Source of the DNA: Dermabacteraceae bacterium TAE3-ERU5
GTDB lineage: Bacteria; Actinomycetota; Actinomycetes; Actinomycetales; Dermabacteraceae
DNA length: 64,000 nucleotides
NCBI GenBank assembly: GCA_019218375.1
Contig: JAHUUK010000009.1
Location: 1 to 64,000 of the forward strand
Reading direction: 5' to 3'
Under the pieces are notes generated by a model. That model saw nothing but the letters and a program-made list of their open reading frames with translations. It ran no database searches and was not told where the DNA came from. Position numbers and translations under genes: made by a program. Positions 1 to 64,000 of the stretch are shown piece by piece; the stretch's first letter is position 1, and the number at the start of each line of letters is the position of its first letter.

Positions 1-1
1 G

Positions 2-310
2 CCCGGCCGCCCCTTCCCAAACAAAGACATAACCCACCGCTACTACAACGAGGGCTGGGCAGACGCCTACCTAGAAACCACCTACACCGGCCAATACCAG
101 GTAAACAACGGTGAATGGAAACCCATCTACGGCACCATCACCGTCACCTCGGAAAAACGCTCGTTCTACATCATGCGGCTCCTGCCCTACCTCGGCAGCG
201 AAAACCACACCCCGGCCCCTATCCAGGTCCCACCCCGCGACGGCAGCAACGAAAGCAAACCCGACCAGTACGCGCGCCACATCCCGCTCGACAAAGAAAA
301 ACCCCTATAA
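2..310 (+). CDS. 3' end of an unrecognised protein (partial)
   Basis: An open frame runs from the window edge to a TAA at 308-310, giving the last 102 residues of a protein whose start is outside the window. The visible part is rich in Tyr, Thr, Asn and Pro (for example TYTGQYQVNNGEWKPIYG) and has alternating beta-like stretches followed by a charged, Pro-rich tail. No family is recognised and no catalytic motif is visible. The coding strand is unusually C- and A-rich and G-poor compared with metG and later genes, which may mean a different origin. Function unknown; a secreted or phage/plasmid-type protein is possible but unproven. Confidence 0.55.
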   Translation, partial: PGRPFPNKDITHRYYNEGWADAYLETTYTGQYQVNNGEWKPIYGTITVTSEKRSFYIMRLLPYLGSENHTPAPIQVPPRDGSNESKPDQYARHIPLDKEKPL

Positions 311-585
311 CCCACACCGCCACCACGAACAGAAACGGCAACGGGCACGGGCACCAACGCTAACCTGCGCACTCTAACCACACCGATAACACTTAGGTGC
401 AGTTTTGGCTGCCCGTTACACCTGGGTGCACTTTTGGTGGGTTAAACCCCGTTTTCGCAGCGGTTAGTGCACCCAAGCGTTACAGCGCTCCCACCAAAAC
501 TCACCATAAACGTCCCCCAAACGTTAACGGCCCGCCTGGCCCACCTAGCAGAAACTATCCGTTCACGGCACATGCCAGTGCCCGG

Positions 586-621
586 TAGGCAGCAAACAGC
601 CATCCCGATAGGCAGCAAACA
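586..621 (+). repeat. 13-bp direct repeat, two copies
   Basis: TAGGCAGCAAACA is repeated exactly at 586-598 and 609-621, 23 bp apart start to start, about one and a half helical turns beyond one. The second copy runs straight into the terminator stem downstream of metG. Role unknown. Confidence 0.6.
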
Positions 622-659
622 AAATGGGGAGGCACGCCATGCGCGCCTCCCCATTTTTC
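621..659. terminator. Bidirectional intrinsic terminator after metG
   Basis: A 12-bp stem, AAATGGGGAGGC at 622-633 paired with GCCTCCCCATTT at 645-656, carries an A-run on its left and a T-run on its right. It can therefore end both metG (minus) and anything arriving on the plus strand. Confidence 0.85.
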
Positions 660-692
660 TAAGCTTTTCGCTCTATTTGTTTCTAGCCCTAT

Positions 693-2480
693 TTAGCTTT
701 CCAACCTAGCCAGCTCTTCCTCTACGATCTTCGGGTCAAGCTTGGTGAAGATCGGCGAAGGCTTAGAGACGGGGGCGCCCACCTTAACCTCACGGTGTGC
801 CCAGGCGGGAACATCCGTGTAGTCGCCGGTGATGATCGGGTACTGTTCGTCGCCGTCCAGATCGGTCACTTCCTCGATCACCGGCAGCGGCGCCACCACT
901 CGGTCGCCGCCAAGCGCCTTTTCCACCAGGTTCGCGGAGAACGGCAGGAACGGTGCCAGCATCGTGTTCAGGTCGGTCACGGCCTGGGCCAGGGTGTGCA
1001 GTACGGTGAGTAGACGCTGGCGCTGTTCCGGCGCTTTCATCTTGAAAGGCTCGGTTTCGGAAACGTAGCGGTTGGCTTCTCCCACCAGGCGCATGATTTC
1101 GGCGATCGCGGCGCGCTGACGATGCGAACGAATCATGCCGCCCACGGTCTCGAAGCCTGCCTCGATCTGGGAGAGCAGCGCCCGGTCTACGTCCTCCAGC
1201 TCGCCCGCGGCGGGAACTTCGCCCACGTTCTTCGCGATCATCGCGGCGGTGCGGTTTACCAGGTTGCCCCAGCCCGCCACCAGTTCGTTGTTGGTGCGTG
1301 CCACGAATTCGGCCCAGGTGAAGTCGGCGTCCTGGTTTTCCGGCCCGGCGGCGGAAATGAAGTAGCGCAGCGCATCCGCCTGGTAGCGGGAAAGCACGTC
1401 GCGTACGTAAATAACCACGCCCTTGGACGAGGAAAACTTCTTACCTTCCATGGTGAGGAACTCGCTGGAAACGACCTCGGTAGGCAGGTTAAGTTCCCCG
1501 AACGGGCCGGGCTTGCCGCCCTTTGCTCCCTTACCGTTTTGTCCGAGCAGTTCTGCCGGCCAGATCTGGGAGTGGAAGACGATGTTGTCTTTGCCCATGA
1601 AGTAGTAGGTGAGCGCCTCCGGGTTGTTCCACCACTTGCGCCACGCCTCCGGTTCGCCGATACGGCGCGCCCATTCTACGGAGGCCGACAGGTAGCCGAT
1701 AACGGCGTCGAACCAAACATAGAGGCGCTTGCTCGGCTGGTCCTCCCAGCCCGGAACCGGAATGCCCCAGTCGATGTCGCGGGTCATGGCGCGGGGGCGA
1801 ATGTCTTTAAGGATGTTCTGGCTGAACTTGATTACGTTCGGGCGCCAGGTGCCGGACTCTTCGCGCTCATCCAGCCACTCCCCCAGGGCTTCCGCCAGCG
1901 CGGGCAGGTCAAGGAAGTAGTGGTTAGTTTCGATGAACTTCGGGGTTTCCCCGTTGATGCGGGAGACCGGGTCGATCAGATCGGTCGGATCGAGCTGGTT
2001 ACCGCAGGCATCGCACTGGTCGCCGCGCGCACCGGGTGTCTTGCACAGGGGGCAGGTGCCCTCGATGTAGCGGTCGGGAAGCGTACGCCCGGTGGAGGGA
2101 GAGATCGCGCCGGAGGTGGTCTGTTCGATCATGTAGCCGTTATCGCGCACCGTCTCAAACATCTGCTGCACCACGGCGTAGTGGTTGCGGGTGGTGGTGC
2201 GGGTGAAAAGGTCGTAGGAAAGACCGAGGGCTACCAGGTCTTCCACGATAATGCGGTTGTTGCGGTCGGCCAGCGCACGGGGCGTGATGCCCTCTTCGTC
2301 TGCCGCCACCAGGATCGGCGTGCCGTGTTCGTCGGTGCCGGAAACCATTAGCACGTCGTGCCCGGCCATTCGCATGTAACGCGAGAAAACGTCGGAAGGG
2401 ACCCCGAAACCGGCTACGTGGCCGATGTGTCGGGGCCCGTTTGCATAGGGCCAGGCAACCGCAGACAAAACTGTGCTCAT
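693..2480 (-). CDS. metG: Methionyl-tRNA synthetase
   Basis: This cytosolic class I synthetase charges tRNA-Met and initiator tRNA. The 595-residue protein carries the HIGH signature at residues 18-21 (PRHIGH) and the KMSKS-type loop FSSSK at 349-353. Between them is a zinc knuckle with Cys 143, 146, 156 and 159 (CPLCKT..CDACG), so it is the zinc-containing form. The length matches a MetRS lacking the extra C-terminal tRNA-binding dimerisation domain. A TAGACT hexamer lies 8 nt before the ATG with no clear ribosome binding site, suggesting a leaderless or nearly leaderless mRNA. It is divergent from the uridylyltransferase gene. Confidence 0.97.
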
Positions 2481-2488
2481 AGTTTCTA

Positions 2489-2494
2489 AGTCTA
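2489..2494 (-). promoter_or_regulatory. Putative -10 box of metG
   Basis: On the minus strand TAGACT is followed by 8 nt and then the metG ATG. This spacing would start the transcript within a base or two of the start codon. No good -35 hexamer is visible. Confidence 0.45.
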
Positions 2495-2530
2495 CCGGGC
2501 AAGTGGCCGACAGGCGGCGGACGTTAAGCG

Positions 2531-2559
2531 TTGGCGATCACACAAGCGGCGACTAGAGT
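2531..2559 (+). promoter_or_regulatory. Sigma-A type promoter giving a leaderless mRNA
   Basis: TTGGCG (2531-2536), a 17-bp spacer and TAGAGT (2554-2559) form a good housekeeping promoter. The expected start point is 2566, the A of the ATG. There is no Shine-Dalgarno sequence between them, so a leaderless transcript is predicted. Confidence 0.65.
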
Positions 2560-2565
2560 TAAAGC

Positions 2566-3945
2566 ATGAGCATTGAGGCACTCCACAGGGCACAGCAGAA
2601 GATGCGCGACGCAGGTGTCGCAGACCGTGCGATCGACGTCTTCAGCCACTACTACGAGAAATTGGAGGCCGGCACCACCGGCCAGATTCCCGAAGAAACG
2701 ATCACCCCCTACCTGGATCCGCCGCAGCTGGCGGAGGTCGAGGTAGACGAGGAAACCCAGCGTGAGGCTTTCAGCAAGCTCGCCGTGATTAACCTGAACG
2801 GCGGCCTCGGTACCTCGATGGGCATGGACCGCGCTAAGTCCCTTCTGCCGGTGCGCGACGGCATGCGCTTCCTGGACATCATCGTTAAGCAGGTGCTGGC
2901 GGCGCGCGAAAAGACCGGCTCCCGCCTGCCCCTAATCTTTATGAACTCTTTCCGTACCGAGGCCGACACGCTGGAGGTACTGGGCAACTACCCGCAGCTG
3001 CCGGTGGATGATCTGCCGCTCTCGTTCGTGCAGAACAAGGAACCGAAGCTGACCGTGGACGGGCTGGAGCCGGTCGAATGGCCCGCCGATCCGGAGCTTG
3101 AATGGTGCCCGCCGGGACACGGAGACATCTACACCGCCCTAGAGACGTCAGGCCTGCTCGATAAGCTGCTGGAGGCCGGTTTCGAGTACGCGTCGGTGTC
3201 TAACTCCGACAACCTCGGCACCGTTCCCAGCCCGAAGATCGCGGGCTGGTTCGCGCAGTCGGGCGCGCCCTACGCCGCCGAGCTGTGCCGACGCACCGTT
3301 GCGGATCGTAAGGGCGGCCACCTGGCCATCCGCAAGAGCGACGGCCGCCTGATCCTGCGTGATACGGCGCAGACCCCCGATCATCAGATGGAGTTTTTCA
3401 CCGACGAAAACCGCCACCCGTTCTTCCACACCAACAACCTCTGGTTCAACCTGCGGGTGCTGAAGGAAACGCTGGAGGAGCGCCGGGGCGTGCTGGGCCT
3501 GCCGATGATCCGCAACGAAAAGACGGTGGATCCCTCCGATAAGTCCAGTACCAAGGTGTATCAGATCGAGACCGCGATGGGTGCCGCCATCGAGGTGTTC
3601 GAGGGTGCTACCGCGATTGTGGTGGAGCGCGCCCGTTTCCTGCCGGTGAAGGCCACCAGTGACCTGCTGCTGGTGCGTTCCGACGCGTACGTGTTGGACG
3701 ACGATTACGCGCTCGTCAAGCAGGTGGAGACGGTGCCGCTGGTGAAGCTGGATAACGACTACTACAAGCTGATCGGCGATTTCGAGGAGCGTTTCCCGAA
3801 GGGCGTCCCCTCGATCAAGGACGCAACCTCCCTTACCGTGGAAGGCAAGCACACCTTTGGTGCCGACGTCACGGTGCGCGGTGACGTGACCGTGAAGCCG
3901 ACCTGCCCGGAGAACATCCCGGACGGCACCGTCATCGAGCAGTGA
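2566..3945 (+). CDS. UTP-glucose-1-phosphate uridylyltransferase (UDPGP family)
   Basis: The enzyme makes UDP-glucose from UTP and glucose 1-phosphate, feeding glycogen, trehalose, cell-wall and capsule sugar pathways. At 459 residues, with the nucleotide-binding signature LNGGLGTSMGMDRAKS near residues 76-91, it belongs to the eukaryote-like UDPGP family and not the shorter bacterial GalU family. This type is known from bifidobacteria and other actinobacteria. A conserved NSDNLG motif (substrate pocket) lies near residue 212. It is a single-gene unit with its own promoter and a strong terminator. Confidence 0.93.
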   Translation: MSIEALHRAQQKMRDAGVADRAIDVFSHYYEKLEAGTTGQIPEETITPYLDPPQLAEVEVDEETQREAFSKLAVINLNGGLGTSMGMDRAKSLLPVRDGMRFLDIIVKQVLAAREKTGSRLPLIFMNSFRTEADTLEVLGNYPQLPVDDLPLSFVQNKEPKLTVDGLEPVEWPADPELEWCPPGHGDIYTALETSGLLDKLLEAGFEYASVSNSDNLGTVPSPKIAGWFAQSGAPYAAELCRRTVADRKGGHLAIRKSDGRLILRDTAQTPDHQMEFFTDENRHPFFHTNNLWFNLRVLKETLEERRGVLGLPMIRNEKTVDPSDKSSTKVYQIETAMGAAIEVFEGATAIVVERARFLPVKATSDLLLVRSDAYVLDDDYALVKQVETVPLVKLDNDYYKLIGDFEERFPKGVPSIKDATSLTVEGKHTFGADVTVRGDVTVKPTCPENIPDGTVIEQ

Positions 3946-3984
3946 TTTCTTTCCTCGCGCGCGGGTAGATCCGCGTTGAGAAAA

Positions 3985-4027
3985 TGAGGGGCCGGTACGT
4001 GCAATACGTACCGGCCCCTATTTTTAG
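3985..4027. terminator. Intrinsic terminator after the uridylyltransferase gene
   Basis: A 14-bp perfect stem (AGGGGCCGGTACGT at 3987-4000 with its complement at 4006-4019) is followed by a T-rich run. The flanking AAAA on the left lets it serve the convergent yagU-like gene too. Confidence 0.9.
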
Positions 4028-4044
4028 CTTTTCGAGCTTTGGTT

Positions 4045-4602
4045 TCAGCGGGTTGCCGCAGAGAGCGGAACTTCCGCGTCGGGCTCGTGGGTAATGCGGT
4101 TACGCAGGTCGCGCCTGGTTAGTTCGATCAACCACATCCAGAAAATGTGTCCGAAGCATTCGCTGAAGTGTTCGCCGAACGGCTGGCCCCACATCGGCGG
4201 CACTAGCCCCATGGCGGGCATCAGCAGCAGGTGGAATACGACCCACACCAGGAAGCCGAAGGCTGCACCCTGCCAGAGCTTAATTCCCGGGTAGTATTCC
4301 GCGGCCACACAGTAAATGACGCCGAAAGCGATCGCGAAGGAGAAGTGGATCAGGAACGACATGATGGGGCGTTCGTTCCCGTTGTAGATCACCATCAGGT
4401 GCGAGGTGTCGGGGCTCATTCCGAACAGTTCCAGCAGCGCCTGCGGCGGGTTGGTCATGTCTCGCATCGGGGTGCGGGGCGGGAAGGGAACCTCCCAGCC
4501 GAACTTTACGATGGCGGAGATCGTACCGGTTATGACGCCTACCAGTAGCGCTACTCCGATGCGCCGCCTGCTGGGGTCGGTTTTAACGAACAGATTTTGC
4601 AT
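4045..4602 (-). CDS. yagU: YagU family (DUF1440) inner-membrane protein
   Basis: This 185-residue membrane protein has about four hydrophobic segments: residues 14-34, 85-105, 113-140 and a C-terminal one near 155-170. The conserved features are the FPPRTPMRDMTNPPQ loop, HFSFAIAFGVIYC and GEHFSECFGHIFW. They match the YagU/DUF1440 family, which in E. coli has been linked to acid tolerance. The biochemical role is not established. The start is supported by an AAAGGA ribosome binding site 9 nt upstream. It appears to be monocistronic. Confidence 0.72.
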   Translation of the reverse strand: MQNLFVKTDPSRRRIGVALLVGVITGTISAIVKFGWEVPFPPRTPMRDMTNPPQALLELFGMSPDTSHLMVIYNGNERPIMSFLIHFSFAIAFGVIYCVAAEYYPGIKLWQGAAFGFLVWVVFHLLLMPAMGLVPPMWGQPFGEHFSECFGHIFWMWLIELTRRDLRNRITHEPDAEVPLSAATR

Positions 4603-4766
4603 TTTGCCGTTCCTTTCATCTAGGCAAACGCTTAGATATTAGGTGCGGTAAAAATGCTTTTTAGGGACAAAAGTCCATGCGCACAAATACTGATACAAGC
4701 GAAAAATTCGTTACTTGCAAGTAAGGGCTTTAAAGGGGTATTTTCGCCTAAATTTTTACGCGTGCA

Positions 4767-5330
4767 TCACACCGTGGTGTAAACGGTTTCTCCGTTTCCC
4801 AGAGTAAAACCAAGTTTGATGCTTCCCGGAGCGTACGGCCCGCCGCCGAGCTGCAGCTTCGCTTCCCCGTTCCAGCTCTGCCCAAAGGAAAGCCGCCGCT
4901 CGGGTAGCTTTGCACTTGCCCCGGCCCCGCCGTCGGCACTCGCGGTGATGTTTATGTCCGACAGCGCCACCGGTTCCTCACCGTCGCAGGTGATGTGCAG
5001 TTCCACACTGACTCCCCCGGGCACCGCTTCCTGCAGGTAGGCGAATACCGTCACATTGCGTTTTCCGTCGCTAACGGCGAGCTGCGTGTCTACCGGCTGC
5101 GCGTCCTCTTCGCTGAGCGGCGGAGTCGCGAATGCACCGTCTAACGATTCTTCTTTACCGGATACGTCTGCGGGATCGGGCGGCAATAAGCCGTTTTCGT
5201 CTACTTTTTCTACCGGGTGTAGCGGCGGCTGAGTCATGGCGGTTTCGCTTTCGAACGTGGTTTTCGGGGCACATGAGGCAAGCGGCAGTAACAGTGCGGC
5301 GCAGGCTGCTAAAGCCGCCGGGTTACGCAT
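4767..5330 (-). CDS. Putative lipoprotein, coupled to the SLH/NlpC gene
   Basis: This 187-residue protein has a lipoprotein signal peptide ending in the lipobox LASC (Cys about residue 20), so it should be anchored to the outer face of the membrane. The mature part is acidic and low in complexity at first (LPPDPADVSGKEESLDG), then beta-rich (VSVELHITCDGEEPVAL). No family is recognised. Its ATG shares one base with the TGA of the upstream wall enzyme (TGATG), so the two are probably translationally coupled. A GTG one codon earlier is an alternative start. It may assist or attach the co-expressed enzyme. Confidence 0.7.
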   Translation of the reverse strand: MRNPAALAACAALLLPLASCAPKTTFESETAMTQPPLHPVEKVDENGLLPPDPADVSGKEESLDGAFATPPLSEEDAQPVDTQLAVSDGKRNVTVFAYLQEAVPGGVSVELHITCDGEEPVALSDINITASADGGAGASAKLPERRLSFGQSWNGEAKLQLGGGPYAPGSIKLGFTLGNGETVYTTV

Positions 5331-7036
5331 CACGGGAACGGTCTTTTCACGTAGGGCTTTACGTACCTATTTCCCCAAACCACGCTGCTATAGGCGCGTT
5401 CGTGAACGTTTCTTTCCGCAGCGTGCGCGATCTTGCCGTCCCCCAGGTAAATGGCAATATGAGTTACTGTGCCGCGCGAGTTTCCGTAGAAAATCAGATC
5501 TCCGCGTTTTCTCTGCGCAAGCGGCACGCTGAGCAGGCGCTTGTCGGCGTAAAACATTTGCGAGCTGCGGTATGAGGGTTCCGCGTGCGCCACAACGTTT
5601 ACCGGTTGCGGGTCCAGTCCTGCCGAATACATGGCCTGCAGCAAAAGACCGGAACAGTCGTATCCCGCTACGCTGCTATCGCGCCACCCGGCACCGCCCC
5701 AGGTGTATGGACTGCCGTAGACGCTGCGCACGAACCTGATCATTTCGTCTATGCGCTGCTGTCTGCTGGCGTGTTCCGGTACTCGAATGGGGGTCTGCCA
5801 GGCATCCATGTCGAACGGATATTCGGGCGCTATGTGCCGCCAGGTGGCGGCATCTACTATGCCGTTAACGGGCAGTTTGTGCCGACGCTGCACCGCTTTA
5901 ACAGCTTGCTGGGTTTCATAATCGTAGGTTTGCCTGGCTCCGGTACGCGCTATCCCCAGTTTCTTTTGGATGATGCGCACCCTGGTGCCGTTCCAGCCGC
6001 GCCGGATCGCAACGCCGCCTTTCACCGGGGTTATTTTGTTTACTGGCCCGTGCATTCCTCGCGGCGGTGTCCAGGGAACGGCGTGCATGATTTGCCCGCC
6101 TTCAAAGCTTTGCCGGAAACTATCGCCTTGCCTGCTCTCCGGAGAGGTCGGAAAGCCGAATTCGCCTTGCGCTGCTCCCGCCTGCGCGTATCTCATAGCA
6201 ATCTGTCCACGTACCGCGTGCGCGCCCGTTCCGGGACTCCATGCCACGTATCCTCCGGCAAATTTTTGCTGCGCGCCGCGATTTCCGCTCACCTGGGAGG
6301 TGAGGTCGTTAGCGTTCCCTTCGGGTAGGCCTAGTTTTCCGTGCGGCCCGCCGACGGCCCAGTAGGCAACCCCGAGCGCCCCCGTCACGGTTACGTCTTT
6401 GCCGAAAACGCCGCCGTTCACGTAACGGTAGATAAGGGCAGCCGCCGCGTCTCGATGAATGGGGGCGGTGGGCAGGTAGCGTCCGTCGGGCCAGCCGGTC
6501 ATGTAGCCGCGCGAACGCGACCATTCGATTTCCTTACGGAAAACGTAATCCGTCGGCACATCGGGCACGGGAGCGCAAACGCCTATCGCGGGCCGCCCGC
6601 TTATGCGGTAAAGCACCGTCACCGCCGCGTCACGCGCTATAGGCAGGTCAGGACGGAAGGTTTTATCCTCCTGCCAGCCGGTGAATATGCCCTGCTCCAG
6701 ATTCCAGCAAATTTCCCGATAAAACTCGCGCTTGTCGTCAACGTCCGCGAAAGGGCTTTCTTCCGGGGCTTCATAATCCGGGCTGCCCGCTAGCCGGTAA
6801 AGAATGGCGGCGAACGCTTCGCGCGTTATGTTTTCTAGGGGTCGAAAAGTGTTGTCCCACCAGCCTTTTAATATTCCCTGCTGCCTGGCCCACATGATCT
6901 CGCGGTAAAACATGCTGTTTTGCGGTACATCGCGATACGGGGTGGCCGCCCGGGCAGGCAACGTTGTCACCGCGAGGGCACTCCCCGCGAGCAGTCCGCG
7001 CCTGGTGATCTTGAGGCTGTTCTTGCGGGATGACAC
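5330..7036 (-). CDS. Tat-exported SLH / LGFP / PG-binding / NlpC-P60 protein
   Basis: This 568-residue secreted cell-wall enzyme starts with a twin-arginine signal (TRRGLLAG at 11-18, cleavage after PARA about residue 30). Three S-layer-homology repeats follow (about 33-83, 95-147, 157-207), then LGFP-type repeats (about 218-320), a PG_binding_1 domain (about 345-401) and a C-terminal NlpC/P60 domain (about 426-568). The catalytic Cys461 (YDCSG), His526 (THIAIY) and His538 are present, so it should be an active cell-wall peptidase or amidase. Three different wall-binding modules on one enzyme is notable. The start is GTG with an AAGGA site 6 nt upstream. It is followed directly by the coupled lipoprotein gene. 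Confidence 0.88.
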   Translation of the reverse strand: MSSRKNSLKITRRGLLAGSALAVTTLPARAATPYRDVPQNSMFYREIMWARQQGILKGWWDNTFRPLENITREAFAAILYRLAGSPDYEAPEESPFADVDDKREFYREICWNLEQGIFTGWQEDKTFRPDLPIARDAAVTVLYRISGRPAIGVCAPVPDVPTDYVFRKEIEWSRSRGYMTGWPDGRYLPTAPIHRDAAAALIYRYVNGGVFGKDVTVTGALGVAYWAVGGPHGKLGLPEGNANDLTSQVSGNRGAQQKFAGGYVAWSPGTGAHAVRGQIAMRYAQAGAAQGEFGFPTSPESRQGDSFRQSFEGGQIMHAVPWTPPRGMHGPVNKITPVKGGVAIRRGWNGTRVRIIQKKLGIARTGARQTYDYETQQAVKAVQRRHKLPVNGIVDAATWRHIAPEYPFDMDAWQTPIRVPEHASRQQRIDEMIRFVRSVYGSPYTWGGAGWRDSSVAGYDCSGLLLQAMYSAGLDPQPVNVVAHAEPSYRSSQMFYADKRLLSVPLAQRKRGDLIFYGNSRGTVTHIAIYLGDGKIAHAAERNVHERAYSSVVWGNRYVKPYVKRPFP

Positions 7037-7062
7037 GGTTTTCCTTACAGGCTTTAGATGCT

Positions 7063-7102
7063 AATGACCCGGCTAGTTACTAACGAGTCTAGCCGGGTCA
7101 TT
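7063..7102. terminator. Hairpin between the SLH/NlpC gene and the ferric-reductase-like gene
   Basis: A 14-bp perfect stem, AATGACCCGGCTAG with CTAGCCGGGTCATT and a 12-nt loop, lies downstream of the ferric-reductase-like gene. There is no U-run after it on either strand, so it may be a weak terminator or an RNA-stability element. Confidence 0.5.
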
Positions 7103-7118
7103 CACCGCAAAGGGGTGG

Positions 7119-7928
7119 TTAGCTGTCTGCGTGCAAAGACATACCCCTCTCGTGCGCCCTGCGGCGCTCTTCGCGCAGCTTTTCCTTTTCCCGACGGTTG
7201 CGGTCGGTCTTGATACGCAGCACCGTGTACACGACGAAAATACCGGTGTAGAGGACCAGCGAAAGGTAGGTGTCTACCAGGTAGGCGGGTTCTTTCTCTA
7301 GGTATTCACCGAATACCAGGATCCGGCGCACGAACACCAAAATCACGTTCGCGAAGAGGATGAAGTAGAACGCGTAGGACCACTTGTGCAGCTTCTGCCA
7401 GGCCGCCGCCTTCATCGAGAAACGAATCTTCTTGAAGGAGGTAATGAACAGCGGAATACCGATCAGCAACAGAGCCAGGGAAGTGTAGAACAGGATTTCG
7501 TAGGGAAGTTCGAACTCGTCATCGCCGCCGTAGAAGTATCCCAGGCCATAAACCATCAGGTGAGCAAAGGAGAAGATGCAGGCCAGGATCGATATTTCGC
7601 CGCGAATCGCGTAAAGCTGCTTGGTTACGGTGTTCCAGGGCTTGATCACCCCCTGGAACATGACAACGGTGAACAGCACGAAACCAAACGAACCTCGCCT
7701 GATCTGGCTGTTGATGGGCCACCACCAGGTTTCGGTCGGGTAGGTATCGGTGAGGCCCCAGTGGATTTCCATGCCGATTGAGAGGAAGCAGAGAATCGTC
7801 GCCCCCAGGTAGTACCAGACGGCGTGCTTACGAATATTTTTCCGAAGCAGGAAGAGCAGGGGAACCAGCGCAGCAAAACCGAAAATAATCTGGTTTTCCT
7901 CGTACAGGAATTTAAGAACGGTAAGCAC
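7119..7928 (-). CDS. Ferric reductase-like transmembrane protein, intact copy
   Basis: This 269-residue polytopic membrane protein has about seven hydrophobic segments and conserved histidines in FSFAHLMVYG and QKLHKWSY. Such histidines ligate haem in the ferric reductase-like transmembrane family (which includes YedZ/MsrQ). Electron transfer across the membrane, perhaps to Fe(III), is inferred. The tail is highly charged (KTDRNRREKEKLREERRR). The start is GTG with GAGG 5 nt upstream. A DtxR-like box upstream (7960-7978) fits iron control. A second, broken copy lies 3,845 bp away in the same orientation, nearly identical over the 3' two-thirds. Confidence 0.75.
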   Translation of the reverse strand: MLTVLKFLYEENQIIFGFAALVPLLFLLRKNIRKHAVWYYLGATILCFLSIGMEIHWGLTDTYPTETWWWPINSQIRRGSFGFVLFTVVMFQGVIKPWNTVTKQLYAIRGEISILACIFSFAHLMVYGLGYFYGGDDEFELPYEILFYTSLALLLIGIPLFITSFKKIRFSMKAAAWQKLHKWSYAFYFILFANVILVFVRRILVFGEYLEKEPAYLVDTYLSLVLYTGIFVVYTVLRIKTDRNRREKEKLREERRRAHERGMSLHADS

Positions 7929-7959
7929 CGCATCCTCACAAATCTATCTAGTTATTAAA

Positions 7960-7978
7960 TAAGGCAAGGCTTATCTTG
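7960..7978. promoter_or_regulatory. Possible DtxR/IdeR-type iron box
   Basis: The 19-mer TAAGGCAAGGCTTATCTTG matches 12 of 19 positions of the DtxR consensus. It lies between the ferric-reductase-like gene and the divergent regulator pseudogene. The second reductase copy has a related site at the same place. Confidence 0.35.
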
Positions 7979-8070
7979 CCCCTAAGTTGCGACTCCCCCA
8001 CACATAGGTGATGTAACACACAATGTTTTTTCTTGAGCCTGACACTACGTGGGGCCTCAGAGTGGAGGGC

Positions 8071-8861
8071 ATGAAGAAAAAGCCCCTATACAGCGTGGGA
8101 GAAGTGGCCACCATGCTCGGTTTGACCGTGCGCCAGTTGCATCACTGGGATGAGCTTGGTTTAGCTCCCGCGAGCCGCCGCTCCCCCGCTGGTTATCGGA
8201 TCTATACCGAGCATGACGTGGAACGCTTGCAGAGGGCGCTTGTTTACAGGGAAACGGGCATGGCGCTTGCCAGAATCAGGCTTTTGCTCGACAATCCCGC
8301 CTCGCCGCAAGAGCATCTGGTTAGCCAGCTTGAGTTGCTGTTGGCACAGCGGGAAACCCTGACGAAAAAGATCACCGCAGTAGAGCAGCTATTGGAGAAA
8401 GAAATGGCCAAAACGCCGGTAAGCGTGGCAGAGAGAGCCGAGATCCTGGGACAAGAATGGAACCCGGCCTGGGACGAAGAGGCGGCAGAAAGATGGGGAG
8501 ATACCCATGACTGGCAGGTTAGCCAGCAACGACAGGCACGAATGAGCGCTCAGATTGGCAGGAATTTGTGGATCGCTTGAAGGGTATCGAGGAGCGCTGC
8601 GCCTTGGCCGTTTCTTCCGGTATCGCCCCCGACAGCGTAGAGGGGATGGCTTTGGCGGAGGAATACCGGGAAGCGCTAAGTGCCATGTTCGAGGTCACCC
8701 ACGCAAAGCAGGTTCTGCTCGGACGCATGTATTTGGCCGATGAACGTTTCACCTCCCGCTACGAGAGCCTGCGCACGGGTCTGAGCGAGTGGCTATCGGC
8801 CGCCACCAACGCGAATGCCCTGGCGCACGGGACAGATCCCGCCAAGGCGAGCTGGGAGTAG
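8071..8861 (+). pseudogene. TipA-type MerR regulator broken by a frameshift
   Basis: The first frame (ATG 8071, GGAGG upstream) encodes a MerR DNA-binding domain (YSVGEVATMLGLTVRQLHHW), a coiled coil and the start of a TipAS drug-recognition domain (AERWGDTHDWQVSQ), then meets TGA at 8578-8580. The domain resumes at about 8553 in another frame (DWQEFVDRLKGIEE) and runs to TAG at 8859-8861. Joining S-A with D-W rebuilds the usual TipAS sequence, so one base is probably missing near 8545-8553. A sequencing error or a truncated short product are alternatives. TipA proteins activate genes in response to thiopeptides and related compounds. Confidence 0.75.
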
Positions 8862-8908
8862 TTTCCACCCGCCCGCTGCCTCCTCACAAACTTTCCTCTT
8901 CATATAAG

Positions 8909-8952
8909 ACAGGTGGGTGTGACTCCGGTACCGGAGCCACACCCACCTGTTT
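8909..8952 (+). terminator. Long palindromic terminator after the TipA-like pseudogene
   Basis: A near-perfect palindrome spans 8909-8950, with arms ACAGGTGGGTGTG and CACACCCACCTGT extended by CTCCG/CGGAG. It is followed by a modest T-containing tail. It lies between convergent transcription units. Confidence 0.7.
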
Positions 8953-8958
8953 CAGCTG

Positions 8959-9001
8959 TTTAGCCTGGCGCGCGGCGTTTATCGTGGCGCGCCAGGCTAA
9001 A
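8959..9001 (-). terminator. Second hairpin, downstream of metS
   Basis: The arms TTTAGCCTGGCGCG and CGCGCCAGGCTAAA form a strong stem immediately after metS on the minus strand. The U-run is short, so termination may be shared with the adjacent palindrome. Confidence 0.6.
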
Positions 9002-9003
9002 GG

Positions 9004-9135
9004 TTATTTCTCGTTTACCGCGAGCTCTCCGGCGGTTTCGTCGGGGTGCGTAGCCATCACTACGGCACCCGCAACTAAGCCGCCACCGACTACCCCGAGG
9101 TAGACGACCATCATGACGATTGCAGATAGAGACAT
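9004..9135 (-). CDS. metS: Methionine/alanine importer small subunit
   Basis: A 43-residue ORF encodes one transmembrane helix (IVMMVVYLGVVGGGLVAGAV) followed by a short charged tail ending VNEK. Size, topology and position directly after the large transporter gene match MetS. MetS is the small subunit of the actinobacterial MetPS sodium-coupled importer characterised in Corynebacterium. It has a ribosome binding site (AGGAGGAAAAG) before the ATG at 9135 and starts 16 bp after the metP stop. The corynebacterial MetS is somewhat longer. Confidence 0.82.
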   Translation of the reverse strand: MSLSAIVMMVVYLGVVGGGLVAGAVVMATHPDETAGELAVNEK

Positions 9136-9151
9136 GTCTTTTCCTCCTAGG

Positions 9152-10705
9152 TCAGTGCGCGCGGTTTTCTACCGGCGGGGTGTTTTCCTCGTTGCGGAAT
9201 TCCTCCGGCAGGGAGAAATCGGTGTCCTTATGCCAGGGCACGAACGTGAACACCAGCGCGGCGGTGTAGATCACCGCAGCCAGCACCCAGCCGTACGTTA
9301 GTAGCTGCGGCCCGGTGTAGCCCTCGTAAGGGCTGGCGAGGAGCTCTTTCACGTTGCCGAAGAAAGTAACCGCGAGAACCGCCGGGGTCAGCACGCCGAC
9401 GGCGGCCGTCCACCAGCCGCGGGTACGGATGGTCGAGCGGGCATCGAGGTGGCGGGAAAGCACCGGGAACATTTTCGCTCCCCAACCGACTACCACCAGC
9501 GTGAGCAGGGCGATCAACACAATGCCAAAGACGTTGATGAAGCGGTCCATGATGTCGAGCGTGGCCAGGCCCGTGGTGGTGGGCAGCAGCACCAGGGAGA
9601 ACAGCGCAGCGGTGGAGCCGACGACCACAACCGCCTTCTTCCTGCCCCACTTGAACTTGTCCATGCAGGCCGAGATCGGTACCTCGATGATGGAGAACAT
9701 GGAGGTGAAGCCCGCCAGGAAGAGCGAACCGAAGAACAGCACCCCGAAGAACGGGCCGCCCGCCATGGTGGAGATGATCTTGGGGAAGGCGATGAAGGCC
9801 AGGCCGATGCCGGAGGAGACGACGTCACCCACGGCCGCGCCGCTCTGCTGCGCCATGAAGCCGAGCGCGGAGAACACCGCGATGCCGGCCATTACCTCGA
9901 AGCAGGAATTCGCGAAAGCGACCGTCCAGGCGGTGGTGGTGATGTCGGTGCGCCGCTTCAGGTAGGAGGCCTGCGTCAGCATGATTCCAAAGCCGACGGC
10001 GAGCGAGTAGAAGATCTGGCCGTAGCCCGCCATCCACACCGTCGGGTCAAGCAGCGCCGACCAGTTGGGGGTAAACAACGCGTCCAAGCCTTGCGCGGCG
10101 CCCGGCAGGGTGAGCGCCCGCACCGTGATGATCAGGAACAGCACGACCAGCGCGGGCACCGCGTAGCGGGATACCGCCCCCACACCGTGTTCCACTCCGA
10201 GGGACATGACGAGGAGCAAAACCACCCAGAGGATGGCCAGCACCACGGTGAGGCCCGGGATGAAGGTTCCTGTGTGCACATGCGCGGTGTCGGCCTGCAG
10301 GAATTCCTGAGAGAAGAACTTATCGGGGTCGTCTCCCCAGGCCAGCGTTGCCGCGTAGTAGGTATAGAAAGCAGCCCAGGCCAGGATCGCCATGTAATAG
10401 ACGGCGATGAAGAACGTGATGAGCGTCTGCACCCAGCCGAACGGCTCCGCCCAGCGGCGTATCCGCGCGAAAGCAAGCGGCGGGGCGGCACGGAAACGGT
10501 GGCCGATCGCATAGTCGAAGAAGAGCATCGCCACGCCGCCGGTGACGAGGGCGATGACGTAGGGAATGAGGAACGAGCCGCCACCGTTTTGGTAGGCGAT
10601 GTAGGGGAACCTCCAGATGTTGCCTAGGCCGATAGCCGAGCCTATGGCGGCTGCCAAGAAGACGGTACGCGATGACCAGACTTCTCTGACGGGGGTGTTA
10701 GACAT
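9152..10705 (-). CDS. metP: Sodium-dependent methionine/alanine importer (NSS family)
   Basis: This 517-residue member of the neurotransmitter:sodium symporter family has about twelve transmembrane segments. The first carries the family signature AAIGSAIGLGNIWRFPYI, which forms the sodium and substrate site. Together with metS it should form the MetPS importer; methionine and alanine are the known substrates in Corynebacterium. The ATG at 10705 (MSNTPVREVW) is preferred because AGGAAGA lies 6 nt upstream. A longer frame reads into the leader terminator and is rejected. An upstream ORF and a terminator precede it. Confidence 0.88.
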   Translation of the reverse strand: MSNTPVREVWSSRTVFLAAAIGSAIGLGNIWRFPYIAYQNGGGSFLIPYVIALVTGGVAMLFFDYAIGHRFRAAPPLAFARIRRWAEPFGWVQTLITFFIAVYYMAILAWAAFYTYYAATLAWGDDPDKFFSQEFLQADTAHVHTGTFIPGLTVVLAILWVVLLLVMSLGVEHGVGAVSRYAVPALVVLFLIITVRALTLPGAAQGLDALFTPNWSALLDPTVWMAGYGQIFYSLAVGFGIMLTQASYLKRRTDITTTAWTVAFANSCFEVMAGIAVFSALGFMAQQSGAAVGDVVSSGIGLAFIAFPKIISTMAGGPFFGVLFFGSLFLAGFTSMFSIIEVPISACMDKFKWGRKKAVVVVGSTAALFSLVLLPTTTGLATLDIMDRFINVFGIVLIALLTLVVVGWGAKMFPVLSRHLDARSTIRTRGWWTAAVGVLTPAVLAVTFFGNVKELLASPYEGYTGPQLLTYGWVLAAVIYTAALVFTFVPWHKDTDFSLPEEFRNEENTPPVENRAH

Positions 10706-10742
10706 GGGAATTCTTCCTGGTCTTGTGGTGTGTTTGGGCAAA

Positions 10743-10775
10743 CAAAAAAACCCTTCACTGCTTTGCGTGAAGGGT
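10743..10775 (-). terminator. Intrinsic terminator in the metP leader (attenuator candidate)
   Basis: On the minus strand ACCCTTCAC / GTGAAGGGT (10775-10767 with 10758-10750) is followed by seven T residues. It sits about 40 nt before the metP start codon. A terminator inside a 5' leader suggests conditional read-through. Confidence 0.8.
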
Positions 10776-10821
10776 GGGTGCGCAAGACGGCGGCTACGCG
10801 GCTTCTCTAGCCTGCGCACCC
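10776..10821 (-). promoter_or_regulatory. Leader stem-loop before the metP terminator
   Basis: GGGTGCGCA (10821-10813) can pair over nine bases with TGCGCACCC (10784-10776), directly abutting the terminator. The 5' arm overlaps the end of the small upstream ORF, so a translating ribosome would block it. It does not resemble any SAM riboswitch that I recognise. Confidence 0.5.
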
Positions 10822-10848
10822 GTTCATAATCTCGACCATCTTGAACAT
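10807..10848 (-). CDS. Methionine-rich leader peptide upstream of metP (putative)
   Basis: A 13-codon ORF reads MFKMVEIMNGCAG and stops at TAG (10809-10807). Three of 13 residues are methionine. AGGAG lies upstream at 10862-10866, with a rather long 13-nt spacer. It is followed by a stem-loop and an intrinsic terminator in the leader of a methionine importer, the arrangement expected for a ribosome-sensing attenuator. Such a short ORF could arise by chance, so conservation in relatives is needed. Confidence 0.45.
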   Translation of the reverse strand: MFKMVEIMNGCAG

Positions 10849-10963
10849 ACTGACGATGATACTCCTGGTAGTGCAGAGAACAAGGGGAAAGTTAGAAATG
10901 TGAACAAATAAGTATCGAGGGGCGCAAGGAGTGCCGACCGAAACGACTCTGGAGGCCGCAGAG

Positions 10964-11771
10964 TTAGCTGCCGGCGTGTAGCGACACGCCCCTCTCGTGC
11001 GCCTTGCGGCGTTCTTCGCGCAGCTTTTCCTTTTCCCGACGGTTGCGGTCGGTCTTGATGCGCAGCACCGTGTACACGACGAAAATACCGGTGTAGAGGA
11101 CCAGCGAAAGGTAGGTGTCTACCAGGTAGGCGGGTTCTTTCTCTAGGTATTCACCGAATACCAGGATCCTGCGCACGAACACCAAAATCACGTTCGCGAA
11201 GAGGATGAAGTAGAACGCGTAGGACCACTTGTGCAGCTTCTGCCAGGCCGCCGCCTTCATCGAGAAACGAATCTTCTTGAAGGAGGTAATGAACAGCGGA
11301 ATACCGATCAGCAACAGAGCCAGGGAGGTGTAGAACAGGATTTCGTAGGGAAGTTCGAACTCGTCATCGCCGCCGTAGAAGTATCCCAGGCCATAAACCA
11401 TCAGGTGAGCAAAGGAGAAGATGCAGGCCAGGATCGATATTTCGCCGCGGATCGCGTAAAGCTGCTTGGTTACGGTGTTCCAGGGCTTGATCACCCCCTG
11501 GAACATAACGACGGTGAACAACACTAAACCTATCGAACCACTCGTGATCTGGTTATTGATCGTCAACCACCAAGAGTCGGTCAGATAGGTGTCGGTCAGT
11601 GTCCAGTAGGTTTCCATACCGATATTTAGGAAGCTGAAGACCGTCGCCCCCAAGCAGTACCAGACGGCGTGCGTACGGATGTTTTCCTGAGCAGGAAAAG
11701 CAGGGGAACTAGGCTGACGAAACCAAAATGATCTGGTTTTCCTTGTACAGGAATTTAAGAACGGTGAGCAC
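10964..11771 (-). pseudogene. Ferric reductase-like gene, second copy with disrupted N-terminus
   Basis: This is a paralogue of the gene at 7119-7928. From residue 90 or so to the end the two proteins are almost identical, but the first 90 codons are divergent. Two separate one-base deletions (near 11685 and 11726) break the frame: from the orthologous GTG at 11771 translation reaches TAG at 11709-11711 after 20 codons. A GTG at 11782 gives an open frame, but with an unrelated hydrophilic start (SPFLNSCTRKTRSFWFRQ) replacing the first membrane segment. It is probably nonfunctional or N-terminally altered. Confidence 0.8.
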
Positions 11772-11803
11772 CGTAGCCTCACATATATATCTAGTTGTTA
11801 GGT

Positions 11804-11822
11804 ACAGACAATGCTTACCTTA
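11804..11822. promoter_or_regulatory. Possible DtxR-type iron box upstream of the broken copy
   Basis: The right half, ATGCTTACCTTA, matches 9 of 12 bases of the DtxR half-site, and the position corresponds to the box upstream of the intact copy. The left half is poor. Confidence 0.25.
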
Positions 11823-11982
11823 CCCCTAAGTTTCAACATTCAACATAGATACACATAGTCAATTTAACGCACACTAATCCTTCCTAAACCCGCTGACACA
11901 CCAGGTGCACTAGGTTTCGGAATGAGAACGATTAATTCGACACGAAAGAACCTTATTACACATTCAAGGCGTAGGAAAAATT

Positions 11983-13077
11983 TTATCCAGTTTTACCTGC
12001 ATTGAATTTTAGCATAGAAAAGCATTTTTCAATTTTACTCGACCGGGGAGCGACAAAAAGAATTTCAACAACAGAAAACTTTCTCAGTGCCACAAAGAGA
12101 GAGCAAACGCCAATGCTAACACCTGAAATTAATACCCAATAGGCAGTCGGGGAAATTGCAATTCCGGGTAACTTGTGTATAAAAATATCCCCTACAAGCT
12201 GCTGCACTGGAAAATGCACTACATAAAATACTATTGAATTCTTTCCTGCCCATTTCAAGAACTTCATATCAAATCTTGAGGAAAGAAAATTGACCAGCCC
12301 AATAAGCCCCAAAATTCCAACCAAAACCATTAATATACGCAGGCCACTAAGGGTAAGATACACTCCCTTTATCCCTCCTCCCCACAGCGATGCGCCGACG
12401 AATGCCGTCATGGGAAGCAGCAGGAGGAAAACATTCGTCTCAAGAAGGCGCATAAATTTTTTCATGTGGACGCCGATAACATTGCCCACGCCAAAAAATA
12501 TTCCGAAAAATAACAGTGAAGTAAGCTGCGACTCAGTCCCGCCATTAAAATGAACAGATGCTTGCATTGCCGTAAAAAATATTATAGGAATAGCAGGAGA
12601 CGGAATGAACCTAAAAGTGGGTGCGATTATATACAGTACAAACAAAAAAGATAGGTACCAGAGGTAGGTAGTCATAATCCAGTTCTGATACTCAAACAAA
12701 CTAAGTATGCTACCTAGGTATAGAATCTGGTAGGCTTGCCACCCTAAGAAAGGCCAAAGTATCCCTCTAACCTTACCTTCATAATATCTTGCAAGGGGTT
12801 TTCTAAAAGAAGCCTGAAGTAGAATGCCCGATAAAAGCATTAAAGTCGGCATTCTATAAGACTGAAAGAATTCGTTAACCCATATTAGAGCATCAAATAG
12901 TGCGGATTCGGCATAGTTTATATTTTTGGCATCCGCGTATCTAACCGCCGCGGCGTAAGCATGGAACAAGACTACTAGTAGTATCGCCGACCCTCTTAGG
13001 ATATCCATCCATAAATAGCGATTTTTTTTTGAATCAGTATTAGAAAAACGGGAACTGGTGGGAGTGGTAGAACTCAA
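11983..13077 (-). CDS. Acyltransferase family 3 membrane protein, AT-rich
   Basis: This 364-residue polytopic protein has about ten hydrophobic segments and the family start YLWMDILRGSAILLVVLFHA, with the conserved Arg and His of acyltransferase 3 (OafA/NodX/YrhL-like) enzymes. These transfer O-acetyl or related groups to surface polysaccharides or other acceptors; the acceptor here is unknown. The gene is visibly AT-rich with A/T-ending codons, unlike its neighbours, pointing to horizontal acquisition. It lies just 3' of tRNA-Ala. No mobility gene accompanies it. Confidence 0.82.
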   Translation of the reverse strand: MSSTTPTSSRFSNTDSKKNRYLWMDILRGSAILLVVLFHAYAAAVRYADAKNINYAESALFDALIWVNEFFQSYRMPTLMLLSGILLQASFRKPLARYYEGKVRGILWPFLGWQAYQILYLGSILSLFEYQNWIMTTYLWYLSFLFVLYIIAPTFRFIPSPAIPIIFFTAMQASVHFNGGTESQLTSLLFFGIFFGVGNVIGVHMKKFMRLLETNVFLLLLPMTAFVGASLWGGGIKGVYLTLSGLRILMVLVGILGLIGLVNFLSSRFDMKFLKWAGKNSIVFYVVHFPVQQLVGDIFIHKLPGIAISPTAYWVLISGVSIGVCSLFVALRKFSVVEILFVAPRSSKIEKCFSMLKFNAGKTG

Positions 13078-13138
13078 TAGAGTCAGCCTTACTGGTAATC
13101 AAAAAAAATAGCACCCCAGAATGAGATGCCATTAATAG

Positions 13139-13211
13139 TGGAGCTAAGGGGAATCGAACCCCTGACCTCTTCCATGCCATGGAAGCGCGCTACCAACTGC
13201 GCCATAGCCCC
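13139..13211 (-). tRNA. tRNA-Ala (anticodon GGC)
   Basis: A full cloverleaf can be drawn on the minus strand: acceptor GGGGCTA/TAGCTCC with the G3-U70 pair diagnostic of alanine, and anticodon stem CTTCC/GGAAG enclosing GGC. The T loop TTCGATT is present. The 3' CCA is not encoded; A73 is followed by C and T. Confidence 0.95.
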
Positions 13212-13253
13212 GTGTCGTTTCTTGCCCGTTCCCGGGCCGACATGAATACTTTA

Positions 13254-13910
13254 CTACGCTTCGCCGCCACTGCCAAAACCGGGAGCGGTGTTATGTGACG
13301 ACAACCGCATTAGCCCTTCCTGGCCGTAGTCGCGCAGCGGTACGAGCGTGGAAAAGTGGCAGTTGTTCAGGCCTGCAATCCCGTTGAACGCCTCCGCGTC
13401 CAGACCCAGCAGTTCGCCTATCGCGAGGCGGGTGGCCGCGCCGTGGGAGACGATCATGGCGCACTCCCCCGCGTGCCTAGCCATGATTTCGCGGCAGGCC
13501 TGCGCGTAGCGCTCAGCCGTGGCGGTGCGCGATTCCAGGCCGATGGCAGGGTCTACCGATCCAGTGCCGCGCCAGGCGCGGGCGTCCTCGGGCCAGCCGG
13601 AGAAGATTTCTTCACCCGTCAGGCCCTCCCAGATGCCGAATCCTCGCTCTAGCAGGCGCTCATCAGTGCGCACCGCCAGCCCGAGCGCGTCCCCTACCGC
13701 CTGCGCGGTTTCCAAAGCGCGGCGCAGCGGCGAAGAGAACAGCGCCACCGGCCTCTCCGCGGCGGGAAGCGCCGCCACGGTGCGTGCAAGCGCACGCGCC
13801 TGCGCCCGGCCGGCTTCGTTCAGATCAATGTCGGTCTGCCCCTGTAGCCGCCCCGCACGGTTGTATTCGGTTTCGCCGTGCCGGGCCAGGATTAAGCGGG
13901 CGGCGCTCAC
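13254..13910 (-). CDS. Histidine phosphatase superfamily protein
   Basis: This 218-residue protein has the phosphoglycerate-mutase-like signature LILARHGETEYN (catalytic His about residue 11) and a second catalytic His in MIVSHGAATRL. The family covers mutases and phosphatases. Its conserved position after rsfS in actinobacteria has led to annotation as a phosphoglycerate mutase family or glucosyl-3-phosphoglycerate phosphatase-like protein; the substrate is unresolved. The GTG start overlaps the rsfS stop as GTGA, implying translational coupling. Confidence 0.82.
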   Translation of the reverse strand: MSAARLILARHGETEYNRAGRLQGQTDIDLNEAGRAQARALARTVAALPAAERPVALFSSPLRRALETAQAVGDALGLAVRTDERLLERGFGIWEGLTGEEIFSGWPEDARAWRGTGSVDPAIGLESRTATAERYAQACREIMARHAGECAMIVSHGAATRLAIGELLGLDAEAFNGIAGLNNCHFSTLVPLRDYGQEGLMRLSSHNTAPGFGSGGEA

Positions 13911-14290
13911 GAAGCGTCTGCGGTGCCCTCTGCGGGCAGGTCCAGTTCGATCTCGGGGCAGTCGCGCCACAGGCGCTCCAGTGCGTAGAACGCGCGGTCT
14001 TCCGCGTGCTGTACGTGCACCACGATCTCACCGAAGTCCAGCAGCACCCAGCGCGCGTCGCGTTCGCCCTCGCGGCGCAGCGGCTTAACCCGCAGCTTGA
14101 GCAGCGCCTCTTCAACCCCGTCCACGATCGCGGATACCTGGCGCTCGCTGCTTCCCGAGCAGACGACGAAAGCGTCGGTGATGACGAGCTGCTCGCTCAC
14201 GTCGAGGGCGATGATTTCTTCCGCCAGTTTTTCCGCGGCGGCACTAGCCGCTACGCGGGCAAGTTCGATGGCTTCTTTAGAGGCGCTCAC
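13907..14290 (-). CDS. rsfS: Ribosome silencing factor
   Basis: This 127-residue RsfS (Iojap/YbeB) protein binds ribosomal protein L14 and blocks joining of the 30S and 50S subunits during starvation. Recognisable motifs are ALDVSEQLVITDAFVVCSG and WVLLDFGEIVVHVQH. The start is GTG with AAGGAG upstream. It lies in the usual nadD-rsfS-phosphatase order, with an extra membrane protein gene in between. Confidence 0.95.
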   Translation of the reverse strand: MSASKEAIELARVAASAAAEKLAEEIIALDVSEQLVITDAFVVCSGSSERQVSAIVDGVEEALLKLRVKPLRREGERDARWVLLDFGEIVVHVQHAEDRAFYALERLWRDCPEIELDLPAEGTADAS

Positions 14291-14337
14291 AAGGCTCCTT
14301 AGCTAAGGGATGAAAAGTCTGAAAAATTGGTTCCGGC

Positions 14338-14895
14338 TCAGGCCAGGCCTGCGGGCCAGTTTCCGGGCAGCAGGGCGGCAGCCAGCGCCGCCGCCTCCGT
14401 CTTGCCGGAGGACAGCAGGCCGTTTACCAGCAGCGCCACCAGCACGATCAGCACCACGATGACCACTGCCCAGCTGATCCAGAACAGCGGGTTCTCGCCC
14501 AGGCGCGAACGGGTCTGCAGCACGGTGCCCTCGAAACGCGGGGCGGCCACGGGGGTAGGCGCTTCCTCGGCGGAAAGCTCGCCGAAGTCCTGATCGGCAG
14601 CCCCCGCGACTTCGGTACGCGCGTTTGCCTTGACCGGGGCTTCCGCCAGGGCCTGAGTTTCCTCATCACGCCCGACGAGGCGCTTGAGGCGCTTAAGCAG
14701 CGGACGCGGCTCGTCCTGCTGCGGCGGACGCACCGCGTGGCGGTAAGTCAGTGGCAGTTCGTCGCTCTGGTTTGCGGCGCGTCGGCGGCCCTTCACCGCC
14801 GGGCGCGTCGAAGCCTCCTCGACGCTGGCTGCTGCCCGCGCACGCCTACCGTGGCGGCGCGGCTTCTTTTCTACCGGGGCTTTAGGAGCGGACAT
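14338..14895 (-). CDS. Hypothetical single-pass membrane protein between nadD and rsfS
   Basis: This 185-residue protein begins [11 protein letters not shown] at 14895, overlapping the end of nadD by 14 bp. The first 140 residues are basic, then acidic and low-complexity ([15 protein letters not shown]), predicted disordered and cytoplasmic. One transmembrane helix follows ([20 protein letters not shown]) with a short external tail. No domain is recognised. In Streptomyces-like genomes this slot holds a LytR-type protein; no LytR catalytic domain is present here. Confidence 0.72.
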
Positions 14896-15505
14896 CGTCC
14901 TCACTTCCCACATACAGAGCGTATTTGTTGATGTATTGCACTACCCCGTCGGGCACCAGGTACCAGACGGGCTGCCCGGCGCTGACTCTGCGCCGACAGT
15001 CGGTAGAGCTAATCGCCATGGCCGGAACCTCGATCAGGGTGACCGAATCTTCCGGAATTCCGGCGGTATCAAGTTCGTGGCCGGGCCGGGTGACCCCCAC
15101 GAAATGGGCGAGATCGAAGAGGCCGTCGGCGCTCTTCCAACTCACTATGTTGCGCAGCGCGTCGGCACCCGTGATGAAGAAAAGTTCCGCATCCGGGTAT
15201 TGCCGACGCAGGTCGCGCAGCGTGTCTATCGTGTAGGTGCTGCCGGGCCGTTCGATATCGACCCGGGAGACCGTAAAGCGAGGGTTGGCGGCGGTGGCAA
15301 CGACCGTCATCAGATAGCGGTGTTCCGCATCGGAGATCTTTCGCTCCGCCTTCTGCCAGGGCTGTCCGGTCGGTACGAAAATCACTTCGTCCAGAGCGAA
15401 CTTGCTCTGCACCTCGCTTGCCGCCACCAGGTGCCCGTGATGGATGGGATCGAAAGTCCCACCCATGACACCGATACGGCGGCGGGGAGAACTAGTGCTT
15501 GGCAT
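14882..15505 (-). CDS. nadD: Nicotinate-nucleotide adenylyltransferase
   Basis: The enzyme adenylates nicotinate mononucleotide to deamido-NAD in NAD synthesis. The 207-residue protein has the nucleotidyltransferase signature [15 protein letters not shown] (T/HxGH motif) near residues 12-26 and the [14 protein letters not shown] motif (ISSTxxR type) near the C-terminus. Its start overlaps the upstream small membrane protein gene by 14 bp and its end overlaps the next gene, so the group is one operon. Confidence 0.95.
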
Positions 15506-15680
15506 CCGTCCCGCTCAGCGGCTTCTGGGCAGCGTCCTTATCGGTCATGCTGCTGAAAAGGAACGTGATTCCCAGCAGGGACATCAGGATGACGAACGTG
15601 GCCCCGGCTGCGTATAGGGGGTCAAGCCCTTCGGCGTGGTGCGCGGCGCCCTCAGCGAGCAGCACTACGTTGTCCAGCAT
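15492..15680 (-). CDS. Small hypothetical membrane protein
   Basis: This 62-residue protein has one clear transmembrane helix ([18 protein letters not shown]) and a charged C-terminal tail ([12 protein letters not shown]). The ATG at 15680 is preferred over one two codons upstream because GAAAGG then sits 7 nt before it. Small proteins like this are common between proA and nadD in actinobacteria; function unknown. Confidence 0.65.
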
Positions 15681-15737
15681 TCGCATGCCTTTCTGGTTGG
15701 TATATCGCTAACTGTGCCATTCTGTCACAGGAACGGG

Positions 15738-17045
15738 CTAAGGCCGGGTATGACCCTCCCCAATCAACAACCATTTTGTGGTGGTCAACTCAGGCAGGCC
15801 CATCGGGCCGCGGGCGTGCAGCTTCTGGTTCGATATTCCGATCTCCGCGCCGAAACCGAATTCGCCGCCGTCCGAGAACCGGGTGGAGGCGTTGCACATC
15901 ACCACGGCGGCGTCTACCTCGCGCAGGAAATATTCCTGGCTGGGCAGGCTGGCGGTCAAAATCGCCTCCGTGTGGCCGGTCGAGTAGGCCCGGATGTGAG
16001 TGACCGCTTCCTGTACGTCGGCCACGATCTTCACCGCGAGGTCTAGGGACAGGTATTCGCTGGACCAGTCGGTTTCCTCGGCCGGAAGCACCCGCGCCCC
16101 GCAGTCGTTAAGCAAGGCGGCAGATTCCTCGTCGGCGTGCAGCGTCACATCGGCCGCGCCCAGCAGGCGGCCGCATTCGGGCAAGAAGTCGGCCGCCACG
16201 CTGCGGTGTACGAGCAGCGTCTCCGCCGCGTTGCAGGCACCGACCTTCTGCGTTTTAGCGTTCAACACGATTTCGTAGGCGGCCGACAGATCGGCGGATT
16301 CGTCCACGAAGATGTGGCAATTCCCCGTGCCCGTTTCTATGACGGGCACCTGGGCGTGTGTAACCACGTGGTTGATCAGCCCGGCCCCGCCGCGAGGAAT
16401 GGCCACGTCCACCAGCCCGCGTGCGGTAAGCAGCGCGGTGACCGCCTCACGACCGTAGCCGTCTACCCCGACCACCAGGTTTTCCGGCAGCCCCTGCGCC
16501 GCTAGGCAGGCTCGCAGGCACGCCACGATTCGTTCGTTGGTGTGCGCGGCGGCGGATCCGCCCCGCAACACCACGGCGTTACCGGATTTCAGGCAAAGCC
16601 CGGCGGCGTCAACGGTCACGTTGGGCCGCGCCTCATAGATCATGGCCACCACGCCCAGCGGCACCCGCACCTGGCTTAAACGCAGCCCGTTGGCGAGCAC
16701 TCCCCCGCGCGTGATCTCCCCCACCGGGTCCGGTAGCGCCGCCGTATCCCGCAGCTGGGCGGCGATAGCAGCCACCCGCTGGGTGTCTAGCCGTAGCCTA
16801 TCCAGCAGCCCCGGCGTCATTCCCGCTTCGCAGGCCGCGTCCAGATCCAGGGCGTTCGCTGCCACGATCGCTTCGCTGTCGGCCACCAGGGCATCGGCCA
16901 GCGTGTGTAGCAGGGCGTCTTTCTTTTCACGATTCAGCGCCGCCAGCGTGGGCTGGGCGCTGCGCGCCAGGCGGACGCGCTCGTGTACCAGGGCCGTAAC
17001 ATCGCTGGTGTCCCGCGTCGCGGGCTTTCGGGTAGCTTCGCTCAT
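15738..17045 (-). CDS. proA: Gamma-glutamyl phosphate reductase
   Basis: This NADPH-dependent enzyme of proline synthesis reduces glutamyl 5-phosphate to the semialdehyde. The 435-residue protein shows the aldehyde-dehydrogenase-like fold, with the catalytic Cys in TQKVGACNAAETLLVHR and the EARPNVTVDAAGLCLKSG motif. It follows proB. TAACAT sits exactly 6 nt before its ATG, so a separate leaderless transcript starting inside the proB-proA gap is likely in addition to read-through. Confidence 0.96.
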   Translation of the reverse strand: MSEATRKPATRDTSDVTALVHERVRLARSAQPTLAALNREKKDALLHTLADALVADSEAIVAANALDLDAACEAGMTPGLLDRLRLDTQRVAAIAAQLRDTAALPDPVGEITRGGVLANGLRLSQVRVPLGVVAMIYEARPNVTVDAAGLCLKSGNAVVLRGGSAAAHTNERIVACLRACLAAQGLPENLVVGVDGYGREAVTALLTARGLVDVAIPRGGAGLINHVVTHAQVPVIETGTGNCHIFVDESADLSAAYEIVLNAKTQKVGACNAAETLLVHRSVAADFLPECGRLLGAADVTLHADEESAALLNDCGARVLPAEETDWSSEYLSLDLAVKIVADVQEAVTHIRAYSTGHTEAILTASLPSQEYFLREVDAAVVMCNASTRFSDGGEFGFGAEIGISNQKLHARGPMGLPELTTTKWLLIGEGHTRP

Positions 17046-17051
17046 GTCCCG

Positions 17052-17057
17052 ATGTTA
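17052..17057 (-). promoter_or_regulatory. Putative -10 box of proA (leaderless)
   Basis: TAACAT on the minus strand is followed by six bases and the proA ATG, placing the start point at the A of the start codon. Confidence 0.45.
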
Positions 17058-17071
17058 CCGGGCCGGGCCGT

Positions 17072-18241
17072 TTAAAGCAGCACCAGGTTGTCTCTGTGCA
17101 CGGCCACGGGCGTTGCCACCTGCCGCATCAGGGCCCCCGGCAGCTCGTCCTCCATGCGCTGCAGGTTCATGCCCTGCAACCTGCGCACTATCTCGCTGGA
17201 CTGCGTAGCGAAACCGCGTGCGATTAGCTTTCCGTCAAGGCCCACGATGTCCACCGGGGCGCCTTGCGCGAAAATGCCGCGCACCTGGCAAATCCCCGCG
17301 AATAGGAGTGAAGCGTTGCGCTCTTGCAGGGCCTTGGCCGCGCCCTCGTCTACCGTCAGGCTGCCTCCGGCACGTGCGGCGTGCTTGAGCCACTGCCTGC
17401 GATCCCCGCGGCAGGAGTCGCTGGCCGCAAAGAACGTGCCGGGGCAGTGCTCACTGCCCTCTGCGAGGCGCGAAAACACGAGCGGCAGATCCGAGGCCTG
17501 CAGCACCAGCGTGGCACACCCCGCCTCCGTCGCGATCTGCGCGGCCTCCAGCTTTGTCACCATGCCGCCGGTGCCGACCTTGGAGCCGACCGTGCCGAGG
17601 CTGATCCCGGCCAGTTCCGAAAAGTCCCGCACCAGGGGGATCCGCTGCGCGCCGGGCGTGCCGGGCGCGGCGGTATAGAGGCCGTCAATGTCGGTGCAGA
17701 GCAGCAGCAGATCGGCGCCGACGGTCTGTGCCACCAGCGCGGCCAGCCGGTCGTTATCGCCGAACGAAATTTCGCCGGTAGCCACCGCGTCGTTTTCGTT
17801 GATGATGGTGATCGCGCCGAGGCCCTGTACGGGTTCCAGCGCGGCGCGGATGTTAGTGCGGCGCGAAACGCAGGAAAGATCATCTTCCGTCAGCAGAAAC
17901 TGCGCGGCGCTCAGCCCCAGCTCGGCAAAAACATCACGCCACGCTGCCAGCAGCAGCGGCTGCCCGACCGCCGCGAGCACCTGCTGCGTGGCGAGCTCGC
18001 GCGGCCGTTCCCGGAACCCCAGCACGGGTAGGGCCGCCGCGATTGCGCCGGAGGAAACCAGCGTGACCGCGGCCCCGCTGCTTTTCTGCCAGTGGGCGGC
18101 GCAGCGCGCCACCTCTGCCATGCGCTCCAGGTTGAGTGCGCCGTCCTCCCCCACCAGGGACGAGGAACCGATCTTGATTACGACCCTGGCGGAAGTGGTG
18201 ACGTCCGCGAAATCCCGGTATCGCTCCGGAGGCCGTTTCAT
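17072..18241 (-). CDS. proB: Glutamate 5-kinase with PUA domain
   Basis: The enzyme phosphorylates glutamate, the first and usually proline-inhibited step of proline synthesis. The 389-residue protein has an N-terminal amino-acid kinase domain ([35 protein letters not shown]) and a C-terminal PUA domain from about residue 290 ([16 protein letters not shown]). Its ATG overlaps the obgE stop by 4 bp (ATGA), so translation is coupled to obgE. Confidence 0.96.
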
Positions 18242-19761
18242 GTCGTGGGATCGGTCCAGTGACCGGCGCGGCGCTCCTGCTCCATGGCCGCCAGCCTGTC
18301 TAGGCGGGCCGCGGTGCGGGCCTTTTGCTCCTCGCGCTTTTCCTGGCGGGTCGGGCGCGAGGTGTCTTCCAGGCGCATGTCGGTACCGCGGGCGCCGAGT
18401 AGTTCCGCGCCACCCACCATGGTGGGCTCCCAGTCAAAGACAACCGCGTCGTCGCCCTCGCCGATGAGCACGGTGTCCCCGGCCTGCGCTCCCACGGCGT
18501 AAAGCTGATCCTCCACGCCCAGGCGCGCGAGCCTGTCGGCCAGGTAACCGACGGCCTCGTCGTTGGCGAACTGAGTCTGGCGTACCCAGCGTTCGGGCTT
18601 TTCGCCGCGAATACGGTAGGCGGTCTGGCCGTCCAGCTGCTCGGGAGTCACCGTGAAGCCGCTATCGTCCAGCGCTTCGGGGGCGAGCACGATCGGGGCC
18701 GCTTCCGGTGCGGGCAGCGCCGCGCGTGCCTCTTCCACCAGGCCGCCCAGCACGAATGCCAGCTCGCGCAGGCCCTTGCGAGACACCGCGGAAACCTCCA
18801 GCACCTGCGTGCCGCGCGCGGCAAGCTGTTCGCGCACCATTTCGGCCATGTCGGCGCCGTCCGGCAGATCGGTCTTGTTCAACACGACCACGCTGGGGCG
18901 TTCCATCAGCGGGATGCGCTGACCGGCATCGCTGTCGCCCACCAACCTATCGGCGTAGGCGCGCAGCTCCCCCTCGATGGTCTCCAGGTCCTGTAGCGGA
19001 TCGCGGTCAGATTCCGGAGTCGCCGCGTCAAGAACGTGCACGATGACATGGCAGCGCTCGATGTGACGCAGGAAGTCCAGGCCCAGCCCCTTGCCCGCGC
19101 TCGCGCCGGGAATAAGCCCGGGCACGTCGGCGATCGTGTAGCGGAACTGCTCGGCCTCGACCACGCCCAGGTTCGGGGTCAGGGTCGTGAACGGGTAGTC
19201 GGCGATCTTTGGGCGCGCGGCCGACATCGCCGCAATCAGCGAAGACTTACCCGCGCTCGGGTAGCCGACCAACGCCACGTCGGCCACGGTCTTGAGTTCC
19301 AGCGTGATGCGGCGTTCCTCGCCAGGCTCGCCCAGCAGGGCGAAACCGGGTGCCTTGCGCTTGGCGGAAGCCAGCGCCGCGTTGCCCAGGCCGCCACGCC
19401 CGCCGCGCGCCACCACGAGCTCCGCGCCTGCCCCCACCATGTCGGCAATTACCTTGCCCTCGGGGGTCTTCACCACGGTGCCGTCGGGAATACTGAGGAT
19501 CAGATCCTCCCCCTTGGCTCCGTGCCGGAAATCGCCCTTACCGAAGCCACCGGAATCGGCGGTGCGGTGCGGCCTGTGGTGGAAAGGCAGCAGGGTGGTG
19601 ACGTCGGGGTCTACCCGCAGCACGATGTCCCCGCCGTGCCCGCCATTGGCCCCGTCAGGGCCCGCCAGCGGCTTGAACTTTTCGCGGCGAATGGAGGCGC
19701 AGCCGTTACCGCCATCCCCCGCCTTCAGATGGACGGTTACGCGGTCAACAAACGTGGTCAT
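18238..19761 (-). CDS. obgE: Obg family GTPase
   Basis: This essential GTPase binds the 50S subunit and acts in ribosome maturation and stress response. The 507-residue protein has the glycine-rich Obg fold (residues 1-160, [17 protein letters not shown]), a G domain with P-loop [10 protein letters not shown] and [10 protein letters not shown] and NKTDLPD motifs, and a C-terminal OCT domain typical of actinobacteria and firmicutes. It has an AGGGAG ribosome binding site and follows rpmA. Confidence 0.97.
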
Positions 19762-19792
19762 GAAAACTCCCTAGGAGCGGGTGCGGATAGCC

Positions 19793-19830
19793 CAAGAGGG
19801 ACGGCCCCTGTGCGGGTCCCGTCCCTCTTG
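19793..19830. other. Hairpin in the rpmA-obgE gap
   Basis: CAAGAGGGAC pairs with GTCCCTCTTG across a partly paired 18-nt loop. On the minus strand no U-run follows, so it is more likely a processing or stability hairpin than a terminator. Confidence 0.5.
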
Positions 19831-19849
19831 AAAAGTTTTTGCGAGCGTC

Positions 19850-20101
19850 TCAGGCAGAGACTACGCTGACGACCTTGCGGTCGCGCTGACGGCCAAACTC
19901 GACGGTGCCAGCGGTGAGGGCGAACAGGGTGTCGTCCTTGCCGCGGCCTACGCCGGAGCCGGGGTGGAAGTGGGTTCCACGCTGGCGGACGAGGATCTCG
20001 CCGGCGAGGACTTCCTGGCCACCGAAGCGCTTAACGCCGAGGCGCTGAGCGTTCGAGTCGCGGCCGTTCTTAGAGGAGCTAGCGCCCTTCTTATGTGCCA
20101 T
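19850..20101 (-). CDS. rpmA: 50S ribosomal protein L27
   Basis: This 83-residue L27, whose N-terminal tail reaches toward the peptidyl transferase centre, carries the conserved [21 protein letters not shown] start. It lacks the cleavable N-terminal extension seen in Firmicutes. It lies 16 bp after rplU, the standard order. Confidence 0.98.
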
Positions 20102-20117
20102 GGCTTAAACCTCTCCC

Positions 20118-20426
20118 TTACTTAATTCCGGTGACCTTGAGCTGGGTCAGCTGCTGACGGTGACCCTGACGCTTCTTGTAACCGGTCTTGTTCTTGTACT
20201 TAAGAATACGGATCTTGGGGCCCTTGGTGTGCTCGAGAACCTCGGCAGACACCTTGACCTTGGCGAGAGCGTCAGCGTCGCTCGTCACCTTGTCACCGTC
20301 AACGAGCAGGACCGGCGCGAATTCGACAGTGTCGCCTGCCTCACCCGCAACGCGGTTGATCTCGATGACGTCCCCAACAGACACCTTCTCCTGACGACCG
20401 CCAGCGCGGACGATTGCGTACACCAC
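20118..20426 (-). CDS. rplU: 50S ribosomal protein L21
   Basis: This 102-residue L21 binds 23S rRNA domain I. The conserved start [18 protein letters not shown] and tail [15 protein letters not shown] are intact. It has its own strong promoter upstream in the rne-rplU gap, and an AGAAAGAG ribosome binding site. Confidence 0.98.
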
Positions 20427-20581
20427 GAATCAGCTCTTTCTCTTGAACGTTCTTTAACGTGCGATCCCGCTTACCGGGCCACGGTCCGCAGCCACCACCG
20501 CAAAGTACTTGCGAGGGGCGCGGTCTCGTGACCGCCTCGGCGGGCACGATGGTGGGGGCATTAAAAAATGCACCGACGAAT

Positions 20582-20610
20582 AGACTACGGCTGTAGTGGT
20601 GGCGGGTCAA
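20582..20610 (-). promoter_or_regulatory. Promoter of the rplU-rpmA unit
   Basis: On the minus strand TTGACC (20610-20605), a 17-bp spacer and TAGTCT (20587-20582) form a near-consensus sigma-A promoter. This leaves a leader of about 150 nt before rplU. Confidence 0.7.
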
Positions 20611-20667
20611 CTGCGACATGCCGAAAGGCCTGCGCTTTTACCCGCCAACCACTGTGTAGCTCGTCAC

Positions 20668-23406
20668 CTATTTTTCGGGCTCGGCCTCCGGGGAAGCCGA
20701 TTCCGGGGTTACTACCTGCCCAGCGACAGTAACCTCGGGAGTCTCATGATGCGTCGATGCCGCAGCGGCGATAGAGGCGATGGTCGCGCGCGCGATCTCT
20801 CGTGCCTTATCGTCATTTGCCAGCACCTGCACGTCAGAAGCGGTTTTTTCATCTACCAGTTCGGCCACCGCTTCTTTCGCGCTACCGCGGCTGCCACGCT
20901 TCGCCCTGGCCGCCTTGCGGGAACGCTTGGCTCCCTGCGCGGGAGCCTCCTTCTCCTGCTGCGCCGGAGTCGGAGCGGTGTTTCCCTGCATATCAATCAC
21001 GATGCCGCGGCCGTGACACTGCTCGCAGTCGTGCGAGAACATCTCTACCAGGCCCTGGCCGACGCGCTTGCGCGTCATCTGCACCAGCCCCAGGCTCGTC
21101 ACCTCGGCCACCTGATGCTTGGTGCGGTCCCGGGAAAGGCACTCCACCAAACGGCGCAGTACCAGATCGCGGTTGGCCTCCAGCACCATGTCGATGAAGT
21201 CCACGACGATGATGCCGCCGATGTCGCGCAGACGCAGCTGGCGCACGATCTCCTCGGCCGCTTCCAGGTTGTTCTTAGTGACCGTCTCTTCGAGGGAGCC
21301 GCCAGCGCCGGTGAACTTGCCGGTGTTGACGTCGATCACGGTCATGGCCTCGGTGCGGTCGATCACCAGCGAGCCGCCGGAGGGCAGGTAGACCTTGCGG
21401 TCCATCGCCTTCAGAAGCTGCTCATCGATGCGATGCTTCGCGAACACGTCCTTTTCACCGACGTGCTTCGTTACGCGATCAAGCAGGTCGGGCGCTACAG
21501 AACTGACGTACTCATGCACGTTCTTGTAGGCCTTATCGCCCTGCACGATGAGCGAGGTGAAGTCCTCGTTAAAGACGTCGCGCACAACCTTGATTACCAG
21601 GTCAGGCTCGTTCGAAAGCAGCGCCGGAGCACTCTTGCTGCCCTGCGCCTTCTGGATGCGCTCCCATTCCTTACGCAGGCGCTCGACGTCGCGGGTCAGC
21701 TCTTCCTCGCTCGCTCCCTCGGCGGCGGTACGCACGATCACGCCGGCATCCTTGGGGATGATCTGACGCATGATCTTCTTCAGGCGAGTGCGCTCGTTGT
21801 CGGGCAGCTTGCGGGAGATACCGGTCATGGAACCGCCCGGCACGAACACCAGGTAGCGCCCCGGAAGGGAAATCTGGCTGGTCAGGCGCGCGCCCTTATG
21901 GCCGATCGGGTCCTTGGTTACCTGAACCAAAACCGAATCGCCGGGCTTAAGCGCAAGTTCGATGCGACGCGGCTGGCCGTCCAGGCCCGCAGCATCCCAA
22001 TTGACCTCGCCCGCATAGAGCACGGCGTTGCGGCCACGATCGATGTCCACGAAGGCCGCTTCCATGCTGGGGAGCACGTTCTGCACCTTGCCGAGGTAGA
22101 CGTTGCCGACCATCGAGGTCTGCGACTTACGCGCCACGTAATGCTCAACCAGGATGTCGTCTTCCAAAACCGCGATCTGGGTGCGTCCGGCGGCTTCACG
22201 CACAACCATGGAGCGCTTAACGGCCTCGCGGCGCGCCAGGAACTCGGCTTCCGTGATCGAGGTCTTGCGTCGACCGGCATCGCGGCTTTCCCTGCGGCGC
22301 TGCTTCTTGGCTTCCAGACGGGTGGACCCCTTTACGGCCCGCACCTCGTCACGGCCCTCGCGCACACGTACAACGGTGTTCGGCGGATCATCGCTCGCGG
22401 CATCATCGCCCTGGCTGCCGTTGCGGCGGCGACGACGGCGACGGCGAGTGGTGCTTTCCCCGGCCTGTTCATCCTCACCGGTTTCGTCGTCCGCAGCCTC
22501 CTCTGAGGTCTCTTCTTCCGAGGTCTCTTCGCTGCGTCCCCGACCACGGCGTCCACGCCCGCCTCGGCGGCGGCGTCGGCGCTGCGGCGCACCCTCTTCG
22601 TTTTCTTCGTCTTCCGTCTCTTCCGCATCTTCCGCCGCGCTTTCGTCTGCGACGGTGGCTACCGGGGCCTGGAATAGCAGCGAGGCGAAGTCCAAACGTG
22701 CAGCGTTGCTATCCTGCGCGGTCTCTTCCTGCGGCGACGCCTTATGCTGCTGGGCCAAATTAGCCAGGTCGTCCAAGACGGCGGAGCGGTCTTCGCGCTC
22801 GGGCGCCACAAAGACGGGAGCCGAAGTAGTTTTGCTGGTTTCTTCGTTTGCGGAAGCGCTTTCAGCAGCCTCCTGCTTCTCACCCTGCGCTTCCTTGCGC
22901 TTTCCGCGGCTGCTGCGGCGCTTGCGCTGCGACTGGCGCGGTTCTTCCTGCGCGGTGGCCGCATCATCGCTCTTGGGGGCCTCGCCGTCTGCCACCTTGG
23001 CTTCCGGTTCGGATGAATTCTGCGAGCCACCTACGGCGGGCTGCGTTTTTTCGTCGGGCTCCACGGCGCGGCGGGAATTACGGGTCCGGCGCGGCTTTTG
23101 CGCGAGCACCTCTTCAGCCACAGCTTCCTGGGGAGCAACCGAGGTCTTTGCCTCCGTTTCCTTCGCTACCGGGGCCACCACCTGCGGGGGACCCGCCGGA
23201 GCCGCCACCGCGCGGCGCGGCCTGCGCTGCGGGGCCTCCGTCACTACCACGGCCTCCGCAGGCTGAGCCGCCACCATGGTGGATCGCGTGTCAGCGGAGA
23301 CCGGGGGCACCTCTACGCTCGGGGCGCTTGCGGGGGCCGTTGCCCGCCGACGCTCACGCCTGCGGGGCGTTCCCTCGGCGTGGGGGGTTTCGCTATGTTC
23401 AGCCAT
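20668..23406 (-). CDS. rne: Ribonuclease E/G family endoribonuclease
   Basis: This is the main endonuclease of mRNA decay and rRNA/tRNA processing in actinobacteria. In the 912-residue protein the first 375 or so residues are a low-complexity extension of acidic and arginine-rich blocks (QRRRRRRGGRGRRGRGR), as in mycobacterial RNase E. Next come the S1 domain (SMVGNVYLGKVQNVLPSMEA) and the DNase I-like catalytic part with metal ligands in MTVIDVNTG and IVVDFIDM. The zinc-link cysteines are 794 and 797 (CEQCHGRG). The C-terminal tail is basic. An AAAGGAG site precedes the ATG. Confidence 0.95.
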   Translation of the reverse strand: MAEHSETPHAEGTPRRRERRRATAPASAPSVEVPPVSADTRSTMVAAQPAEAVVVTEAPQRRPRRAVAAPAGPPQVVAPVAKETEAKTSVAPQEAVAEEVLAQKPRRTRNSRRAVEPDEKTQPAVGGSQNSSEPEAKVADGEAPKSDDAATAQEEPRQSQRKRRSSRGKRKEAQGEKQEAAESASANEETSKTTSAPVFVAPEREDRSAVLDDLANLAQQHKASPQEETAQDSNAARLDFASLLFQAPVATVADESAAEDAEETEDEENEEGAPQRRRRRRGGRGRRGRGRSEETSEEETSEEAADDETGEDEQAGESTTRRRRRRRRNGSQGDDAASDDPPNTVVRVREGRDEVRAVKGSTRLEAKKQRRRESRDAGRRKTSITEAEFLARREAVKRSMVVREAAGRTQIAVLEDDILVEHYVARKSQTSMVGNVYLGKVQNVLPSMEAAFVDIDRGRNAVLYAGEVNWDAAGLDGQPRRIELALKPGDSVLVQVTKDPIGHKGARLTSQISLPGRYLVFVPGGSMTGISRKLPDNERTRLKKIMRQIIPKDAGVIVRTAAEGASEEELTRDVERLRKEWERIQKAQGSKSAPALLSNEPDLVIKVVRDVFNEDFTSLIVQGDKAYKNVHEYVSSVAPDLLDRVTKHVGEKDVFAKHRIDEQLLKAMDRKVYLPSGGSLVIDRTEAMTVIDVNTGKFTGAGGSLEETVTKNNLEAAEEIVRQLRLRDIGGIIVVDFIDMVLEANRDLVLRRLVECLSRDRTKHQVAEVTSLGLVQMTRKRVGQGLVEMFSHDCEQCHGRGIVIDMQGNTAPTPAQQEKEAPAQGAKRSRKAARAKRGSRGSAKEAVAELVDEKTASDVQVLANDDKAREIARATIASIAAAASTHHETPEVTVAGQVVTPESASPEAEPEK

Positions 23407-23732
23407 CTGGCTGCTCCTTTTAGTCCTCTGTTCCAGCGCATCCTGGACGGGACGGTCATCGCCCTGAGGGCGGAAGTCATGTGCCCCCTGCGTGTCGCGC
23501 GGCTCCTGGGAAGAGCGCAGCGTGTCAACCGTGCCGCCGCAGTCACGAATGTAGCTGCGTCACCAAAATTCGGTAACGCGCGCAAACTGTCGGCACGGGC
23601 AGGGGTTCCTCCGCCCGATGCGGGACGGAGAAGCGCTCCCCCCAGTATGGCACAGCACACCGCCGCACCAGAGGAAGGGGGAAGAAAACGAGTCCGACAC
23701 CAAAAAAAGACTGATAAACTGACAAGGCGTCA

Positions 23733-23752
23733 GAACAGTGTTGCCGCTGTTC
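23733..23752. promoter_or_regulatory. Inverted repeat upstream of cydA
   Basis: GAACAG and CTGTTC, separated by 8 bp, form a dyad of the size bound by many dimeric regulators. It sits 119 bp before the cydA ATG. The regulator is unknown; the response regulator encoded downstream of the operon is one candidate. Confidence 0.35.
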
Positions 23753-23788
23753 AAAGCGCATTTTTTTTGCTTTCAAGGTGCCTTTTTC

Positions 23789-23814
23789 GGGACTTTCGTC
23801 CCAATTTATTTTTC
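23789..23814 (+). terminator. Small terminator-like hairpin in the cydA leader
   Basis: GGGAC-TTTC-GTCCC is followed by AATTTATTTTT. The stem is only 5 bp, so this is weak evidence for early termination before cydA. Confidence 0.35.
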
Positions 23815-23870
23815 GGTACCGGATAGCGTACAGATCATCACTACCACTCCGTCCTAATATAAGGAACCAA

Positions 23871-25445
23871 ATGGAAGCCCTCGACCTTGCACGGTGGCAA
23901 TTCGGTGTAACTACCGTCTACCACTTTATCTTCGTGCCGCTGACCATCGGTCTTTCGCTGCTCGTGGCGATCATGCAGACCTACGCCTACCGCGCGAAGG
24001 ATGCTGAGACTCGCACTGCCTGGGTGAAGATCACCAAGTTCTTCGGCCAGCTGCTCATCATTAACTTCGGCATCGGCATCGCCACCGGCATCGTGCAGGA
24101 GTTCCAGTTCGGCATGAACTGGTCAAAGTACTCCATCTTTGTTGGTGACATCTTCGGTGCTCCGCTCGCGCTCGAAGGCCTGCTCGCCTTCTTCATGGAA
24201 TCCACCTTCCTCGGCCTGTGGATCTTCGGCTGGGACAAGCTGCCCAAGAAGATTCACCTGCTGAGCATCTGGATGGTAGCTCTCGGCACCGCTCTCTCGG
24301 CCTACTTCATTCTGGCCGCGAACTCTTTCATGCAGCACCCCGTAGCCGCTGTGTTCAACCCCGAAACGGGACGCGCTGAGCTCGATCCGAGCCAGGGCGG
24401 CATCTGGGGCGTGCTCACCAACAGCACCACCCTCGCTACTTTCCCCCACGTCATCACCGGCGCTTGGCTGGTGGCTGCCTGCTTCGTTACCGGCGTTGCC
24501 ACCTGGCACATGATCCGCCACACCCGTAAGGGCCAGCAGCTCGGCACGGACACCGCCGAGGGCGCTGCGCACATCAAGCAGGCCCGCACCATCTTCCGCC
24601 CGGCCGTGCGCTTCGGCGTGGTCTGGATGCTCATCGCTGGCGTCGGCCTCGGTATCAGCGGTGACGCGCAGGCAAAGCTCATGTTTGAGCAGCAGCCCAT
24701 GAAGATGGCTTCCGCCGAGGCTCTCTGCCACACCGAAAAGGGTGCTTCCTTCTCCCTGCTTACCCTGGGTGGGCCCGACGCTTTCAATGCTAACTGCGAC
24801 AACGTGCGTGACGTCATCACCGTTCCCTACCTGCTTTCCGTTCTAGCCACCTGGGATCCGCACGCGGAGCTGAAGGGTGTTACCGAGCTGGAGAAGGAAT
24901 ACAAGGAAAAGTACGGCGAGACCGTCACCATGCCTGACGGCAGCGTGGTTCCCGCTAACTACACCCCCGATCTGTTCACCTCTTACTGGTCCTTCCGTCT
25001 GATGATCGGCCTGGCCGGTTTCGCCGCCGTGCTCGCGCTGTGGATGCTGTGGGTGACCCGCGAAAAGAAACAGGGCGATGAGATCTCCAAGCAGGGGCTT
25101 ACCACCTCCAAGCTGGTTTCCACTTTCGCTCTGATCGCAATTCCGATGCCGTTCCTGGCTAACTCGTTTGGCTGGATCTTCACCGAAGTTGGCCGTCAGC
25201 CGTGGGTAGTTGCCCCGAACCCGACGGGCGATCCGATGGTGCGCCTGATGACCATGCAGGGCGTGTCCAACCACCCCTCCTGGATCGTGGTTACCTCGCT
25301 GGTGGTGTTCACCCTGCTCTACGGTGTGCTCGCAGTAGTCTGGTATCAGCTGATGCACCGCTACTCGGCCAAGGGCATTTCCCTCCCGGCCCCCGATGAA
25401 GACAAAGCGGACGCGAAAGAAGTTTCGCTGTCCTTCGGGTACTGA
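23871..25445 (+). CDS. cydA: Cytochrome bd ubiquinol/menaquinol oxidase subunit I
   Basis: This membrane subunit of the high-affinity terminal oxidase binds haems b558, b595 and d, oxidises quinol and reduces oxygen. The 524-residue protein has His18 (TTVYHF, equivalent to the b595 ligand) and the conserved GWIFTEVGRQPW motif near residue 435. It has nine or so transmembrane helices with a short Q-loop, typical of Gram-positive enzymes. The ATG at 23871 with AAGGA upstream is chosen over earlier in-frame codons. It is first gene of cydABDC. Confidence 0.96.
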   Translation: MEALDLARWQFGVTTVYHFIFVPLTIGLSLLVAIMQTYAYRAKDAETRTAWVKITKFFGQLLIINFGIGIATGIVQEFQFGMNWSKYSIFVGDIFGAPLALEGLLAFFMESTFLGLWIFGWDKLPKKIHLLSIWMVALGTALSAYFILAANSFMQHPVAAVFNPETGRAELDPSQGGIWGVLTNSTTLATFPHVITGAWLVAACFVTGVATWHMIRHTRKGQQLGTDTAEGAAHIKQARTIFRPAVRFGVVWMLIAGVGLGISGDAQAKLMFEQQPMKMASAEALCHTEKGASFSLLTLGGPDAFNANCDNVRDVITVPYLLSVLATWDPHAELKGVTELEKEYKEKYGETVTMPDGSVVPANYTPDLFTSYWSFRLMIGLAGFAAVLALWMLWVTREKKQGDEISKQGLTTSKLVSTFALIAIPMPFLANSFGWIFTEVGRQPWVVAPNPTGDPMVRLMTMQGVSNHPSWIVVTSLVVFTLLYGVLAVVWYQLMHRYSAKGISLPAPDEDKADAKEVSLSFGY

Positions 25446-25476
25446 TCGATCAGGTCACTGGAAAGGACACTGAATC

Positions 25477-26541
25477 ATGGATATGACTTTTCTCCAGATC
25501 CTCTGGTTTACCCTGATCGCGGTACTCTTCACCGGGTATTTCGTACTGGAAGGGTTCGACTTCGGCGTCGGCATGAACGTGCTGTTCCTAGGCAAGGGCG
25601 ATGAGGAGCGCAGGAGCGTCATGCTGCGCACCATCGGCCCGGTCTGGGACGGTAACCAGGTTTGGCTGCTAGTCGGCGGCGGCGCTATGTTCGCCGCTTT
25701 CCCGGCCTGGTACGCGACCCTCTTCTCCGGCTTCTACCTGGCCCTGCTGGCCATCCTCGTGGCGCTGATCGTGCGCGTCTGCGCATTCAAGTACCGCGAG
25801 AAGTCGGATTCTGCGCGCTGGCGCAAGAACTGGGACCTGATGCACTTCATCGGCGGCTTCTTCCCCTCCCTGCTGTGGGGCGTCGCTTTCGCCAACATCG
25901 TGCAGGGCGTAGCGATCAACAAGCAGGGCGAGGTCACCACCTCCCTGCTCGGGCTGCTGAACCCGTTCGGCCTGCTCGGCGGCGTCGTCTTCGTGCTCCT
26001 GTTCTGGATGCACGGCACCCTCTACCTCGCTATTAAAACCGACGGAGAGGTGCGTGCGGACGCCAACAAGCTGGCGGGCAAGCTGTTCATCCCGGTAATC
26101 CTCGGCGGTGCCGTATTCCTGGTTTGGGCCCAGCTCATGTTCAACGGCAAGGCGCTCACCTGGATCCCGCTGGTACTGGCGGCGCTTTCCCTGATCGCGC
26201 TGATCCCGCTGCACGCCAAGAAGCTCGAAAAGGCCACCTTCTGGACCTCTTGCTTCGCTATCGCAATGGCATCGGCGTTCCTGTTCGGCTGCCTGTTCCC
26301 GAACGTGCTGCCCTCGAACCCGGTTCCCGCCAACTCACTGACCATCCCGGCCGCGGCCTCCACCGAATACACCCTGCTGGTGATGACCGTCGCGACCGTG
26401 CTGATCCTGCCGTTCGTGCTGGCCTACCAGATCTGGGCCTACTGGGTGTTCCGTGACCGCATCTCGGATAGCTCCGCGCCCGCCGAAAACGGTCTACTCT
26501 TGAAGGCGAAAGAAAAGATCGCTCAGAACTTCTCGGTCTGA
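25477..26541 (+). CDS. cydB: Cytochrome bd oxidase subunit II
   Basis: This is the second core subunit of the bd oxidase, pairing with CydA. The 354-residue protein has about eight transmembrane helices. The conserved start LQILWFTLIAVLFTGYFVLE continues into GFDFGVGM, and VWDGNQVWLLVGGGAMFAAFP follows. It lies 31 bp after cydA with a GAAAGGA ribosome binding site. Confidence 0.96.
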   Translation: MDMTFLQILWFTLIAVLFTGYFVLEGFDFGVGMNVLFLGKGDEERRSVMLRTIGPVWDGNQVWLLVGGGAMFAAFPAWYATLFSGFYLALLAILVALIVRVCAFKYREKSDSARWRKNWDLMHFIGGFFPSLLWGVAFANIVQGVAINKQGEVTTSLLGLLNPFGLLGGVVFVLLFWMHGTLYLAIKTDGEVRADANKLAGKLFIPVILGGAVFLVWAQLMFNGKALTWIPLVLAALSLIALIPLHAKKLEKATFWTSCFAIAMASAFLFGCLFPNVLPSNPVPANSLTIPAAASTEYTLLVMTVATVLILPFVLAYQIWAYWVFRDRISDSSAPAENGLLLKAKEKIAQNFSV

Positions 26542-26549
26542 CATCACCT

Positions 26550-26565
26550 AAGGAGGTCGACCATT
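26550..26565 (+). promoter_or_regulatory. Ribosome binding site that decides the cydD start
   Basis: AAGGAGG at 26550-26556 is followed by a 6-nt spacer and ATT. No ATG, GTG or TTG lies within reach in frame, so initiation at a rare AUU codon is implied. Confidence 0.65.
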
Positions 26566-28209
26566 TCCGGTCGTACCGCATCCGACACGCGCCGTCCGCC
26601 GCTGGATCCTCGTTTGATCCGGAATGTGCGGGCGGCGCGCGTTCACGTTATTCGTACCGCGCTACTCGGTCTGTTGCAGACCGTTTGCGTTATCGCCACC
26701 GCGCTCTCGCTCGGCAAGATAGGTGCCGACCTGCTCGTATCCGGCGTTTCCCCGCTGGCAAGCCCCGGCCTGCTTAGCATCGCGGGAGCCTCGCTCGCGC
26801 TGCGCGCACTGGCGCTCTTTGGCCAGCAGCGTTATGCCCACCGCGCGGCGACCGATACCATTTCGCAGCTTCGCACCGACCTGGTGCGCCACACCGCCCA
26901 AACCTCGCCTCGGGTTTTGGCCGACCGGGGGGCCGACGTTACCGCGCTGGCCACCAAGGGGCTTGATAACCTGCGCCCCTATCTGACCTCTTACGTGCCC
27001 CAGCTGCTGCTCGCCGCGACCGTCACCCCGATCTGCCTCGCAGTGGTCGCCTACCTGGATCTCACCAGCGCCTTGATCGCGGGCTTCACCCTGCCGCTGA
27101 TTCCGGTTTTCATGATCCTGATCGGCCTGCTTACGCAGGGGCGCAGCGAACGGCTGCTACTCGATATGCGCACGCTGTGGTCTCAGGTGATGGACCTGGT
27201 GCAGGGGCTGCCCACCCTGCGGGCGCTGGGCCGCGAGCACGGCCCGGAAAAAACGGTGCACGAGCTAGGCACTCGGCACTACAACTCCACGATGGGTACG
27301 CTGCGTTACGCGTTCCTGTCGGCCATGGCACTTGAGCTGCTGGCCACCCTGTGCGTGGCCCTGATCGCGGTCAGTATCGGCCTGCGGTTGGTCGCGGGAA
27401 ACATGGAGCTTTTCCCTGCCCTCGCGGTGCTGATTCTGGCCCCGGAAATCTACCTCCCGCTGCGGCAGGTAGGCGCGCAATTCCACGCCTCCACGGACGG
27501 CCTGGCCGCTTTGGATGAAACTTTCACTCTGCTGGCTACCCCGCTGGTTAGCGATGGCGATGCCCCCTGCCCTCCCCTGGCGTCCTCCCCCATCACGGTC
27601 ACCGGTCTATCCGTAAAAAGCCGCAACGGCTACGCCCCGCACGATCTTTCTTTCACCGTTAAGCCCGGCAGCATAGTCGCGCTGGCAGGCGCGAACGGTA
27701 GCGGCAAGTCCACCACCGTCCACGCCATGCTGGGGCTCTTACCGCCCGATAGCGGCGAGGTTCGCTACGGTGATACCCCGCTGACACAGATCTCCCGAGA
27801 GACTCTCTGGAACCAGCTTCAGTGGCTACCGCAGCGCCCGCTACTCGCTCCCGGCACGGTGCGGGAACTGCTCGGTGCCAGCCACAGCGAGGCGGAACTA
27901 TTAAACGCCTGCAAGCTGACCGGATTCGACCATGTGCTTAACGGGCTAGACGACGGGCTCGATTCTCCGATCGGGCGCGATGGCGTGGGCCTTTCCGTCG
28001 GCCAACGCCAGCGTTTGGCACTGACTCGCTGCCTGCTCACCCCCTCTCCCCTGGTGATTTTGGACGAACCGACGGCCCACCTCGATGCCGGTTCCGAGGC
28101 GACCATCGCGGCCGTGGTGCGCGAGCTCTCCCGCCAGGGAAGAACCGTTTTGCTGGTGGCCCACCGCAAGTCCCTGCTTAACCTGGCCGACAAGGTGGTG
28201 ACGCTGTGA
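26563..28209 (+). CDS. cydD: Heterodimeric ABC exporter subunit CydD, ATT start
   Basis: CydD with CydC exports cysteine/glutathione-type thiols (and is linked to haem) and is needed to assemble cytochrome bd. The protein has six N-terminal membrane segments and a nucleotide-binding domain with Walker A GANGSGKST, signature LSVGQ (not LSGGQ) and Walker B LVILDEP. The best start is ATT at 26563, 6 nt after a perfect AAGGAGG. It restores the conserved N-terminal PPLDPRLIRN; the first conventional codon (TTG 26614) would cut through this motif and has no ribosome binding site. The length is 548 residues. Confidence 0.9.
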   Translation: MSGRTASDTRRPPLDPRLIRNVRAARVHVIRTALLGLLQTVCVIATALSLGKIGADLLVSGVSPLASPGLLSIAGASLALRALALFGQQRYAHRAATDTISQLRTDLVRHTAQTSPRVLADRGADVTALATKGLDNLRPYLTSYVPQLLLAATVTPICLAVVAYLDLTSALIAGFTLPLIPVFMILIGLLTQGRSERLLLDMRTLWSQVMDLVQGLPTLRALGREHGPEKTVHELGTRHYNSTMGTLRYAFLSAMALELLATLCVALIAVSIGLRLVAGNMELFPALAVLILAPEIYLPLRQVGAQFHASTDGLAALDETFTLLATPLVSDGDAPCPPLASSPITVTGLSVKSRNGYAPHDLSFTVKPGSIVALAGANGSGKSTTVHAMLGLLPPDSGEVRYGDTPLTQISRETLWNQLQWLPQRPLLAPGTVRELLGASHSEAELLNACKLTGFDHVLNGLDDGLDSPIGRDGVGLSVGQRQRLALTRCLLTPSPLVILDEPTAHLDAGSEATIAAVVRELSRQGRTVLLVAHRKSLLNLADKVVTL

Positions 28210-29924
28210 AGCAGCAAGATTCCCTGGATCGCGCGGTAGCTCTGCTGCAGATCCGCAGGTCCTCGCTGGTCGCTGCGGTAGTGGCAGCTACCGCAACCTT
28301 CCTGGCCGGTTACACGCTGGCCGTGGTTTCCGCGTGGCTGGTTACTACCTCCTGGACGCAGCCTCCCGTGCTAACGCTCACCGTGGCGGTGGTTTCGGTG
28401 CGTGCCCTGGGTATTTCTCGCGGCGTATTCCGTTACATGGATAGGCTGCTCACGCACTCCACCGCGCTGCGCGGCGTGGTGGAGCTGCGCACCGGACTAT
28501 ATTCGCTGCTGGCAGACCGCGACGACGATACGCTCTTTAGGCTGCGCCGCGGTGATCTGCTGGCCCGACTCGGTAACGATGTGGACGAACTCGGCGACCA
28601 CATCATTAAGGCCGTAGTTCCCGCCCTGGTGGCAGCCGTGATGGCCGTGTTGGTAACCGTCTCCATCCTGCCGTTCTCCCTCTTTGCTGGCATCAGCCTG
28701 TTGCTGGCACTGCTGTTTAGCGCCGTCGTCGGCCCCTACGCCTCCTACCGTTCCGCGCAGGTCCACGAGAGCGCGGCGCTGGAATCGCGCGGCGAAGTGG
28801 TGGCGCAGACCCTGACCGTGCTGGATGACGCCGCCGCTCTGCGTGTGCAGGGGCGTCTCACCGAACAGTGCGATCAACTCACTGCCGCGCAGGAAAGTTT
28901 TGATGCCGCCCTGGACAGGGCCGCCTGGCCTTCTGCGGTAGCGCAGGCGGCCACCCCGTTTGCGGTTACGCTCGCCGTCCTCGGCTCGCTGTGGGCCGTC
29001 TTCCCGATCTGGCAGTCCGGTGCCAGCGCGGGAGTGATCGGTATTCTCTTGCTCGCTCCGCTTTCTGCTTTCGAGGCGCACGGCGCCCTCGCGGGGGCGG
29101 CCAGCCAGCTTGCCCGCAGCAGGGCTGCCGCGCGCAGGCTTGCTGCCTTCACCGGCGTCACGGAAGCGCCGACGAGCCGGGCAGAGACGGTCGGCACCGA
29201 CGTGATAGCGACTTCCCTGACGACCGGCTACAGCGAAGCCAAGCCTCTCAGCAGCGGCATAGATCTGCGCATCACTCCCGGCTCCCGCATCGCGGTGGTG
29301 GGCGATTCCGGCATCGGTAAAACTACCCTGCTACTCACCCTGGCGGGGCTGGTGCGCCCGCTTGCGGGAAGCGTCACCCTGGGCGGGGTGGAGAGCACGC
29401 AGATCGGCACCGCAGATGCGAGCGCGATCGCCGTCTGCTACGCGGAGGACGCGCACGTTTTTTCAACCACGCTGCGCGAGAACCTGCGCGTGGTTAAGCA
29501 CGGGCTAACTGACGAAGAGCTGATCTGCGCCCTCGCCAAAGCCGGGCTCGGGGATTGGTTTGAGAATCTTTCCGACGGCCTTGATACCCAGCTCGCGGCG
29601 GGCGCGCTATCGCTTTCCGGCGGCGAGAGACGCCGCCTGCTGCTAGCGCGCGCGCTTTTGCGCAACGCCCCCGTGACGCTGCTGGACGAGCCTACCGAGC
29701 ACATGGACATGCAGCAGGGAGACGCCCTCCTGCACGCCCTGCTGACGCGGGAGAACGGCATTTTTTCGCCGCAAAACGCGGTCGTAGTAGTGACGCATAG
29801 GGTCTCTGCGCTGCAAAGCGCGCCAGACATCATCGCGCTTGGCAAAAACGGTATCCTCGTACGCGGAACCTACGCCGATATAGCGGCGCACCCCGAATGC
29901 GCGCATCTTTTCGAGGAGAGCTAA
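28206..29924 (+). CDS. cydC: Heterodimeric ABC exporter subunit CydC
   Basis: This partner of CydD has 572 residues: six membrane segments, then an ATPase domain with Walker A GDSGIGKTT, signature LSGGERRRLLLAR and Walker B VTLLDEPTEHMD. The GTG start overlaps the cydD stop (GTGA), so the two subunits are translationally coupled. It is followed without a gap by the histidine kinase gene. Confidence 0.94.
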   Translation: MKQQDSLDRAVALLQIRRSSLVAAVVAATATFLAGYTLAVVSAWLVTTSWTQPPVLTLTVAVVSVRALGISRGVFRYMDRLLTHSTALRGVVELRTGLYSLLADRDDDTLFRLRRGDLLARLGNDVDELGDHIIKAVVPALVAAVMAVLVTVSILPFSLFAGISLLLALLFSAVVGPYASYRSAQVHESAALESRGEVVAQTLTVLDDAAALRVQGRLTEQCDQLTAAQESFDAALDRAAWPSAVAQAATPFAVTLAVLGSLWAVFPIWQSGASAGVIGILLLAPLSAFEAHGALAGAASQLARSRAAARRLAAFTGVTEAPTSRAETVGTDVIATSLTTGYSEAKPLSSGIDLRITPGSRIAVVGDSGIGKTTLLLTLAGLVRPLAGSVTLGGVESTQIGTADASAIAVCYAEDAHVFSTTLRENLRVVKHGLTDEELICALAKAGLGDWFENLSDGLDTQLAAGALSLSGGERRRLLLARALLRNAPVTLLDEPTEHMDMQQGDALLHALLTRENGIFSPQNAVVVVTHRVSALQSAPDIIALGKNGILVRGTYADIAAHPECAHLFEES

Positions 29925-31004
29925 GTGGCCCTTGCTTGCACTTACGACATCGCCGTAGCCATTTTGAGCGGTGGCGATAATGAAGAGGTGCTGCAGCTGA
30001 TAGTCGAACGCAGCACGGAACTTACCGCTGCCGATACGGCCGCCCTGATACTGCCCGGGATGGACGGCAGCTGGGTGGTGGAGTTCTGCCGCGGAGAAGA
30101 ATCCCTGATCGGTTACACGCTCCCCGACTCTTGCCCTGCCGCCCGGGCATTAAACGCGCAGGACCTGGATACCCTGCGTAATTGCCGGGTAGAGCTACCA
30201 GGTGGCTGGCAGAAAACTCTTGCTTTCCCCATCCCCGGCGCGGCTGAAGTAGCGGGCATCCTGGTGCTGGCCTACCGCGAAGAGCGGCAGGATAAGCATG
30301 TTTATGCGCAGTCCCTCGCTTCCCTGGCAGGATTTTGCCTCGGCATGGCCGACGTACAGGACATGCGGGACACCTCGGATCTCACCGAAGAACGCCACCG
30401 GATCGCGCGAGACCTGCACGATATGGCAATTCAGGAGCTGTTCGCCGTCGGTATGCAGCTGGATAGGATCCGGCAGGAAGCGCACGCCCTAAGCGGCGGT
30501 GAGGCGCTGGTCCGACAGGTAACCGAATCGCTGACGGGCGTGGATCAGACCGTTACGCAGATTAGGCAGATCGTGCAGTCGCTGCGCCGGGATAGCCCTT
30601 CCGCAACGCTCTCGCAGCGCCTGCACCACGAGGCCGCGCTCGCGATTTCCGGGCTCGGGTTCTCCCCGAGTATGCAGATAGATGCGGGTCCGCTCGATCA
30701 GGAAATCGATGATGATCTGGCGCAAGACGTCGTGGCGGTGGTGCGCGAATGTTTGGCTAACGCTGCGCGTCACGCGCACGCCTCCGCTGTAGCGGTTACG
30801 GTGTCGATCTTTTCCGAGGGGGTGGACCGGGTGGTGCGGGTGAACGTTTCCGATAACGGTCGCGGTATCGATCCGACTGTGACCCGTTCCTCCGGGCTTT
30901 CCAACATGCGTTCGCGGGCGCGCAGGCACAACGGCTGGGTGGATGTGCTGCCCCTTGATCAGGGCACCATGGTTTCCTGGCGCGCTACCCTGCCCGCGAA
31001 GTAG
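29925..31004 (+). CDS. GAF-domain sensor histidine kinase (NarL/DevS type)
   Basis: This 359-residue cytosolic kinase has no membrane helix. It has a GAF domain (about 10-145), a HisKA_3 dimerisation domain with the phospho-acceptor His165 in ARDLHDMAIQE, and a C-terminal ATPase with N box RECLANAARHAHA and G box DNGRGID (310-316). This is the NarX/DevS/NreB kinase class, often sensing oxygen, NO or redox. Its GTG follows the cydC TAA directly, so it is co-transcribed with the oxidase operon. The convergent response regulator is the likely partner. The GAF ligand cannot be told from sequence. Confidence 0.88.
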   Translation: MALACTYDIAVAILSGGDNEEVLQLIVERSTELTAADTAALILPGMDGSWVVEFCRGEESLIGYTLPDSCPAARALNAQDLDTLRNCRVELPGGWQKTLAFPIPGAAEVAGILVLAYREERQDKHVYAQSLASLAGFCLGMADVQDMRDTSDLTEERHRIARDLHDMAIQELFAVGMQLDRIRQEAHALSGGEALVRQVTESLTGVDQTVTQIRQIVQSLRRDSPSATLSQRLHHEAALAISGLGFSPSMQIDAGPLDQEIDDDLAQDVVAVVRECLANAARHAHASAVAVTVSIFSEGVDRVVRVNVSDNGRGIDPTVTRSSGLSNMRSRARRHNGWVDVLPLDQGTMVSWRATLPAK

Positions 31005-31014
31005 CGCTAGCGAT

Positions 31015-31053
31015 AAAAATGCCCCGCACGATCTGGCCGTGCGGGGCATTTTC
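31015..31053. terminator. Bidirectional terminator between kinase and regulator genes
   Basis: AAAATGCCCCGCACG and CGTGCGGGGCATTTT form a strong 15-bp stem flanked by A- and T-runs. It serves both the cyd-kinase operon and the convergent response regulator gene. Confidence 0.9.
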
Positions 31054-31068
31054 TTTGGTTTATTTTGG

Positions 31069-31695
31069 CTACTGCGACCAGCCGTTGCTGTGCCTGCTCG
31101 CGGCCCAGGCGGCGATCTGGGTGCGGCGCTTCAGCCCCATCTTCGCGAGGATCTGGGTGAGGCGGTTCTTCACCGTCTTTTCGGCGATTCCCATCGAACC
31201 GGCGATTTCGCGGTTCGAATGGCCCTCCCCAATCAGTTCCACGATGCGTACCTCAACCTCGGTCAGGCCGAAGCTGGAAAAGGAATCTTCCTCTTCCACC
31301 GCCACGCCCTTCCAGGCGTCGGAGCCTGCCAGGATCTCGCGAATGGCCACCACGATCTCGCTGCTGCGTACGGATTTCAGCAGGAAGCCGCGTGCGCCCA
31401 GTTCCTGCGATGCCTTAACCGCTTCCTGATCGTCGAAAGAGGTGAGCACGATCATGACCTGCTCGGGGTTCAGTTCCTTCGCCGCGCGCATGACGTCAAG
31501 GCCGGTACCGTCTGGGAGCTGCAGATCAACCAGCAGCACTTCGGGTCGCACGGCGGGCAGTCGGCGCAGCGCCTCCTTGACCGTACTGGCCTCAGCGGCC
31601 ACGGAAAGATCGCCCGCGCTATCGATAACATCGATAATTCCGCGTCGGACAACCTCGTGGTCGTCGACCACCATAACCCTGTGCGTTTCGCTCAT
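31069..31695 (-). CDS. NarL/FixJ-family response regulator
   Basis: This 208-residue regulator has a receiver domain (acidic pair D11/D12, phospho-acceptor D57 in LLVDLQLPDG, conserved Thr in VLTS and Lys in LLKSV). A LuxR-type helix-turn-helix follows (about 142-200, LTEVEVRIVELIGEGHSNRE). It resembles DevR/DosR and NarL regulators. It is convergent with the kinase gene next to cydABDC, an unusual split for a cognate pair, and is the best candidate to control the oxidase operon. Confidence 0.87.
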   Translation of the reverse strand: MSETHRVMVVDDHEVVRRGIIDVIDSAGDLSVAAEASTVKEALRRLPAVRPEVLLVDLQLPDGTGLDVMRAAKELNPEQVMIVLTSFDDQEAVKASQELGARGFLLKSVRSSEIVVAIREILAGSDAWKGVAVEEEDSFSSFGLTEVEVRIVELIGEGHSNREIAGSMGIAEKTVKNRLTQILAKMGLKRRTQIAAWAASRHSNGWSQ

Positions 31696-31726
31696 CTACC
31701 TGCCCATTTCCTATTTTTAGCCGTAA

Positions 31727-32647
31727 TCACGCAGTCCGCTGGCACTGTTTGCAATGATAGCAAGAACGTCCCTGCCACTTCGTGATATGTAGCGGTTTAC
31801 CACAGCGTCGGCAGGGCTTGCCGCCCCTGCCGTAAGCGGCAAGAGACTGCGCGAAATATCCAGAGCGCCCATCCACGTTCACGTAGAGGGCATCGAAACT
31901 CGTACCGCCCGCATCCAGCGCGCGCAGCATCACTTCCTTAGCGCCGTCAACCAGCTGCCCCGCTTTCACGGCAGAGACATCCTGCGCGGAAGTTAGCGGG
32001 TGCACGCGCGCCTGCCAGAGGGTTTCGTCGGCGTAAATGTTGCCGATGCCGCTGAGTACCTCCTGGTTCAGCAACACCCCCTTAATCGGCGTGCGCCGCC
32101 GGCGCATCGCTGCAACTACATCCGCCCGGCGCATGTGTGGATCGAGGACGTCGCGGGCGATGTGGGTGACGCAGGCCGGGATTTGCGGCGTATCGCTACC
32201 GCAGCCGCCCGCGTACCCATCGGCCGTATCCACGAAACGATCCAGGTGCATGCCGCCAAAAAGGCGCTGGTCTATGAAATCAATCTGCGTGCCGTCATCC
32301 AGCGTCAGCGTGATCCGCCGGTGGCGCAGCGGGTCAGGGGCCGGGCCCTGGTGTTCCGCACGGGCCTGCGCAGCGCCGACCTTATCCGCATGACGCACCC
32401 GCATCTGGCCGCTCATGCCCAGGTGGGTCACCAGCGCGCCGGCCTCCAGCTCAAACCAGAGGAACTTGCCACGACGCGCGACGGCAGAGATGAGATTGCC
32501 GCGTAGCGCGTCGGCAAAGCCCTCCGGGCTGCGCGCCTCACGCTTTAGGGAACGCGGATCGACCACGCTGACATCGGTGATGGTGCGCCCCACGGTGTGG
32601 GGCACCAGGCCGCGCCGTACGACCTCAACTTCGGGAAGCTCAGGCAT
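31727..32647 (-). CDS. mutM: Formamidopyrimidine-DNA glycosylase
   Basis: This base-excision repair enzyme removes 8-oxoguanine and formamidopyrimidines and cleaves the abasic site. The 306-residue protein starts MPELPEVEVVRRG, giving the catalytic Pro after Met removal and Glu next to it. It has the helix-two-turn-helix region (LLNQEVLSGIGNIYADE) and a C-terminal zinc finger (CRRCGKP..HCKQC). The ATG at 32647 overlaps the end of rnc by 8 bp. Confidence 0.95.
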   Translation of the reverse strand: MPELPEVEVVRRGLVPHTVGRTITDVSVVDPRSLKREARSPEGFADALRGNLISAVARRGKFLWFELEAGALVTHLGMSGQMRVRHADKVGAAQARAEHQGPAPDPLRHRRITLTLDDGTQIDFIDQRLFGGMHLDRFVDTADGYAGGCGSDTPQIPACVTHIARDVLDPHMRRADVVAAMRRRRTPIKGVLLNQEVLSGIGNIYADETLWQARVHPLTSAQDVSAVKAGQLVDGAKEVMLRALDAGGTSFDALYVNVDGRSGYFAQSLAAYGRGGKPCRRCGKPLHITKWQGRSCYHCKQCQRTA

Positions 32648-33365
32648 CGGCACCGGCCTCTTGCAGCAGCGAGGTCACGGCGTCCGCCGCCGCGGCCTGC
32701 TGGGCGGCTTTCTTGGAACCTCCCGTGCCGGTGCCGCAAAGCTCGCCGCCGAGGAACACCTTCGAGGTGAACACGCGGGCGTGGTCCGGCCCGTCAGATT
32801 CGACCTCGTAGCGCAGTTCCCGGCCCGATGCCGCAGAGATTTCCTGCAGCCGGGTCTTGTTATCGAAGGCTGCCGTGAGCGCGCGGTCGTCGGCCAGCAG
32901 GGGCGTGATCAGGGAACGCACGAAATCGCGCGCAGCGTCACGCCCAAGCCCCAGGTAGACAGCGCCGATGATGGCTTCCGTGGTGTCGGCCAGAATGCTT
33001 TCCTTCTTGCGGCCGCCCTCCAGGAAAGCGCCCTTGCCGAGCCTGATGTAAGGCCCCAGCCCGATTTCACGGGCGATGCTCGCAAGCGCGTGCATGTTCA
33101 CCACCGCGGCGCGCCGACGCGCCAGCTGGCCCTCCGGCAGATCGGGGTGGCGCTCGTAAAGCAGTTCGGCAGAGGCCAGACCCAAAACGGCGTCGCCCAG
33201 GAACTCCAGGCGTTCGTTGTTTTCTCCCCCGCCGTTTTCAAACGCCCAGGAACGGTGGGTCAGTGCCAGGGTAAGCAGCGACGTCGGGATTTCGAGGCCT
33301 AGCGTTTCGGCGAGCGCGGCCGGGTCTTTGGCCTCGTATTCTGCGAGGTTACGCTTCCTGGTCAT
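32640..33365 (-). CDS. rnc: Ribonuclease III
   Basis: This double-strand-specific endoribonuclease acts in rRNA processing and mRNA decay. The 241-residue protein has the signature NERLEFLGDAVLGL (catalytic Glu/Asp) near residues 49-62, a second metal site in DTTEAIIGAVYL, and a C-terminal double-stranded RNA-binding domain. Its start overlaps the DUF177 gene by 17 bp. rpmF, which usually lies just upstream, is absent. Confidence 0.96.
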   Translation of the reverse strand: MTRKRNLAEYEAKDPAALAETLGLEIPTSLLTLALTHRSWAFENGGGENNERLEFLGDAVLGLASAELLYERHPDLPEGQLARRRAAVVNMHALASIAREIGLGPYIRLGKGAFLEGGRKKESILADTTEAIIGAVYLGLGRDAARDFVRSLITPLLADDRALTAAFDNKTRLQEISAASGRELRYEVESDGPDHARVFTSKVFLGGELCGTGTGGSKKAAQQAAAADAVTSLLQEAGADA

Positions 33366-33894
33366 CTTTGAAGAGTCCTTTGAGGGCGGCGAAGCGGTCG
33401 TCGATTACCTCGTGCTCGTGGCCTGGGTTTTCGTCCATGCGAATACCGCACTGGCCGCACAGGCCCGCGCAGTCGGTGCTGCACAGGGGCTGGTAGGGCA
33501 TGGCTAGGGCGACTACGTCGCGCACCAGCGGCTCCAGGTTTACCTCGTCGTCTTCCAGCAGGACTACGTCTTCGTCTGCGCTGGGTTTCTTGGCGGGGTA
33601 GGTGTATAGCTCGTCGAAGCGCACGCGCACGGGCTTGCTTACCGGGTCTAGGCAGCGGGAGCATTCGCCGACTGCCGTGCCGCTGACGTGTCCGGTGGCG
33701 TAGATGCCTTCGCTGACGGATTCGAGCGATACTTCCAGGGTGATGTTTTCGCCTTCGGGCAGGCCCATCACGTCGGAGCTGAGTCCGGCGGGGGCCGGGA
33801 ATTCGAGTTCTACCGTGCGCTGGGAGCCGGGCCTACCGACGAGGTCGATGGCCTCGATTACGAAGGGTGAGGCGGTTTTGCCGGTGCGGTTCAC
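33349..33894 (-). CDS. YceD/DUF177 family protein
   Basis: This 181-residue protein has the C-terminal metal-binding-like cysteine cluster CSTDCAGLCGQCG and an acidic middle (ADEDVVLLEDDEVNLEP). The family is linked to 23S rRNA accumulation and normally sits directly before rpmF; here it runs into rnc instead. Its ATG overlaps the coaD stop by 4 bp. Confidence 0.9.
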   Translation of the reverse strand: MNRTGKTASPFVIEAIDLVGRPGSQRTVELEFPAPAGLSSDVMGLPEGENITLEVSLESVSEGIYATGHVSGTAVGECSRCLDPVSKPVRVRFDELYTYPAKKPSADEDVVLLEDDEVNLEPLVRDVVALAMPYQPLCSTDCAGLCGQCGIRMDENPGHEHEVIDDRFAALKGLFKDDQEA

Positions 33895-34376
33895 TGATGC
33901 TCCTTGGAGGAAAGTTTTTGCTGCGCGGGAGGTGGCAGCATAGCACCGACGTCTCCGCCGAGCCGCGCCACCTCCTTAACCATGGAAGATGAAATGTGGG
34001 AGTAGTTCGGGTTCGCCGTCAGGAAGAGGGTTTCGATTCCCGTTAGCTGCTGGTTTACGCGGGCCATGGGCTCCTCGTAGGCGAGGTCCTGGGGGCCGCG
34101 TATGCCTTTTACGATCGCGTTTGCTCCCGCCTCGCGTGCGTATTGCGCGAGCAGGCCGGTGGGCAGGGTTTCCACGGTGACGTTTTCGATGCCCCTCAGC
34201 CGTAGGGATTCGCTGATCATCTGTTTGCGTTCGTCCAGCGTGAACATGCCCTGTTTGGCCGGGTTGTGGGATACCGCGACTATTACGCCGGTGAAGATGT
34301 GGCTGCTGCGTTCGATGATGTCTAGGTGGCCTAGCGTGATCGGGTCGAAGGAGCCTGCGATTAGTGCGGTGCTCAT
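33891..34376 (-). CDS. coaD: Phosphopantetheine adenylyltransferase
   Basis: The enzyme catalyses the penultimate step of coenzyme A synthesis. The 161-residue protein has the nucleotidyltransferase start ALIAGSFDPITLGHLDII and the ISSSMVKEVARLGGD motif near the C-terminus. TAGGCT lies 6 nt before the ATG, suggesting a leaderless mRNA. It heads the coaD-DUF177-rnc-mutM operon. Confidence 0.96.
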   Translation of the reverse strand: MSTALIAGSFDPITLGHLDIIERSSHIFTGVIVAVSHNPAKQGMFTLDERKQMISESLRLRGIENVTVETLPTGLLAQYAREAGANAIVKGIRGPQDLAYEEPMARVNQQLTGIETLFLTANPNYSHISSSMVKEVARLGGDVGAMLPPPAQQKLSSKEHQ

Positions 34377-34382
34377 GGTTTA

Positions 34383-34388
34383 AGCCTA
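34383..34388 (-). promoter_or_regulatory. Putative -10 box of the coaD operon (leaderless)
   Basis: TAGGCT, then TAAACC, then the coaD ATG: the predicted start point is the A of the start codon. No clear -35 is visible. Confidence 0.45.
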
Positions 34389-34446
34389 CTTGAGGGCTGC
34401 TCTCGGGCGCGGGTTTTGTGTGCGTGTCTACTCTGTCTGAGCCGTC

Positions 34447-35061
34447 TCAGCCCTCTTCTGTTTCAACCCGGTCTGTTTCAACCAAGTTTGTTTCAGCGTC
34501 AGCTTCGGGGGTGCTCGCGTAGTAGATGCTGGTTTCGCCGTAGTGGCTGACGTCTATTTCGCTGTAGGGGGCGGGCCAGGTGACCGGTTCGCTGCGGCGC
34601 GAGCGTTCCACGACCACGGTGGCGTCGGCCGCTACCCTGCCGTTTGCCGCTAGCTGCGCGAGTAGTTCGCTGACTTCGCTGCTTGCTACCGGGTAGGGCG
34701 GGTCGAGCAGCAACAGGTCGTACTGGCCCTCTAGGCGTGCGGCGGCGCCCTGTGCTTTCGTTGCCAGCACCCGGCTTTTCTGTGCCACGCCCAGGTCGCG
34801 CAGGGTTTTCCCGATCAGCCTGGCGGTGGCGGGGTGGGATTCGATGAAGGTTGCGTGCTGCGCACCGCGCGAGAGGGCTTCGATGCCGAGGGCGCCGCTT
34901 CCCGCGTAGAGGTCAAGCACGCGCGCGTCTTCCAGTACCCCCCATCCCGCGAGGCGGGAAAACACCGCTTCGCGCACCCTGTCGCTGGTGGGCCGGGTGG
35001 CGCTGCTTTTGGGGGCGGGAATGACGCGGCTTTTTAGTGTTCCTGCAATTACGCGGGGCAT
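34447..35061 (-). CDS. rsmD: 16S rRNA (guanine966-N2)-methyltransferase
   Basis: This 204-residue Rossmann methyltransferase has an N-terminal RNA-contacting stretch (RVIAGTLKSRVIPAP), the SAM-binding motif VLDLYAGSGALGIEALSRGA and the catalytic motif LLLLDPPYPV. It modifies G966 in 30S subunits. It starts 2 bp after recG ends, with AAGAAG as ribosome binding site. The C-terminus is a slightly acidic tail. Confidence 0.93.
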   Translation of the reverse strand: MPRVIAGTLKSRVIPAPKSSATRPTSDRVREAVFSRLAGWGVLEDARVLDLYAGSGALGIEALSRGAQHATFIESHPATARLIGKTLRDLGVAQKSRVLATKAQGAAARLEGQYDLLLLDPPYPVASSEVSELLAQLAANGRVAADATVVVERSRRSEPVTWPAPYSEIDVSHYGETSIYYASTPEADAETNLVETDRVETEEG

Positions 35062-35063
35062 GT

Positions 35064-37193
35064 TCAGCTTCTTTCGATCTGTTCGGCTGCGGCGAACCTG
35101 CGCAGGGCGCGCGCGGCGGCCGGGTAAGCCGTTAGTTCGGGGTCGGCCGCGATTAGCCTTTCGGCGTGTTCGCGGGCGGTCACGATGAGGTGGGCATCGT
35201 TTAGCAGGTCTAGGTATTTTAGTTCGCTGCGCGCGCCTGCCTGGCTGGTTCCGGTCAGTTCGCCCTGCCGACGATAGCGCAGGTCTATTTCGGCGAGCGC
35301 AAAGCCGTCCGTGGTTACGGCCACGGCGGCGAGCCTGTCGGCGCTGTCGCTACCGGGCGGCGCGCTGGATACGAGGAAGCAGATGCCGGGTAAGTGAGAG
35401 CGTCCGACCCTCCCCCGGAGCTGGTGTAGCTGCGAGAGTCCGAAACGGTCGGCATCGAGGATGACCATGGCGGTGGCGTCGGGGATGTCCACCCCGACTT
35501 CGATCACCGTGGTGCTGACGAGCAGGTTGCTTTCGCCGTTCGCGAAGGCGCGCATGGTGGCGGTTTTTTGTTCCGCGCTCTGCTGCCCGTGCAGGGTGGC
35601 GATACGCGCGTGAGGCAGATCGGGGTGCGCGGCGAGGGTCTGCGCGGTCTGGGTGACGCTGTGCCCGCCCTCGTTTTCCTGGTTGATGCGGGGGCAGACC
35701 ACGAACGCGCGCCTGCCCGCCGCGAGTTCTTCGTCTACCCGCTGCCACATGCGCTTGTTCCAGGTAACGGCGCTTTCGGGAACGTAGTGGCTGGTTACTC
35801 CCGCGCGCTGGGCGGGGGTTTCGTGGAGGGTGAGCGCGTCTAGGTCACCGAGCATGGCCAGCGCTGCGGTGCGCGGGATTGGGGTGGCCGTCATGACGAT
35901 CACGTGGGCGTGCAAACCGGCGGGGGCGCTTTCGCGTAGGGTGGCGCGTTGATTCACCCCGAAACGGTGCTGTTCGTCGATAACTACGAGGCCGAGTCTG
36001 TGGAAGGTGACGTTCTCTGACAGCAGGGCGTGGGTGCCGACGATGATGCCGGCTTCGCCGCTGAGGCAGGCCAGGAGCGCTTCGCGCCGCTGCGGCACGG
36101 AGACTGAACCGGTCAGCAGGTGGACGCGCGTGGCGTGCGCGGGGGCGTGGATGGTTCCCGCGCGCGCTAGGTCGCCGAGGAGCCCGCGGATCGTTTCTGC
36201 GTGCTGCTGGGCTAGCACTTCGGTGGGTGCCAGCAGTACCGCTTGTGCCCCGCTGTCTACCGCTCGCAGCATGGCGAGGAGCGCGAGCACGGTTTTTCCT
36301 GCGCCGACGTCTCCTTGCAGCAGGATGCTGGCGGGATGGTTTTGCGAGATCCTTTGCGCGATCTGCGCGCTCACCTCTTGCTGTCCCGCCGTCAGCGTGT
36401 AGGGCAAGCCCGTGATTAGTTCCTGTTGCAGGGGGCCGTCTTTTGCCAGCGGTAGCGCTTTCTCGCGGCTGTCTGCGTAGCGGCGCTGAGCGAATACCAG
36501 TTGCAGCAGAAACGCCTCTTCGCAGGCCAGGTAGCGCCGCGCGCGCTCGCCGCTTTCCGCGCTTACCGGTTGGTGCATTTCCCGCAGCGCTTGCCCGAGG
36601 GAAGGCAGCCCGTAGGCGCGGCGCACGCTCTCCGGCAGGGTGTCGCTCACCGAGTCCGCGGCGGAGATGATTTTGGCGATCGCGCCGCGCAGGTGTTTCT
36701 GTTTGGTTTTGGCGGTATCCACCAGCGGATAGACGGGGACCGGGCGCATCGCTTGGGCCACCGCTTCGGCATCATCAGCGGGGATGATTTGTGGGTGGGT
36801 GAGCTGCGGCCCGTGTCCGGGGCGGGTTTTCACGGTTCCCTGCAGCAGCACCTGCTGCCCGATGCCGAGCTGTTTTTCCCAGTAGGCGATTAGGTGGGCC
36901 GCCCCGAAAAATACTGCGTCGATCTCTGCCGTGCCGTCACCGATCGTGGCGGTGAGCATCATGCCGGGGCGTTTACGCAGGCGAAGCGTGCGGCTATCGA
37001 GCACCCGGCCTTTCACGGTGGCTTCGTCTCCGTCGTCCAGCCCCGCGATCTGGGTGAGGTTGCCGGGCACCAGGTAGCGGCTGGGGGCATAGCGCAGTAA
37101 CTGCTCTGCCGTGCGCGGACCGCACTTGCTGACGGCGGCGTATTCGGCGGGGGTGAGCAGACCCGCCAATTCCTCGTGTGCCTCAATCCTCAC
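35064..37193 (-). CDS. recG: ATP-dependent DNA helicase RecG
   Basis: This branch-migration helicase rescues stalled forks. The 709-residue protein has an N-terminal wedge/OB domain (KGRVLDSRTLRLRKRPGMM) and helicase domains with Walker A GDVGAGKTVLALLAM, the DExH box VIDEQHRFG, VIVMTATPIPRT (motif III) and the motif VI region LHQLRGRVGRS. The GTG start has no strong ribosome binding site. It forms an operon with rsmD. Confidence 0.95.
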   Translation of the reverse strand: MRIEAHEELAGLLTPAEYAAVSKCGPRTAEQLLRYAPSRYLVPGNLTQIAGLDDGDEATVKGRVLDSRTLRLRKRPGMMLTATIGDGTAEIDAVFFGAAHLIAYWEKQLGIGQQVLLQGTVKTRPGHGPQLTHPQIIPADDAEAVAQAMRPVPVYPLVDTAKTKQKHLRGAIAKIISAADSVSDTLPESVRRAYGLPSLGQALREMHQPVSAESGERARRYLACEEAFLLQLVFAQRRYADSREKALPLAKDGPLQQELITGLPYTLTAGQQEVSAQIAQRISQNHPASILLQGDVGAGKTVLALLAMLRAVDSGAQAVLLAPTEVLAQQHAETIRGLLGDLARAGTIHAPAHATRVHLLTGSVSVPQRREALLACLSGEAGIIVGTHALLSENVTFHRLGLVVIDEQHRFGVNQRATLRESAPAGLHAHVIVMTATPIPRTAALAMLGDLDALTLHETPAQRAGVTSHYVPESAVTWNKRMWQRVDEELAAGRRAFVVCPRINQENEGGHSVTQTAQTLAAHPDLPHARIATLHGQQSAEQKTATMRAFANGESNLLVSTTVIEVGVDIPDATAMVILDADRFGLSQLHQLRGRVGRSHLPGICFLVSSAPPGSDSADRLAAVAVTTDGFALAEIDLRYRRQGELTGTSQAGARSELKYLDLLNDAHLIVTAREHAERLIAADPELTAYPAAARALRRFAAAEQIERS

Positions 37194-37418
37194 GTAGCTA
37201 AGTCTGCCAGCAATTCAGTTTCGGGTATGGTGGGAGTGCGGCATTCGCCAACCCGGCGTTGGTGACCGACTCCACAGACCAATACAGCGTTTATTTGCTT
37301 CGGTGGGTTATCCTTGTGTGGTTGTCGTGTCGTGGATAGCGAGTAGCAAGATGTTTCTTGCACCTGGCCATCCCTGCCGCGCACGACCCCATTAGACCTA
37401 CTACTCAGGAGAAGAACC

Positions 37419-37610
37419 GTGGCTTCTACGTGTGACATCTGCGCCAAGGGCCCGAGCTTCGGTAAGAGCGTTTCGCACTCGCACCGCCGTACCTCGCGCC
37501 GCTGGAACCCGAACATCCAGTCCGTGCGCACCGTCGAGAACGGCACCCCCAAGCGCAAGAACGTGTGCACCTCCTGCCTGAAGGCCGGCAAGGTGGTCCG
37601 CGCTATCTGA
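37419..37610 (+). CDS. rpmB: 50S ribosomal protein L28, zinc-binding type
   Basis: This 63-residue L28 has both cysteine pairs, CDIC near the N-terminus and CTSC near the C-terminus. It is the zinc-ribbon (C+) paralogue and not the zinc-independent form used under zinc limitation. The start is GTG with AGGAGAAGAACC upstream. It is monocistronic between recG and thiL. Confidence 0.96.
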
Positions 37611-37620
37611 GCGTGACGCA

Positions 37621-37654
37621 AAAAGAGCACCGGGCACTGCCCGGTGCTTTTTTG
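37621..37654. terminator. Bidirectional terminator between rpmB and thiL
   Basis: AGCACCGGGC (37626-37635) pairs with GCCCGGTGCT (37639-37648) around an ACT loop. T residues follow on the plus strand and A residues precede for the minus strand. Confidence 0.9.
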
Positions 37655-37704
37655 TTGCCGTTCTTTGTTTCCCGCTCCAGGGCGGGGGCAACTATTCGAG
37701 GCGG

Positions 37705-38658
37705 CTAGGCGCTAACGAAGTGGTCAAACCCTCCGCTTACCCGTTTTCCGTCCAGGAACACACCGCTACCTGCCGAGACGCTACCTATGCGGCGAAAGCC
37801 CACCGGGATTTGGTTCTCGGGGCAGGCTCCCAGAAGTAGGTGCTCCTCTCCCCCGTAGCAGACCCATTCGTGTGCGTCTGCCCCGAGAAGCTGCGCCTGG
37901 GGTTGCAGCGCGGCAATATCCGCGGCCAGGGAGCGCACGCAAATATCCAGCCTCACCGAGCTGGCCCGCGCTATTCTGCCTGCGTCGCGCACCAGCCCGT
38001 CGGAAACATCTATCAGCGCGTGCATGCCGCGCGAGAGCCAGCCTGCCTCCAGCGGAGGGTTTGGAGCATGGTGATAGGCGATTACGTCGGCCAACGGTGC
38101 CGGGCAGTCGCCAGCGGGCCGGTAGCCCGCGAGAAGGGCCGCTAGGCCCGCCGCACTGCGTCCGAGCCGCGCCCGGCTCAGCACAAGCGCGTCTCCCGCG
38201 CGCGCCCCGGCCCTTGTCACCGGCGGCTGTTCCGCGCGGCCGAGCGCGGTCACAGTGAGGGAGATTTCTCCGCCGCGCCCCAAGTCTCCTCCCACCACGC
38301 CCACTCCGTAGGGGGCGCACCTGTCGCGCAGGCCGCTGGCCACGCCGCGCAAGAAAGCGGCGCTTTCTTCGCCCGACATTTCCCTGGGCAGCGTCAGCGA
38401 AACCAGCAGCGCCAGGGGCCTAGCTCCCATAGCGGCAACGTCGGCCAGGTTCTGTACGGCAGCCTTGCAGCCGAGCTGATGCGGCGTGATCGCGTCCGCA
38501 AGAAAATCGCTGCCTTCGGTCAGGGTATCGATGGTTGCGGTGAGCCCTCCGGAAAACTCGAGCACCGCCGCGTCGTCCCCCGGCCCCACCAGAGCGGAAA
38601 CGCTGGGCAGAAGCGGCGTGAAATCCGCGATTAGCTTTTCTTCGCTCCACTCGGTCAT
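37705..38658 (-). CDS. thiL: Thiamine-monophosphate kinase
   Basis: The enzyme phosphorylates thiamine monophosphate to the active pyrophosphate. The 317-residue protein has the AIR-synthase-like motifs GPGDDAAVLEF, LGCKAAVQNLADVAAMGARP and GVVGGDLGRGGEISLTVTALG. No thiamine synthesis genes are nearby. It is divergent from the DUF3515 lipoprotein gene with 27 bp between start codons. Confidence 0.94.
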   Translation of the reverse strand: MTEWSEEKLIADFTPLLPSVSALVGPGDDAAVLEFSGGLTATIDTLTEGSDFLADAITPHQLGCKAAVQNLADVAAMGARPLALLVSLTLPREMSGEESAAFLRGVASGLRDRCAPYGVGVVGGDLGRGGEISLTVTALGRAEQPPVTRAGARAGDALVLSRARLGRSAAGLAALLAGYRPAGDCPAPLADVIAYHHAPNPPLEAGWLSRGMHALIDVSDGLVRDAGRIARASSVRLDICVRSLAADIAALQPQAQLLGADAHEWVCYGGEEHLLLGACPENQIPVGFRRIGSVSAGSGVFLDGKRVSGGFDHFVSA

Positions 38659-38673
38659 GCCTCAAGATTGGCA

Positions 38674-38679
38674 TAAAAT
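38674..38679 (+). promoter_or_regulatory. Putative -10 box of the DUF3515 gene (leaderless)
   Basis: TAAAAT is followed by six bases and the GTG start at 38686, predicting a transcript that begins at the start codon. Confidence 0.45.
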
Positions 38680-38685
38680 TGCGGG

Positions 38686-39177
38686 GTGAAGCGACAAAAC
38701 CCTTTTCGTTACGCCGCCCTGGCCGTACCTTTTGCCGTCTTTGCGCTGAGCGGCTGCGCCGTCACGGTTCCCGCCGCGCCTAACGCCTCCTCCCCCGTCT
38801 GCGCGGAGATAGTACGCTCTGCCCCCGCCGAGCTGGCTGGGTTGCCCCGCAGAGAAACCAGCAGCCAGGGCAGCGTCGCCTGGGGCGAAGGGGAAAGCCT
38901 GATCGTTTTGCGTTGCGGCGTGACTCCCCCGGGGCCGACGAGCGAGCGCTGCACTTCCCTCGAAGATGCCTCCGGGAACCGAATCGATGTTCTGGTCGAA
39001 ACGGAAGATTCCGATCGCCCAGACAGCATCGTTACGTTCCGCAGCTACGGCCTCTCCCCCGCCCTGGATCTGACGCTTCCCCGCGCTGCGGTCCCCGGCG
39101 GGCAGGTGTCGGCACCGCTGCTGGAACTCGCGCCACTGCTGGCGCAAGTTCCCGTGCACGCTCGCTGCAGCGGTTAG
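38686..39177 (+). CDS. DUF3515 family lipoprotein
   Basis: This 163-residue protein has a lipoprotein signal peptide with lipobox LSGC (Cys about residue 24), followed by a small extracellular domain with three more cysteines (VCAEIV, LRCG, ERCTS) and a C-terminal ARCSG. DUF3515 proteins are actinobacterial, of unknown function, and sit between ddl and thiL as here. Confidence 0.85.
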   Translation: MKRQNPFRYAALAVPFAVFALSGCAVTVPAAPNASSPVCAEIVRSAPAELAGLPRRETSSQGSVAWGEGESLIVLRCGVTPPGPTSERCTSLEDASGNRIDVLVETEDSDRPDSIVTFRSYGLSPALDLTLPRAAVPGGQVSAPLLELAPLLAQVPVHARCSG

Positions 39178-39225
39178 CCAAGCCCTGCCCCAGGCAAGGG
39201 GCGGGCTTGAGACGCAGGGAACGCT

Positions 39226-40344
39226 CTAGCGTAGGCCGGTACGCCTGTTGCTTGCCAGTTCGATCAGGTGGGTCAGCAGTTCGCTGTAGGAAAGCCCCAT
39301 CTGGGCCCACAGTACGGGGAACATCGAGAACGGGGTGAAGCCCGGCATTGTGTTGATTTCGTTTACCACGATGCCATCGTCGGTAACGAATACGTCTACC
39401 CGTGCCAGACCTTCTAGGCCGACGGCGCGAAATGCTTTTTCTGCCACCGCACGAACCTGCTCTATCTGGGTTTCTTCCAGGCGCGCAGGCACCTCGATCT
39501 CTACCGTGCCCTTACCGAAATACTTCGATTCGTAGTCGTAGAAGTCCAGATCGTCGCCGGTGCGGACCTCGCCGGGCAGGGTGGTCATGATGCCGCCGCG
39601 CGGGGTCTCCTGCAGCACGCCGCACTCGACCTCGCGGCCGGAAACGCCTGCCTCTACAAGCACGCGCGGGTCTTCGGCGAAGGCCGTCTCTAGCGCCTGT
39701 TCCAGCTGGGATAGGTCGGTAACGCGGCTTACTCCAACGCTGGAACCGGCGCGGGAAGGCTTCACGAAGAGCGGCAGGGTGAGCTCCTGCGCCTGCCGCT
39801 TGGCCAGTTCCCCACCGTCAGCGCGGTAGTCATCCTCGTGGATCATGAAGCCGTCAGCCACCCGCAATCCGGCGGCGGAAAGCAGCACCTTGGTGAAATG
39901 CTTGTCCTGGCAGGCTGCGGAGGCAAAGACGCCAGCGCCAACATAGGGCATGTCGATCAGATCGAACAGCCCCTGTATCGTGCCGTCCTCCCCGTAGGGG
40001 CCGTGCAGCAGCGGAAACATGACATCTACCCGTTTGAATGGCAGCAGTCGGCCATCGCGCACGATGCGTAGCTGCGCCCCCTGTCCGGCTTCGACCTTCC
40101 CGGTGGGAAGCAGTACTTCCTCCCCTGAGCTTGGCACCTCAGGCGCTACGCCGTCTTTAAGCTGCCAGTCTGCGGGATCGTCGCTCACGTGCAGGTAGCG
40201 GCCATCGCGGGTGATGCCGATAGCGGTGACGTCGTAACGGTCACGGTCGATCGCGGCCAGGATTCCGCCCGCCGTGACACAGGAGATGCCGTGTTCGCTT
40301 GAGCGCCCGCCGAAAAGGAGGGCCAGGGAAGTTTTCTGCGTCAT
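39226..40344 (-). CDS. ddl: D-alanine-D-alanine ligase
   Basis: The enzyme makes the D-Ala-D-Ala dipeptide of peptidoglycan precursors. The 372-residue protein has the N-terminal motif LLFGGRSSEHGISC and the ATP-grasp motifs PLFVKPSRAGSSVGVSRV and FVTDDGIVVNEINTMPGF. The omega-loop region SKYFGKGT has Tyr followed by Phe (YF). This matches the D-Ala-D-Ala type and not the D-Ala-D-Lac VanA type. The stop overlaps nothing downstream; the start overlaps plsC (ATGA). Confidence 0.95.
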   Translation of the reverse strand: MTQKTSLALLFGGRSSEHGISCVTAGGILAAIDRDRYDVTAIGITRDGRYLHVSDDPADWQLKDGVAPEVPSSGEEVLLPTGKVEAGQGAQLRIVRDGRLLPFKRVDVMFPLLHGPYGEDGTIQGLFDLIDMPYVGAGVFASAACQDKHFTKVLLSAAGLRVADGFMIHEDDYRADGGELAKRQAQELTLPLFVKPSRAGSSVGVSRVTDLSQLEQALETAFAEDPRVLVEAGVSGREVECGVLQETPRGGIMTTLPGEVRTGDDLDFYDYESKYFGKGTVEIEVPARLEETQIEQVRAVAEKAFRAVGLEGLARVDVFVTDDGIVVNEINTMPGFTPFSMFPVLWAQMGLSYSELLTHLIELASNRRTGLR

Positions 40345-41033
40345 TTTCTCTCACAGTTTTCACGCGCCACAGCGGTTAGCTCGGCGATCTTGTCCATCAA
40401 TTCTGCGGTCATCCGGCGTGCACCGGCGGCCTCGCTTTCCCCAGGCAACAGTTTCGGTGTCCAGGGAGCGGAAACCACAAAATGCACATGAGGCTTCGGC
40501 CATAGGCTGGGATGCAGCTTCTCCGGATGCCAGACGTTTTGGCTCCCCCAGCTGCCGACGGGAATGATCGGCGCGCCGGTCAAAAGCGACAACCTCACGG
40601 CGCCGGTCTTGCCCTGCAACGGCACCACCGAGGGAACGTAGGAATAGGTGCCCTCCGGAAACATGGTCACCGTATGCTTTTCTTCCAACACCGCGAGGGC
40701 GGCCGCAAGCGCTTCCTTGGCGCGCTCAGTCCCCCGGTAAACGGGGATGGTGCCGAGCATACGCAGCAAACGCCCCCCGACGGGGATCTGAAACAGGGTG
40801 TGCTTAGCCAGAAACCTCGGGTGAATACCGCGTTCGTACTGCAACCTGCCGTAGCTAACCGCGTCGTATCCGCTGAGATGGTTACCGACCAGGATCGCGG
40901 CCCCGCCGCGCGGCAGGTTTTCCGCTCCCGTCACGGTTTGTTTGGTTAGCACCCTGCTCAAGAACAGAACCGCCCCTAAAAGCGGACGGGAGAAGGCGCC
41001 GCAGCTACCGTCAGCCTTCACCGCGTTTTTCAA
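40341..41033 (-). CDS. plsC: 1-acyl-sn-glycerol-3-phosphate acyltransferase
   Basis: The enzyme adds the second acyl chain to make phosphatidic acid. The 230-residue protein has the acyltransferase box NHLSGYDAV (a variant of NHxSxxD), the glycerol-phosphate site MFPEGTYS and a hydrophobic N-terminal anchor. The His-Asp pair is spaced H-L-S-G-Y-D, one residue longer than the usual HX4D reading of HxxxxD, which still fits HX4D. It overlaps the next upstream gene by 23 bp. Confidence 0.88.
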   Translation of the reverse strand: MKNAVKADGSCGAFSRPLLGAVLFLSRVLTKQTVTGAENLPRGGAAILVGNHLSGYDAVSYGRLQYERGIHPRFLAKHTLFQIPVGGRLLRMLGTIPVYRGTERAKEALAAALAVLEEKHTVTMFPEGTYSYVPSVVPLQGKTGAVRLSLLTGAPIIPVGSWGSQNVWHPEKLHPSLWPKPHVHFVVSAPWTPKLLPGESEAAGARRMTAELMDKIAELTAVARENCERK

Positions 41034-41541
41034 TCTGTCGGGCAGGAGCCACGGTACGTCCCGGAAGTGTGTTGGCGCGCTGAGTGCCGTTAACCAGCCT
41101 GCGACGAACCGTCACCGGGGCACGCCTAGCCAGGGTGTTAACGAAGGCCGCATGGGTGAGTTTACGCGGAATAAAAGCAAGCCTGCCGCGCAGGGTACGG
41201 AACTTGATTGCCGTAGTCACCTTAAGCAGCGGCGCGTTCTCATCGACCTCCACCGCGATGCGAAGCATCCTGTGTGCGTTATCGTCCACGATCAGCGCTT
41301 CGTTGCCGCGCACTTCGTCCGTGACCAGTTCCCCTCGCGGAGACGGCACGATATCCACCATGCGTAGCGCCTCGTCAAAGAGCGCACGCGCCCCGCGCAT
41401 CGCCAGGGAAGCGTTTTCGTGAGCGAAAATCGCTTCCGCCCAGATCTGCGGGTCACGCACCTGCACCCCGCGGGTGGGCACAATGACCACGTCGCAGTAG
41501 TCGGGGATCGGGATGTCGCGCAGCGCGAGCGAGGAGCTCAC
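41011..41541 (-). CDS. Conserved hypothetical protein, possibly DUF2867-like
   Basis: This 176-residue protein has an N-terminal half PDYCDVVIVPTRGVQVRDPQ and EAIFAHENASLAMRGARALF. They resemble the DUF2867 family of actinobacterial proteins of unknown function; the match is by eye and uncertain. The C-terminus is basic (ARRAPVTVRRRLVNG). The GTG start shares one base with the murA stop (TAGTG), and the end overlaps plsC. It sits where many actinobacteria keep gpsA or another plsC neighbour. Confidence 0.55.
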   Translation of the reverse strand: MSSSLALRDIPIPDYCDVVIVPTRGVQVRDPQIWAEAIFAHENASLAMRGARALFDEALRMVDIVPSPRGELVTDEVRGNEALIVDDNAHRMLRIAVEVDENAPLLKVTTAIKFRTLRGRLAFIPRKLTHAAFVNTLARRAPVTVRRRLVNGTQRANTLPGRTVAPARQIEKRGEG

Positions 41542-42857
41542 TATTCCTCCCAGAATTCCGCGCCGAGCGCGGTGAGCTTCTTACGGAAATCTGCGTAGCC
41601 ACGGTCGATCAGATCGATACCGCGAATGTTGGACACTCCCTCCGCAGCGAGAGCCGCGATCAGGTAGGAGAAGCCACCGCGCAGGTCGGGAACGGTAATG
41701 TCCGCACCGCGAAGCGGGGTCGCTCCGGAAATAACCGCCGAATGATTGAAGTTCTGGCGGCCGAACCGGCAGCGCGAGCCACCCAAGCAGTCGCGGTAAA
41801 TCTGGATCTTGCCACCCATCTCGTTCAGCGCGGCGGTGAAGCCGAGGCGGTTTTCGTACACCGTCTCGTGCACGATAGAAAGGCCCTCTGCCTGAGTTAG
41901 CGCAACGACCAGGGGCTGCTGCCAGTCAGTCATGAAACCGGGGTGAACATCGGTTTCGATGGCAATTGCCTTCAGCGGCTTGCCGGTCGCGAAGAAGCGA
42001 ATGCCGTCTTCGCGGAAATCAATCCCGCCACCGATCTTGCGGAACACGTTAAGGAAGGCAAACATGCCCTTCTGCTGCGCATTACGCACGAAAATATCGC
42101 CCTTGGTGGCGAGCGCGGCGCAGGCCCAACTCGCCGCTTCAATCCGGTCAGGGAGCGCCACGTGTTCGTAGCCGGTGAGCCTATCTACGCCCTCAATTTC
42201 GATCGTGCGGTCGGTCTGCAGGGTGATTACCGCACCCATCTTCTGCAAAACCGCAATCAGATCTTCGATCTCCGGCTCTACCGCAGCGTTCTTAAGCTGG
42301 GTAAGGCCCTGGGCGCGTACGGCGGTCAGGAGAACCTGTTCGGTCGCGCCGACGCTCGGATACTCGAGTTCGATGCGCGTGCCGCGCAGACCGTTCGGCG
42401 CGGTGATGTAAATACCGGCTTCACGCTTTTCCACCTTGGCACCGAATTCACGCAGCACGTCCAGGTGGTAGTTGATCGGCCTGTCGCCGATGCGGCAGCC
42501 ACCGAGGTCGGGAATCACGGCCTCGCCGAGCCGGTGCAACATGGGGCCGCAGAAAAGAATCGGAATGCGCGAACTGCCCGCGTGCGCGTCGATGTCTTTG
42601 GTGACCGCTTTATCGATCACGCTGGGGTCCATCGTGATGGTGCCGGACTCGAGGTCCATGTCCACCTTCACGCCGTGCAGTTCCAGCAGCTTACCCACGA
42701 TCTGGACATCGCGAATGTCGGGCACGGAATGCAAAACACTGGGAGTTTCTCCGAGTAGCGCCGCGACCATGGCTTTAGAAACCAGGTTCTTGGCACCGCG
42801 TACGGCAATCTCACCCTCTAGCGGGCGACCGCCCCGGACAGAAAAAATCGAGCTCAT
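41541..42857 (-). CDS. murA: UDP-N-acetylglucosamine 1-carboxyvinyltransferase
   Basis: The enzyme transfers enolpyruvate from PEP to UDP-GlcNAc, the first committed step of peptidoglycan synthesis. The 438-residue protein has Lys23 (RGAKN) and the catalytic-loop Cys121 in LGGCRIGDRP. That Cys is the fosfomycin target; in mycobacteria it is Asp, giving natural resistance, so this enzyme looks fosfomycin-sensitive. It heads the murA-DUF2867-plsC-ddl operon. Confidence 0.95.
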   Translation of the reverse strand: MSSIFSVRGGRPLEGEIAVRGAKNLVSKAMVAALLGETPSVLHSVPDIRDVQIVGKLLELHGVKVDMDLESGTITMDPSVIDKAVTKDIDAHAGSSRIPILFCGPMLHRLGEAVIPDLGGCRIGDRPINYHLDVLREFGAKVEKREAGIYITAPNGLRGTRIELEYPSVGATEQVLLTAVRAQGLTQLKNAAVEPEIEDLIAVLQKMGAVITLQTDRTIEIEGVDRLTGYEHVALPDRIEAASWACAALATKGDIFVRNAQQKGMFAFLNVFRKIGGGIDFREDGIRFFATGKPLKAIAIETDVHPGFMTDWQQPLVVALTQAEGLSIVHETVYENRLGFTAALNEMGGKIQIYRDCLGGSRCRFGRQNFNHSAVISGATPLRGADITVPDLRGGFSYLIAALAAEGVSNIRGIDLIDRGYADFRKKLTALGAEFWEE

Positions 42858-43017
42858 AGCATCCTCGTCGTGGTTGGCTGCTGACTATGTCAGCCTAGCG
42901 GAAACCCTCACGGACGACGCACTTCCCGGCGCGTGATATTTACAGTGTCGGAAATATTTTCGCTCCCTTTCCGACTACGCGCCTTAACCACCTGCTCATT
43001 CTTGAGTTTTGAGACGG

Positions 43018-43023
43018 TAATGT
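43018..43023 (+). promoter_or_regulatory. Putative -10 box of ndgR (leaderless)
   Basis: TAATGT is followed by seven bases and the ATG at 43031. No Shine-Dalgarno sequence is present. Confidence 0.45.
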
Positions 43024-43030
43024 TTGCTAC

Positions 43031-43780
43031 ATGGACATCCCGTTGTTGGAGGCTGCCAAGGGATCCGGGGTCGGAGTTCTCGATAAATCGGTAGCCATAC
43101 TCGCCACTTTGGAAGCCGGACCGGCCACTCTGGCGGAGCTTGTGCACGCCTCCGGGCTTTCTCGTCCAACAGCGCACCGGCTCGCCGTAGCGCTCGAATA
43201 CCATCGCCTCGTCACCCGCGATATGCAGGGGCGTTTCGTTCTCGGCCCGCGGCTCGGCGAACTGTCTTCCGCCGCCGGCGAAGATCGCCTATTAGAGGCC
43301 GCCAATCCCATTCTCTACGCGCTACGCGATCAGACTGGCGAGTCCGGGCAGCTCTATCGCAGGCAGGGCGAATACCGTATCTGTGTTGCTACTGCGGAAC
43401 GCCCCTCGGGGCTGCGCGATTCAGTCCCCCTGGGTGCCACCCTCACCATGAAGGCGGGTAGCGCGGCGCAGGTGCTGCTGGCCTGGGAGGAACCGGATCG
43501 CCTGCATCGCGGACTGCGCGGGGCGCGTTTTAACGCCGCCATGCTGGCGGCGGTGCGTCGGCGCGGCTGGGCGCAAAGCGTCGGCGAACGGGAGTCTGGT
43601 GTCGGCTCTGTTTCCGCACCCGTTTACGGCCCAAACGGCAGGGTGATAGCCGCGCTGAGCATTTCCGGCCCGGTGGAAAGGCTGAGCCGCCAGCCGGGCA
43701 AGCGGCACGCCGCTGCGGTGATGGGGGCGGCGCACCGCCTCACCGAAATACTGCGCAGCCACGATCCGGGACAGCAGTAG
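43031..43780 (+). CDS. ndgR: IclR-family regulator NdgR/LtbR
   Basis: This 249-residue protein has an N-terminal winged helix (LAELVHASGLSRPTAHRLAV) and a C-terminal effector domain with the highly conserved TMKAGSAAQVLLAWE and RRRGWAQSVGERE. It is clearly the actinobacterial NdgR/LtbR orthologue, which controls leuCD and other amino-acid genes and is normally divergent from leuCD. Here leuCD are missing and murA is the divergent neighbour, so its targets must be elsewhere or have changed. Confidence 0.9.
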   Translation: MDIPLLEAAKGSGVGVLDKSVAILATLEAGPATLAELVHASGLSRPTAHRLAVALEYHRLVTRDMQGRFVLGPRLGELSSAAGEDRLLEAANPILYALRDQTGESGQLYRRQGEYRICVATAERPSGLRDSVPLGATLTMKAGSAAQVLLAWEEPDRLHRGLRGARFNAAMLAAVRRRGWAQSVGERESGVGSVSAPVYGPNGRVIAALSISGPVERLSRQPGKRHAAAVMGAAHRLTEILRSHDPGQQ

Positions 43781-43819
43781 CTGGCCGCCCGCCCTCCTTG
43801 GTGCGGGGAACGCTTTGCC

Positions 43820-44626
43820 TTAAATCGGTTTACGCACCACGAAACCCACCGCGCACAGGTTGTCGCGGTTGCGGTTAAATACCTTTCGCATGGCGCCCAC
43901 GCGCTCTCGCGCAGCCGGGTTACGCAAAACGTTGGCCGCGAATTTTAGGAAGGTTAGCGGCCCTTCGTCTTTAATGAGCCTGGCTGGCCTCAGCAGCGCC
44001 ATCGGGTTTTGCCATTCGTAGCAGACCTCAAACCCCGCGCTTTCCAGCAGTTCTCGCCAGTGCGCGCAGGTCAGAGGACGGGCGCCGACCTTAATGGTGC
44101 GTGCCAGTTCTCGGCTAACTTCTTCTATCCGTGCGGGAGAGACGTGGTCCGGGGTGAAGGCGAGTTCGTGGATTACGTAACGCCCTCCCGGCTTGAGAAT
44201 ACGCAGGCTCTCACGCATCACGCGCAGTTTGTCAGATTCTGATTGCATGGTCAGCATCGCTTCCCCCACAACCAGAGTGACGCTTTCAGCCGCAAGCCCC
44301 GTGTCAGCCGCGTCAGCGGTGATCCTGCGCGCCTGGGGGTGGGGGGAGATTACCGCAGCCAGCTCCGCCGCAGCCTCTAGGTTTGGATCTACAGCCGTAT
44401 AGCTTCGCGGCTGCACCGAAAGCAGTATCTGCGCGGTGCGCCCGACTCCCGGCCCGTATTCGACGATGTCGTCCTCAGCCTGCGGGGCAGCTTCGGTAAG
44501 CAGCGCGGAGGTCATTTCCATACCTCCGGGCCGAAGCACTTTCTTGCCCATCTTTGCCAGCAGCCAGTGTCCCTGCAAGCGTTTTTCTTCCGGTCCCTGA
44601 CGCTGCCCCTTGACCTGCTCGGACAT
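43820..44626 (-). CDS. Class I SAM-dependent methyltransferase
   Basis: This 268-residue Rossmann methyltransferase has the SAM motif VEYGPGVGRTAQILL, the acidic motif II YTAVDPN and the post-motif LKPGGRYVIHEL. The substrate is unknown. It lies downstream of the iron-import genes on the same strand but is separated from them by a hairpin. An iron or siderophore link is not supported. Confidence 0.8.
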   Translation of the reverse strand: MSEQVKGQRQGPEEKRLQGHWLLAKMGKKVLRPGGMEMTSALLTEAAPQAEDDIVEYGPGVGRTAQILLSVQPRSYTAVDPNLEAAAELAAVISPHPQARRITADAADTGLAAESVTLVVGEAMLTMQSESDKLRVMRESLRILKPGGRYVIHELAFTPDHVSPARIEEVSRELARTIKVGARPLTCAHWRELLESAGFEVCYEWQNPMALLRPARLIKDEGPLTFLKFAANVLRNPAARERVGAMRKVFNRNRDNLCAVGFVVRKPI

Positions 44627-44669
44627 ACTCTGCCGCCTATTCTTTCTATCCGCCGCGCATATATAAGGA

Positions 44670-44703
44670 AGGGCGGGTGGCTACCAGAGTAACCACCCGC
44701 CGC
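44670..44703 (-). terminator. Hairpin after the P19-type iron lipoprotein gene
   Basis: GGCGGGTGG pairs with CCACCCGCC around an internal loop, just past the stop of the lipoprotein gene. The downstream U content is modest (CCTTCCTTAT). Confidence 0.6.
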
Positions 44704-44720
44704 TTGCCTAGGCAGAGACC

Positions 44721-45473
44721 TTAGCCCTTCTTGATCGGGGCGGTCGGATCCTCAGCCTTGCACTTGAGCTGCTCGCCGGTGTACAGCCATTCCATCTTGA
44801 CGTCGAAGGGCTTGAACCAGCCATCGACCTCAACCTTGGTGCGGGCATCGCCGTGCAGGCCGTAGCCCTTCGGCGGAGCAATGTTGAATACCAGGGTGAA
44901 CTTGCCCGGCTTCTGCAGGGTGCCGACAAGGCCGTTTTCCTGAGCGGTCAGCGGCACGTTGGTGCCGTAGTGCGAGCCATCGCCAGCGTTCATCTCCATG
45001 AACAGGCCGGAGATGATCTCCTTACCGGACTCGTCAAGAACCTTGTAGGTGATGTTGAGGCCAGCGGGGGTTTCGTCGAGGGTCCAGCCGTACTTAACGC
45101 CTTCCTTGTTCGCCTTGATGTCCATCTCCAGGTGGCAGAGGGATTCCTTGTAGGAAGGCATCATGTCGGCGGTGCCGGGCAACATGTAGGCGGGCTGGAA
45201 GTAGTTCACCTCCATCTTGAAGGGCCCCTCTTCAGCCTCACCTACGGGAATCTCGTGAGCGCCGCCATCGTCATCCTTGGTGCCGCAAGTGGACTCCTTC
45301 AGGCGAGGATCGCCCTCCTCGCCCTTCTTTTCGCCGCCCTCTTCCTTCTTGTCGGCAGCGGCCTTCTTCTCCATCTTGTCGGCTTCCTTCTTGGCGTTGT
45401 CGCAGCCAGCCAGGAGGAGCATGGTCGCACCAAGACCAAGTACGGAGCGGCGGTTCATACGGGGGGTAGTCAT
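44721..45473 (-). CDS. P19/Tp34-type Fe(II) transport lipoprotein
   Basis: This 250-residue protein has an N-terminal signal with twin arginines and a lipobox (NRRSVLGLG then LLAGC), then a Lys/Glu-rich linker and an iron-transporter domain (Tp34/P19 family). Candidate metal ligands include Met and His residues in PAYMLPGTADMMPSY, CHLEMDIK and DGSHYGTN. In other bacteria such proteins deliver Fe(II), often with copper, to the FTR1 permease encoded just upstream here. It has an AAAGGA ribosome binding site. Confidence 0.87.
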   Translation of the reverse strand: MTTPRMNRRSVLGLGATMLLLAGCDNAKKEADKMEKKAAADKKEEGGEKKGEEGDPRLKESTCGTKDDDGGAHEIPVGEAEEGPFKMEVNYFQPAYMLPGTADMMPSYKESLCHLEMDIKANKEGVKYGWTLDETPAGLNITYKVLDESGKEIISGLFMEMNAGDGSHYGTNVPLTAQENGLVGTLQKPGKFTLVFNIAPPKGYGLHGDARTKVEVDGWFKPFDVKMEWLYTGEQLKCKAEDPTAPIKKG

Positions 45474-45534
45474 TACGACTGTCCTTTCCTACAACTTCAA
45501 TGTGTTAGAAAAACGCGGTTACCCGCAGGGATTT

Positions 45535-46899
45535 TTATGCCGCGACTTTTTCCGCCTCGCGCTTTTTCTCAGCGAGAGACTTGCGGTGGGCAAGACCCAG
45601 CCACACAGCGGCAATTATTAGGATTAACTGCGGCAACAGGGTCTCGGCCTTGGGATAAATACCAAGTTCCGGGAATGTTAGCCAATGCAGCGAGGGGATA
45701 TCCGTCTGCCCAACAATGAACCCGGCCTCACCGAGCTCCCCAACACCGTTCCCAACGAAGGTGATTGCGAGCATGAATAGCAGCAGCGAAGTTCCTTTGA
45801 ATACCAGTCCAATAGGAAGTTTCACCGCATAGAAACGGAAGATTACGAAAATTACCGCCAGCACTGCCACTGCAGCGACGATGCCGTAGATAACCCATAG
45901 CGGGTCGGAACGATCTCCCGAAAAAGCAGCCACGTAGAACAGCACCAGCTCGGCGCCTTCACGAGCCACGGCAAGAAAAGCGGCGAATGCGAGCAGCCAG
46001 GTCTTTTGCTGCGATATGGAGCGATCCACCTTCTCCTGCACGAATTTCTGCCAAGCGGCACCGTCAGACTTAGAGAGCATCCAGTTGGAGATGTAGAAGA
46101 GTACGAACACCGCGATGAACATCGTGATGCCCTCTAACATTTCCTGCGCGGCTCCGGCGTTTTCCACCAGCTTGGTGAAGACGACAGACAGCACCAAAGA
46201 GAGAACAACGCCCGCACCAACCCCGGCGTAAACGTACTTGTTTAGGTGTTTGTTGCCGCTGCGTACCAGGTAAAGCACAATGGCGGCTACTACCAGCAGC
46301 GCCTCCAGGCCCTCACGCAACAGAATCGTGAACGCGGTGATGAAGGAGAAGCTTTCCCTGCTCCCCTGATCAACGGTCAGGGTTTGCCTATCTTTGAGCA
46401 CCTTTTGCGCGGCGGCGATCTTGGTGGATTCGTCAGCCTCGTCGTCGAGTACGCCGTCCAAAATCATCGCATCACGCACAACTCCCACTCGCAGCTGTGC
46501 TACCGCGCCCTGGAAAGCCGCCGCATCCTCCTCTTTGGCCGCGCGTTTAGCATCCCCGTAGAGGCTTTCCATCTTTACTTTTCGGCCACCGGCAAGAATC
46601 CGGGAGGGGCCTTCCAGCAGCGGATCGTAGTAGTCAAAATAGGATGCCTGCACGAGCCTATAGGCAGACTGGAAGTCGCCTTTTTTAGCTGCATCGCTGG
46701 CTTTGTCTAGAACACCTACCACTTTTAATGCAATGGCTTGATTATCCCTGGCCTCACCCTCGGCATGGGCGGCGGGGATTGCCAACAGGGAGCCGAACAG
46801 AATTGCTATTAATGTCAGAAAAATAGCGGTGTAGCGAATTGCAAATTTCTCCGTAAAAAGAGGTGTATCGGGGCTATATCTACCGATTGCATTACCCAT
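45535..46899 (-). CDS. FTR1-family iron permease
   Basis: This 454-residue protein has a signal peptide (cleavage after AHAE region, about residue 46), an external helical domain with acidic residues (50-180) and seven or so membrane helices. The two REGxE iron-binding motifs are REGLE (195-199) and REGAE (313-317), as in EfeU and yeast Ftr1. With the downstream P19-type lipoprotein it forms a ferrous/ferric iron importer. There is no EfeO or EfeB nearby, so this is the P19-FTR1 type and not EfeUOB. The ribosome binding site is GAGGAG. Confidence 0.9.
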   Translation of the reverse strand: MGNAIGRYSPDTPLFTEKFAIRYTAIFLTLIAILFGSLLAIPAAHAEGEARDNQAIALKVVGVLDKASDAAKKGDFQSAYRLVQASYFDYYDPLLEGPSRILAGGRKVKMESLYGDAKRAAKEEDAAAFQGAVAQLRVGVVRDAMILDGVLDDEADESTKIAAAQKVLKDRQTLTVDQGSRESFSFITAFTILLREGLEALLVVAAIVLYLVRSGNKHLNKYVYAGVGAGVVLSLVLSVVFTKLVENAGAAQEMLEGITMFIAVFVLFYISNWMLSKSDGAAWQKFVQEKVDRSISQQKTWLLAFAAFLAVAREGAELVLFYVAAFSGDRSDPLWVIYGIVAAVAVLAVIFVIFRFYAVKLPIGLVFKGTSLLLFMLAITFVGNGVGELGEAGFIVGQTDIPSLHWLTFPELGIYPKAETLLPQLILIIAAVWLGLAHRKSLAEKKREAEKVAA

Positions 46900-46975
46900 G
46901 CGATCCGCTCCTCATGTGCTCCACTAGGGCCAGCAGCAGATTAGCACCGGGGTAACTAAAGCTACACTTGCTGTA

Positions 46976-46994
46976 TGTCTTATCACTTACCTAA
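46976..46994. promoter_or_regulatory. Possible DtxR-type iron box upstream of the FTR1 gene
   Basis: On the minus strand TTAGGTAAGTGATAAGACA matches the left DtxR half-site TTAGGTxAG closely, 11 of 19 overall. It lies about 80 bp before the permease start. Confidence 0.35.
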
Positions 46995-47054
46995 GCATTA
47001 AGTCCGTCCGAATAATTAGCACCCTTTTATGTCACCTTTTACGTAATGCGACAT

Positions 47055-47097
47055 AAAAATGAGGGGGTGTAGCCAACCGCTACACCCCCTCAGGGCA
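47055..47097 (-). terminator. Intrinsic terminator after the 47115 gene
   Basis: GAGGGGGTGTAGC (47061-47073) pairs with GCTACACCCCCTC (47079-47091). On the minus strand a run of five T residues follows. Confidence 0.9.
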
Positions 47098-47114
47098 CGT
47101 TTTAGACGTGAAGA

Positions 47115-47660
47115 CTAGTGCCTTCCCGGCCGGAACCCGAAAACGCCAAACGCTACACCGAGCGCCGCGAGGGAGGCCCCGCCCCAGAGGCAGACGCTAC
47201 CTGCGGTCCACCAGCCGTAGGCGTTAAGAAGCATCCCGCGCAGGGAGTTTCCCGTGAACATCTGCTGTTTGAGTCCCTGCAACTTGCCCAGTTCGGGGTC
47301 CGCCTTCACCTGTTCCGGGCTCAGTCCCTGCGATTTCTTCATCAGCTCTCCGGATACCTCCGAATAGCTCTTTCCACCGGAAGCCGCCATCAGGTGCTGC
47401 CACACAAAGTTGTCTGCAAAGGCCTTCGCCTGCGGCCCGGTGGTGAGCGGCTGCCCAGCGTAACCTTCGAGGATTTCGCGCGAGTTTGCATCCTGAAGCT
47501 TTGCGATAGCCTCCCCCTTGGGCATGACTATCTTTTCCTGCGCGAGCTGAGCGGACACCTGGGAGTGCGTGAACAACCCGCCCGCAACGAGAACAACGCC
47601 GCCAATCAAAAGCAGCACGGAAAGCACTCGGGCGATCGGGGAATATTTGCTTGTCTCCAT
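47115..47660 (-). CDS. Hypothetical two-helix membrane protein
   Basis: This 181-residue protein has a transmembrane helix near each end (VLSVLLLIGGVVLVAGGLF and TAGSVCLWGGASLAALGVAF) around a 90-residue outside domain containing FADNFVWQHLMAASGGKSYSEV. This resembles a widespread actinobacterial family often mislabelled as aromatic ring-opening dioxygenase LigA; nothing supports that activity. A good DtxR-like half-site lies upstream (47692-47710), which could tie it to iron. Confidence 0.7.
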   Translation of the reverse strand: METSKYSPIARVLSVLLLIGGVVLVAGGLFTHSQVSAQLAQEKIVMPKGEAIAKLQDANSREILEGYAGQPLTTGPQAKAFADNFVWQHLMAASGGKSYSEVSGELMKKSQGLSPEQVKADPELGKLQGLKQQMFTGNSLRGMLLNAYGWWTAGSVCLWGGASLAALGVAFGVFGFRPGRH

Positions 47661-47691
47661 TTTTCCTTCTCTGATCAGGGGGCATATAAGC

Positions 47692-47710
47692 CTTGCAAGG
47701 CTAACCTAGG
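47692..47710. promoter_or_regulatory. DtxR-type iron box candidate
   Basis: AAGGCTAACCTAGG contains a perfect copy of the right DtxR half-site AGGCTAACCTA. The left half is poor. It lies about 32 bp before the start of the two-helix membrane protein. Confidence 0.4.
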
Positions 47711-47740
47711 CAGGTAGGAGTGAAGCAAATTATTAAGAAA

Positions 47741-47770
47741 ACAAAAAAGCCCCTGCTTTCAACAGGGGTA
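47741..47770 (-). terminator. Terminator of the tRNA Gly-Cys-Val cluster
   Basis: On the minus strand CCCCTG-N7-CAGGGG is followed by CTTTTTTG, directly after tRNA-Val. Confidence 0.85.
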
Positions 47771-47773
47771 TTC

Positions 47774-47848
47774 TGGTGGGCGATACTGGGATCGAACCAG
47801 TGACCTCTTCCGTGTCAGGGAAGCGCGCTACCGCTGCGCCAATCGCCC
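47774..47848 (-). tRNA. tRNA-Val (anticodon GAC)
   Basis: Complete cloverleaf with acceptor GGGCGAT, anticodon stem CTTCC/GGAAG and loop CTGACAC (GAC). The 3' CCA is encoded. It is nearly identical to the tRNA-Val(CAC) at 48219-48290. Confidence 0.96.
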
Positions 47849-47874
47849 TAGGTTCGGAAGCTGTCCGAACTGCG

Positions 47875-47945
47875 AGGTGGGTACGGGATTCGAACCCGTG
47901 TACACGGCTTTGCAGGCCGTTGCCTCGCCTCTCGGCCAACCCACC
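47875..47945 (-). tRNA. tRNA-Cys (anticodon GCA)
   Basis: Acceptor GGTGGGT/ACCCACC with U73, the cysteine discriminator base, and anticodon loop CTGCAAA (GCA). CCA is not encoded. Confidence 0.96.
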
Positions 47946-47975
47946 GCGGAGAATATGGAATAATCCATTAACTCG

Positions 47976-48048
47976 AGCGGACGACGGGACTCGAACCCGC
48001 GACCCTCACCTTGGCAAGGTGATGCTCTACCAACTGAGCCACGTCCGC
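47976..48048 (-). tRNA. tRNA-Gly (anticodon GCC)
   Basis: Acceptor GCGGACG/CGTCCGC with U73, and anticodon stem TCACC/GGTGA around TTGCCAA (GCC). First gene of the Gly-Cys-Val cluster. Confidence 0.96.
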
Positions 48049-48218
48049 AGATCAATCAGTGACGCTCCGTTTTCTCGGCGCCTCACCGGCTGACAACGAA
48101 AACATTACCGAAGCCGCGGGGGTCGCGCAAATCGAAAACGGCCCCTTGTGGCACAGGAAACATTTACCCCCTTTTGGTCATCGCTAAAGGCAACCTCGGG
48201 TATATTTATGTGCACGCC

Positions 48219-48290
48219 GGGCGATTGGCGTAGTGGTAGCGCGCTTCCTTCACACGGAAGAGGTCACTGGTTCGATCCCAGTATCGCCCA
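48219..48290 (+). tRNA. tRNA-Val (anticodon CAC)
   Basis: The cloverleaf has acceptor GGGCGAT and loop TTCACAC (CAC). It differs from the GAC isoacceptor on the other strand at about four positions, two of them in the anticodon loop. CCC, not CCA, follows A73. Confidence 0.95.
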
Positions 48291-48295
48291 CCCTT

Positions 48296-48327
48296 AGAAA
48301 AGCCTCCCTCACGGGAGGCTTTTTTGT
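48296..48327 (+). terminator. Terminator after tRNA-Val(CAC)
   Basis: AAGCCTCCC pairs with GGGAGGCTT around TCAC, followed by a run of T residues. Confidence 0.9.
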
Positions 48328-48358
48328 ATCTACTCCGCCCTTACCTGGGGAACGGGGA

Positions 48359-48364
48359 TAGAGT
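48359..48364 (+). promoter_or_regulatory. Putative -10 box of glgX (leaderless)
   Basis: TAGAGT is followed by six bases and the ATG at 48371. No ribosome binding site is present. Confidence 0.5.
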
Positions 48365-48370
48365 TGCAAC

Positions 48371-50494
48371 ATGCAAACTTGGCCTGGCAACCCCTACCCT
48401 CTGGGTGCGACCTTTGACGGTAGCGGCACTAATTTCGCCCTCTTCTCAGAGATCGCAGACCGCGTAGAACTTTGTCTGCTCGCAGAAGACGGCAGCGAAA
48501 CCCGAATCGAGATGACCGAGCAGGACGCCTACGTATGGCACGTCTATCTGCCGGGGGTGCAGCCGGGCCAACGCTACGGCTACCGAGTTCACGGCCCCTA
48601 CGATCCTGCGGCGGGGCATCGCTGCGACGCGAGCAAGCTGCTGCTGGATCCCTACGCGAAGGCAATCGCCGGCATGACCGGCAATCACCCCTCGCTTTAT
48701 TCCTATGACTTCCAGGATACGTCGCAGCAAAACCAAGAGGATTCCGCTAAACACACGATGCATTCGGTAGTCGTATCCCCCTACTTCGATTGGGGAAACG
48801 ATCATCCGCCGCACCACGAGTACCACGAGTCGGTTATCTACGAGGCTCACGTAAAGGGACTCACCCAGCTGCATCCTGAGATCCCCGAAGACATTCGCGG
48901 TTCTTACCTGGCCATGGCGCACCCGGTAATCATCGATTACCTGAAGTCGCTCGGGGTAACCGCAATCGAACTGATGCCTGTCCACCAGTTCGTGCAGGAC
49001 GGCCACCTGCAGGAAAAGGGACTGCGTAACTACTGGGGCTACAACACCATCGGGTTCTTCGCCCCCCATAATGAATACGCGCATGGCGGCCAGCTCGGGC
49101 AGCAGGTGCAAGAGTTCAAGCAGATGGTGAAGGCCCTGCACGAGGCCGATATCGAAGTCATCCTCGACGTGGTCTATAACCACACGGCAGAGGGTAACCA
49201 TATGGGCCCGACGCTCTGTTTCCGGGGCATCGATAACGCGGCCTATTACAGGCTGGTTGATGGCGACCGCAGTCACTACTACGACACCACCGGAACCGGT
49301 AACTCCCTGCTGATGCGCACCCCGCATGTCCTGCAGCTAATCATGGATTCGCTGCGCTACTGGGTTACCGAAATGCACGTGGACGGGTTCCGCTTCGACC
49401 TTGCCTCCACCCTTGCCCGCGAGTTGCACGAGGTAGACCGACTATCCGCCTTCTTCGACATCATTCAGCAGGATCCGATTATTTCGCAGGTAAAACTGAT
49501 CGCGGAGCCGTGGGACCTCGGCGAGGGCGGCTACCAGGTCGGCGGATTCCCGCCTCTGTGGAGCGAATGGAACGGCAAATACCGAGACGTAATCCGGGAC
49601 TTCCACCGTTCCCAGCCGGGAGTAATAGGCGAGTTCGCGGCGCGTCTTTCGGGTTCTTCCGACCTCTACGAGCACACCGGGCGCACCCCGATCGCTTCCA
49701 TCAACTTCGTTACCGCCCACGACGGCTTCACGCTGCGCGACCTCGTTTCGTACAACGAGCGGCACAATGAGGCGAACCAGGAGGGCGGCCGCGACGGCGA
49801 AGAGCACAACCGCTCCTGGAACTGCGGCGAAGAGGGGCCGAGCGATAATCCGGAAATTAATGCTTTGCGCCTGCGCCAGCAGAAGAACTTCCTTTCCACT
49901 TTGCTTTTCTCCCAGGGTGTGCCAATGCTGCTTCACGGTGATGAGCTTGGCCGCAGCCAGGGGGGAAACAACAACGGTTACTGCCAAGACAACGAGATCT
50001 CCTGGATGGATTGGCAGCTCTCCCCCGATCAGGAAGAACTACTGGCCTTCACACGCAAGCTGATCGCACTGCGTAAAAAGCATCCCGTGCTTCGCCGCCG
50101 CCGTTTCTTGACGGGTGAGGTAACGGAAAATACGGAGGCGGCGCTGCCCGACGTCATGTGGTTCTCCACCGGAGGCGGCCCCATGGGTGAGCAGGACTGG
50201 AACAACGCGGATTCTAAATGCATCACCGTTTTCCTTAACGGCGATGCCATTCCCGAGCCGGATGTGCGCGGCGAAAGAATCATTGACGACTCCCTGCTGC
50301 TGCTCTTCAACGGATCTTCCTACGAAGTAGATTTCGCTCTGCCCCTCGCGGAGCTGGGTGGCGAATGGCAACCCATGCTGGATACCGCGGGAACGGTGGC
50401 CGAGGAAACTCCCCTGCAGGCGGGTTCCCACCTATCCCTGCCGCCCCACTGCGTTCTGGCGTTTAAGCACCTTAAGCACCAGCCCACAAGCTAA
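48371..50494 (+). CDS. glgX: Glycogen debranching enzyme GlgX (isoamylase type)
   Basis: This GH13 enzyme hydrolyses alpha-1,6 branches of glycogen or maltodextrins. The 707-residue protein has an N-terminal CBM48-like domain (PLGATFDGSGTNFALFSE), VILDVVYNHTAEG (conserved region I), the nucleophile Asp in HVDGFRFDLAS, the acid Glu in KLIAEPWD, and FVTAHDGFTLRDLV. It leads the glgX-treY-treZ group, the classic route from glycogen to trehalose: debranching, then terminal rearrangement and release. Confidence 0.95.
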   Translation: MQTWPGNPYPLGATFDGSGTNFALFSEIADRVELCLLAEDGSETRIEMTEQDAYVWHVYLPGVQPGQRYGYRVHGPYDPAAGHRCDASKLLLDPYAKAIAGMTGNHPSLYSYDFQDTSQQNQEDSAKHTMHSVVVSPYFDWGNDHPPHHEYHESVIYEAHVKGLTQLHPEIPEDIRGSYLAMAHPVIIDYLKSLGVTAIELMPVHQFVQDGHLQEKGLRNYWGYNTIGFFAPHNEYAHGGQLGQQVQEFKQMVKALHEADIEVILDVVYNHTAEGNHMGPTLCFRGIDNAAYYRLVDGDRSHYYDTTGTGNSLLMRTPHVLQLIMDSLRYWVTEMHVDGFRFDLASTLARELHEVDRLSAFFDIIQQDPIISQVKLIAEPWDLGEGGYQVGGFPPLWSEWNGKYRDVIRDFHRSQPGVIGEFAARLSGSSDLYEHTGRTPIASINFVTAHDGFTLRDLVSYNERHNEANQEGGRDGEEHNRSWNCGEEGPSDNPEINALRLRQQKNFLSTLLFSQGVPMLLHGDELGRSQGGNNNGYCQDNEISWMDWQLSPDQEELLAFTRKLIALRKKHPVLRRRRFLTGEVTENTEAALPDVMWFSTGGGPMGEQDWNNADSKCITVFLNGDAIPEPDVRGERIIDDSLLLLFNGSSYEVDFALPLAELGGEWQPMLDTAGTVAEETPLQAGSHLSLPPHCVLAFKHLKHQPTS

Positions 50495-50542
50495 AACTCG
50501 TTCCGCGCCCGGCGCGGCCGCGAGCGTCTTGAAGGAGACACG

Positions 50543-53083
50543 ATGCGTAAAGTTCTTTCCACCTATCGGTTACAACTGCACGCGGACTTCACCGCCTATG
50601 ACGCGGCCGCGCTGGTGCCCTACCTTTCTAAGCTGGGGGTATCGCATATTTTCTGCTCCCCCGTGCTGCAGGCGGCGCCTGGCTCGCGTCACGGATACGA
50701 CGTGGTCGATCACTCCCGCATTAGCAGCGATATCGGAGGCGAAGCGGGACTGCGGAAACTGGCAGACACGGCCCACGCTGCCGGTATCGGCCTGGTGGTG
50801 GACGTCGTGCCTAACCACATGGCGGTGCCTTCTCCGGTCTGGCATAACCGCGCCCTTTGGTCGGTTTTGAAAGAAGGTTCCGAATCCCCGTATGCCAAAT
50901 GGTTCGACGTGGATTTGCACGGCAGCGGAGCCATCCTGATGCCGGTTCTCGGGGACAAAATCGGTGATGTTTTGGGGCGTGGCGAGATCACCCTGGACAC
51001 CGTGGAGATCCCGCTGCACGCCGGGTCCAACGAAACCCGTAGTGAAACCGTGGTGCGTTACTACGACCATGTCTTCCCCGTTGCTCCCCATACCGAGAAC
51101 CTGCCCCTCGTAGACCTGCTAGAGCGGCAGTGGTACCGCTTGGCCTACTGGAAGGTCGCGGATGACGAGCTTAACTACAGGCGCTTCTTCGACGTCGATA
51201 CTTTGGCCGCCATCCGGGTTGAAGAACCGGAGGTCTTCGCCGCCAGCCACGAGCTGCTGCTGAGGCTCCACGCGGAGGGTGTGATAGACGGTTTCCGCAT
51301 CGACCACCCGGACGGCCTAGCCGATCCGCGCGGCTACCTGCGTGATCTGGCGGAGGCCAGCAATAACGCCTGGGTGGTCGTAGAAAAAATTCTGGAGGGA
51401 GAAGAAACCCTCCCGCAAGACATGCCCTGTGCGGGCACCACCGGCTACGACGCGCTGTGGCGGGTCGGCGGGCTGTTCCACGATCCGCGCGGGGCCGACG
51501 CCCTCACGGTTGCCTGGCAGCAGGCCACCGGTGACGTTCGTACTTTTAGCCAGATAGCCGCGTTAGCGAAGCAGGAGATAGTCGCTAACTCCCTGTATGC
51601 GGAGGTGCGTCGCCTAACCGATCTCGCCTATACGATCTGCCAGTACGATATTCGCCTGCGCGATCACACCAGGCGCCAACTTGAGGCGTGCATTCTTGCG
51701 CTTTTGCAGGGGATGGATCGTTATCGCGCCTACATTGTGCCGACGGAACCTGCGCCCTCGGCCGAACGCGCGGTGATTACGGAGGCAGCCGAACGCGCGA
51801 AACGCCACCTGGACGAGGAAGACCTAGACACGCTGGAACTGGTGGTCGCCCTGGCCTGCGGTGACGAGGCGGGAAGCGCCGGACGCACGAATTCTCCGCG
51901 CCGCCGCGAGTTCGTGATCCGCTTCGCGCAAACCTGCGGCCCGGTACAGGCAAAGTCCTTGGAAGATACGGCCTTTTACCGCTACAACCGATTCGTCGGC
52001 GTAAACGAGGTGGGCAGCGATCCGCGCATCATCGGCGTGGACCCGGACGAACTGCACGAACACTCCCGGCGCATGGTGCACAGCTTCCCCGATTCCATGA
52101 CCACCCTTTCCACGCACGATACAAAACGCAGCGAGGACACCCGGGCGCGCCTAGCGGTGCTAACCGAGATGCCGCACGAATGGCTGGAAACGGTGACAGA
52201 GCTGCGCGAAGCCACCGCCGCGCAGCGGGGGGCACTGGTCGATCCCGCAATGGAAACGCTGTTTTGGCAGACCCTCGCGGCCTGCTGGGAACTACCCGGC
52301 AGCGAAATAGCGACGATCAGCGAAGAAAGACTCACCGGATACCTGCTGAAGGCTATGCGGGAAGCGAAACTGCACACCACCTGGACAGCGCAAAACAGCG
52401 AATACGAATCCCAGGTGACAGACTTTGCACGCGCGGCGCTAAAGAACGAAAAGGTTGCGGAAGTTCTGGATCAGTGGACCCGCAAGACGCTGCCGCACGT
52501 GCGCACCGCGGTGTTGGGACAGAAGCTGATTCAGCTCACCATGCCGGGCGTGCCCGATGTCTACCAGGGGCAGGAACGAATAGACATCTCTCTGGTGGAT
52601 CCGGATAACCGCCGCCCGGTAAATCATGAGCTGGCTGCGGAACGTCTGGAAAGGATGCTTAGCGGGGCACGCCCCGAAGGCCTGGCGGATGAAAAGCAAT
52701 TCCTGACGCATAACGCCCTGCGGCTGCGCCGCGAAAAGCCAAAGTTTTTCCACGGGCGCGATGCCGCTTACCTGCCCATCGCCACAACCACCGGCCACGC
52801 GGTGGCTTTCGCGCGTGTTCACGCCAGCGAAACAGCGGAAGCTGCCGCGGCACAGAACGCTCCCGAAATCGGCGCTATCACCGTAATCACCCGCCTCGGC
52901 TATTCACTAGCGCACAGGGGTGGTTGGCGCGACGATACGGTAGTCCTGCCCGCTGGCCGCTGGCGCGATCTTTTGAGCGGAGACACCATCTCTGGCGGAG
53001 CGCAGCGCCTTGCCGATCTGTTCTCGGCCTGGCCCGTTGCCCTGCTTGTTCCCGCAGATCCCCAGGAGGATGCCGGTGCGTGA
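50543..53083 (+). CDS. treY: Malto-oligosyltrehalose synthase
   Basis: The enzyme converts the reducing end of a maltodextrin to an alpha,alpha-1,1 (trehalosyl) linkage. The 846-residue GH13 protein has STYRLQLHADFT near the start, LVVDVVPNHMAV, and DGFRIDHPDGLADP (nucleophile Asp). The C-terminal DVYQGQERIDISLVDPDN motif is typical of TreY. It has a GAAGGAG ribosome binding site and overlaps treZ by 8 bp. Confidence 0.96.
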   Translation: MRKVLSTYRLQLHADFTAYDAAALVPYLSKLGVSHIFCSPVLQAAPGSRHGYDVVDHSRISSDIGGEAGLRKLADTAHAAGIGLVVDVVPNHMAVPSPVWHNRALWSVLKEGSESPYAKWFDVDLHGSGAILMPVLGDKIGDVLGRGEITLDTVEIPLHAGSNETRSETVVRYYDHVFPVAPHTENLPLVDLLERQWYRLAYWKVADDELNYRRFFDVDTLAAIRVEEPEVFAASHELLLRLHAEGVIDGFRIDHPDGLADPRGYLRDLAEASNNAWVVVEKILEGEETLPQDMPCAGTTGYDALWRVGGLFHDPRGADALTVAWQQATGDVRTFSQIAALAKQEIVANSLYAEVRRLTDLAYTICQYDIRLRDHTRRQLEACILALLQGMDRYRAYIVPTEPAPSAERAVITEAAERAKRHLDEEDLDTLELVVALACGDEAGSAGRTNSPRRREFVIRFAQTCGPVQAKSLEDTAFYRYNRFVGVNEVGSDPRIIGVDPDELHEHSRRMVHSFPDSMTTLSTHDTKRSEDTRARLAVLTEMPHEWLETVTELREATAAQRGALVDPAMETLFWQTLAACWELPGSEIATISEERLTGYLLKAMREAKLHTTWTAQNSEYESQVTDFARAALKNEKVAEVLDQWTRKTLPHVRTAVLGQKLIQLTMPGVPDVYQGQERIDISLVDPDNRRPVNHELAAERLERMLSGARPEGLADEKQFLTHNALRLRREKPKFFHGRDAAYLPIATTTGHAVAFARVHASETAEAAAAQNAPEIGAITVITRLGYSLAHRGGWRDDTVVLPAGRWRDLLSGDTISGGAQRLADLFSAWPVALLVPADPQEDAGA

Positions 53084-54794
53084 GTTTTCTGTCTGGGCAC
53101 CGTCGGCGCAGAGCCTGCTGATTGAGCTGAACGGGGAGCGTCTGCCCATGCGCAAACGCGCCGACAAAGAGGGCTGGTGGCATCTTCCCGGTATTACCCC
53201 GCGTGCAGGAGACAGATACGCATTCCTGATCGACGGTCAGGGACCGCTGCTTCCCGACCCGCGTTCGCTCAGCCAGCCAGACGGGGTGCACGGGGCAAGC
53301 GAGGTTATCGCGACTGAGGAATTCACGCACTGCGAGCACTGGCACGGAAAAGACCTACGCGGCGCGGTGCTGTACGAACTACACGTGGGAACCTTCACCC
53401 CGGAAGGCACGTTCGATGCCGCGATAGCGAAACTGGATCATCTGGTAACGCTGGGTGTAGACGCTGTGGAAGTAATGCCCGTGGCAGCATTTCCCGGCGA
53501 GCGCGGCTGGGGCTATGACGGGGTTGATTTGTTCGCCGTACATAGCGCATACGGTGGGCCGCACGCCTTTAACCGTTTCATTACCGCAGCCCACGAGGCC
53601 GGTATCGCGGTGGTGCTGGACGTGGTTTATAACCATCTGGGCCCGGCGGGAAACTATTTGGGAATGTTTGGCCCCTATTTCACCTCCCGGCACGAAACCC
53701 CTTGGGGGCAGGCCGTAAACCTGGACGATGAGGGCAGCGGCGAGGTGCGCGCTTTTATCCGTGACAACGCGCGGCAGTGGTTAGAGACTTTCCGCCTGGA
53801 CGGGCTACGGTTGGATGCCGTGCACGAGCTGCGCGATGATTCGCAGCGGCACATTCTGTGCGATCTGGCAGCGGATGCCGCTCAGGTTTCCCATCCCGTT
53901 ACCCTGTTCGCGGAATCGGACCAGAATCAGCCGATCACGGTGACGCCGCTAGAGTCGGGCGGTATGGGGATGCAGGCGCAGTGGGCCGACGATATCCACC
54001 ACGCGCTGCACGTTTTCTTCAGCGGGGAAACCTCCGGTTACTACGCGGATTTTGCGGCGGCGGAGGCGTTAGCAAAGACGCTCACCAGGGTGTTCCTGCA
54101 CGACGGCGGATTTTCTAGTTTCCGCAACCAAAATTGGGGCGCTCCCGTGGATCCGTCCTCCCCGTACTACGACGGCCATGCTTTCGTTGCTTCCCTGCAA
54201 AATCACGACCAGGTGGGAAACCGTGCAGCGGGCGATAGGATCCATCACACGATCTCGCCGCTAGCCCAGCGGGCAGCCGCCGCCCTCTACCTGCTTTCGC
54301 CTTTCACCCCAATGCTGTTCATGGGAGAGGAATGGGCGTGCTCTTCCCCGTTCGCGTTCTTCACGGACCACGATGCGCAGCTGGGTCCGCTGGTTAGCGC
54401 GGGCAGGCGCGAAGAGTTCGCGCGCATGGGTTGGGGCGATGAGGTTCCCGATCCGCAGTCTGTGCAGACCGCCCTGGATTCGCGCCTGGACTGGGAAGAA
54501 CTTACTACACCTAAGCATGCCGACATGTTCGCCTGGTACCGGGAGCTGATCTCCCTCAGGCACAGGTACGGGTGTTTCGCGTCCGGGGATCTTTCCCAAA
54601 CTTCGCTACAGATGCTTACCGAGCGCGCCCTCGTTTATCGTCGCGGTGAATGCGCCTTGGTGGTGAACCTGGAGCTTCACCCGGTTTCGGTTCCGCAGCT
54701 GCCCGCTATGCGTATTCTTGCGGGCGCCGACAGGGGCGCGCTCTTTACGGGCCTCGCCGCTCCGGAAAGCGTTTACGTGCTGTGCCCGCAATAG
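53076..54794 (+). CDS. treZ: Malto-oligosyltrehalose trehalohydrolase
   Basis: The enzyme releases free trehalose from the product of TreY. The 572-residue GH13 protein begins VREFSVWAPSAQSLLIELNG (CBM48-like). It has VVLDVVYNHLGPAGNYL, the nucleophile Asp in LDGLRLDAVHEL and a LFAESDQN acid/base region. The GTG at 53076 is preferred because AGGAGG lies 6 nt upstream; an ATG two codons earlier is too close to that site. It overlaps the treY stop. Confidence 0.95.
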   Translation: MREFSVWAPSAQSLLIELNGERLPMRKRADKEGWWHLPGITPRAGDRYAFLIDGQGPLLPDPRSLSQPDGVHGASEVIATEEFTHCEHWHGKDLRGAVLYELHVGTFTPEGTFDAAIAKLDHLVTLGVDAVEVMPVAAFPGERGWGYDGVDLFAVHSAYGGPHAFNRFITAAHEAGIAVVLDVVYNHLGPAGNYLGMFGPYFTSRHETPWGQAVNLDDEGSGEVRAFIRDNARQWLETFRLDGLRLDAVHELRDDSQRHILCDLAADAAQVSHPVTLFAESDQNQPITVTPLESGGMGMQAQWADDIHHALHVFFSGETSGYYADFAAAEALAKTLTRVFLHDGGFSSFRNQNWGAPVDPSSPYYDGHAFVASLQNHDQVGNRAAGDRIHHTISPLAQRAAAALYLLSPFTPMLFMGEEWACSSPFAFFTDHDAQLGPLVSAGRREEFARMGWGDEVPDPQSVQTALDSRLDWEELTTPKHADMFAWYRELISLRHRYGCFASGDLSQTSLQMLTERALVYRRGECALVVNLELHPVSVPQLPAMRILAGADRGALFTGLAAPESVYVLCPQ

Positions 54795-55537
54795 CGTTTA
54801 ACCTGGTGCTGGCTCAGGGTGAGGTTTTGCCTTCCCCCCTGCCCGTTACGGCTACCCCGTGCGGGGAAGAAACACTTGCCGAGGAACTGCTACCCGCCGG
54901 GGATACCAGCCTGCGGGCCGTCATGAATCGCAGCATAGACGGTGGCGTGGCCGACTCGTCCGGGACGAGCCGGGGCTTGCGTAGCGACGAAGATTTTTTC
55001 GTGTTTTCCGCCTGCCGGGCGCTTGCCGACGCGATCGTGGTCGGCGCGCAAACCGTTCGGAGCGAGCCGTATCGGCGCCCCAAGGGACGCGCCGGGATCC
55101 GCAAACTGCGCCCCTCCGGGAAGGAATTTCCCGCCCTGGTGGTAGTTACTGCTTCCGGCATCCTGCCCCCCGGCCTGGACCCGGACTGGCCCACCTACTT
55201 AGCGATTCCCACGGGGAGCGATCTGCCCGCCGCATTCCCGCAAGAGCGGATACTGCCTTTCGGCTCCCTCCCCGATCTGCGCGCACAGCTACATCAGATG
55301 GGGCTGCGCCACCTCCTGCTGGAGGGCGGCCCTTCGCTGCTGGCGGGGTTCCTTGCGGAGTCCTTAGTTGACGAACTGTGCCTGAGCGAAAGCCACCTCA
55401 CGCTCGGCGCGGGGAGCACTCCCCTGCTCGGCGGTGACGCCCCCTCCGCGCAGCAAAGCGCCCGCTGGCGGTTGGAAACCCTGCTTGTCGGCACGGAAGT
55501 CACCTTTAGCCGGTATCGCCGCCGGAAAATCTCCTAA
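54782..55537 (+). CDS. RibD C-terminal domain (pyrimidine reductase-like) protein
   Basis: This 251-residue protein resembles the reductase half of riboflavin enzyme RibD and dihydrofolate reductase-like proteins: RAVMNRSIDGGVADSSG, CRALADAIVVGAQTVRSE, and HLLLEGGPSLLAGFL near the C-terminus. It lacks the deaminase half. No riboflavin genes are near, so the substrate is uncertain. The GTG at 54782 overlaps treZ by 13 bp; GTG 54806 is an alternative. Co-transcription with treZ is likely but a functional link is not evident. Confidence 0.82.
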   Translation: MPAIAFNLVLAQGEVLPSPLPVTATPCGEETLAEELLPAGDTSLRAVMNRSIDGGVADSSGTSRGLRSDEDFFVFSACRALADAIVVGAQTVRSEPYRRPKGRAGIRKLRPSGKEFPALVVVTASGILPPGLDPDWPTYLAIPTGSDLPAAFPQERILPFGSLPDLRAQLHQMGLRHLLLEGGPSLLAGFLAESLVDELCLSESHLTLGAGSTPLLGGDAPSAQQSARWRLETLLVGTEVTFSRYRRRKIS

Positions 55538-55589
55538 TGCCGCCGCGCAGGTCTAGCACCGTCACGCGCGTGAGCTGCGCGCAAAGAAA

Positions 55590-56774
55590 CTAATCAGCCA
55601 GCGTCTTTTCCAGCCAGGCCGCCACCTCTTTCTCCCAGCGGTGGCGATCCACGTTCCATTCGCAGATGTGCGGCGCCCCCTGGTATTCACTCAGCTCAAT
55701 CAGATCGGGCCTGCGCGCAGCCAAATCACGGGAAGGCCCAATCGGCACGAAGGCGTCGTCTGCGGAGTGAATCAGCAGCGTCTTGCAGGTGAGGTAATTT
55801 TCGTAAAAGTCAGGGTTCATTTCGGCGAGCGCGAGCGGTTCGCGCAGCTGCAACAGCCTGCTGCCGAGCGGCGAGGTGAGCATCCAGAGCGCGGTTTTTT
55901 CTACCGGGCGCGGAATCCACATGGCGCGGGCATGGTAGGTGAGGATGTCGTGCCAATCTACGGCCGGGCCGTCCAGGATGATCCCGGCCAGCTGCTGCGG
56001 GAAGCGGGTGTGAACCGACAACCTGAGGGCGATGCTTCCCCCCATCGAGTAGCCGAGCACCACGACCTTGCGTGCCCCCTGCGCGAGAGCGTATTCGATT
56101 GCCGCGTCGGCATCCTCCCATTCGTTCGCCCCCAGGTGATAGAGCTGATCAGGCGAAGCGGGAACGTCTTGATCGTTGCGGTAAGTGATGCTGAGGGAAT
56201 GCAGCCCCTGCCGGTTAATGACGGGTAGTGCCCGCAAAGCTTCCACGCGGGAAGAACCGTGCCCGTGCACGATAATCACCCAGTCGTCGCTCGCGTTGTC
56301 CTCCCCCGGCGGTACGTGCCAGGCAGGCATAGCGCCGACGGGGGTCTGCACCATTACCTCGTTAAAGGCAAGGCCGTGGGCGGTCAGCGGGGTGCCGCGA
56401 TAGTAGGTGCCGCGCCAGCAGGCCGGACCCGGCTCCAGCTTCTCCGGGCTGTCGGTCGCGATAATCGGGCGACGCACGTACTTTCCGGACACGGTCGGTT
56501 CCCCGACCCTAGTGTGAATCGCCCCGCCCTGCTGCTGGATCGCGTAGCGTCCCGGAGCGGTGGTGAGCGGCGTCGGGTCCAGCAAAACATGATCCGAGGT
56601 GACGCCACGCACGTAGACGTCGGGCCGGCGGGTGCGCAGCGGTACGATCGGTTGCCTCGCGACGTAACGCGCCCCAGCCCCGAAGGCTGCGCCTAACCCG
56701 AGAGCGCTCGCCGCAGCGAGTGTTCCCGTTACTGAGGGGCGTGAAAGTTCTCTGCAAGTCCCGCGGTTTGCCAT
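55590..56774 (-). CDS. Alpha/beta hydrolase with N-terminal membrane anchor
   Basis: This 394-residue protein has a hydrophobic N-terminal segment (GTLAAASALGLGAAFGAG), a 120-residue region before the fold and an alpha/beta hydrolase domain. The HG oxyanion motif (IIVHGHGSSR), nucleophile Ser in VVLGYSMGGS, Asp in SADDAFV and His in GAPHICEW are all visible, so it should be an active esterase or peptidase. The substrate is unknown. The start is ATG 56774; TACGAT lies 6 nt before it, suggesting a leaderless transcript. Confidence 0.8.
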   Translation of the reverse strand: MANRGTCRELSRPSVTGTLAAASALGLGAAFGAGARYVARQPIVPLRTRRPDVYVRGVTSDHVLLDPTPLTTAPGRYAIQQQGGAIHTRVGEPTVSGKYVRRPIIATDSPEKLEPGPACWRGTYYRGTPLTAHGLAFNEVMVQTPVGAMPAWHVPPGEDNASDDWVIIVHGHGSSRVEALRALPVINRQGLHSLSITYRNDQDVPASPDQLYHLGANEWEDADAAIEYALAQGARKVVVLGYSMGGSIALRLSVHTRFPQQLAGIILDGPAVDWHDILTYHARAMWIPRPVEKTALWMLTSPLGSRLLQLREPLALAEMNPDFYENYLTCKTLLIHSADDAFVPIGPSRDLAARRPDLIELSEYQGAPHICEWNVDRHRWEKEVAAWLEKTLAD

Positions 56775-56780
56775 GCTGTC

Positions 56781-56786
56781 ATCGTA
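56781..56786 (-). promoter_or_regulatory. Putative -10 box of the hydrolase gene (leaderless)
   Basis: TACGAT then six bases then ATG on the minus strand. It lies back to back with the -10 of the divergent gene only 9 bp away. Confidence 0.4.
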
Positions 56787-56795
56787 TGCGAGCGC

Positions 56796-56801
56796 TAGTA
56801 T
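56796..56801 (+). promoter_or_regulatory. Putative -10 box of the 56809 gene (leaderless)
   Basis: TAGTAT is followed by seven bases and the ATG at 56809. Confidence 0.4.
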
Positions 56802-56808
56802 CGTCCGC

Positions 56809-57318
56809 ATGTCATGTTCGTTTATCGTGCTGTCCGAAGTGGAACTTTCTCCCGCCGACGCGCAACGCGCTGTCCGGCTGCTCGGCTGCGACGGGGATGA
56901 GGAGTGCCCGCTTCCCTCTGTACGTATCGTGGTCCCGGCCGTCCCCCAGCGTTCCTTGGTTGCGGAGGTGATCGATGATCTGGCGCTTTTCCGCATCGAT
57001 CTGGCCGCACGTGACCTGGCTGCGCGGATGCGCGGAGATCAGCTTTTGGAACGCAGCGATTCCGCGCGGGTCCTGGAAAGCTGCCAGGACGCTTTCAAGC
57101 GCATCGGCTGCGAGGTTGTCTCCGCCGAGTGCGAGGAGAATGCCCTGGCTGCGGTTTCGAGTGGCGTTGATGATTGCGAAACCCAAACCGTGGTCGTGTT
57201 CACGATGCCACAACTGGTCGAAGAAACGCTGGAGCTGGACTGGGCGCACCTTGTCGAAGACGCTTTAAACACCAGCGTTGTGCACCTCTATCCGGGCTAC
57301 GAAGGTATCGGCAGTTAG
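56809..57318 (+). CDS. Conserved hypothetical cytosolic protein
   Basis: This 169-residue protein starts MSCSFIVLSEVEL. It is acidic, has no signal peptide or membrane helix, and looks like an alternating alpha/beta fold (SVRIVVPAVPQ, TQTVVVFTMPQLVEET, TSVVHLYPGYEG). No family is recognised. It is divergent from the hydrolase and upstream of DUF3000-rnd. Confidence 0.65.
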   Translation: MSCSFIVLSEVELSPADAQRAVRLLGCDGDEECPLPSVRIVVPAVPQRSLVAEVIDDLALFRIDLAARDLAARMRGDQLLERSDSARVLESCQDAFKRIGCEVVSAECEENALAAVSSGVDDCETQTVVVFTMPQLVEETLELDWAHLVEDALNTSVVHLYPGYEGIGS

Positions 57319-57402
57319 CCGGGGCGCAAGTTTCACTGCCCGTTTTTAGCAGCGCTATCGGGCTTATCGGCGCGCCGCCACTGTAGTTTGCTTTCCTGCC
57401 GC

Positions 57403-57408
57403 TAGTCT
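57403..57408 (+). promoter_or_regulatory. Putative -10 box of the DUF3000-rnd operon (leaderless)
   Basis: TAGTCT is followed by six bases and the GTG at 57415. Confidence 0.45.
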
Positions 57409-57414
57409 TTTTTC

Positions 57415-58029
57415 GTGACTGTTCACAGGTTCCCTCCCGCGCGCGAAGCTTTCCTACTGCTTCAGCAGCAGATGACTGCGGCTCCCATGCGCCCCGAGGT
57501 GAGCTGGCAGGAGATCCCCGCCCCGGCGCAGCTCGCCCCGTTCTCTTTCGCGGCTTCTGCCGACGTCGAGTTTCAGGGGGAGGACGTCGCGTCGGGCCGT
57601 TTCATCCTGCTGCACGATCCCGCGGGGCAGGAAAACTGGGACGGGCAATTCCGCATCGTCACTTTAGTAAACGCACAGCTCGAACCGGAGTTCGCCACGG
57701 AAGCCATGCTCGGCGATGTGGCTTGGTCCTGGGTTACCGAATCCTTGGAACTTAACGATGCTCAGGCGCTGCAGCTGGGATGCACAGTCACCCGCGTGGT
57801 TTCGCAGTCGTACGGTTCCCTGGCGATCCGCCCTTCTAGCGTGGATGCGGAACTGCGCGCTTCTTGGACCCCCGAGGACCCTCAGCAGCTCGCGGCGCAT
57901 TTCGCCGCCTGGGGATCGCTGATGTGCGCTGCGGGCGGTCTGCCCCCGCTACCCGTCGAGGTTTCCCCGCTCACCCCCACTCACCGCGCGCGTTCGCCGC
58001 GCTGCCAGGAGGTTACTTCTTCACCATGA
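57415..58029 (+). CDS. DUF3000 family protein
   Basis: This 204-residue actinobacterial protein of unknown function has the family features EVSWQEIPAPAQLAPFSFA, GRFILLHDPAGQENWDG and MLGDVAWSWVTESL. DUF3000 genes characteristically precede an RNase D gene, as here, with an ATGA overlap. A role with RNase D is plausible but undemonstrated. Confidence 0.88.
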   Translation: MTVHRFPPAREAFLLLQQQMTAAPMRPEVSWQEIPAPAQLAPFSFAASADVEFQGEDVASGRFILLHDPAGQENWDGQFRIVTLVNAQLEPEFATEAMLGDVAWSWVTESLELNDAQALQLGCTVTRVVSQSYGSLAIRPSSVDAELRASWTPEDPQQLAAHFAAWGSLMCAAGGLPPLPVEVSPLTPTHRARSPRCQEVTSSP

Positions 58030-59282
58030 CCGTCACGCAACGACGCACTCGGGAACGCAACCGGGACCGAGCGCTACGTCCCGTCAAGGTGAAGGAGCCG
58101 GGGCTTCCCCGCATGGACGAACCTCGCGGCGGCATACCCGAGGTTGTCGATAGGCTGCAACCGCTGCTGGCCTGGTGCCAAAAGACAGAGACGGGCAACG
58201 GCCCGATCGCGGTGGATTCGGAACGGGCGTCCTCTTTCCGTTACAGCTCCCGCGCCTATCTGATTCAGCTGCATAGCCGTGAGGCCGGGACGCTTCTCAT
58301 CGACCCGTTGGCGTTCGCGATGCCCCCTAGCCTGAAGCGGGTATTGAGCGGGCGGGAGTGGGTGCTGCATTCCGCTAGCGCCGACCTTCCTTGCCTGGCT
58401 GAACTGGATCTGGTTCCCGACGCGATTTTTGATACGGAACTTGCCGCGCGACTCCTCGGCATGGAGCGCGTAGGGCTTGGCTCCGTGGTTGAGGACACCC
58501 TGGGTGTGAAGCTGGCTAAGGAGCATTCCGCTGCCGACTGGTCCACCCGTCCCCTGCCAAAGCCCTGGCTGGCTTACGCCGCGCTCGACGTAGACGTTCT
58601 GCTTGACGTGCGCGATATTTTGCAGCAGCGCCTGGTAGACGCGGGAAAGAGTGAATGGGCCAGCCAAGAATTTTCCTACGTTCGGCTAAATTCCGAGCCG
58701 CGTAAGCGCAGCGAGCCCTGGCGTTCACTGCACGGTTTAGGCAAGCTTAGGGCGGCCCGGCAGCTTGCCCTAGCCCGTGAACTTTGGCAGTTGCGGGATT
58801 CGATTGCCAGGGAAGAAGACCTCTCACCGCACCTGGTGCTGCGCGATAGAACGATCGTGGCCCTCAGCCTGGCCCAGCCCAAGGATCGCTCTAGTTTCCA
58901 GCGGATAGCGCAGGTGAAGGGCGAATATAAGGATCGTTTCTGGCGAGCGGCGCAGGCTGCCTACGCGCTGCCGCAGTCGCACCTGCCCGCGACCAAGGAC
59001 CCCGATGCCAGCAAGTTTGGCCGCCACGCAATTCGCCGCAGCAGCGATAGCGCGCAGCGGCTGCAGGAGCTGCGCGATGCGCTGAGCGTGACCGCGAAAG
59101 AGAACTCTCTACCCCTCGAAAACCTACTCACCCCGTCGTTCCTGCGCCGTTTCGTGCATGAGCATCCCGGCCAGGTCAGCGCCGCCCAAGCTGCGCAGGC
59201 GCTTACGAGCTACGGTGCAAGAAGCTGGCAGGTCGCGCTGTCGGCCCCGGTGATAGCCGCCACTCCCCTGGTTAAAGCGTGA
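58026..59282 (+). CDS. rnd: Ribonuclease D-like 3'-5' exonuclease with HRDC domain
   Basis: This 418-residue protein has a DEDD exonuclease domain (PIAVDSERASSFRY with the first Asp and Glu, SASADLPCLAELDL, YAALDVDVLLDV with the last Asp). An HRDC domain follows from about residue 230. Such proteins trim tRNA 3' ends and other stable RNAs. The start is ATG 58026, overlapping the DUF3000 stop. Confidence 0.92.
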   Translation: MTVTQRRTRERNRDRALRPVKVKEPGLPRMDEPRGGIPEVVDRLQPLLAWCQKTETGNGPIAVDSERASSFRYSSRAYLIQLHSREAGTLLIDPLAFAMPPSLKRVLSGREWVLHSASADLPCLAELDLVPDAIFDTELAARLLGMERVGLGSVVEDTLGVKLAKEHSAADWSTRPLPKPWLAYAALDVDVLLDVRDILQQRLVDAGKSEWASQEFSYVRLNSEPRKRSEPWRSLHGLGKLRAARQLALARELWQLRDSIAREEDLSPHLVLRDRTIVALSLAQPKDRSSFQRIAQVKGEYKDRFWRAAQAAYALPQSHLPATKDPDASKFGRHAIRRSSDSAQRLQELRDALSVTAKENSLPLENLLTPSFLRRFVHEHPGQVSAAQAAQALTSYGARSWQVALSAPVIAATPLVKA

Positions 59283-59285
59283 CGA

Positions 59286-59329
59286 TAAGTAAAAGCCCCT
59301 CGCCATTAATTTGGTGAGGGGCTTTTACG
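59286..59329. terminator. Bidirectional terminator between rnd and the NUDIX gene
   Basis: GTAAAAGCCCCTCGCC pairs with GGTGAGGGGCTTTTAC around an AT-rich loop; T residues follow on the plus strand and the reverse strand reads similarly. Confidence 0.85.
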
Positions 59330-59345
59330 TTTGTGCCTATTTAGC

Positions 59346-59995
59346 TCAGATTCCGCGCAGACGCGGCGCCGCCAGCCAGGGGGCATCCGCGGGGCGCAGG
59401 CTGGCGAGGGTTTCGTCCTGGCGCAGCGCCGCCAGCAAAGCCGGGATCGCGGCCACCACTACCCCGTTTTGTACCTCACCGGCCAAGATGGCCGACATGA
59501 CGGCGTCCACCGGCCACCAAGAATGAACTATTTCCGCCTCTTCGCCCTCGCGCACGTAGGCGGGGTCGGGTGCGTAGCTGACGTCGGTAGAGACGAACAC
59601 CCGGATCGCTTCGTCGCAGCTACCCGCTGAGGGGAACAGATCGATCAGGGTTTTTTCGCCCGCGCTAACGTAGCCGGTTTCTTCGCGTAGTTCCCGGCGC
59701 GCCGATAGATAGGGCGCTTCGCCGTCCACGTCCAACAGCCCGGCGGGCAGCTCCCAGAAGGTAACCCCGGCCGGGTGGCGGTATTGCTTGATGAGCAGCA
59801 CCTGCCAGGTTTCGCCCTCCCGGCGCAGCGCGCACATGCTCACTGCGCCGGTGTGGCGAATATAGTCGCGGCGGAAAGTGTTTCCCGGCGCGAAGTTGAC
59901 GGTATCGCGCACCACGTCCCAGATCGCGCCGCGGCACAGCAGCTCGGTGCTGACCGTGTCGCGGCGACCGATCAGGTCCCTGGGGCGCTCACGCA

Positions 59996-59996
<1 letters not shown>
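59346..59996 (-). CDS. NUDIX hydrolase, ADP-ribose pyrophosphatase type
   Basis: This 216-residue protein has the NUDIX box GLLDVDGEAPYLSARREL followed by REETGY, which fits Gx5Ex7REUxEExGU. The surroundings (ELPAG before the box, FPSAGSCDEAIRVFV after) match ADP-ribose pyrophosphatases. It hydrolyses ADP-ribose or related nucleotide sugars. Its ATG shares one base with the pyrG stop (TAATG), so it is translationally coupled to pyrG. Confidence 0.9.
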
Positions 59997-62715
<2,719 letters not shown>

Positions 62716-62718
62716 TGG

Positions 62719-64000
62719 CTACGCCTCTTTTCGCTTAAAGCGCTTGGCTTCACGCAATAGTGTTCTGTCGAACGCTGCCAGTCCGCAAAGACAAATGATT
62801 GCCGCAACGGCTGCCCCGAGCACACCGATCGTAATCGTCATGAAAATCCCTACTCCGGGGAAAAGCAGCAGCCGCGTAATCCCCCAGCCGACCATCCCCG
62901 CTACCGCACCGCTCAGAAGCGACACGATCAGCGTGCGCGTATTCTCTAGGGCTGTTCCCGTTGACGCTACATGTTCCTGGATCTCGCTATAGGCAATCGC
63001 CCCGGACACGGTTAAGCCGAAGGCTAAGGAAAGCGCGAACCCCGTGGAAGTTTCTGCGGGAGTGCTACCTGCGGAAAGTACCGAGAGGGCTATTATTCCC
63101 GCTGCCGCTAACAGCCAGCCGAACGCCCCAATAATAAAGGCCTTCCCCCACGCGTGGAGCGCGCTAAACAAACGTGTGCCGTAGACCGTCAGGCTCCACC
63201 CGACAAGACCGAGAGAGAGGGCAGCCAGGGTGGGGCCCACCCCTCGTACACCATCCCTATCTATCTGTTGGAAAAATTCTTCCACCGCAGGAGCTGATGC
63301 CCAAAGGCAAGCGGACGAAAAAGCAGAAACGAATACCACTAGTCTTAGCCCAATTCCTGACAGTCTATCCAGGCCACGCGTATCAGAGGTAGCGTGCATT
63401 TTCGCAAGACGCGGGAATATAGCCGTAATTACCGGGATTACGACGACCGCAAAAGGTAGCAGATAGACAGCGTTCGCATACTGGAATACCGGAAGGGTGG
63501 AGGGCCCGCCCGCACGCATAGCGAAAAGTAAAAGGCACAGCATCGCTAACTGTTGCGCCGTCACCGCTCCCACACCAGCGCCGGCCAGTCTCAGGGTTCT
63601 CGGCGCGGTATCTACCGGAAACTTCAACGTCGGGCGGTACCTGAAACCGGCTTTCTTCACGGGACGCAAGAGGGGTAGTGCCAGCATCGCAACCCCGGCG
63701 GTGGTGCCCAGTCCCAGCCAGGCACGGGAGGTTTCGTTGAGGGTTTGCGGGGCGGGCGAATCTCCTGCGGTGTAGGCGTAACCGAGATAGCTGAGCATTA
63801 CCGTAACGCTGGAGAGCAGCGGCACCAGTGCCGGCCAAAAGAATCTTTGCTGGCACTGTAGGAACGCGGCAAGTACTACGCTAATGCCGTATAGCGGCAA
63901 CTGCCACGCAAATATCCGCAGCAAAGACGCCCCGAGCGCTGTGGCACCGGCGTCTGTTCCCAAAACTAACCGCGCTGTCGGCTCCGCATAAGCGTAGAGA
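62719..64000 (-). CDS. murJ: MurJ/MviN-type lipid II flippase (5' end outside window)
   Basis: The frame is open to the window edge, giving the last 426 residues of a polytopic MOP-superfamily protein with at least ten hydrophobic segments. Features fitting MurJ are VLAAFLQCQQRFFWPALVPL, VFQYANAVYLLPFAVVVIPV and TAIFPRLAKM. It is predicted to flip the peptidoglycan precursor lipid II. In actinobacteria the gene often carries extra kinase-like domains; here it ends soon after the membrane domain with a basic tail (REAKRFKRKEA). Confidence 0.85.
   Translation of the reverse strand, partial: LYAYAEPTARLVLGTDAGATALGASLLRIFAWQLPLYGISVVLAAFLQCQQRFFWPALVPLLSSVTVMLSYLGYAYTAGDSPAPQTLNETSRAWLGLGTTAGVAMLALPLLRPVKKAGFRYRPTLKFPVDTAPRTLRLAGAGVGAVTAQQLAMLCLLLFAMRAGGPSTLPVFQYANAVYLLPFAVVVIPVITAIFPRLAKMHATSDTRGLDRLSGIGLRLVVFVSAFSSACLWASAPAVEEFFQQIDRDGVRGVGPTLAALSLGLVGWSLTVYGTRLFSALHAWGKAFIIGAFGWLLAAAGIIALSVLSAGSTPAETSTGFALSLAFGLTVSGAIAYSEIQEHVASTGTALENTRTLIVSLLSGAVAGMVGWGITRLLLFPGVGIFMTITIGVLGAAVAAIICLCGLAAFDRTLLREAKRFKRKEA

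Follow-up and report, generated by a model that had tools for sequence, protein, structure and literature searches.

Predicted AUU initiation of cydD in the cytochrome bd operon of a Dermabacteraceae bacterium, and a likely recurrence of weak cydD starts in Mycobacterium

In the cytochrome bd operon of Dermabacteraceae bacterium TAE3-ERU5, a perfect Shine-Dalgarno (SD) sequence ahead of cydD is followed by an ATT codon, which raises the question of where translation of this gene begins and of what an AUU start would mean for the relative supply of the oxidase and of its exporter. We addressed this question in the window, by which we mean the whole 64,000-nucleotide stretch of DNA that was analyzed (contig JAHUUK010000009.1, positions 1 to 64,000; its genome is designated G000), and in related genomes, among them that of a congener from a separate species (G001). 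The features of the locus are as follows.

23871 to 25445, + strand: cydA, cytochrome bd subunit I, with an ATG start (23868, one codon further upstream, was taken for the family search)
25477 to 26541, + strand: cydB, cytochrome bd subunit II, with an ATG start and a TGA stop at 26539-26541 (TIGR00203, 288 bits, cut-off 117)
26550 to 26556, + strand: Shine-Dalgarno sequence AAGGAGG, eight bases 3' of the cydB stop and identical in the sister species G001
26555 to 26577, + strand: predicted hairpin GGTCGACC-(ATTTCC)-GGTCG-T-ACC, with the ATT in the loop and part of the SD in the stem; its significance is weak
26563 to 26565, + strand: ATT (AUU), the putative start codon of cydD
26563 to 28209, + strand: cydD, thiol reductant ABC exporter subunit, 548 aa (TIGR02857, 521.4 bits, curated cut-off 435)
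26599 to 26616, + strand: PLDPRL, conserved N-terminal segment of cydD, its last codon being TTG 26614
28206 to 29924, + strand: cydC, with a GTG start overlapping the cydD stop as GTGA (TIGR02868, 490 bits, cut-off 329)

The four cyd genes are adjacent and lie on the same strand, and the gap of 21 nt between the cydB stop and the ATT leaves little room for a promoter. The product of cydA scored 263 and 243 bits against the NCBIfam subunit-I models, both values being under the cut-offs. Searches returned no sigma-70-like promoter match in positions 23400-30200 of the window, no Rfam family above threshold in positions 23000-31000, and no match in a plasmid collection. Directly 3' of cydC lies a histidine-kinase-like gene (29925-31004, + strand), convergent with a gene for a LuxR-type response regulator (31069-31695, - strand); both were named by eye, and they may act as regulators of the oxidase operon.

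An earlier sequence-only reading had proposed that cydD starts at a rare ATT preceded by a perfect ribosome binding site, and this is borne out by the window, where AAGGAGG (26550-26556) is followed by six bases (TCGACC) and then by ATT (26563-26565). Its description of the remaining frame also holds: no ATG, GTG or TTG occurs in the cydD frame between the cydB stop and TTG 26614, which lies inside PLDPRL as its last codon and is preceded, by eye, by nothing better than GGA. Translation from the ATT yields PLDPRL, a segment that is exact in 32 of 36 family genomes and present as a near variant in the other four. The gene therefore combines a start other than ATG, GTG or TTG with the lack of any canonical in-frame alternative ahead of PLDPRL, and on these sequence grounds the AUU at 26563 is well supported as a real start and is almost certainly the one used by cydD. 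As such, it is an addition to the known small class of non-canonical starts; among the papers listed by searches of open-licence PMC text that named cydD, none concerned its start codon as judged by title or abstract start.

Taken as a whole, we consider it highly probable that cydD is initiated at AUU through its perfect SD, with an expected brake on CydDC. According to this model, cydD, the third gene of a cydABDC operon, would be translated from AUU 26563 by means of the SD located shortly after the cydB stop. AUU pairs imperfectly with the initiator tRNA at its third base, so that IF3 should discriminate against it. Judging from published cases, initiation would fall a few-fold to ten-fold below that of an AUG at this position, a deficit that the SD would make up in part; throttling of CydD by the AUU is thus plausible, and a brake of two- to ten-fold is expected. 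Because cydC overlaps cydD (GTGA) in both species, the brake would probably fall on CydDC relative to CydAB, and not on CydD alone. The translation of cydC is probably coupled to that of cydD, and through this coupling the AUU would keep the CydDC exporter in shorter supply than the CydAB oxidase made from the same mRNA, as might be of use if the cell requires less exporter than oxidase, or is harmed by an excess of exporter. Ribosomes terminating on cydB, eight bases before the SD, may in turn help cydD by re-initiation.

The sequence-only reading had added that AUU starts are known mainly from infC, where IF3 discriminates against them. This is too narrow, since the accessible text of two sources gives AUU starts also for pcnB of Escherichia coli (PMC9410913) and cvfC1 of Staphylococcus aureus (PMC13009471), and infC itself starts with ATC here. 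In four of the five family genomes examined (G000, G001, G005 and G008, loci L131, L132, L130 and L133, with G002 left out), the stretch from the in-frame stop to the ATC is free of ATG, GTG and TTG codons, and in the relatives an SD-like GAGGAG or GGAG lies ahead of that codon. Because infC itself starts with ATC, IF3 feedback on, or discrimination against, weak codons such as AUU is expected in these bacteria. In the available portion of a Streptomyces study, infC is likewise described as starting with ATC, its E. coli counterpart starts with AUU, and IF3 represses a GTC start (PMC5472188).

With regard to the strength of AUU, S. aureus AUU and AUA starts with extended SDs are reported, in the accessible part of the source, at about 10% of AUG, one of them reaching up to 30% in rich medium (PMC13009471). 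The excerpted results of a M. smegmatis reporter with a consensus SD assign 9.8% of leadered reads to ATT, compared with 20.5% to ATG, 22.2% to GTG and 28.7% to TTG, while CTG and ATC obtained 0.03% and 0.2%; ATT with a consensus SD was rated robust there, and the brake could accordingly be mild given 9.8% versus 20.5-28.7% (PMC4633059). These values favor an alternative in which AUU is indeed the start but is near-neutral, the SD and the ribosomes arriving from cydB compensating for it and CydD not being limiting, and this alternative is also in line with the tendency of GUG and UUG starts to come with stronger SDs, as stated in the available text of PMC5622118. We regard it as a realistic outcome, although not the one we would expect: the S. 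aureus starts remain at about a tenth of AUG despite their extended SDs, and weak cydD starts recur in Mycobacterium with signs of retention, as detailed below.

A start further downstream, at ACG 26587, CTG 26602 or TTG 26614, appears improbable. TTG is a permitted start codon and ACG 26587 would preserve PLDPRL, but by eye none of the three codons has a good SD in place, and with any of them the SD at 26550 would serve no gene. Moreover, initiation at TTG 26614 is unlikely because it would delete most of PLDPRL, a segment kept in all 36 family genomes.

Comparison of this codon among close relatives had been suggested as a check, with an ATG or GTG at the same position, together with signs of sequencing error, speaking against the ATT. 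We compared one congener genome, G001 (the genus sample comprises two genomes, the window's own included, with one genome per species), and found that it keeps the identical SD and the ATT, so that the contrary outcome did not appear there. Relative to the window, G001 has one extra base between the SD and the ATT (a spacing of 7 nt versus 6 nt) and one substitution further upstream, and from the ATT to the TTG there are only two base differences, both synonymous. The inserted base shifts the cydB stop out of the cydD frame and places in that frame a TAA overlapping the SD. Over the whole gene, 130 of 353 four-fold sites differ (0.37), and the codon differences comprise 168 synonymous and 28 non-synonymous changes, indicating that cydD is under normal purifying selection and that the two species are well separated. 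The conservation of a single codon at a neutral divergence of 0.37, which would occur by chance with a probability of about 0.25, is weak evidence of selection.

Since G001 keeps the SD and the ATT but has changed their frame relation to cydB, two further alternatives become very unlikely. The first, a sequencing error or strain-level mutation, could draw on the fact that one genome per species was compared, but is largely refuted by the presence of ATT with an identical SD in a separate species and assembly, and we give it very little credence. The second, a cydB-cydD fusion by read-through of the cydB TGA, which in the window precedes the ATT by exactly 24 nt in the same frame, is next to untenable with the G001 cydB stop out of the cydD frame and an in-frame TAA overlapping the SD.

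We then read the cydB-cydD junction in 36 family genomes, including that of the window, taking as the end of cydB, here and in the mycobacterial analyses below, the end of the long open frame at the right place rather than a homology call in each genome. In the 34 genomes from outside the genus, an ATG, GTG or TTG occurs in the region that opens 15 nt ahead of the cydB end and extends downstream, and both members of the genus present ATT, which identifies the AUU of cydD, at the level of these sequences, as a genus-level change limited to the genus within the 36-genome sample. Such changes are rare, for in the accessible text of an ancestral start reconstruction only 1 in 61,358 AUG starts and 1 in 5,080 GUG starts switched to AUU (PMC5622118). 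In another genus of the family, G005 shows a CTGA overlap at the cydB end (L177) with GGAAGG seven bases before the CTG, and both this CTG and a GTG nine codons before PLDPRL are candidate starts of its cydD. The CTGA tetramer alone proves nothing, because it is also found in some other family members, but there an ATG or GTG follows.

The AUU of cydD does not reflect a general habit of the genome. The pattern AAGGAGGN{4,9}ATT has 6 sites in the 1.92-Mb genome versus 16 for the reversed control, and AAGGAGGN{4,9}ATG has 21 versus 22; neither is enriched, and with the SD-ATT pattern unenriched there is no sign of a genome-wide use of ATT starts. With about 6 sites per 3.8 Mb of strand, the chance of an SD-ATT site within 20 nt of a given gene start is about 3e-5, and the position of the SD-ATT at cydD, unlike the bare pattern count, is not due to chance. 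A survey of ATT, ATC and ATA sites in G000 and G001 covered all six ATT sites of G000 and left out three G000 and six G001 sites. Of the six, the cydD site alone heads a long frame with no canonical start in the next two codons; one other precedes a 237-codon frame with a GTG two codons later. An ATA site of G000 (L160/L162) heads a 221-codon frame whose first canonical start lies 13 codons in, and we rejected it as a chance frame: it has no Pfam match, and its G001 counterpart (74% identical) and a short G005 match each hold a TGA. Two near-identical copies of a stretch with AAGGAGGTGGCATT, about 690 bases apart and apparently non-coding, were also observed in G000 (contig C8, positions 9029 and 9722; L123 and L125).

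We also considered whether RNA structure at the AUU might act as a brake in its own right. A local 39-nt fold has a predicted energy of -12 kcal/mol (z -2.5) and places the AUU in the loop in both species, and the two positions of 26555-26577 at which G001 differs from the window lie in the loop and the bulge, leaving the stem unchanged. Longer folds gave z values of 0.16 (71 nt) and, in the window, -3.0 (141 nt, with a strong downstream stem), as against 0.18 in G001 (137 nt), and because the z-score depends on the stretch that is folded, the hairpin was left unproven as a regulatory element. The predicted mean unpaired values at the starts are 0.33 for cydD, 0.26 for cydB, 0.34 for cydC and 0.67 for cydA, the last one measured three bases off. 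The degree of pairing at the cydD start is thus close to that at the cydB and cydC starts, while the cydA start is more open; this argues against a clear separate structural brake at cydD.

To place the AUU in a wider context, we surveyed cydD in 125 loci (30 + 15 + 80, the 80 being taken from among the matches listed). A PLDPRL-like motif was present in 94 of them and absent by pattern in 31. Five of the 94 motif-bearing loci, two of the window's genus and three mycobacteria, are devoid of canonical starts from the in-frame stop to the motif. A junction test on the 92 loci with a cydB-like end identified 10 without a canonical start at or after that end: two of the window's genus, seven of the eight motif-bearing named mycobacteria, and one metagenome-assembled genome labeled Acidobacteria (L058). 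The cydD of this last contig (5001-6629) is 43% identical to the query and has a CTGA junction; its label is possibly a binning error.

We next sampled a larger group evenly to obtain 148 genomes from the genus to which M. attenuatum belongs, and found cydD at E <= 1e-60 in 126; 70 of these 126 loci were read and 56 left out. The motif is borne by 58 of the 70 (the Mycobacterium junctions as a whole are loci L178, L181-L249 and L047-L067), the 12 loci without it by pattern being left out of the classification, and the overlap with the upstream frame reads CTGA in 51, ATGA in 6 and GTGA in 1. Of the 51 CTGA loci, 21 lack any ATG, GTG or TTG from the in-frame stop up to the motif. The remaining 30 do have such a codon upstream of the CTG, but the nearest is within the upstream frame and at least 28 codons ahead of the motif; in one of these loci (L205) a TTG additionally follows the CTG and precedes the motif. 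The CTGA site is supported as a start because the same place reads ATGA in M. stellerae (L063), and because L210 and L211, which have lost CTGA, have ATGA two codons on. These sequences make it likely that cydD starts at the CUG of a CTGA overlap with cydB in 51 of the 58 motif-bearing Mycobacterium loci. In eight named mycobacteria the gene after cydD, taken as cydC from its position, overlaps the cydD stop and starts with ATG in seven and GTG in one, so that CTG is not a habit of the mycobacterial operon.

Codon retention was examined in all 64 overlapping junctions, and not only in those with CTGA; L067 and L215 are the same genome counted twice and L056 was left out by the filter, neither of which changes the picture. 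In CTGA, the C doubles as the third position of the final cydB codon, which is of four-fold type in 62 of the 64 loci (TCC in 48 of 64), so that a silent C to G change would make a GTG start available without changing CydB. Of the 62 four-fold cases, nonetheless, 54 have C at this base, 7 have A and 1 has G, six of the seven A and the one G belonging to differently ended cydB genes, whereas across 82 other four-fold cydB columns G is the most frequent base (58%) and occurs at least twice in every column. The CTGA base is not unique in its degree of conservation, which eight of the 82 columns equal, one of them with C as the conserved base, and the related species are not independent. The pattern is therefore suggestive of CUG being retained and GUG avoided at mycobacterial cydD, with another constraint on this base being possible.

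It is likely that weak cydD starts recur in a second actinobacterial lineage, which suggests a shared reason to limit CydDC. A broader and rather doubtful extension is that weak cydD starts have been selected repeatedly and independently, as AUU in this genus and as CUG in most mycobacteria, to hold CydDC below CydAB. In this view, the mycobacterial CUG, a codon described as near-inactive in a leadered reporter, would depend entirely on re-initiation after cydB, CydD would be made only along with CydB, and the level of IF3 would tune cytochrome bd assembly.

Several known systems resemble the cydD AUU in part. The pcnB gene of E. coli, in another phylum, also has an AUU start, which is said to limit translation, as reportedly indicated by the title of Binns and Masters (2002); to our knowledge, it is not known to set an operon ratio. 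The infC gene shares with cydD a non-NUG start discriminated by IF3, with an SD-like sequence in front in the relatives studied here, but it is autoregulated and encodes IF3 itself, whereas cydD encodes an exporter subunit inside an oxidase operon. In the accessible text of PMC13009471, cvfC1 (AUU) and ccpN (AUA) of S. aureus likewise have conserved non-canonical starts with extended, strong SDs; their starts have been experimentally mapped, with reporter outputs of about 10% of AUG, whereas that of cydD is known from sequence, and cvfC1 is the first gene of its operon whereas cydD is the third. The sigR gene of Streptomyces provides an actinobacterial case of a weak start that is repressed by IF3 and sets the ratio to a neighboring product, but its start is GTC and not ATT, it encodes a regulator and not a transporter, and the effect was demonstrated by experiment, according to the portion available (PMC5472188).

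If the AUU truly limits CydDC, this locus would offer a simple case in which a single operon yields different amounts of an enzyme and of the exporter for its assembly. Gene finders largely assume ATG, GTG or TTG starts, and AUU-type starts are for this reason misplaced in annotation; cydD would here probably be annotated at TTG 26614, with the loss of 17 residues that include most of PLDPRL. Cytochrome bd is a recognized drug-target system, and the mycobacterial CUG pattern, if true, would mean that the N-terminus of cydD needs to be re-checked in many genomes. The likely recurrence in a second lineage lifts the AUU of cydD above a single curiosity.
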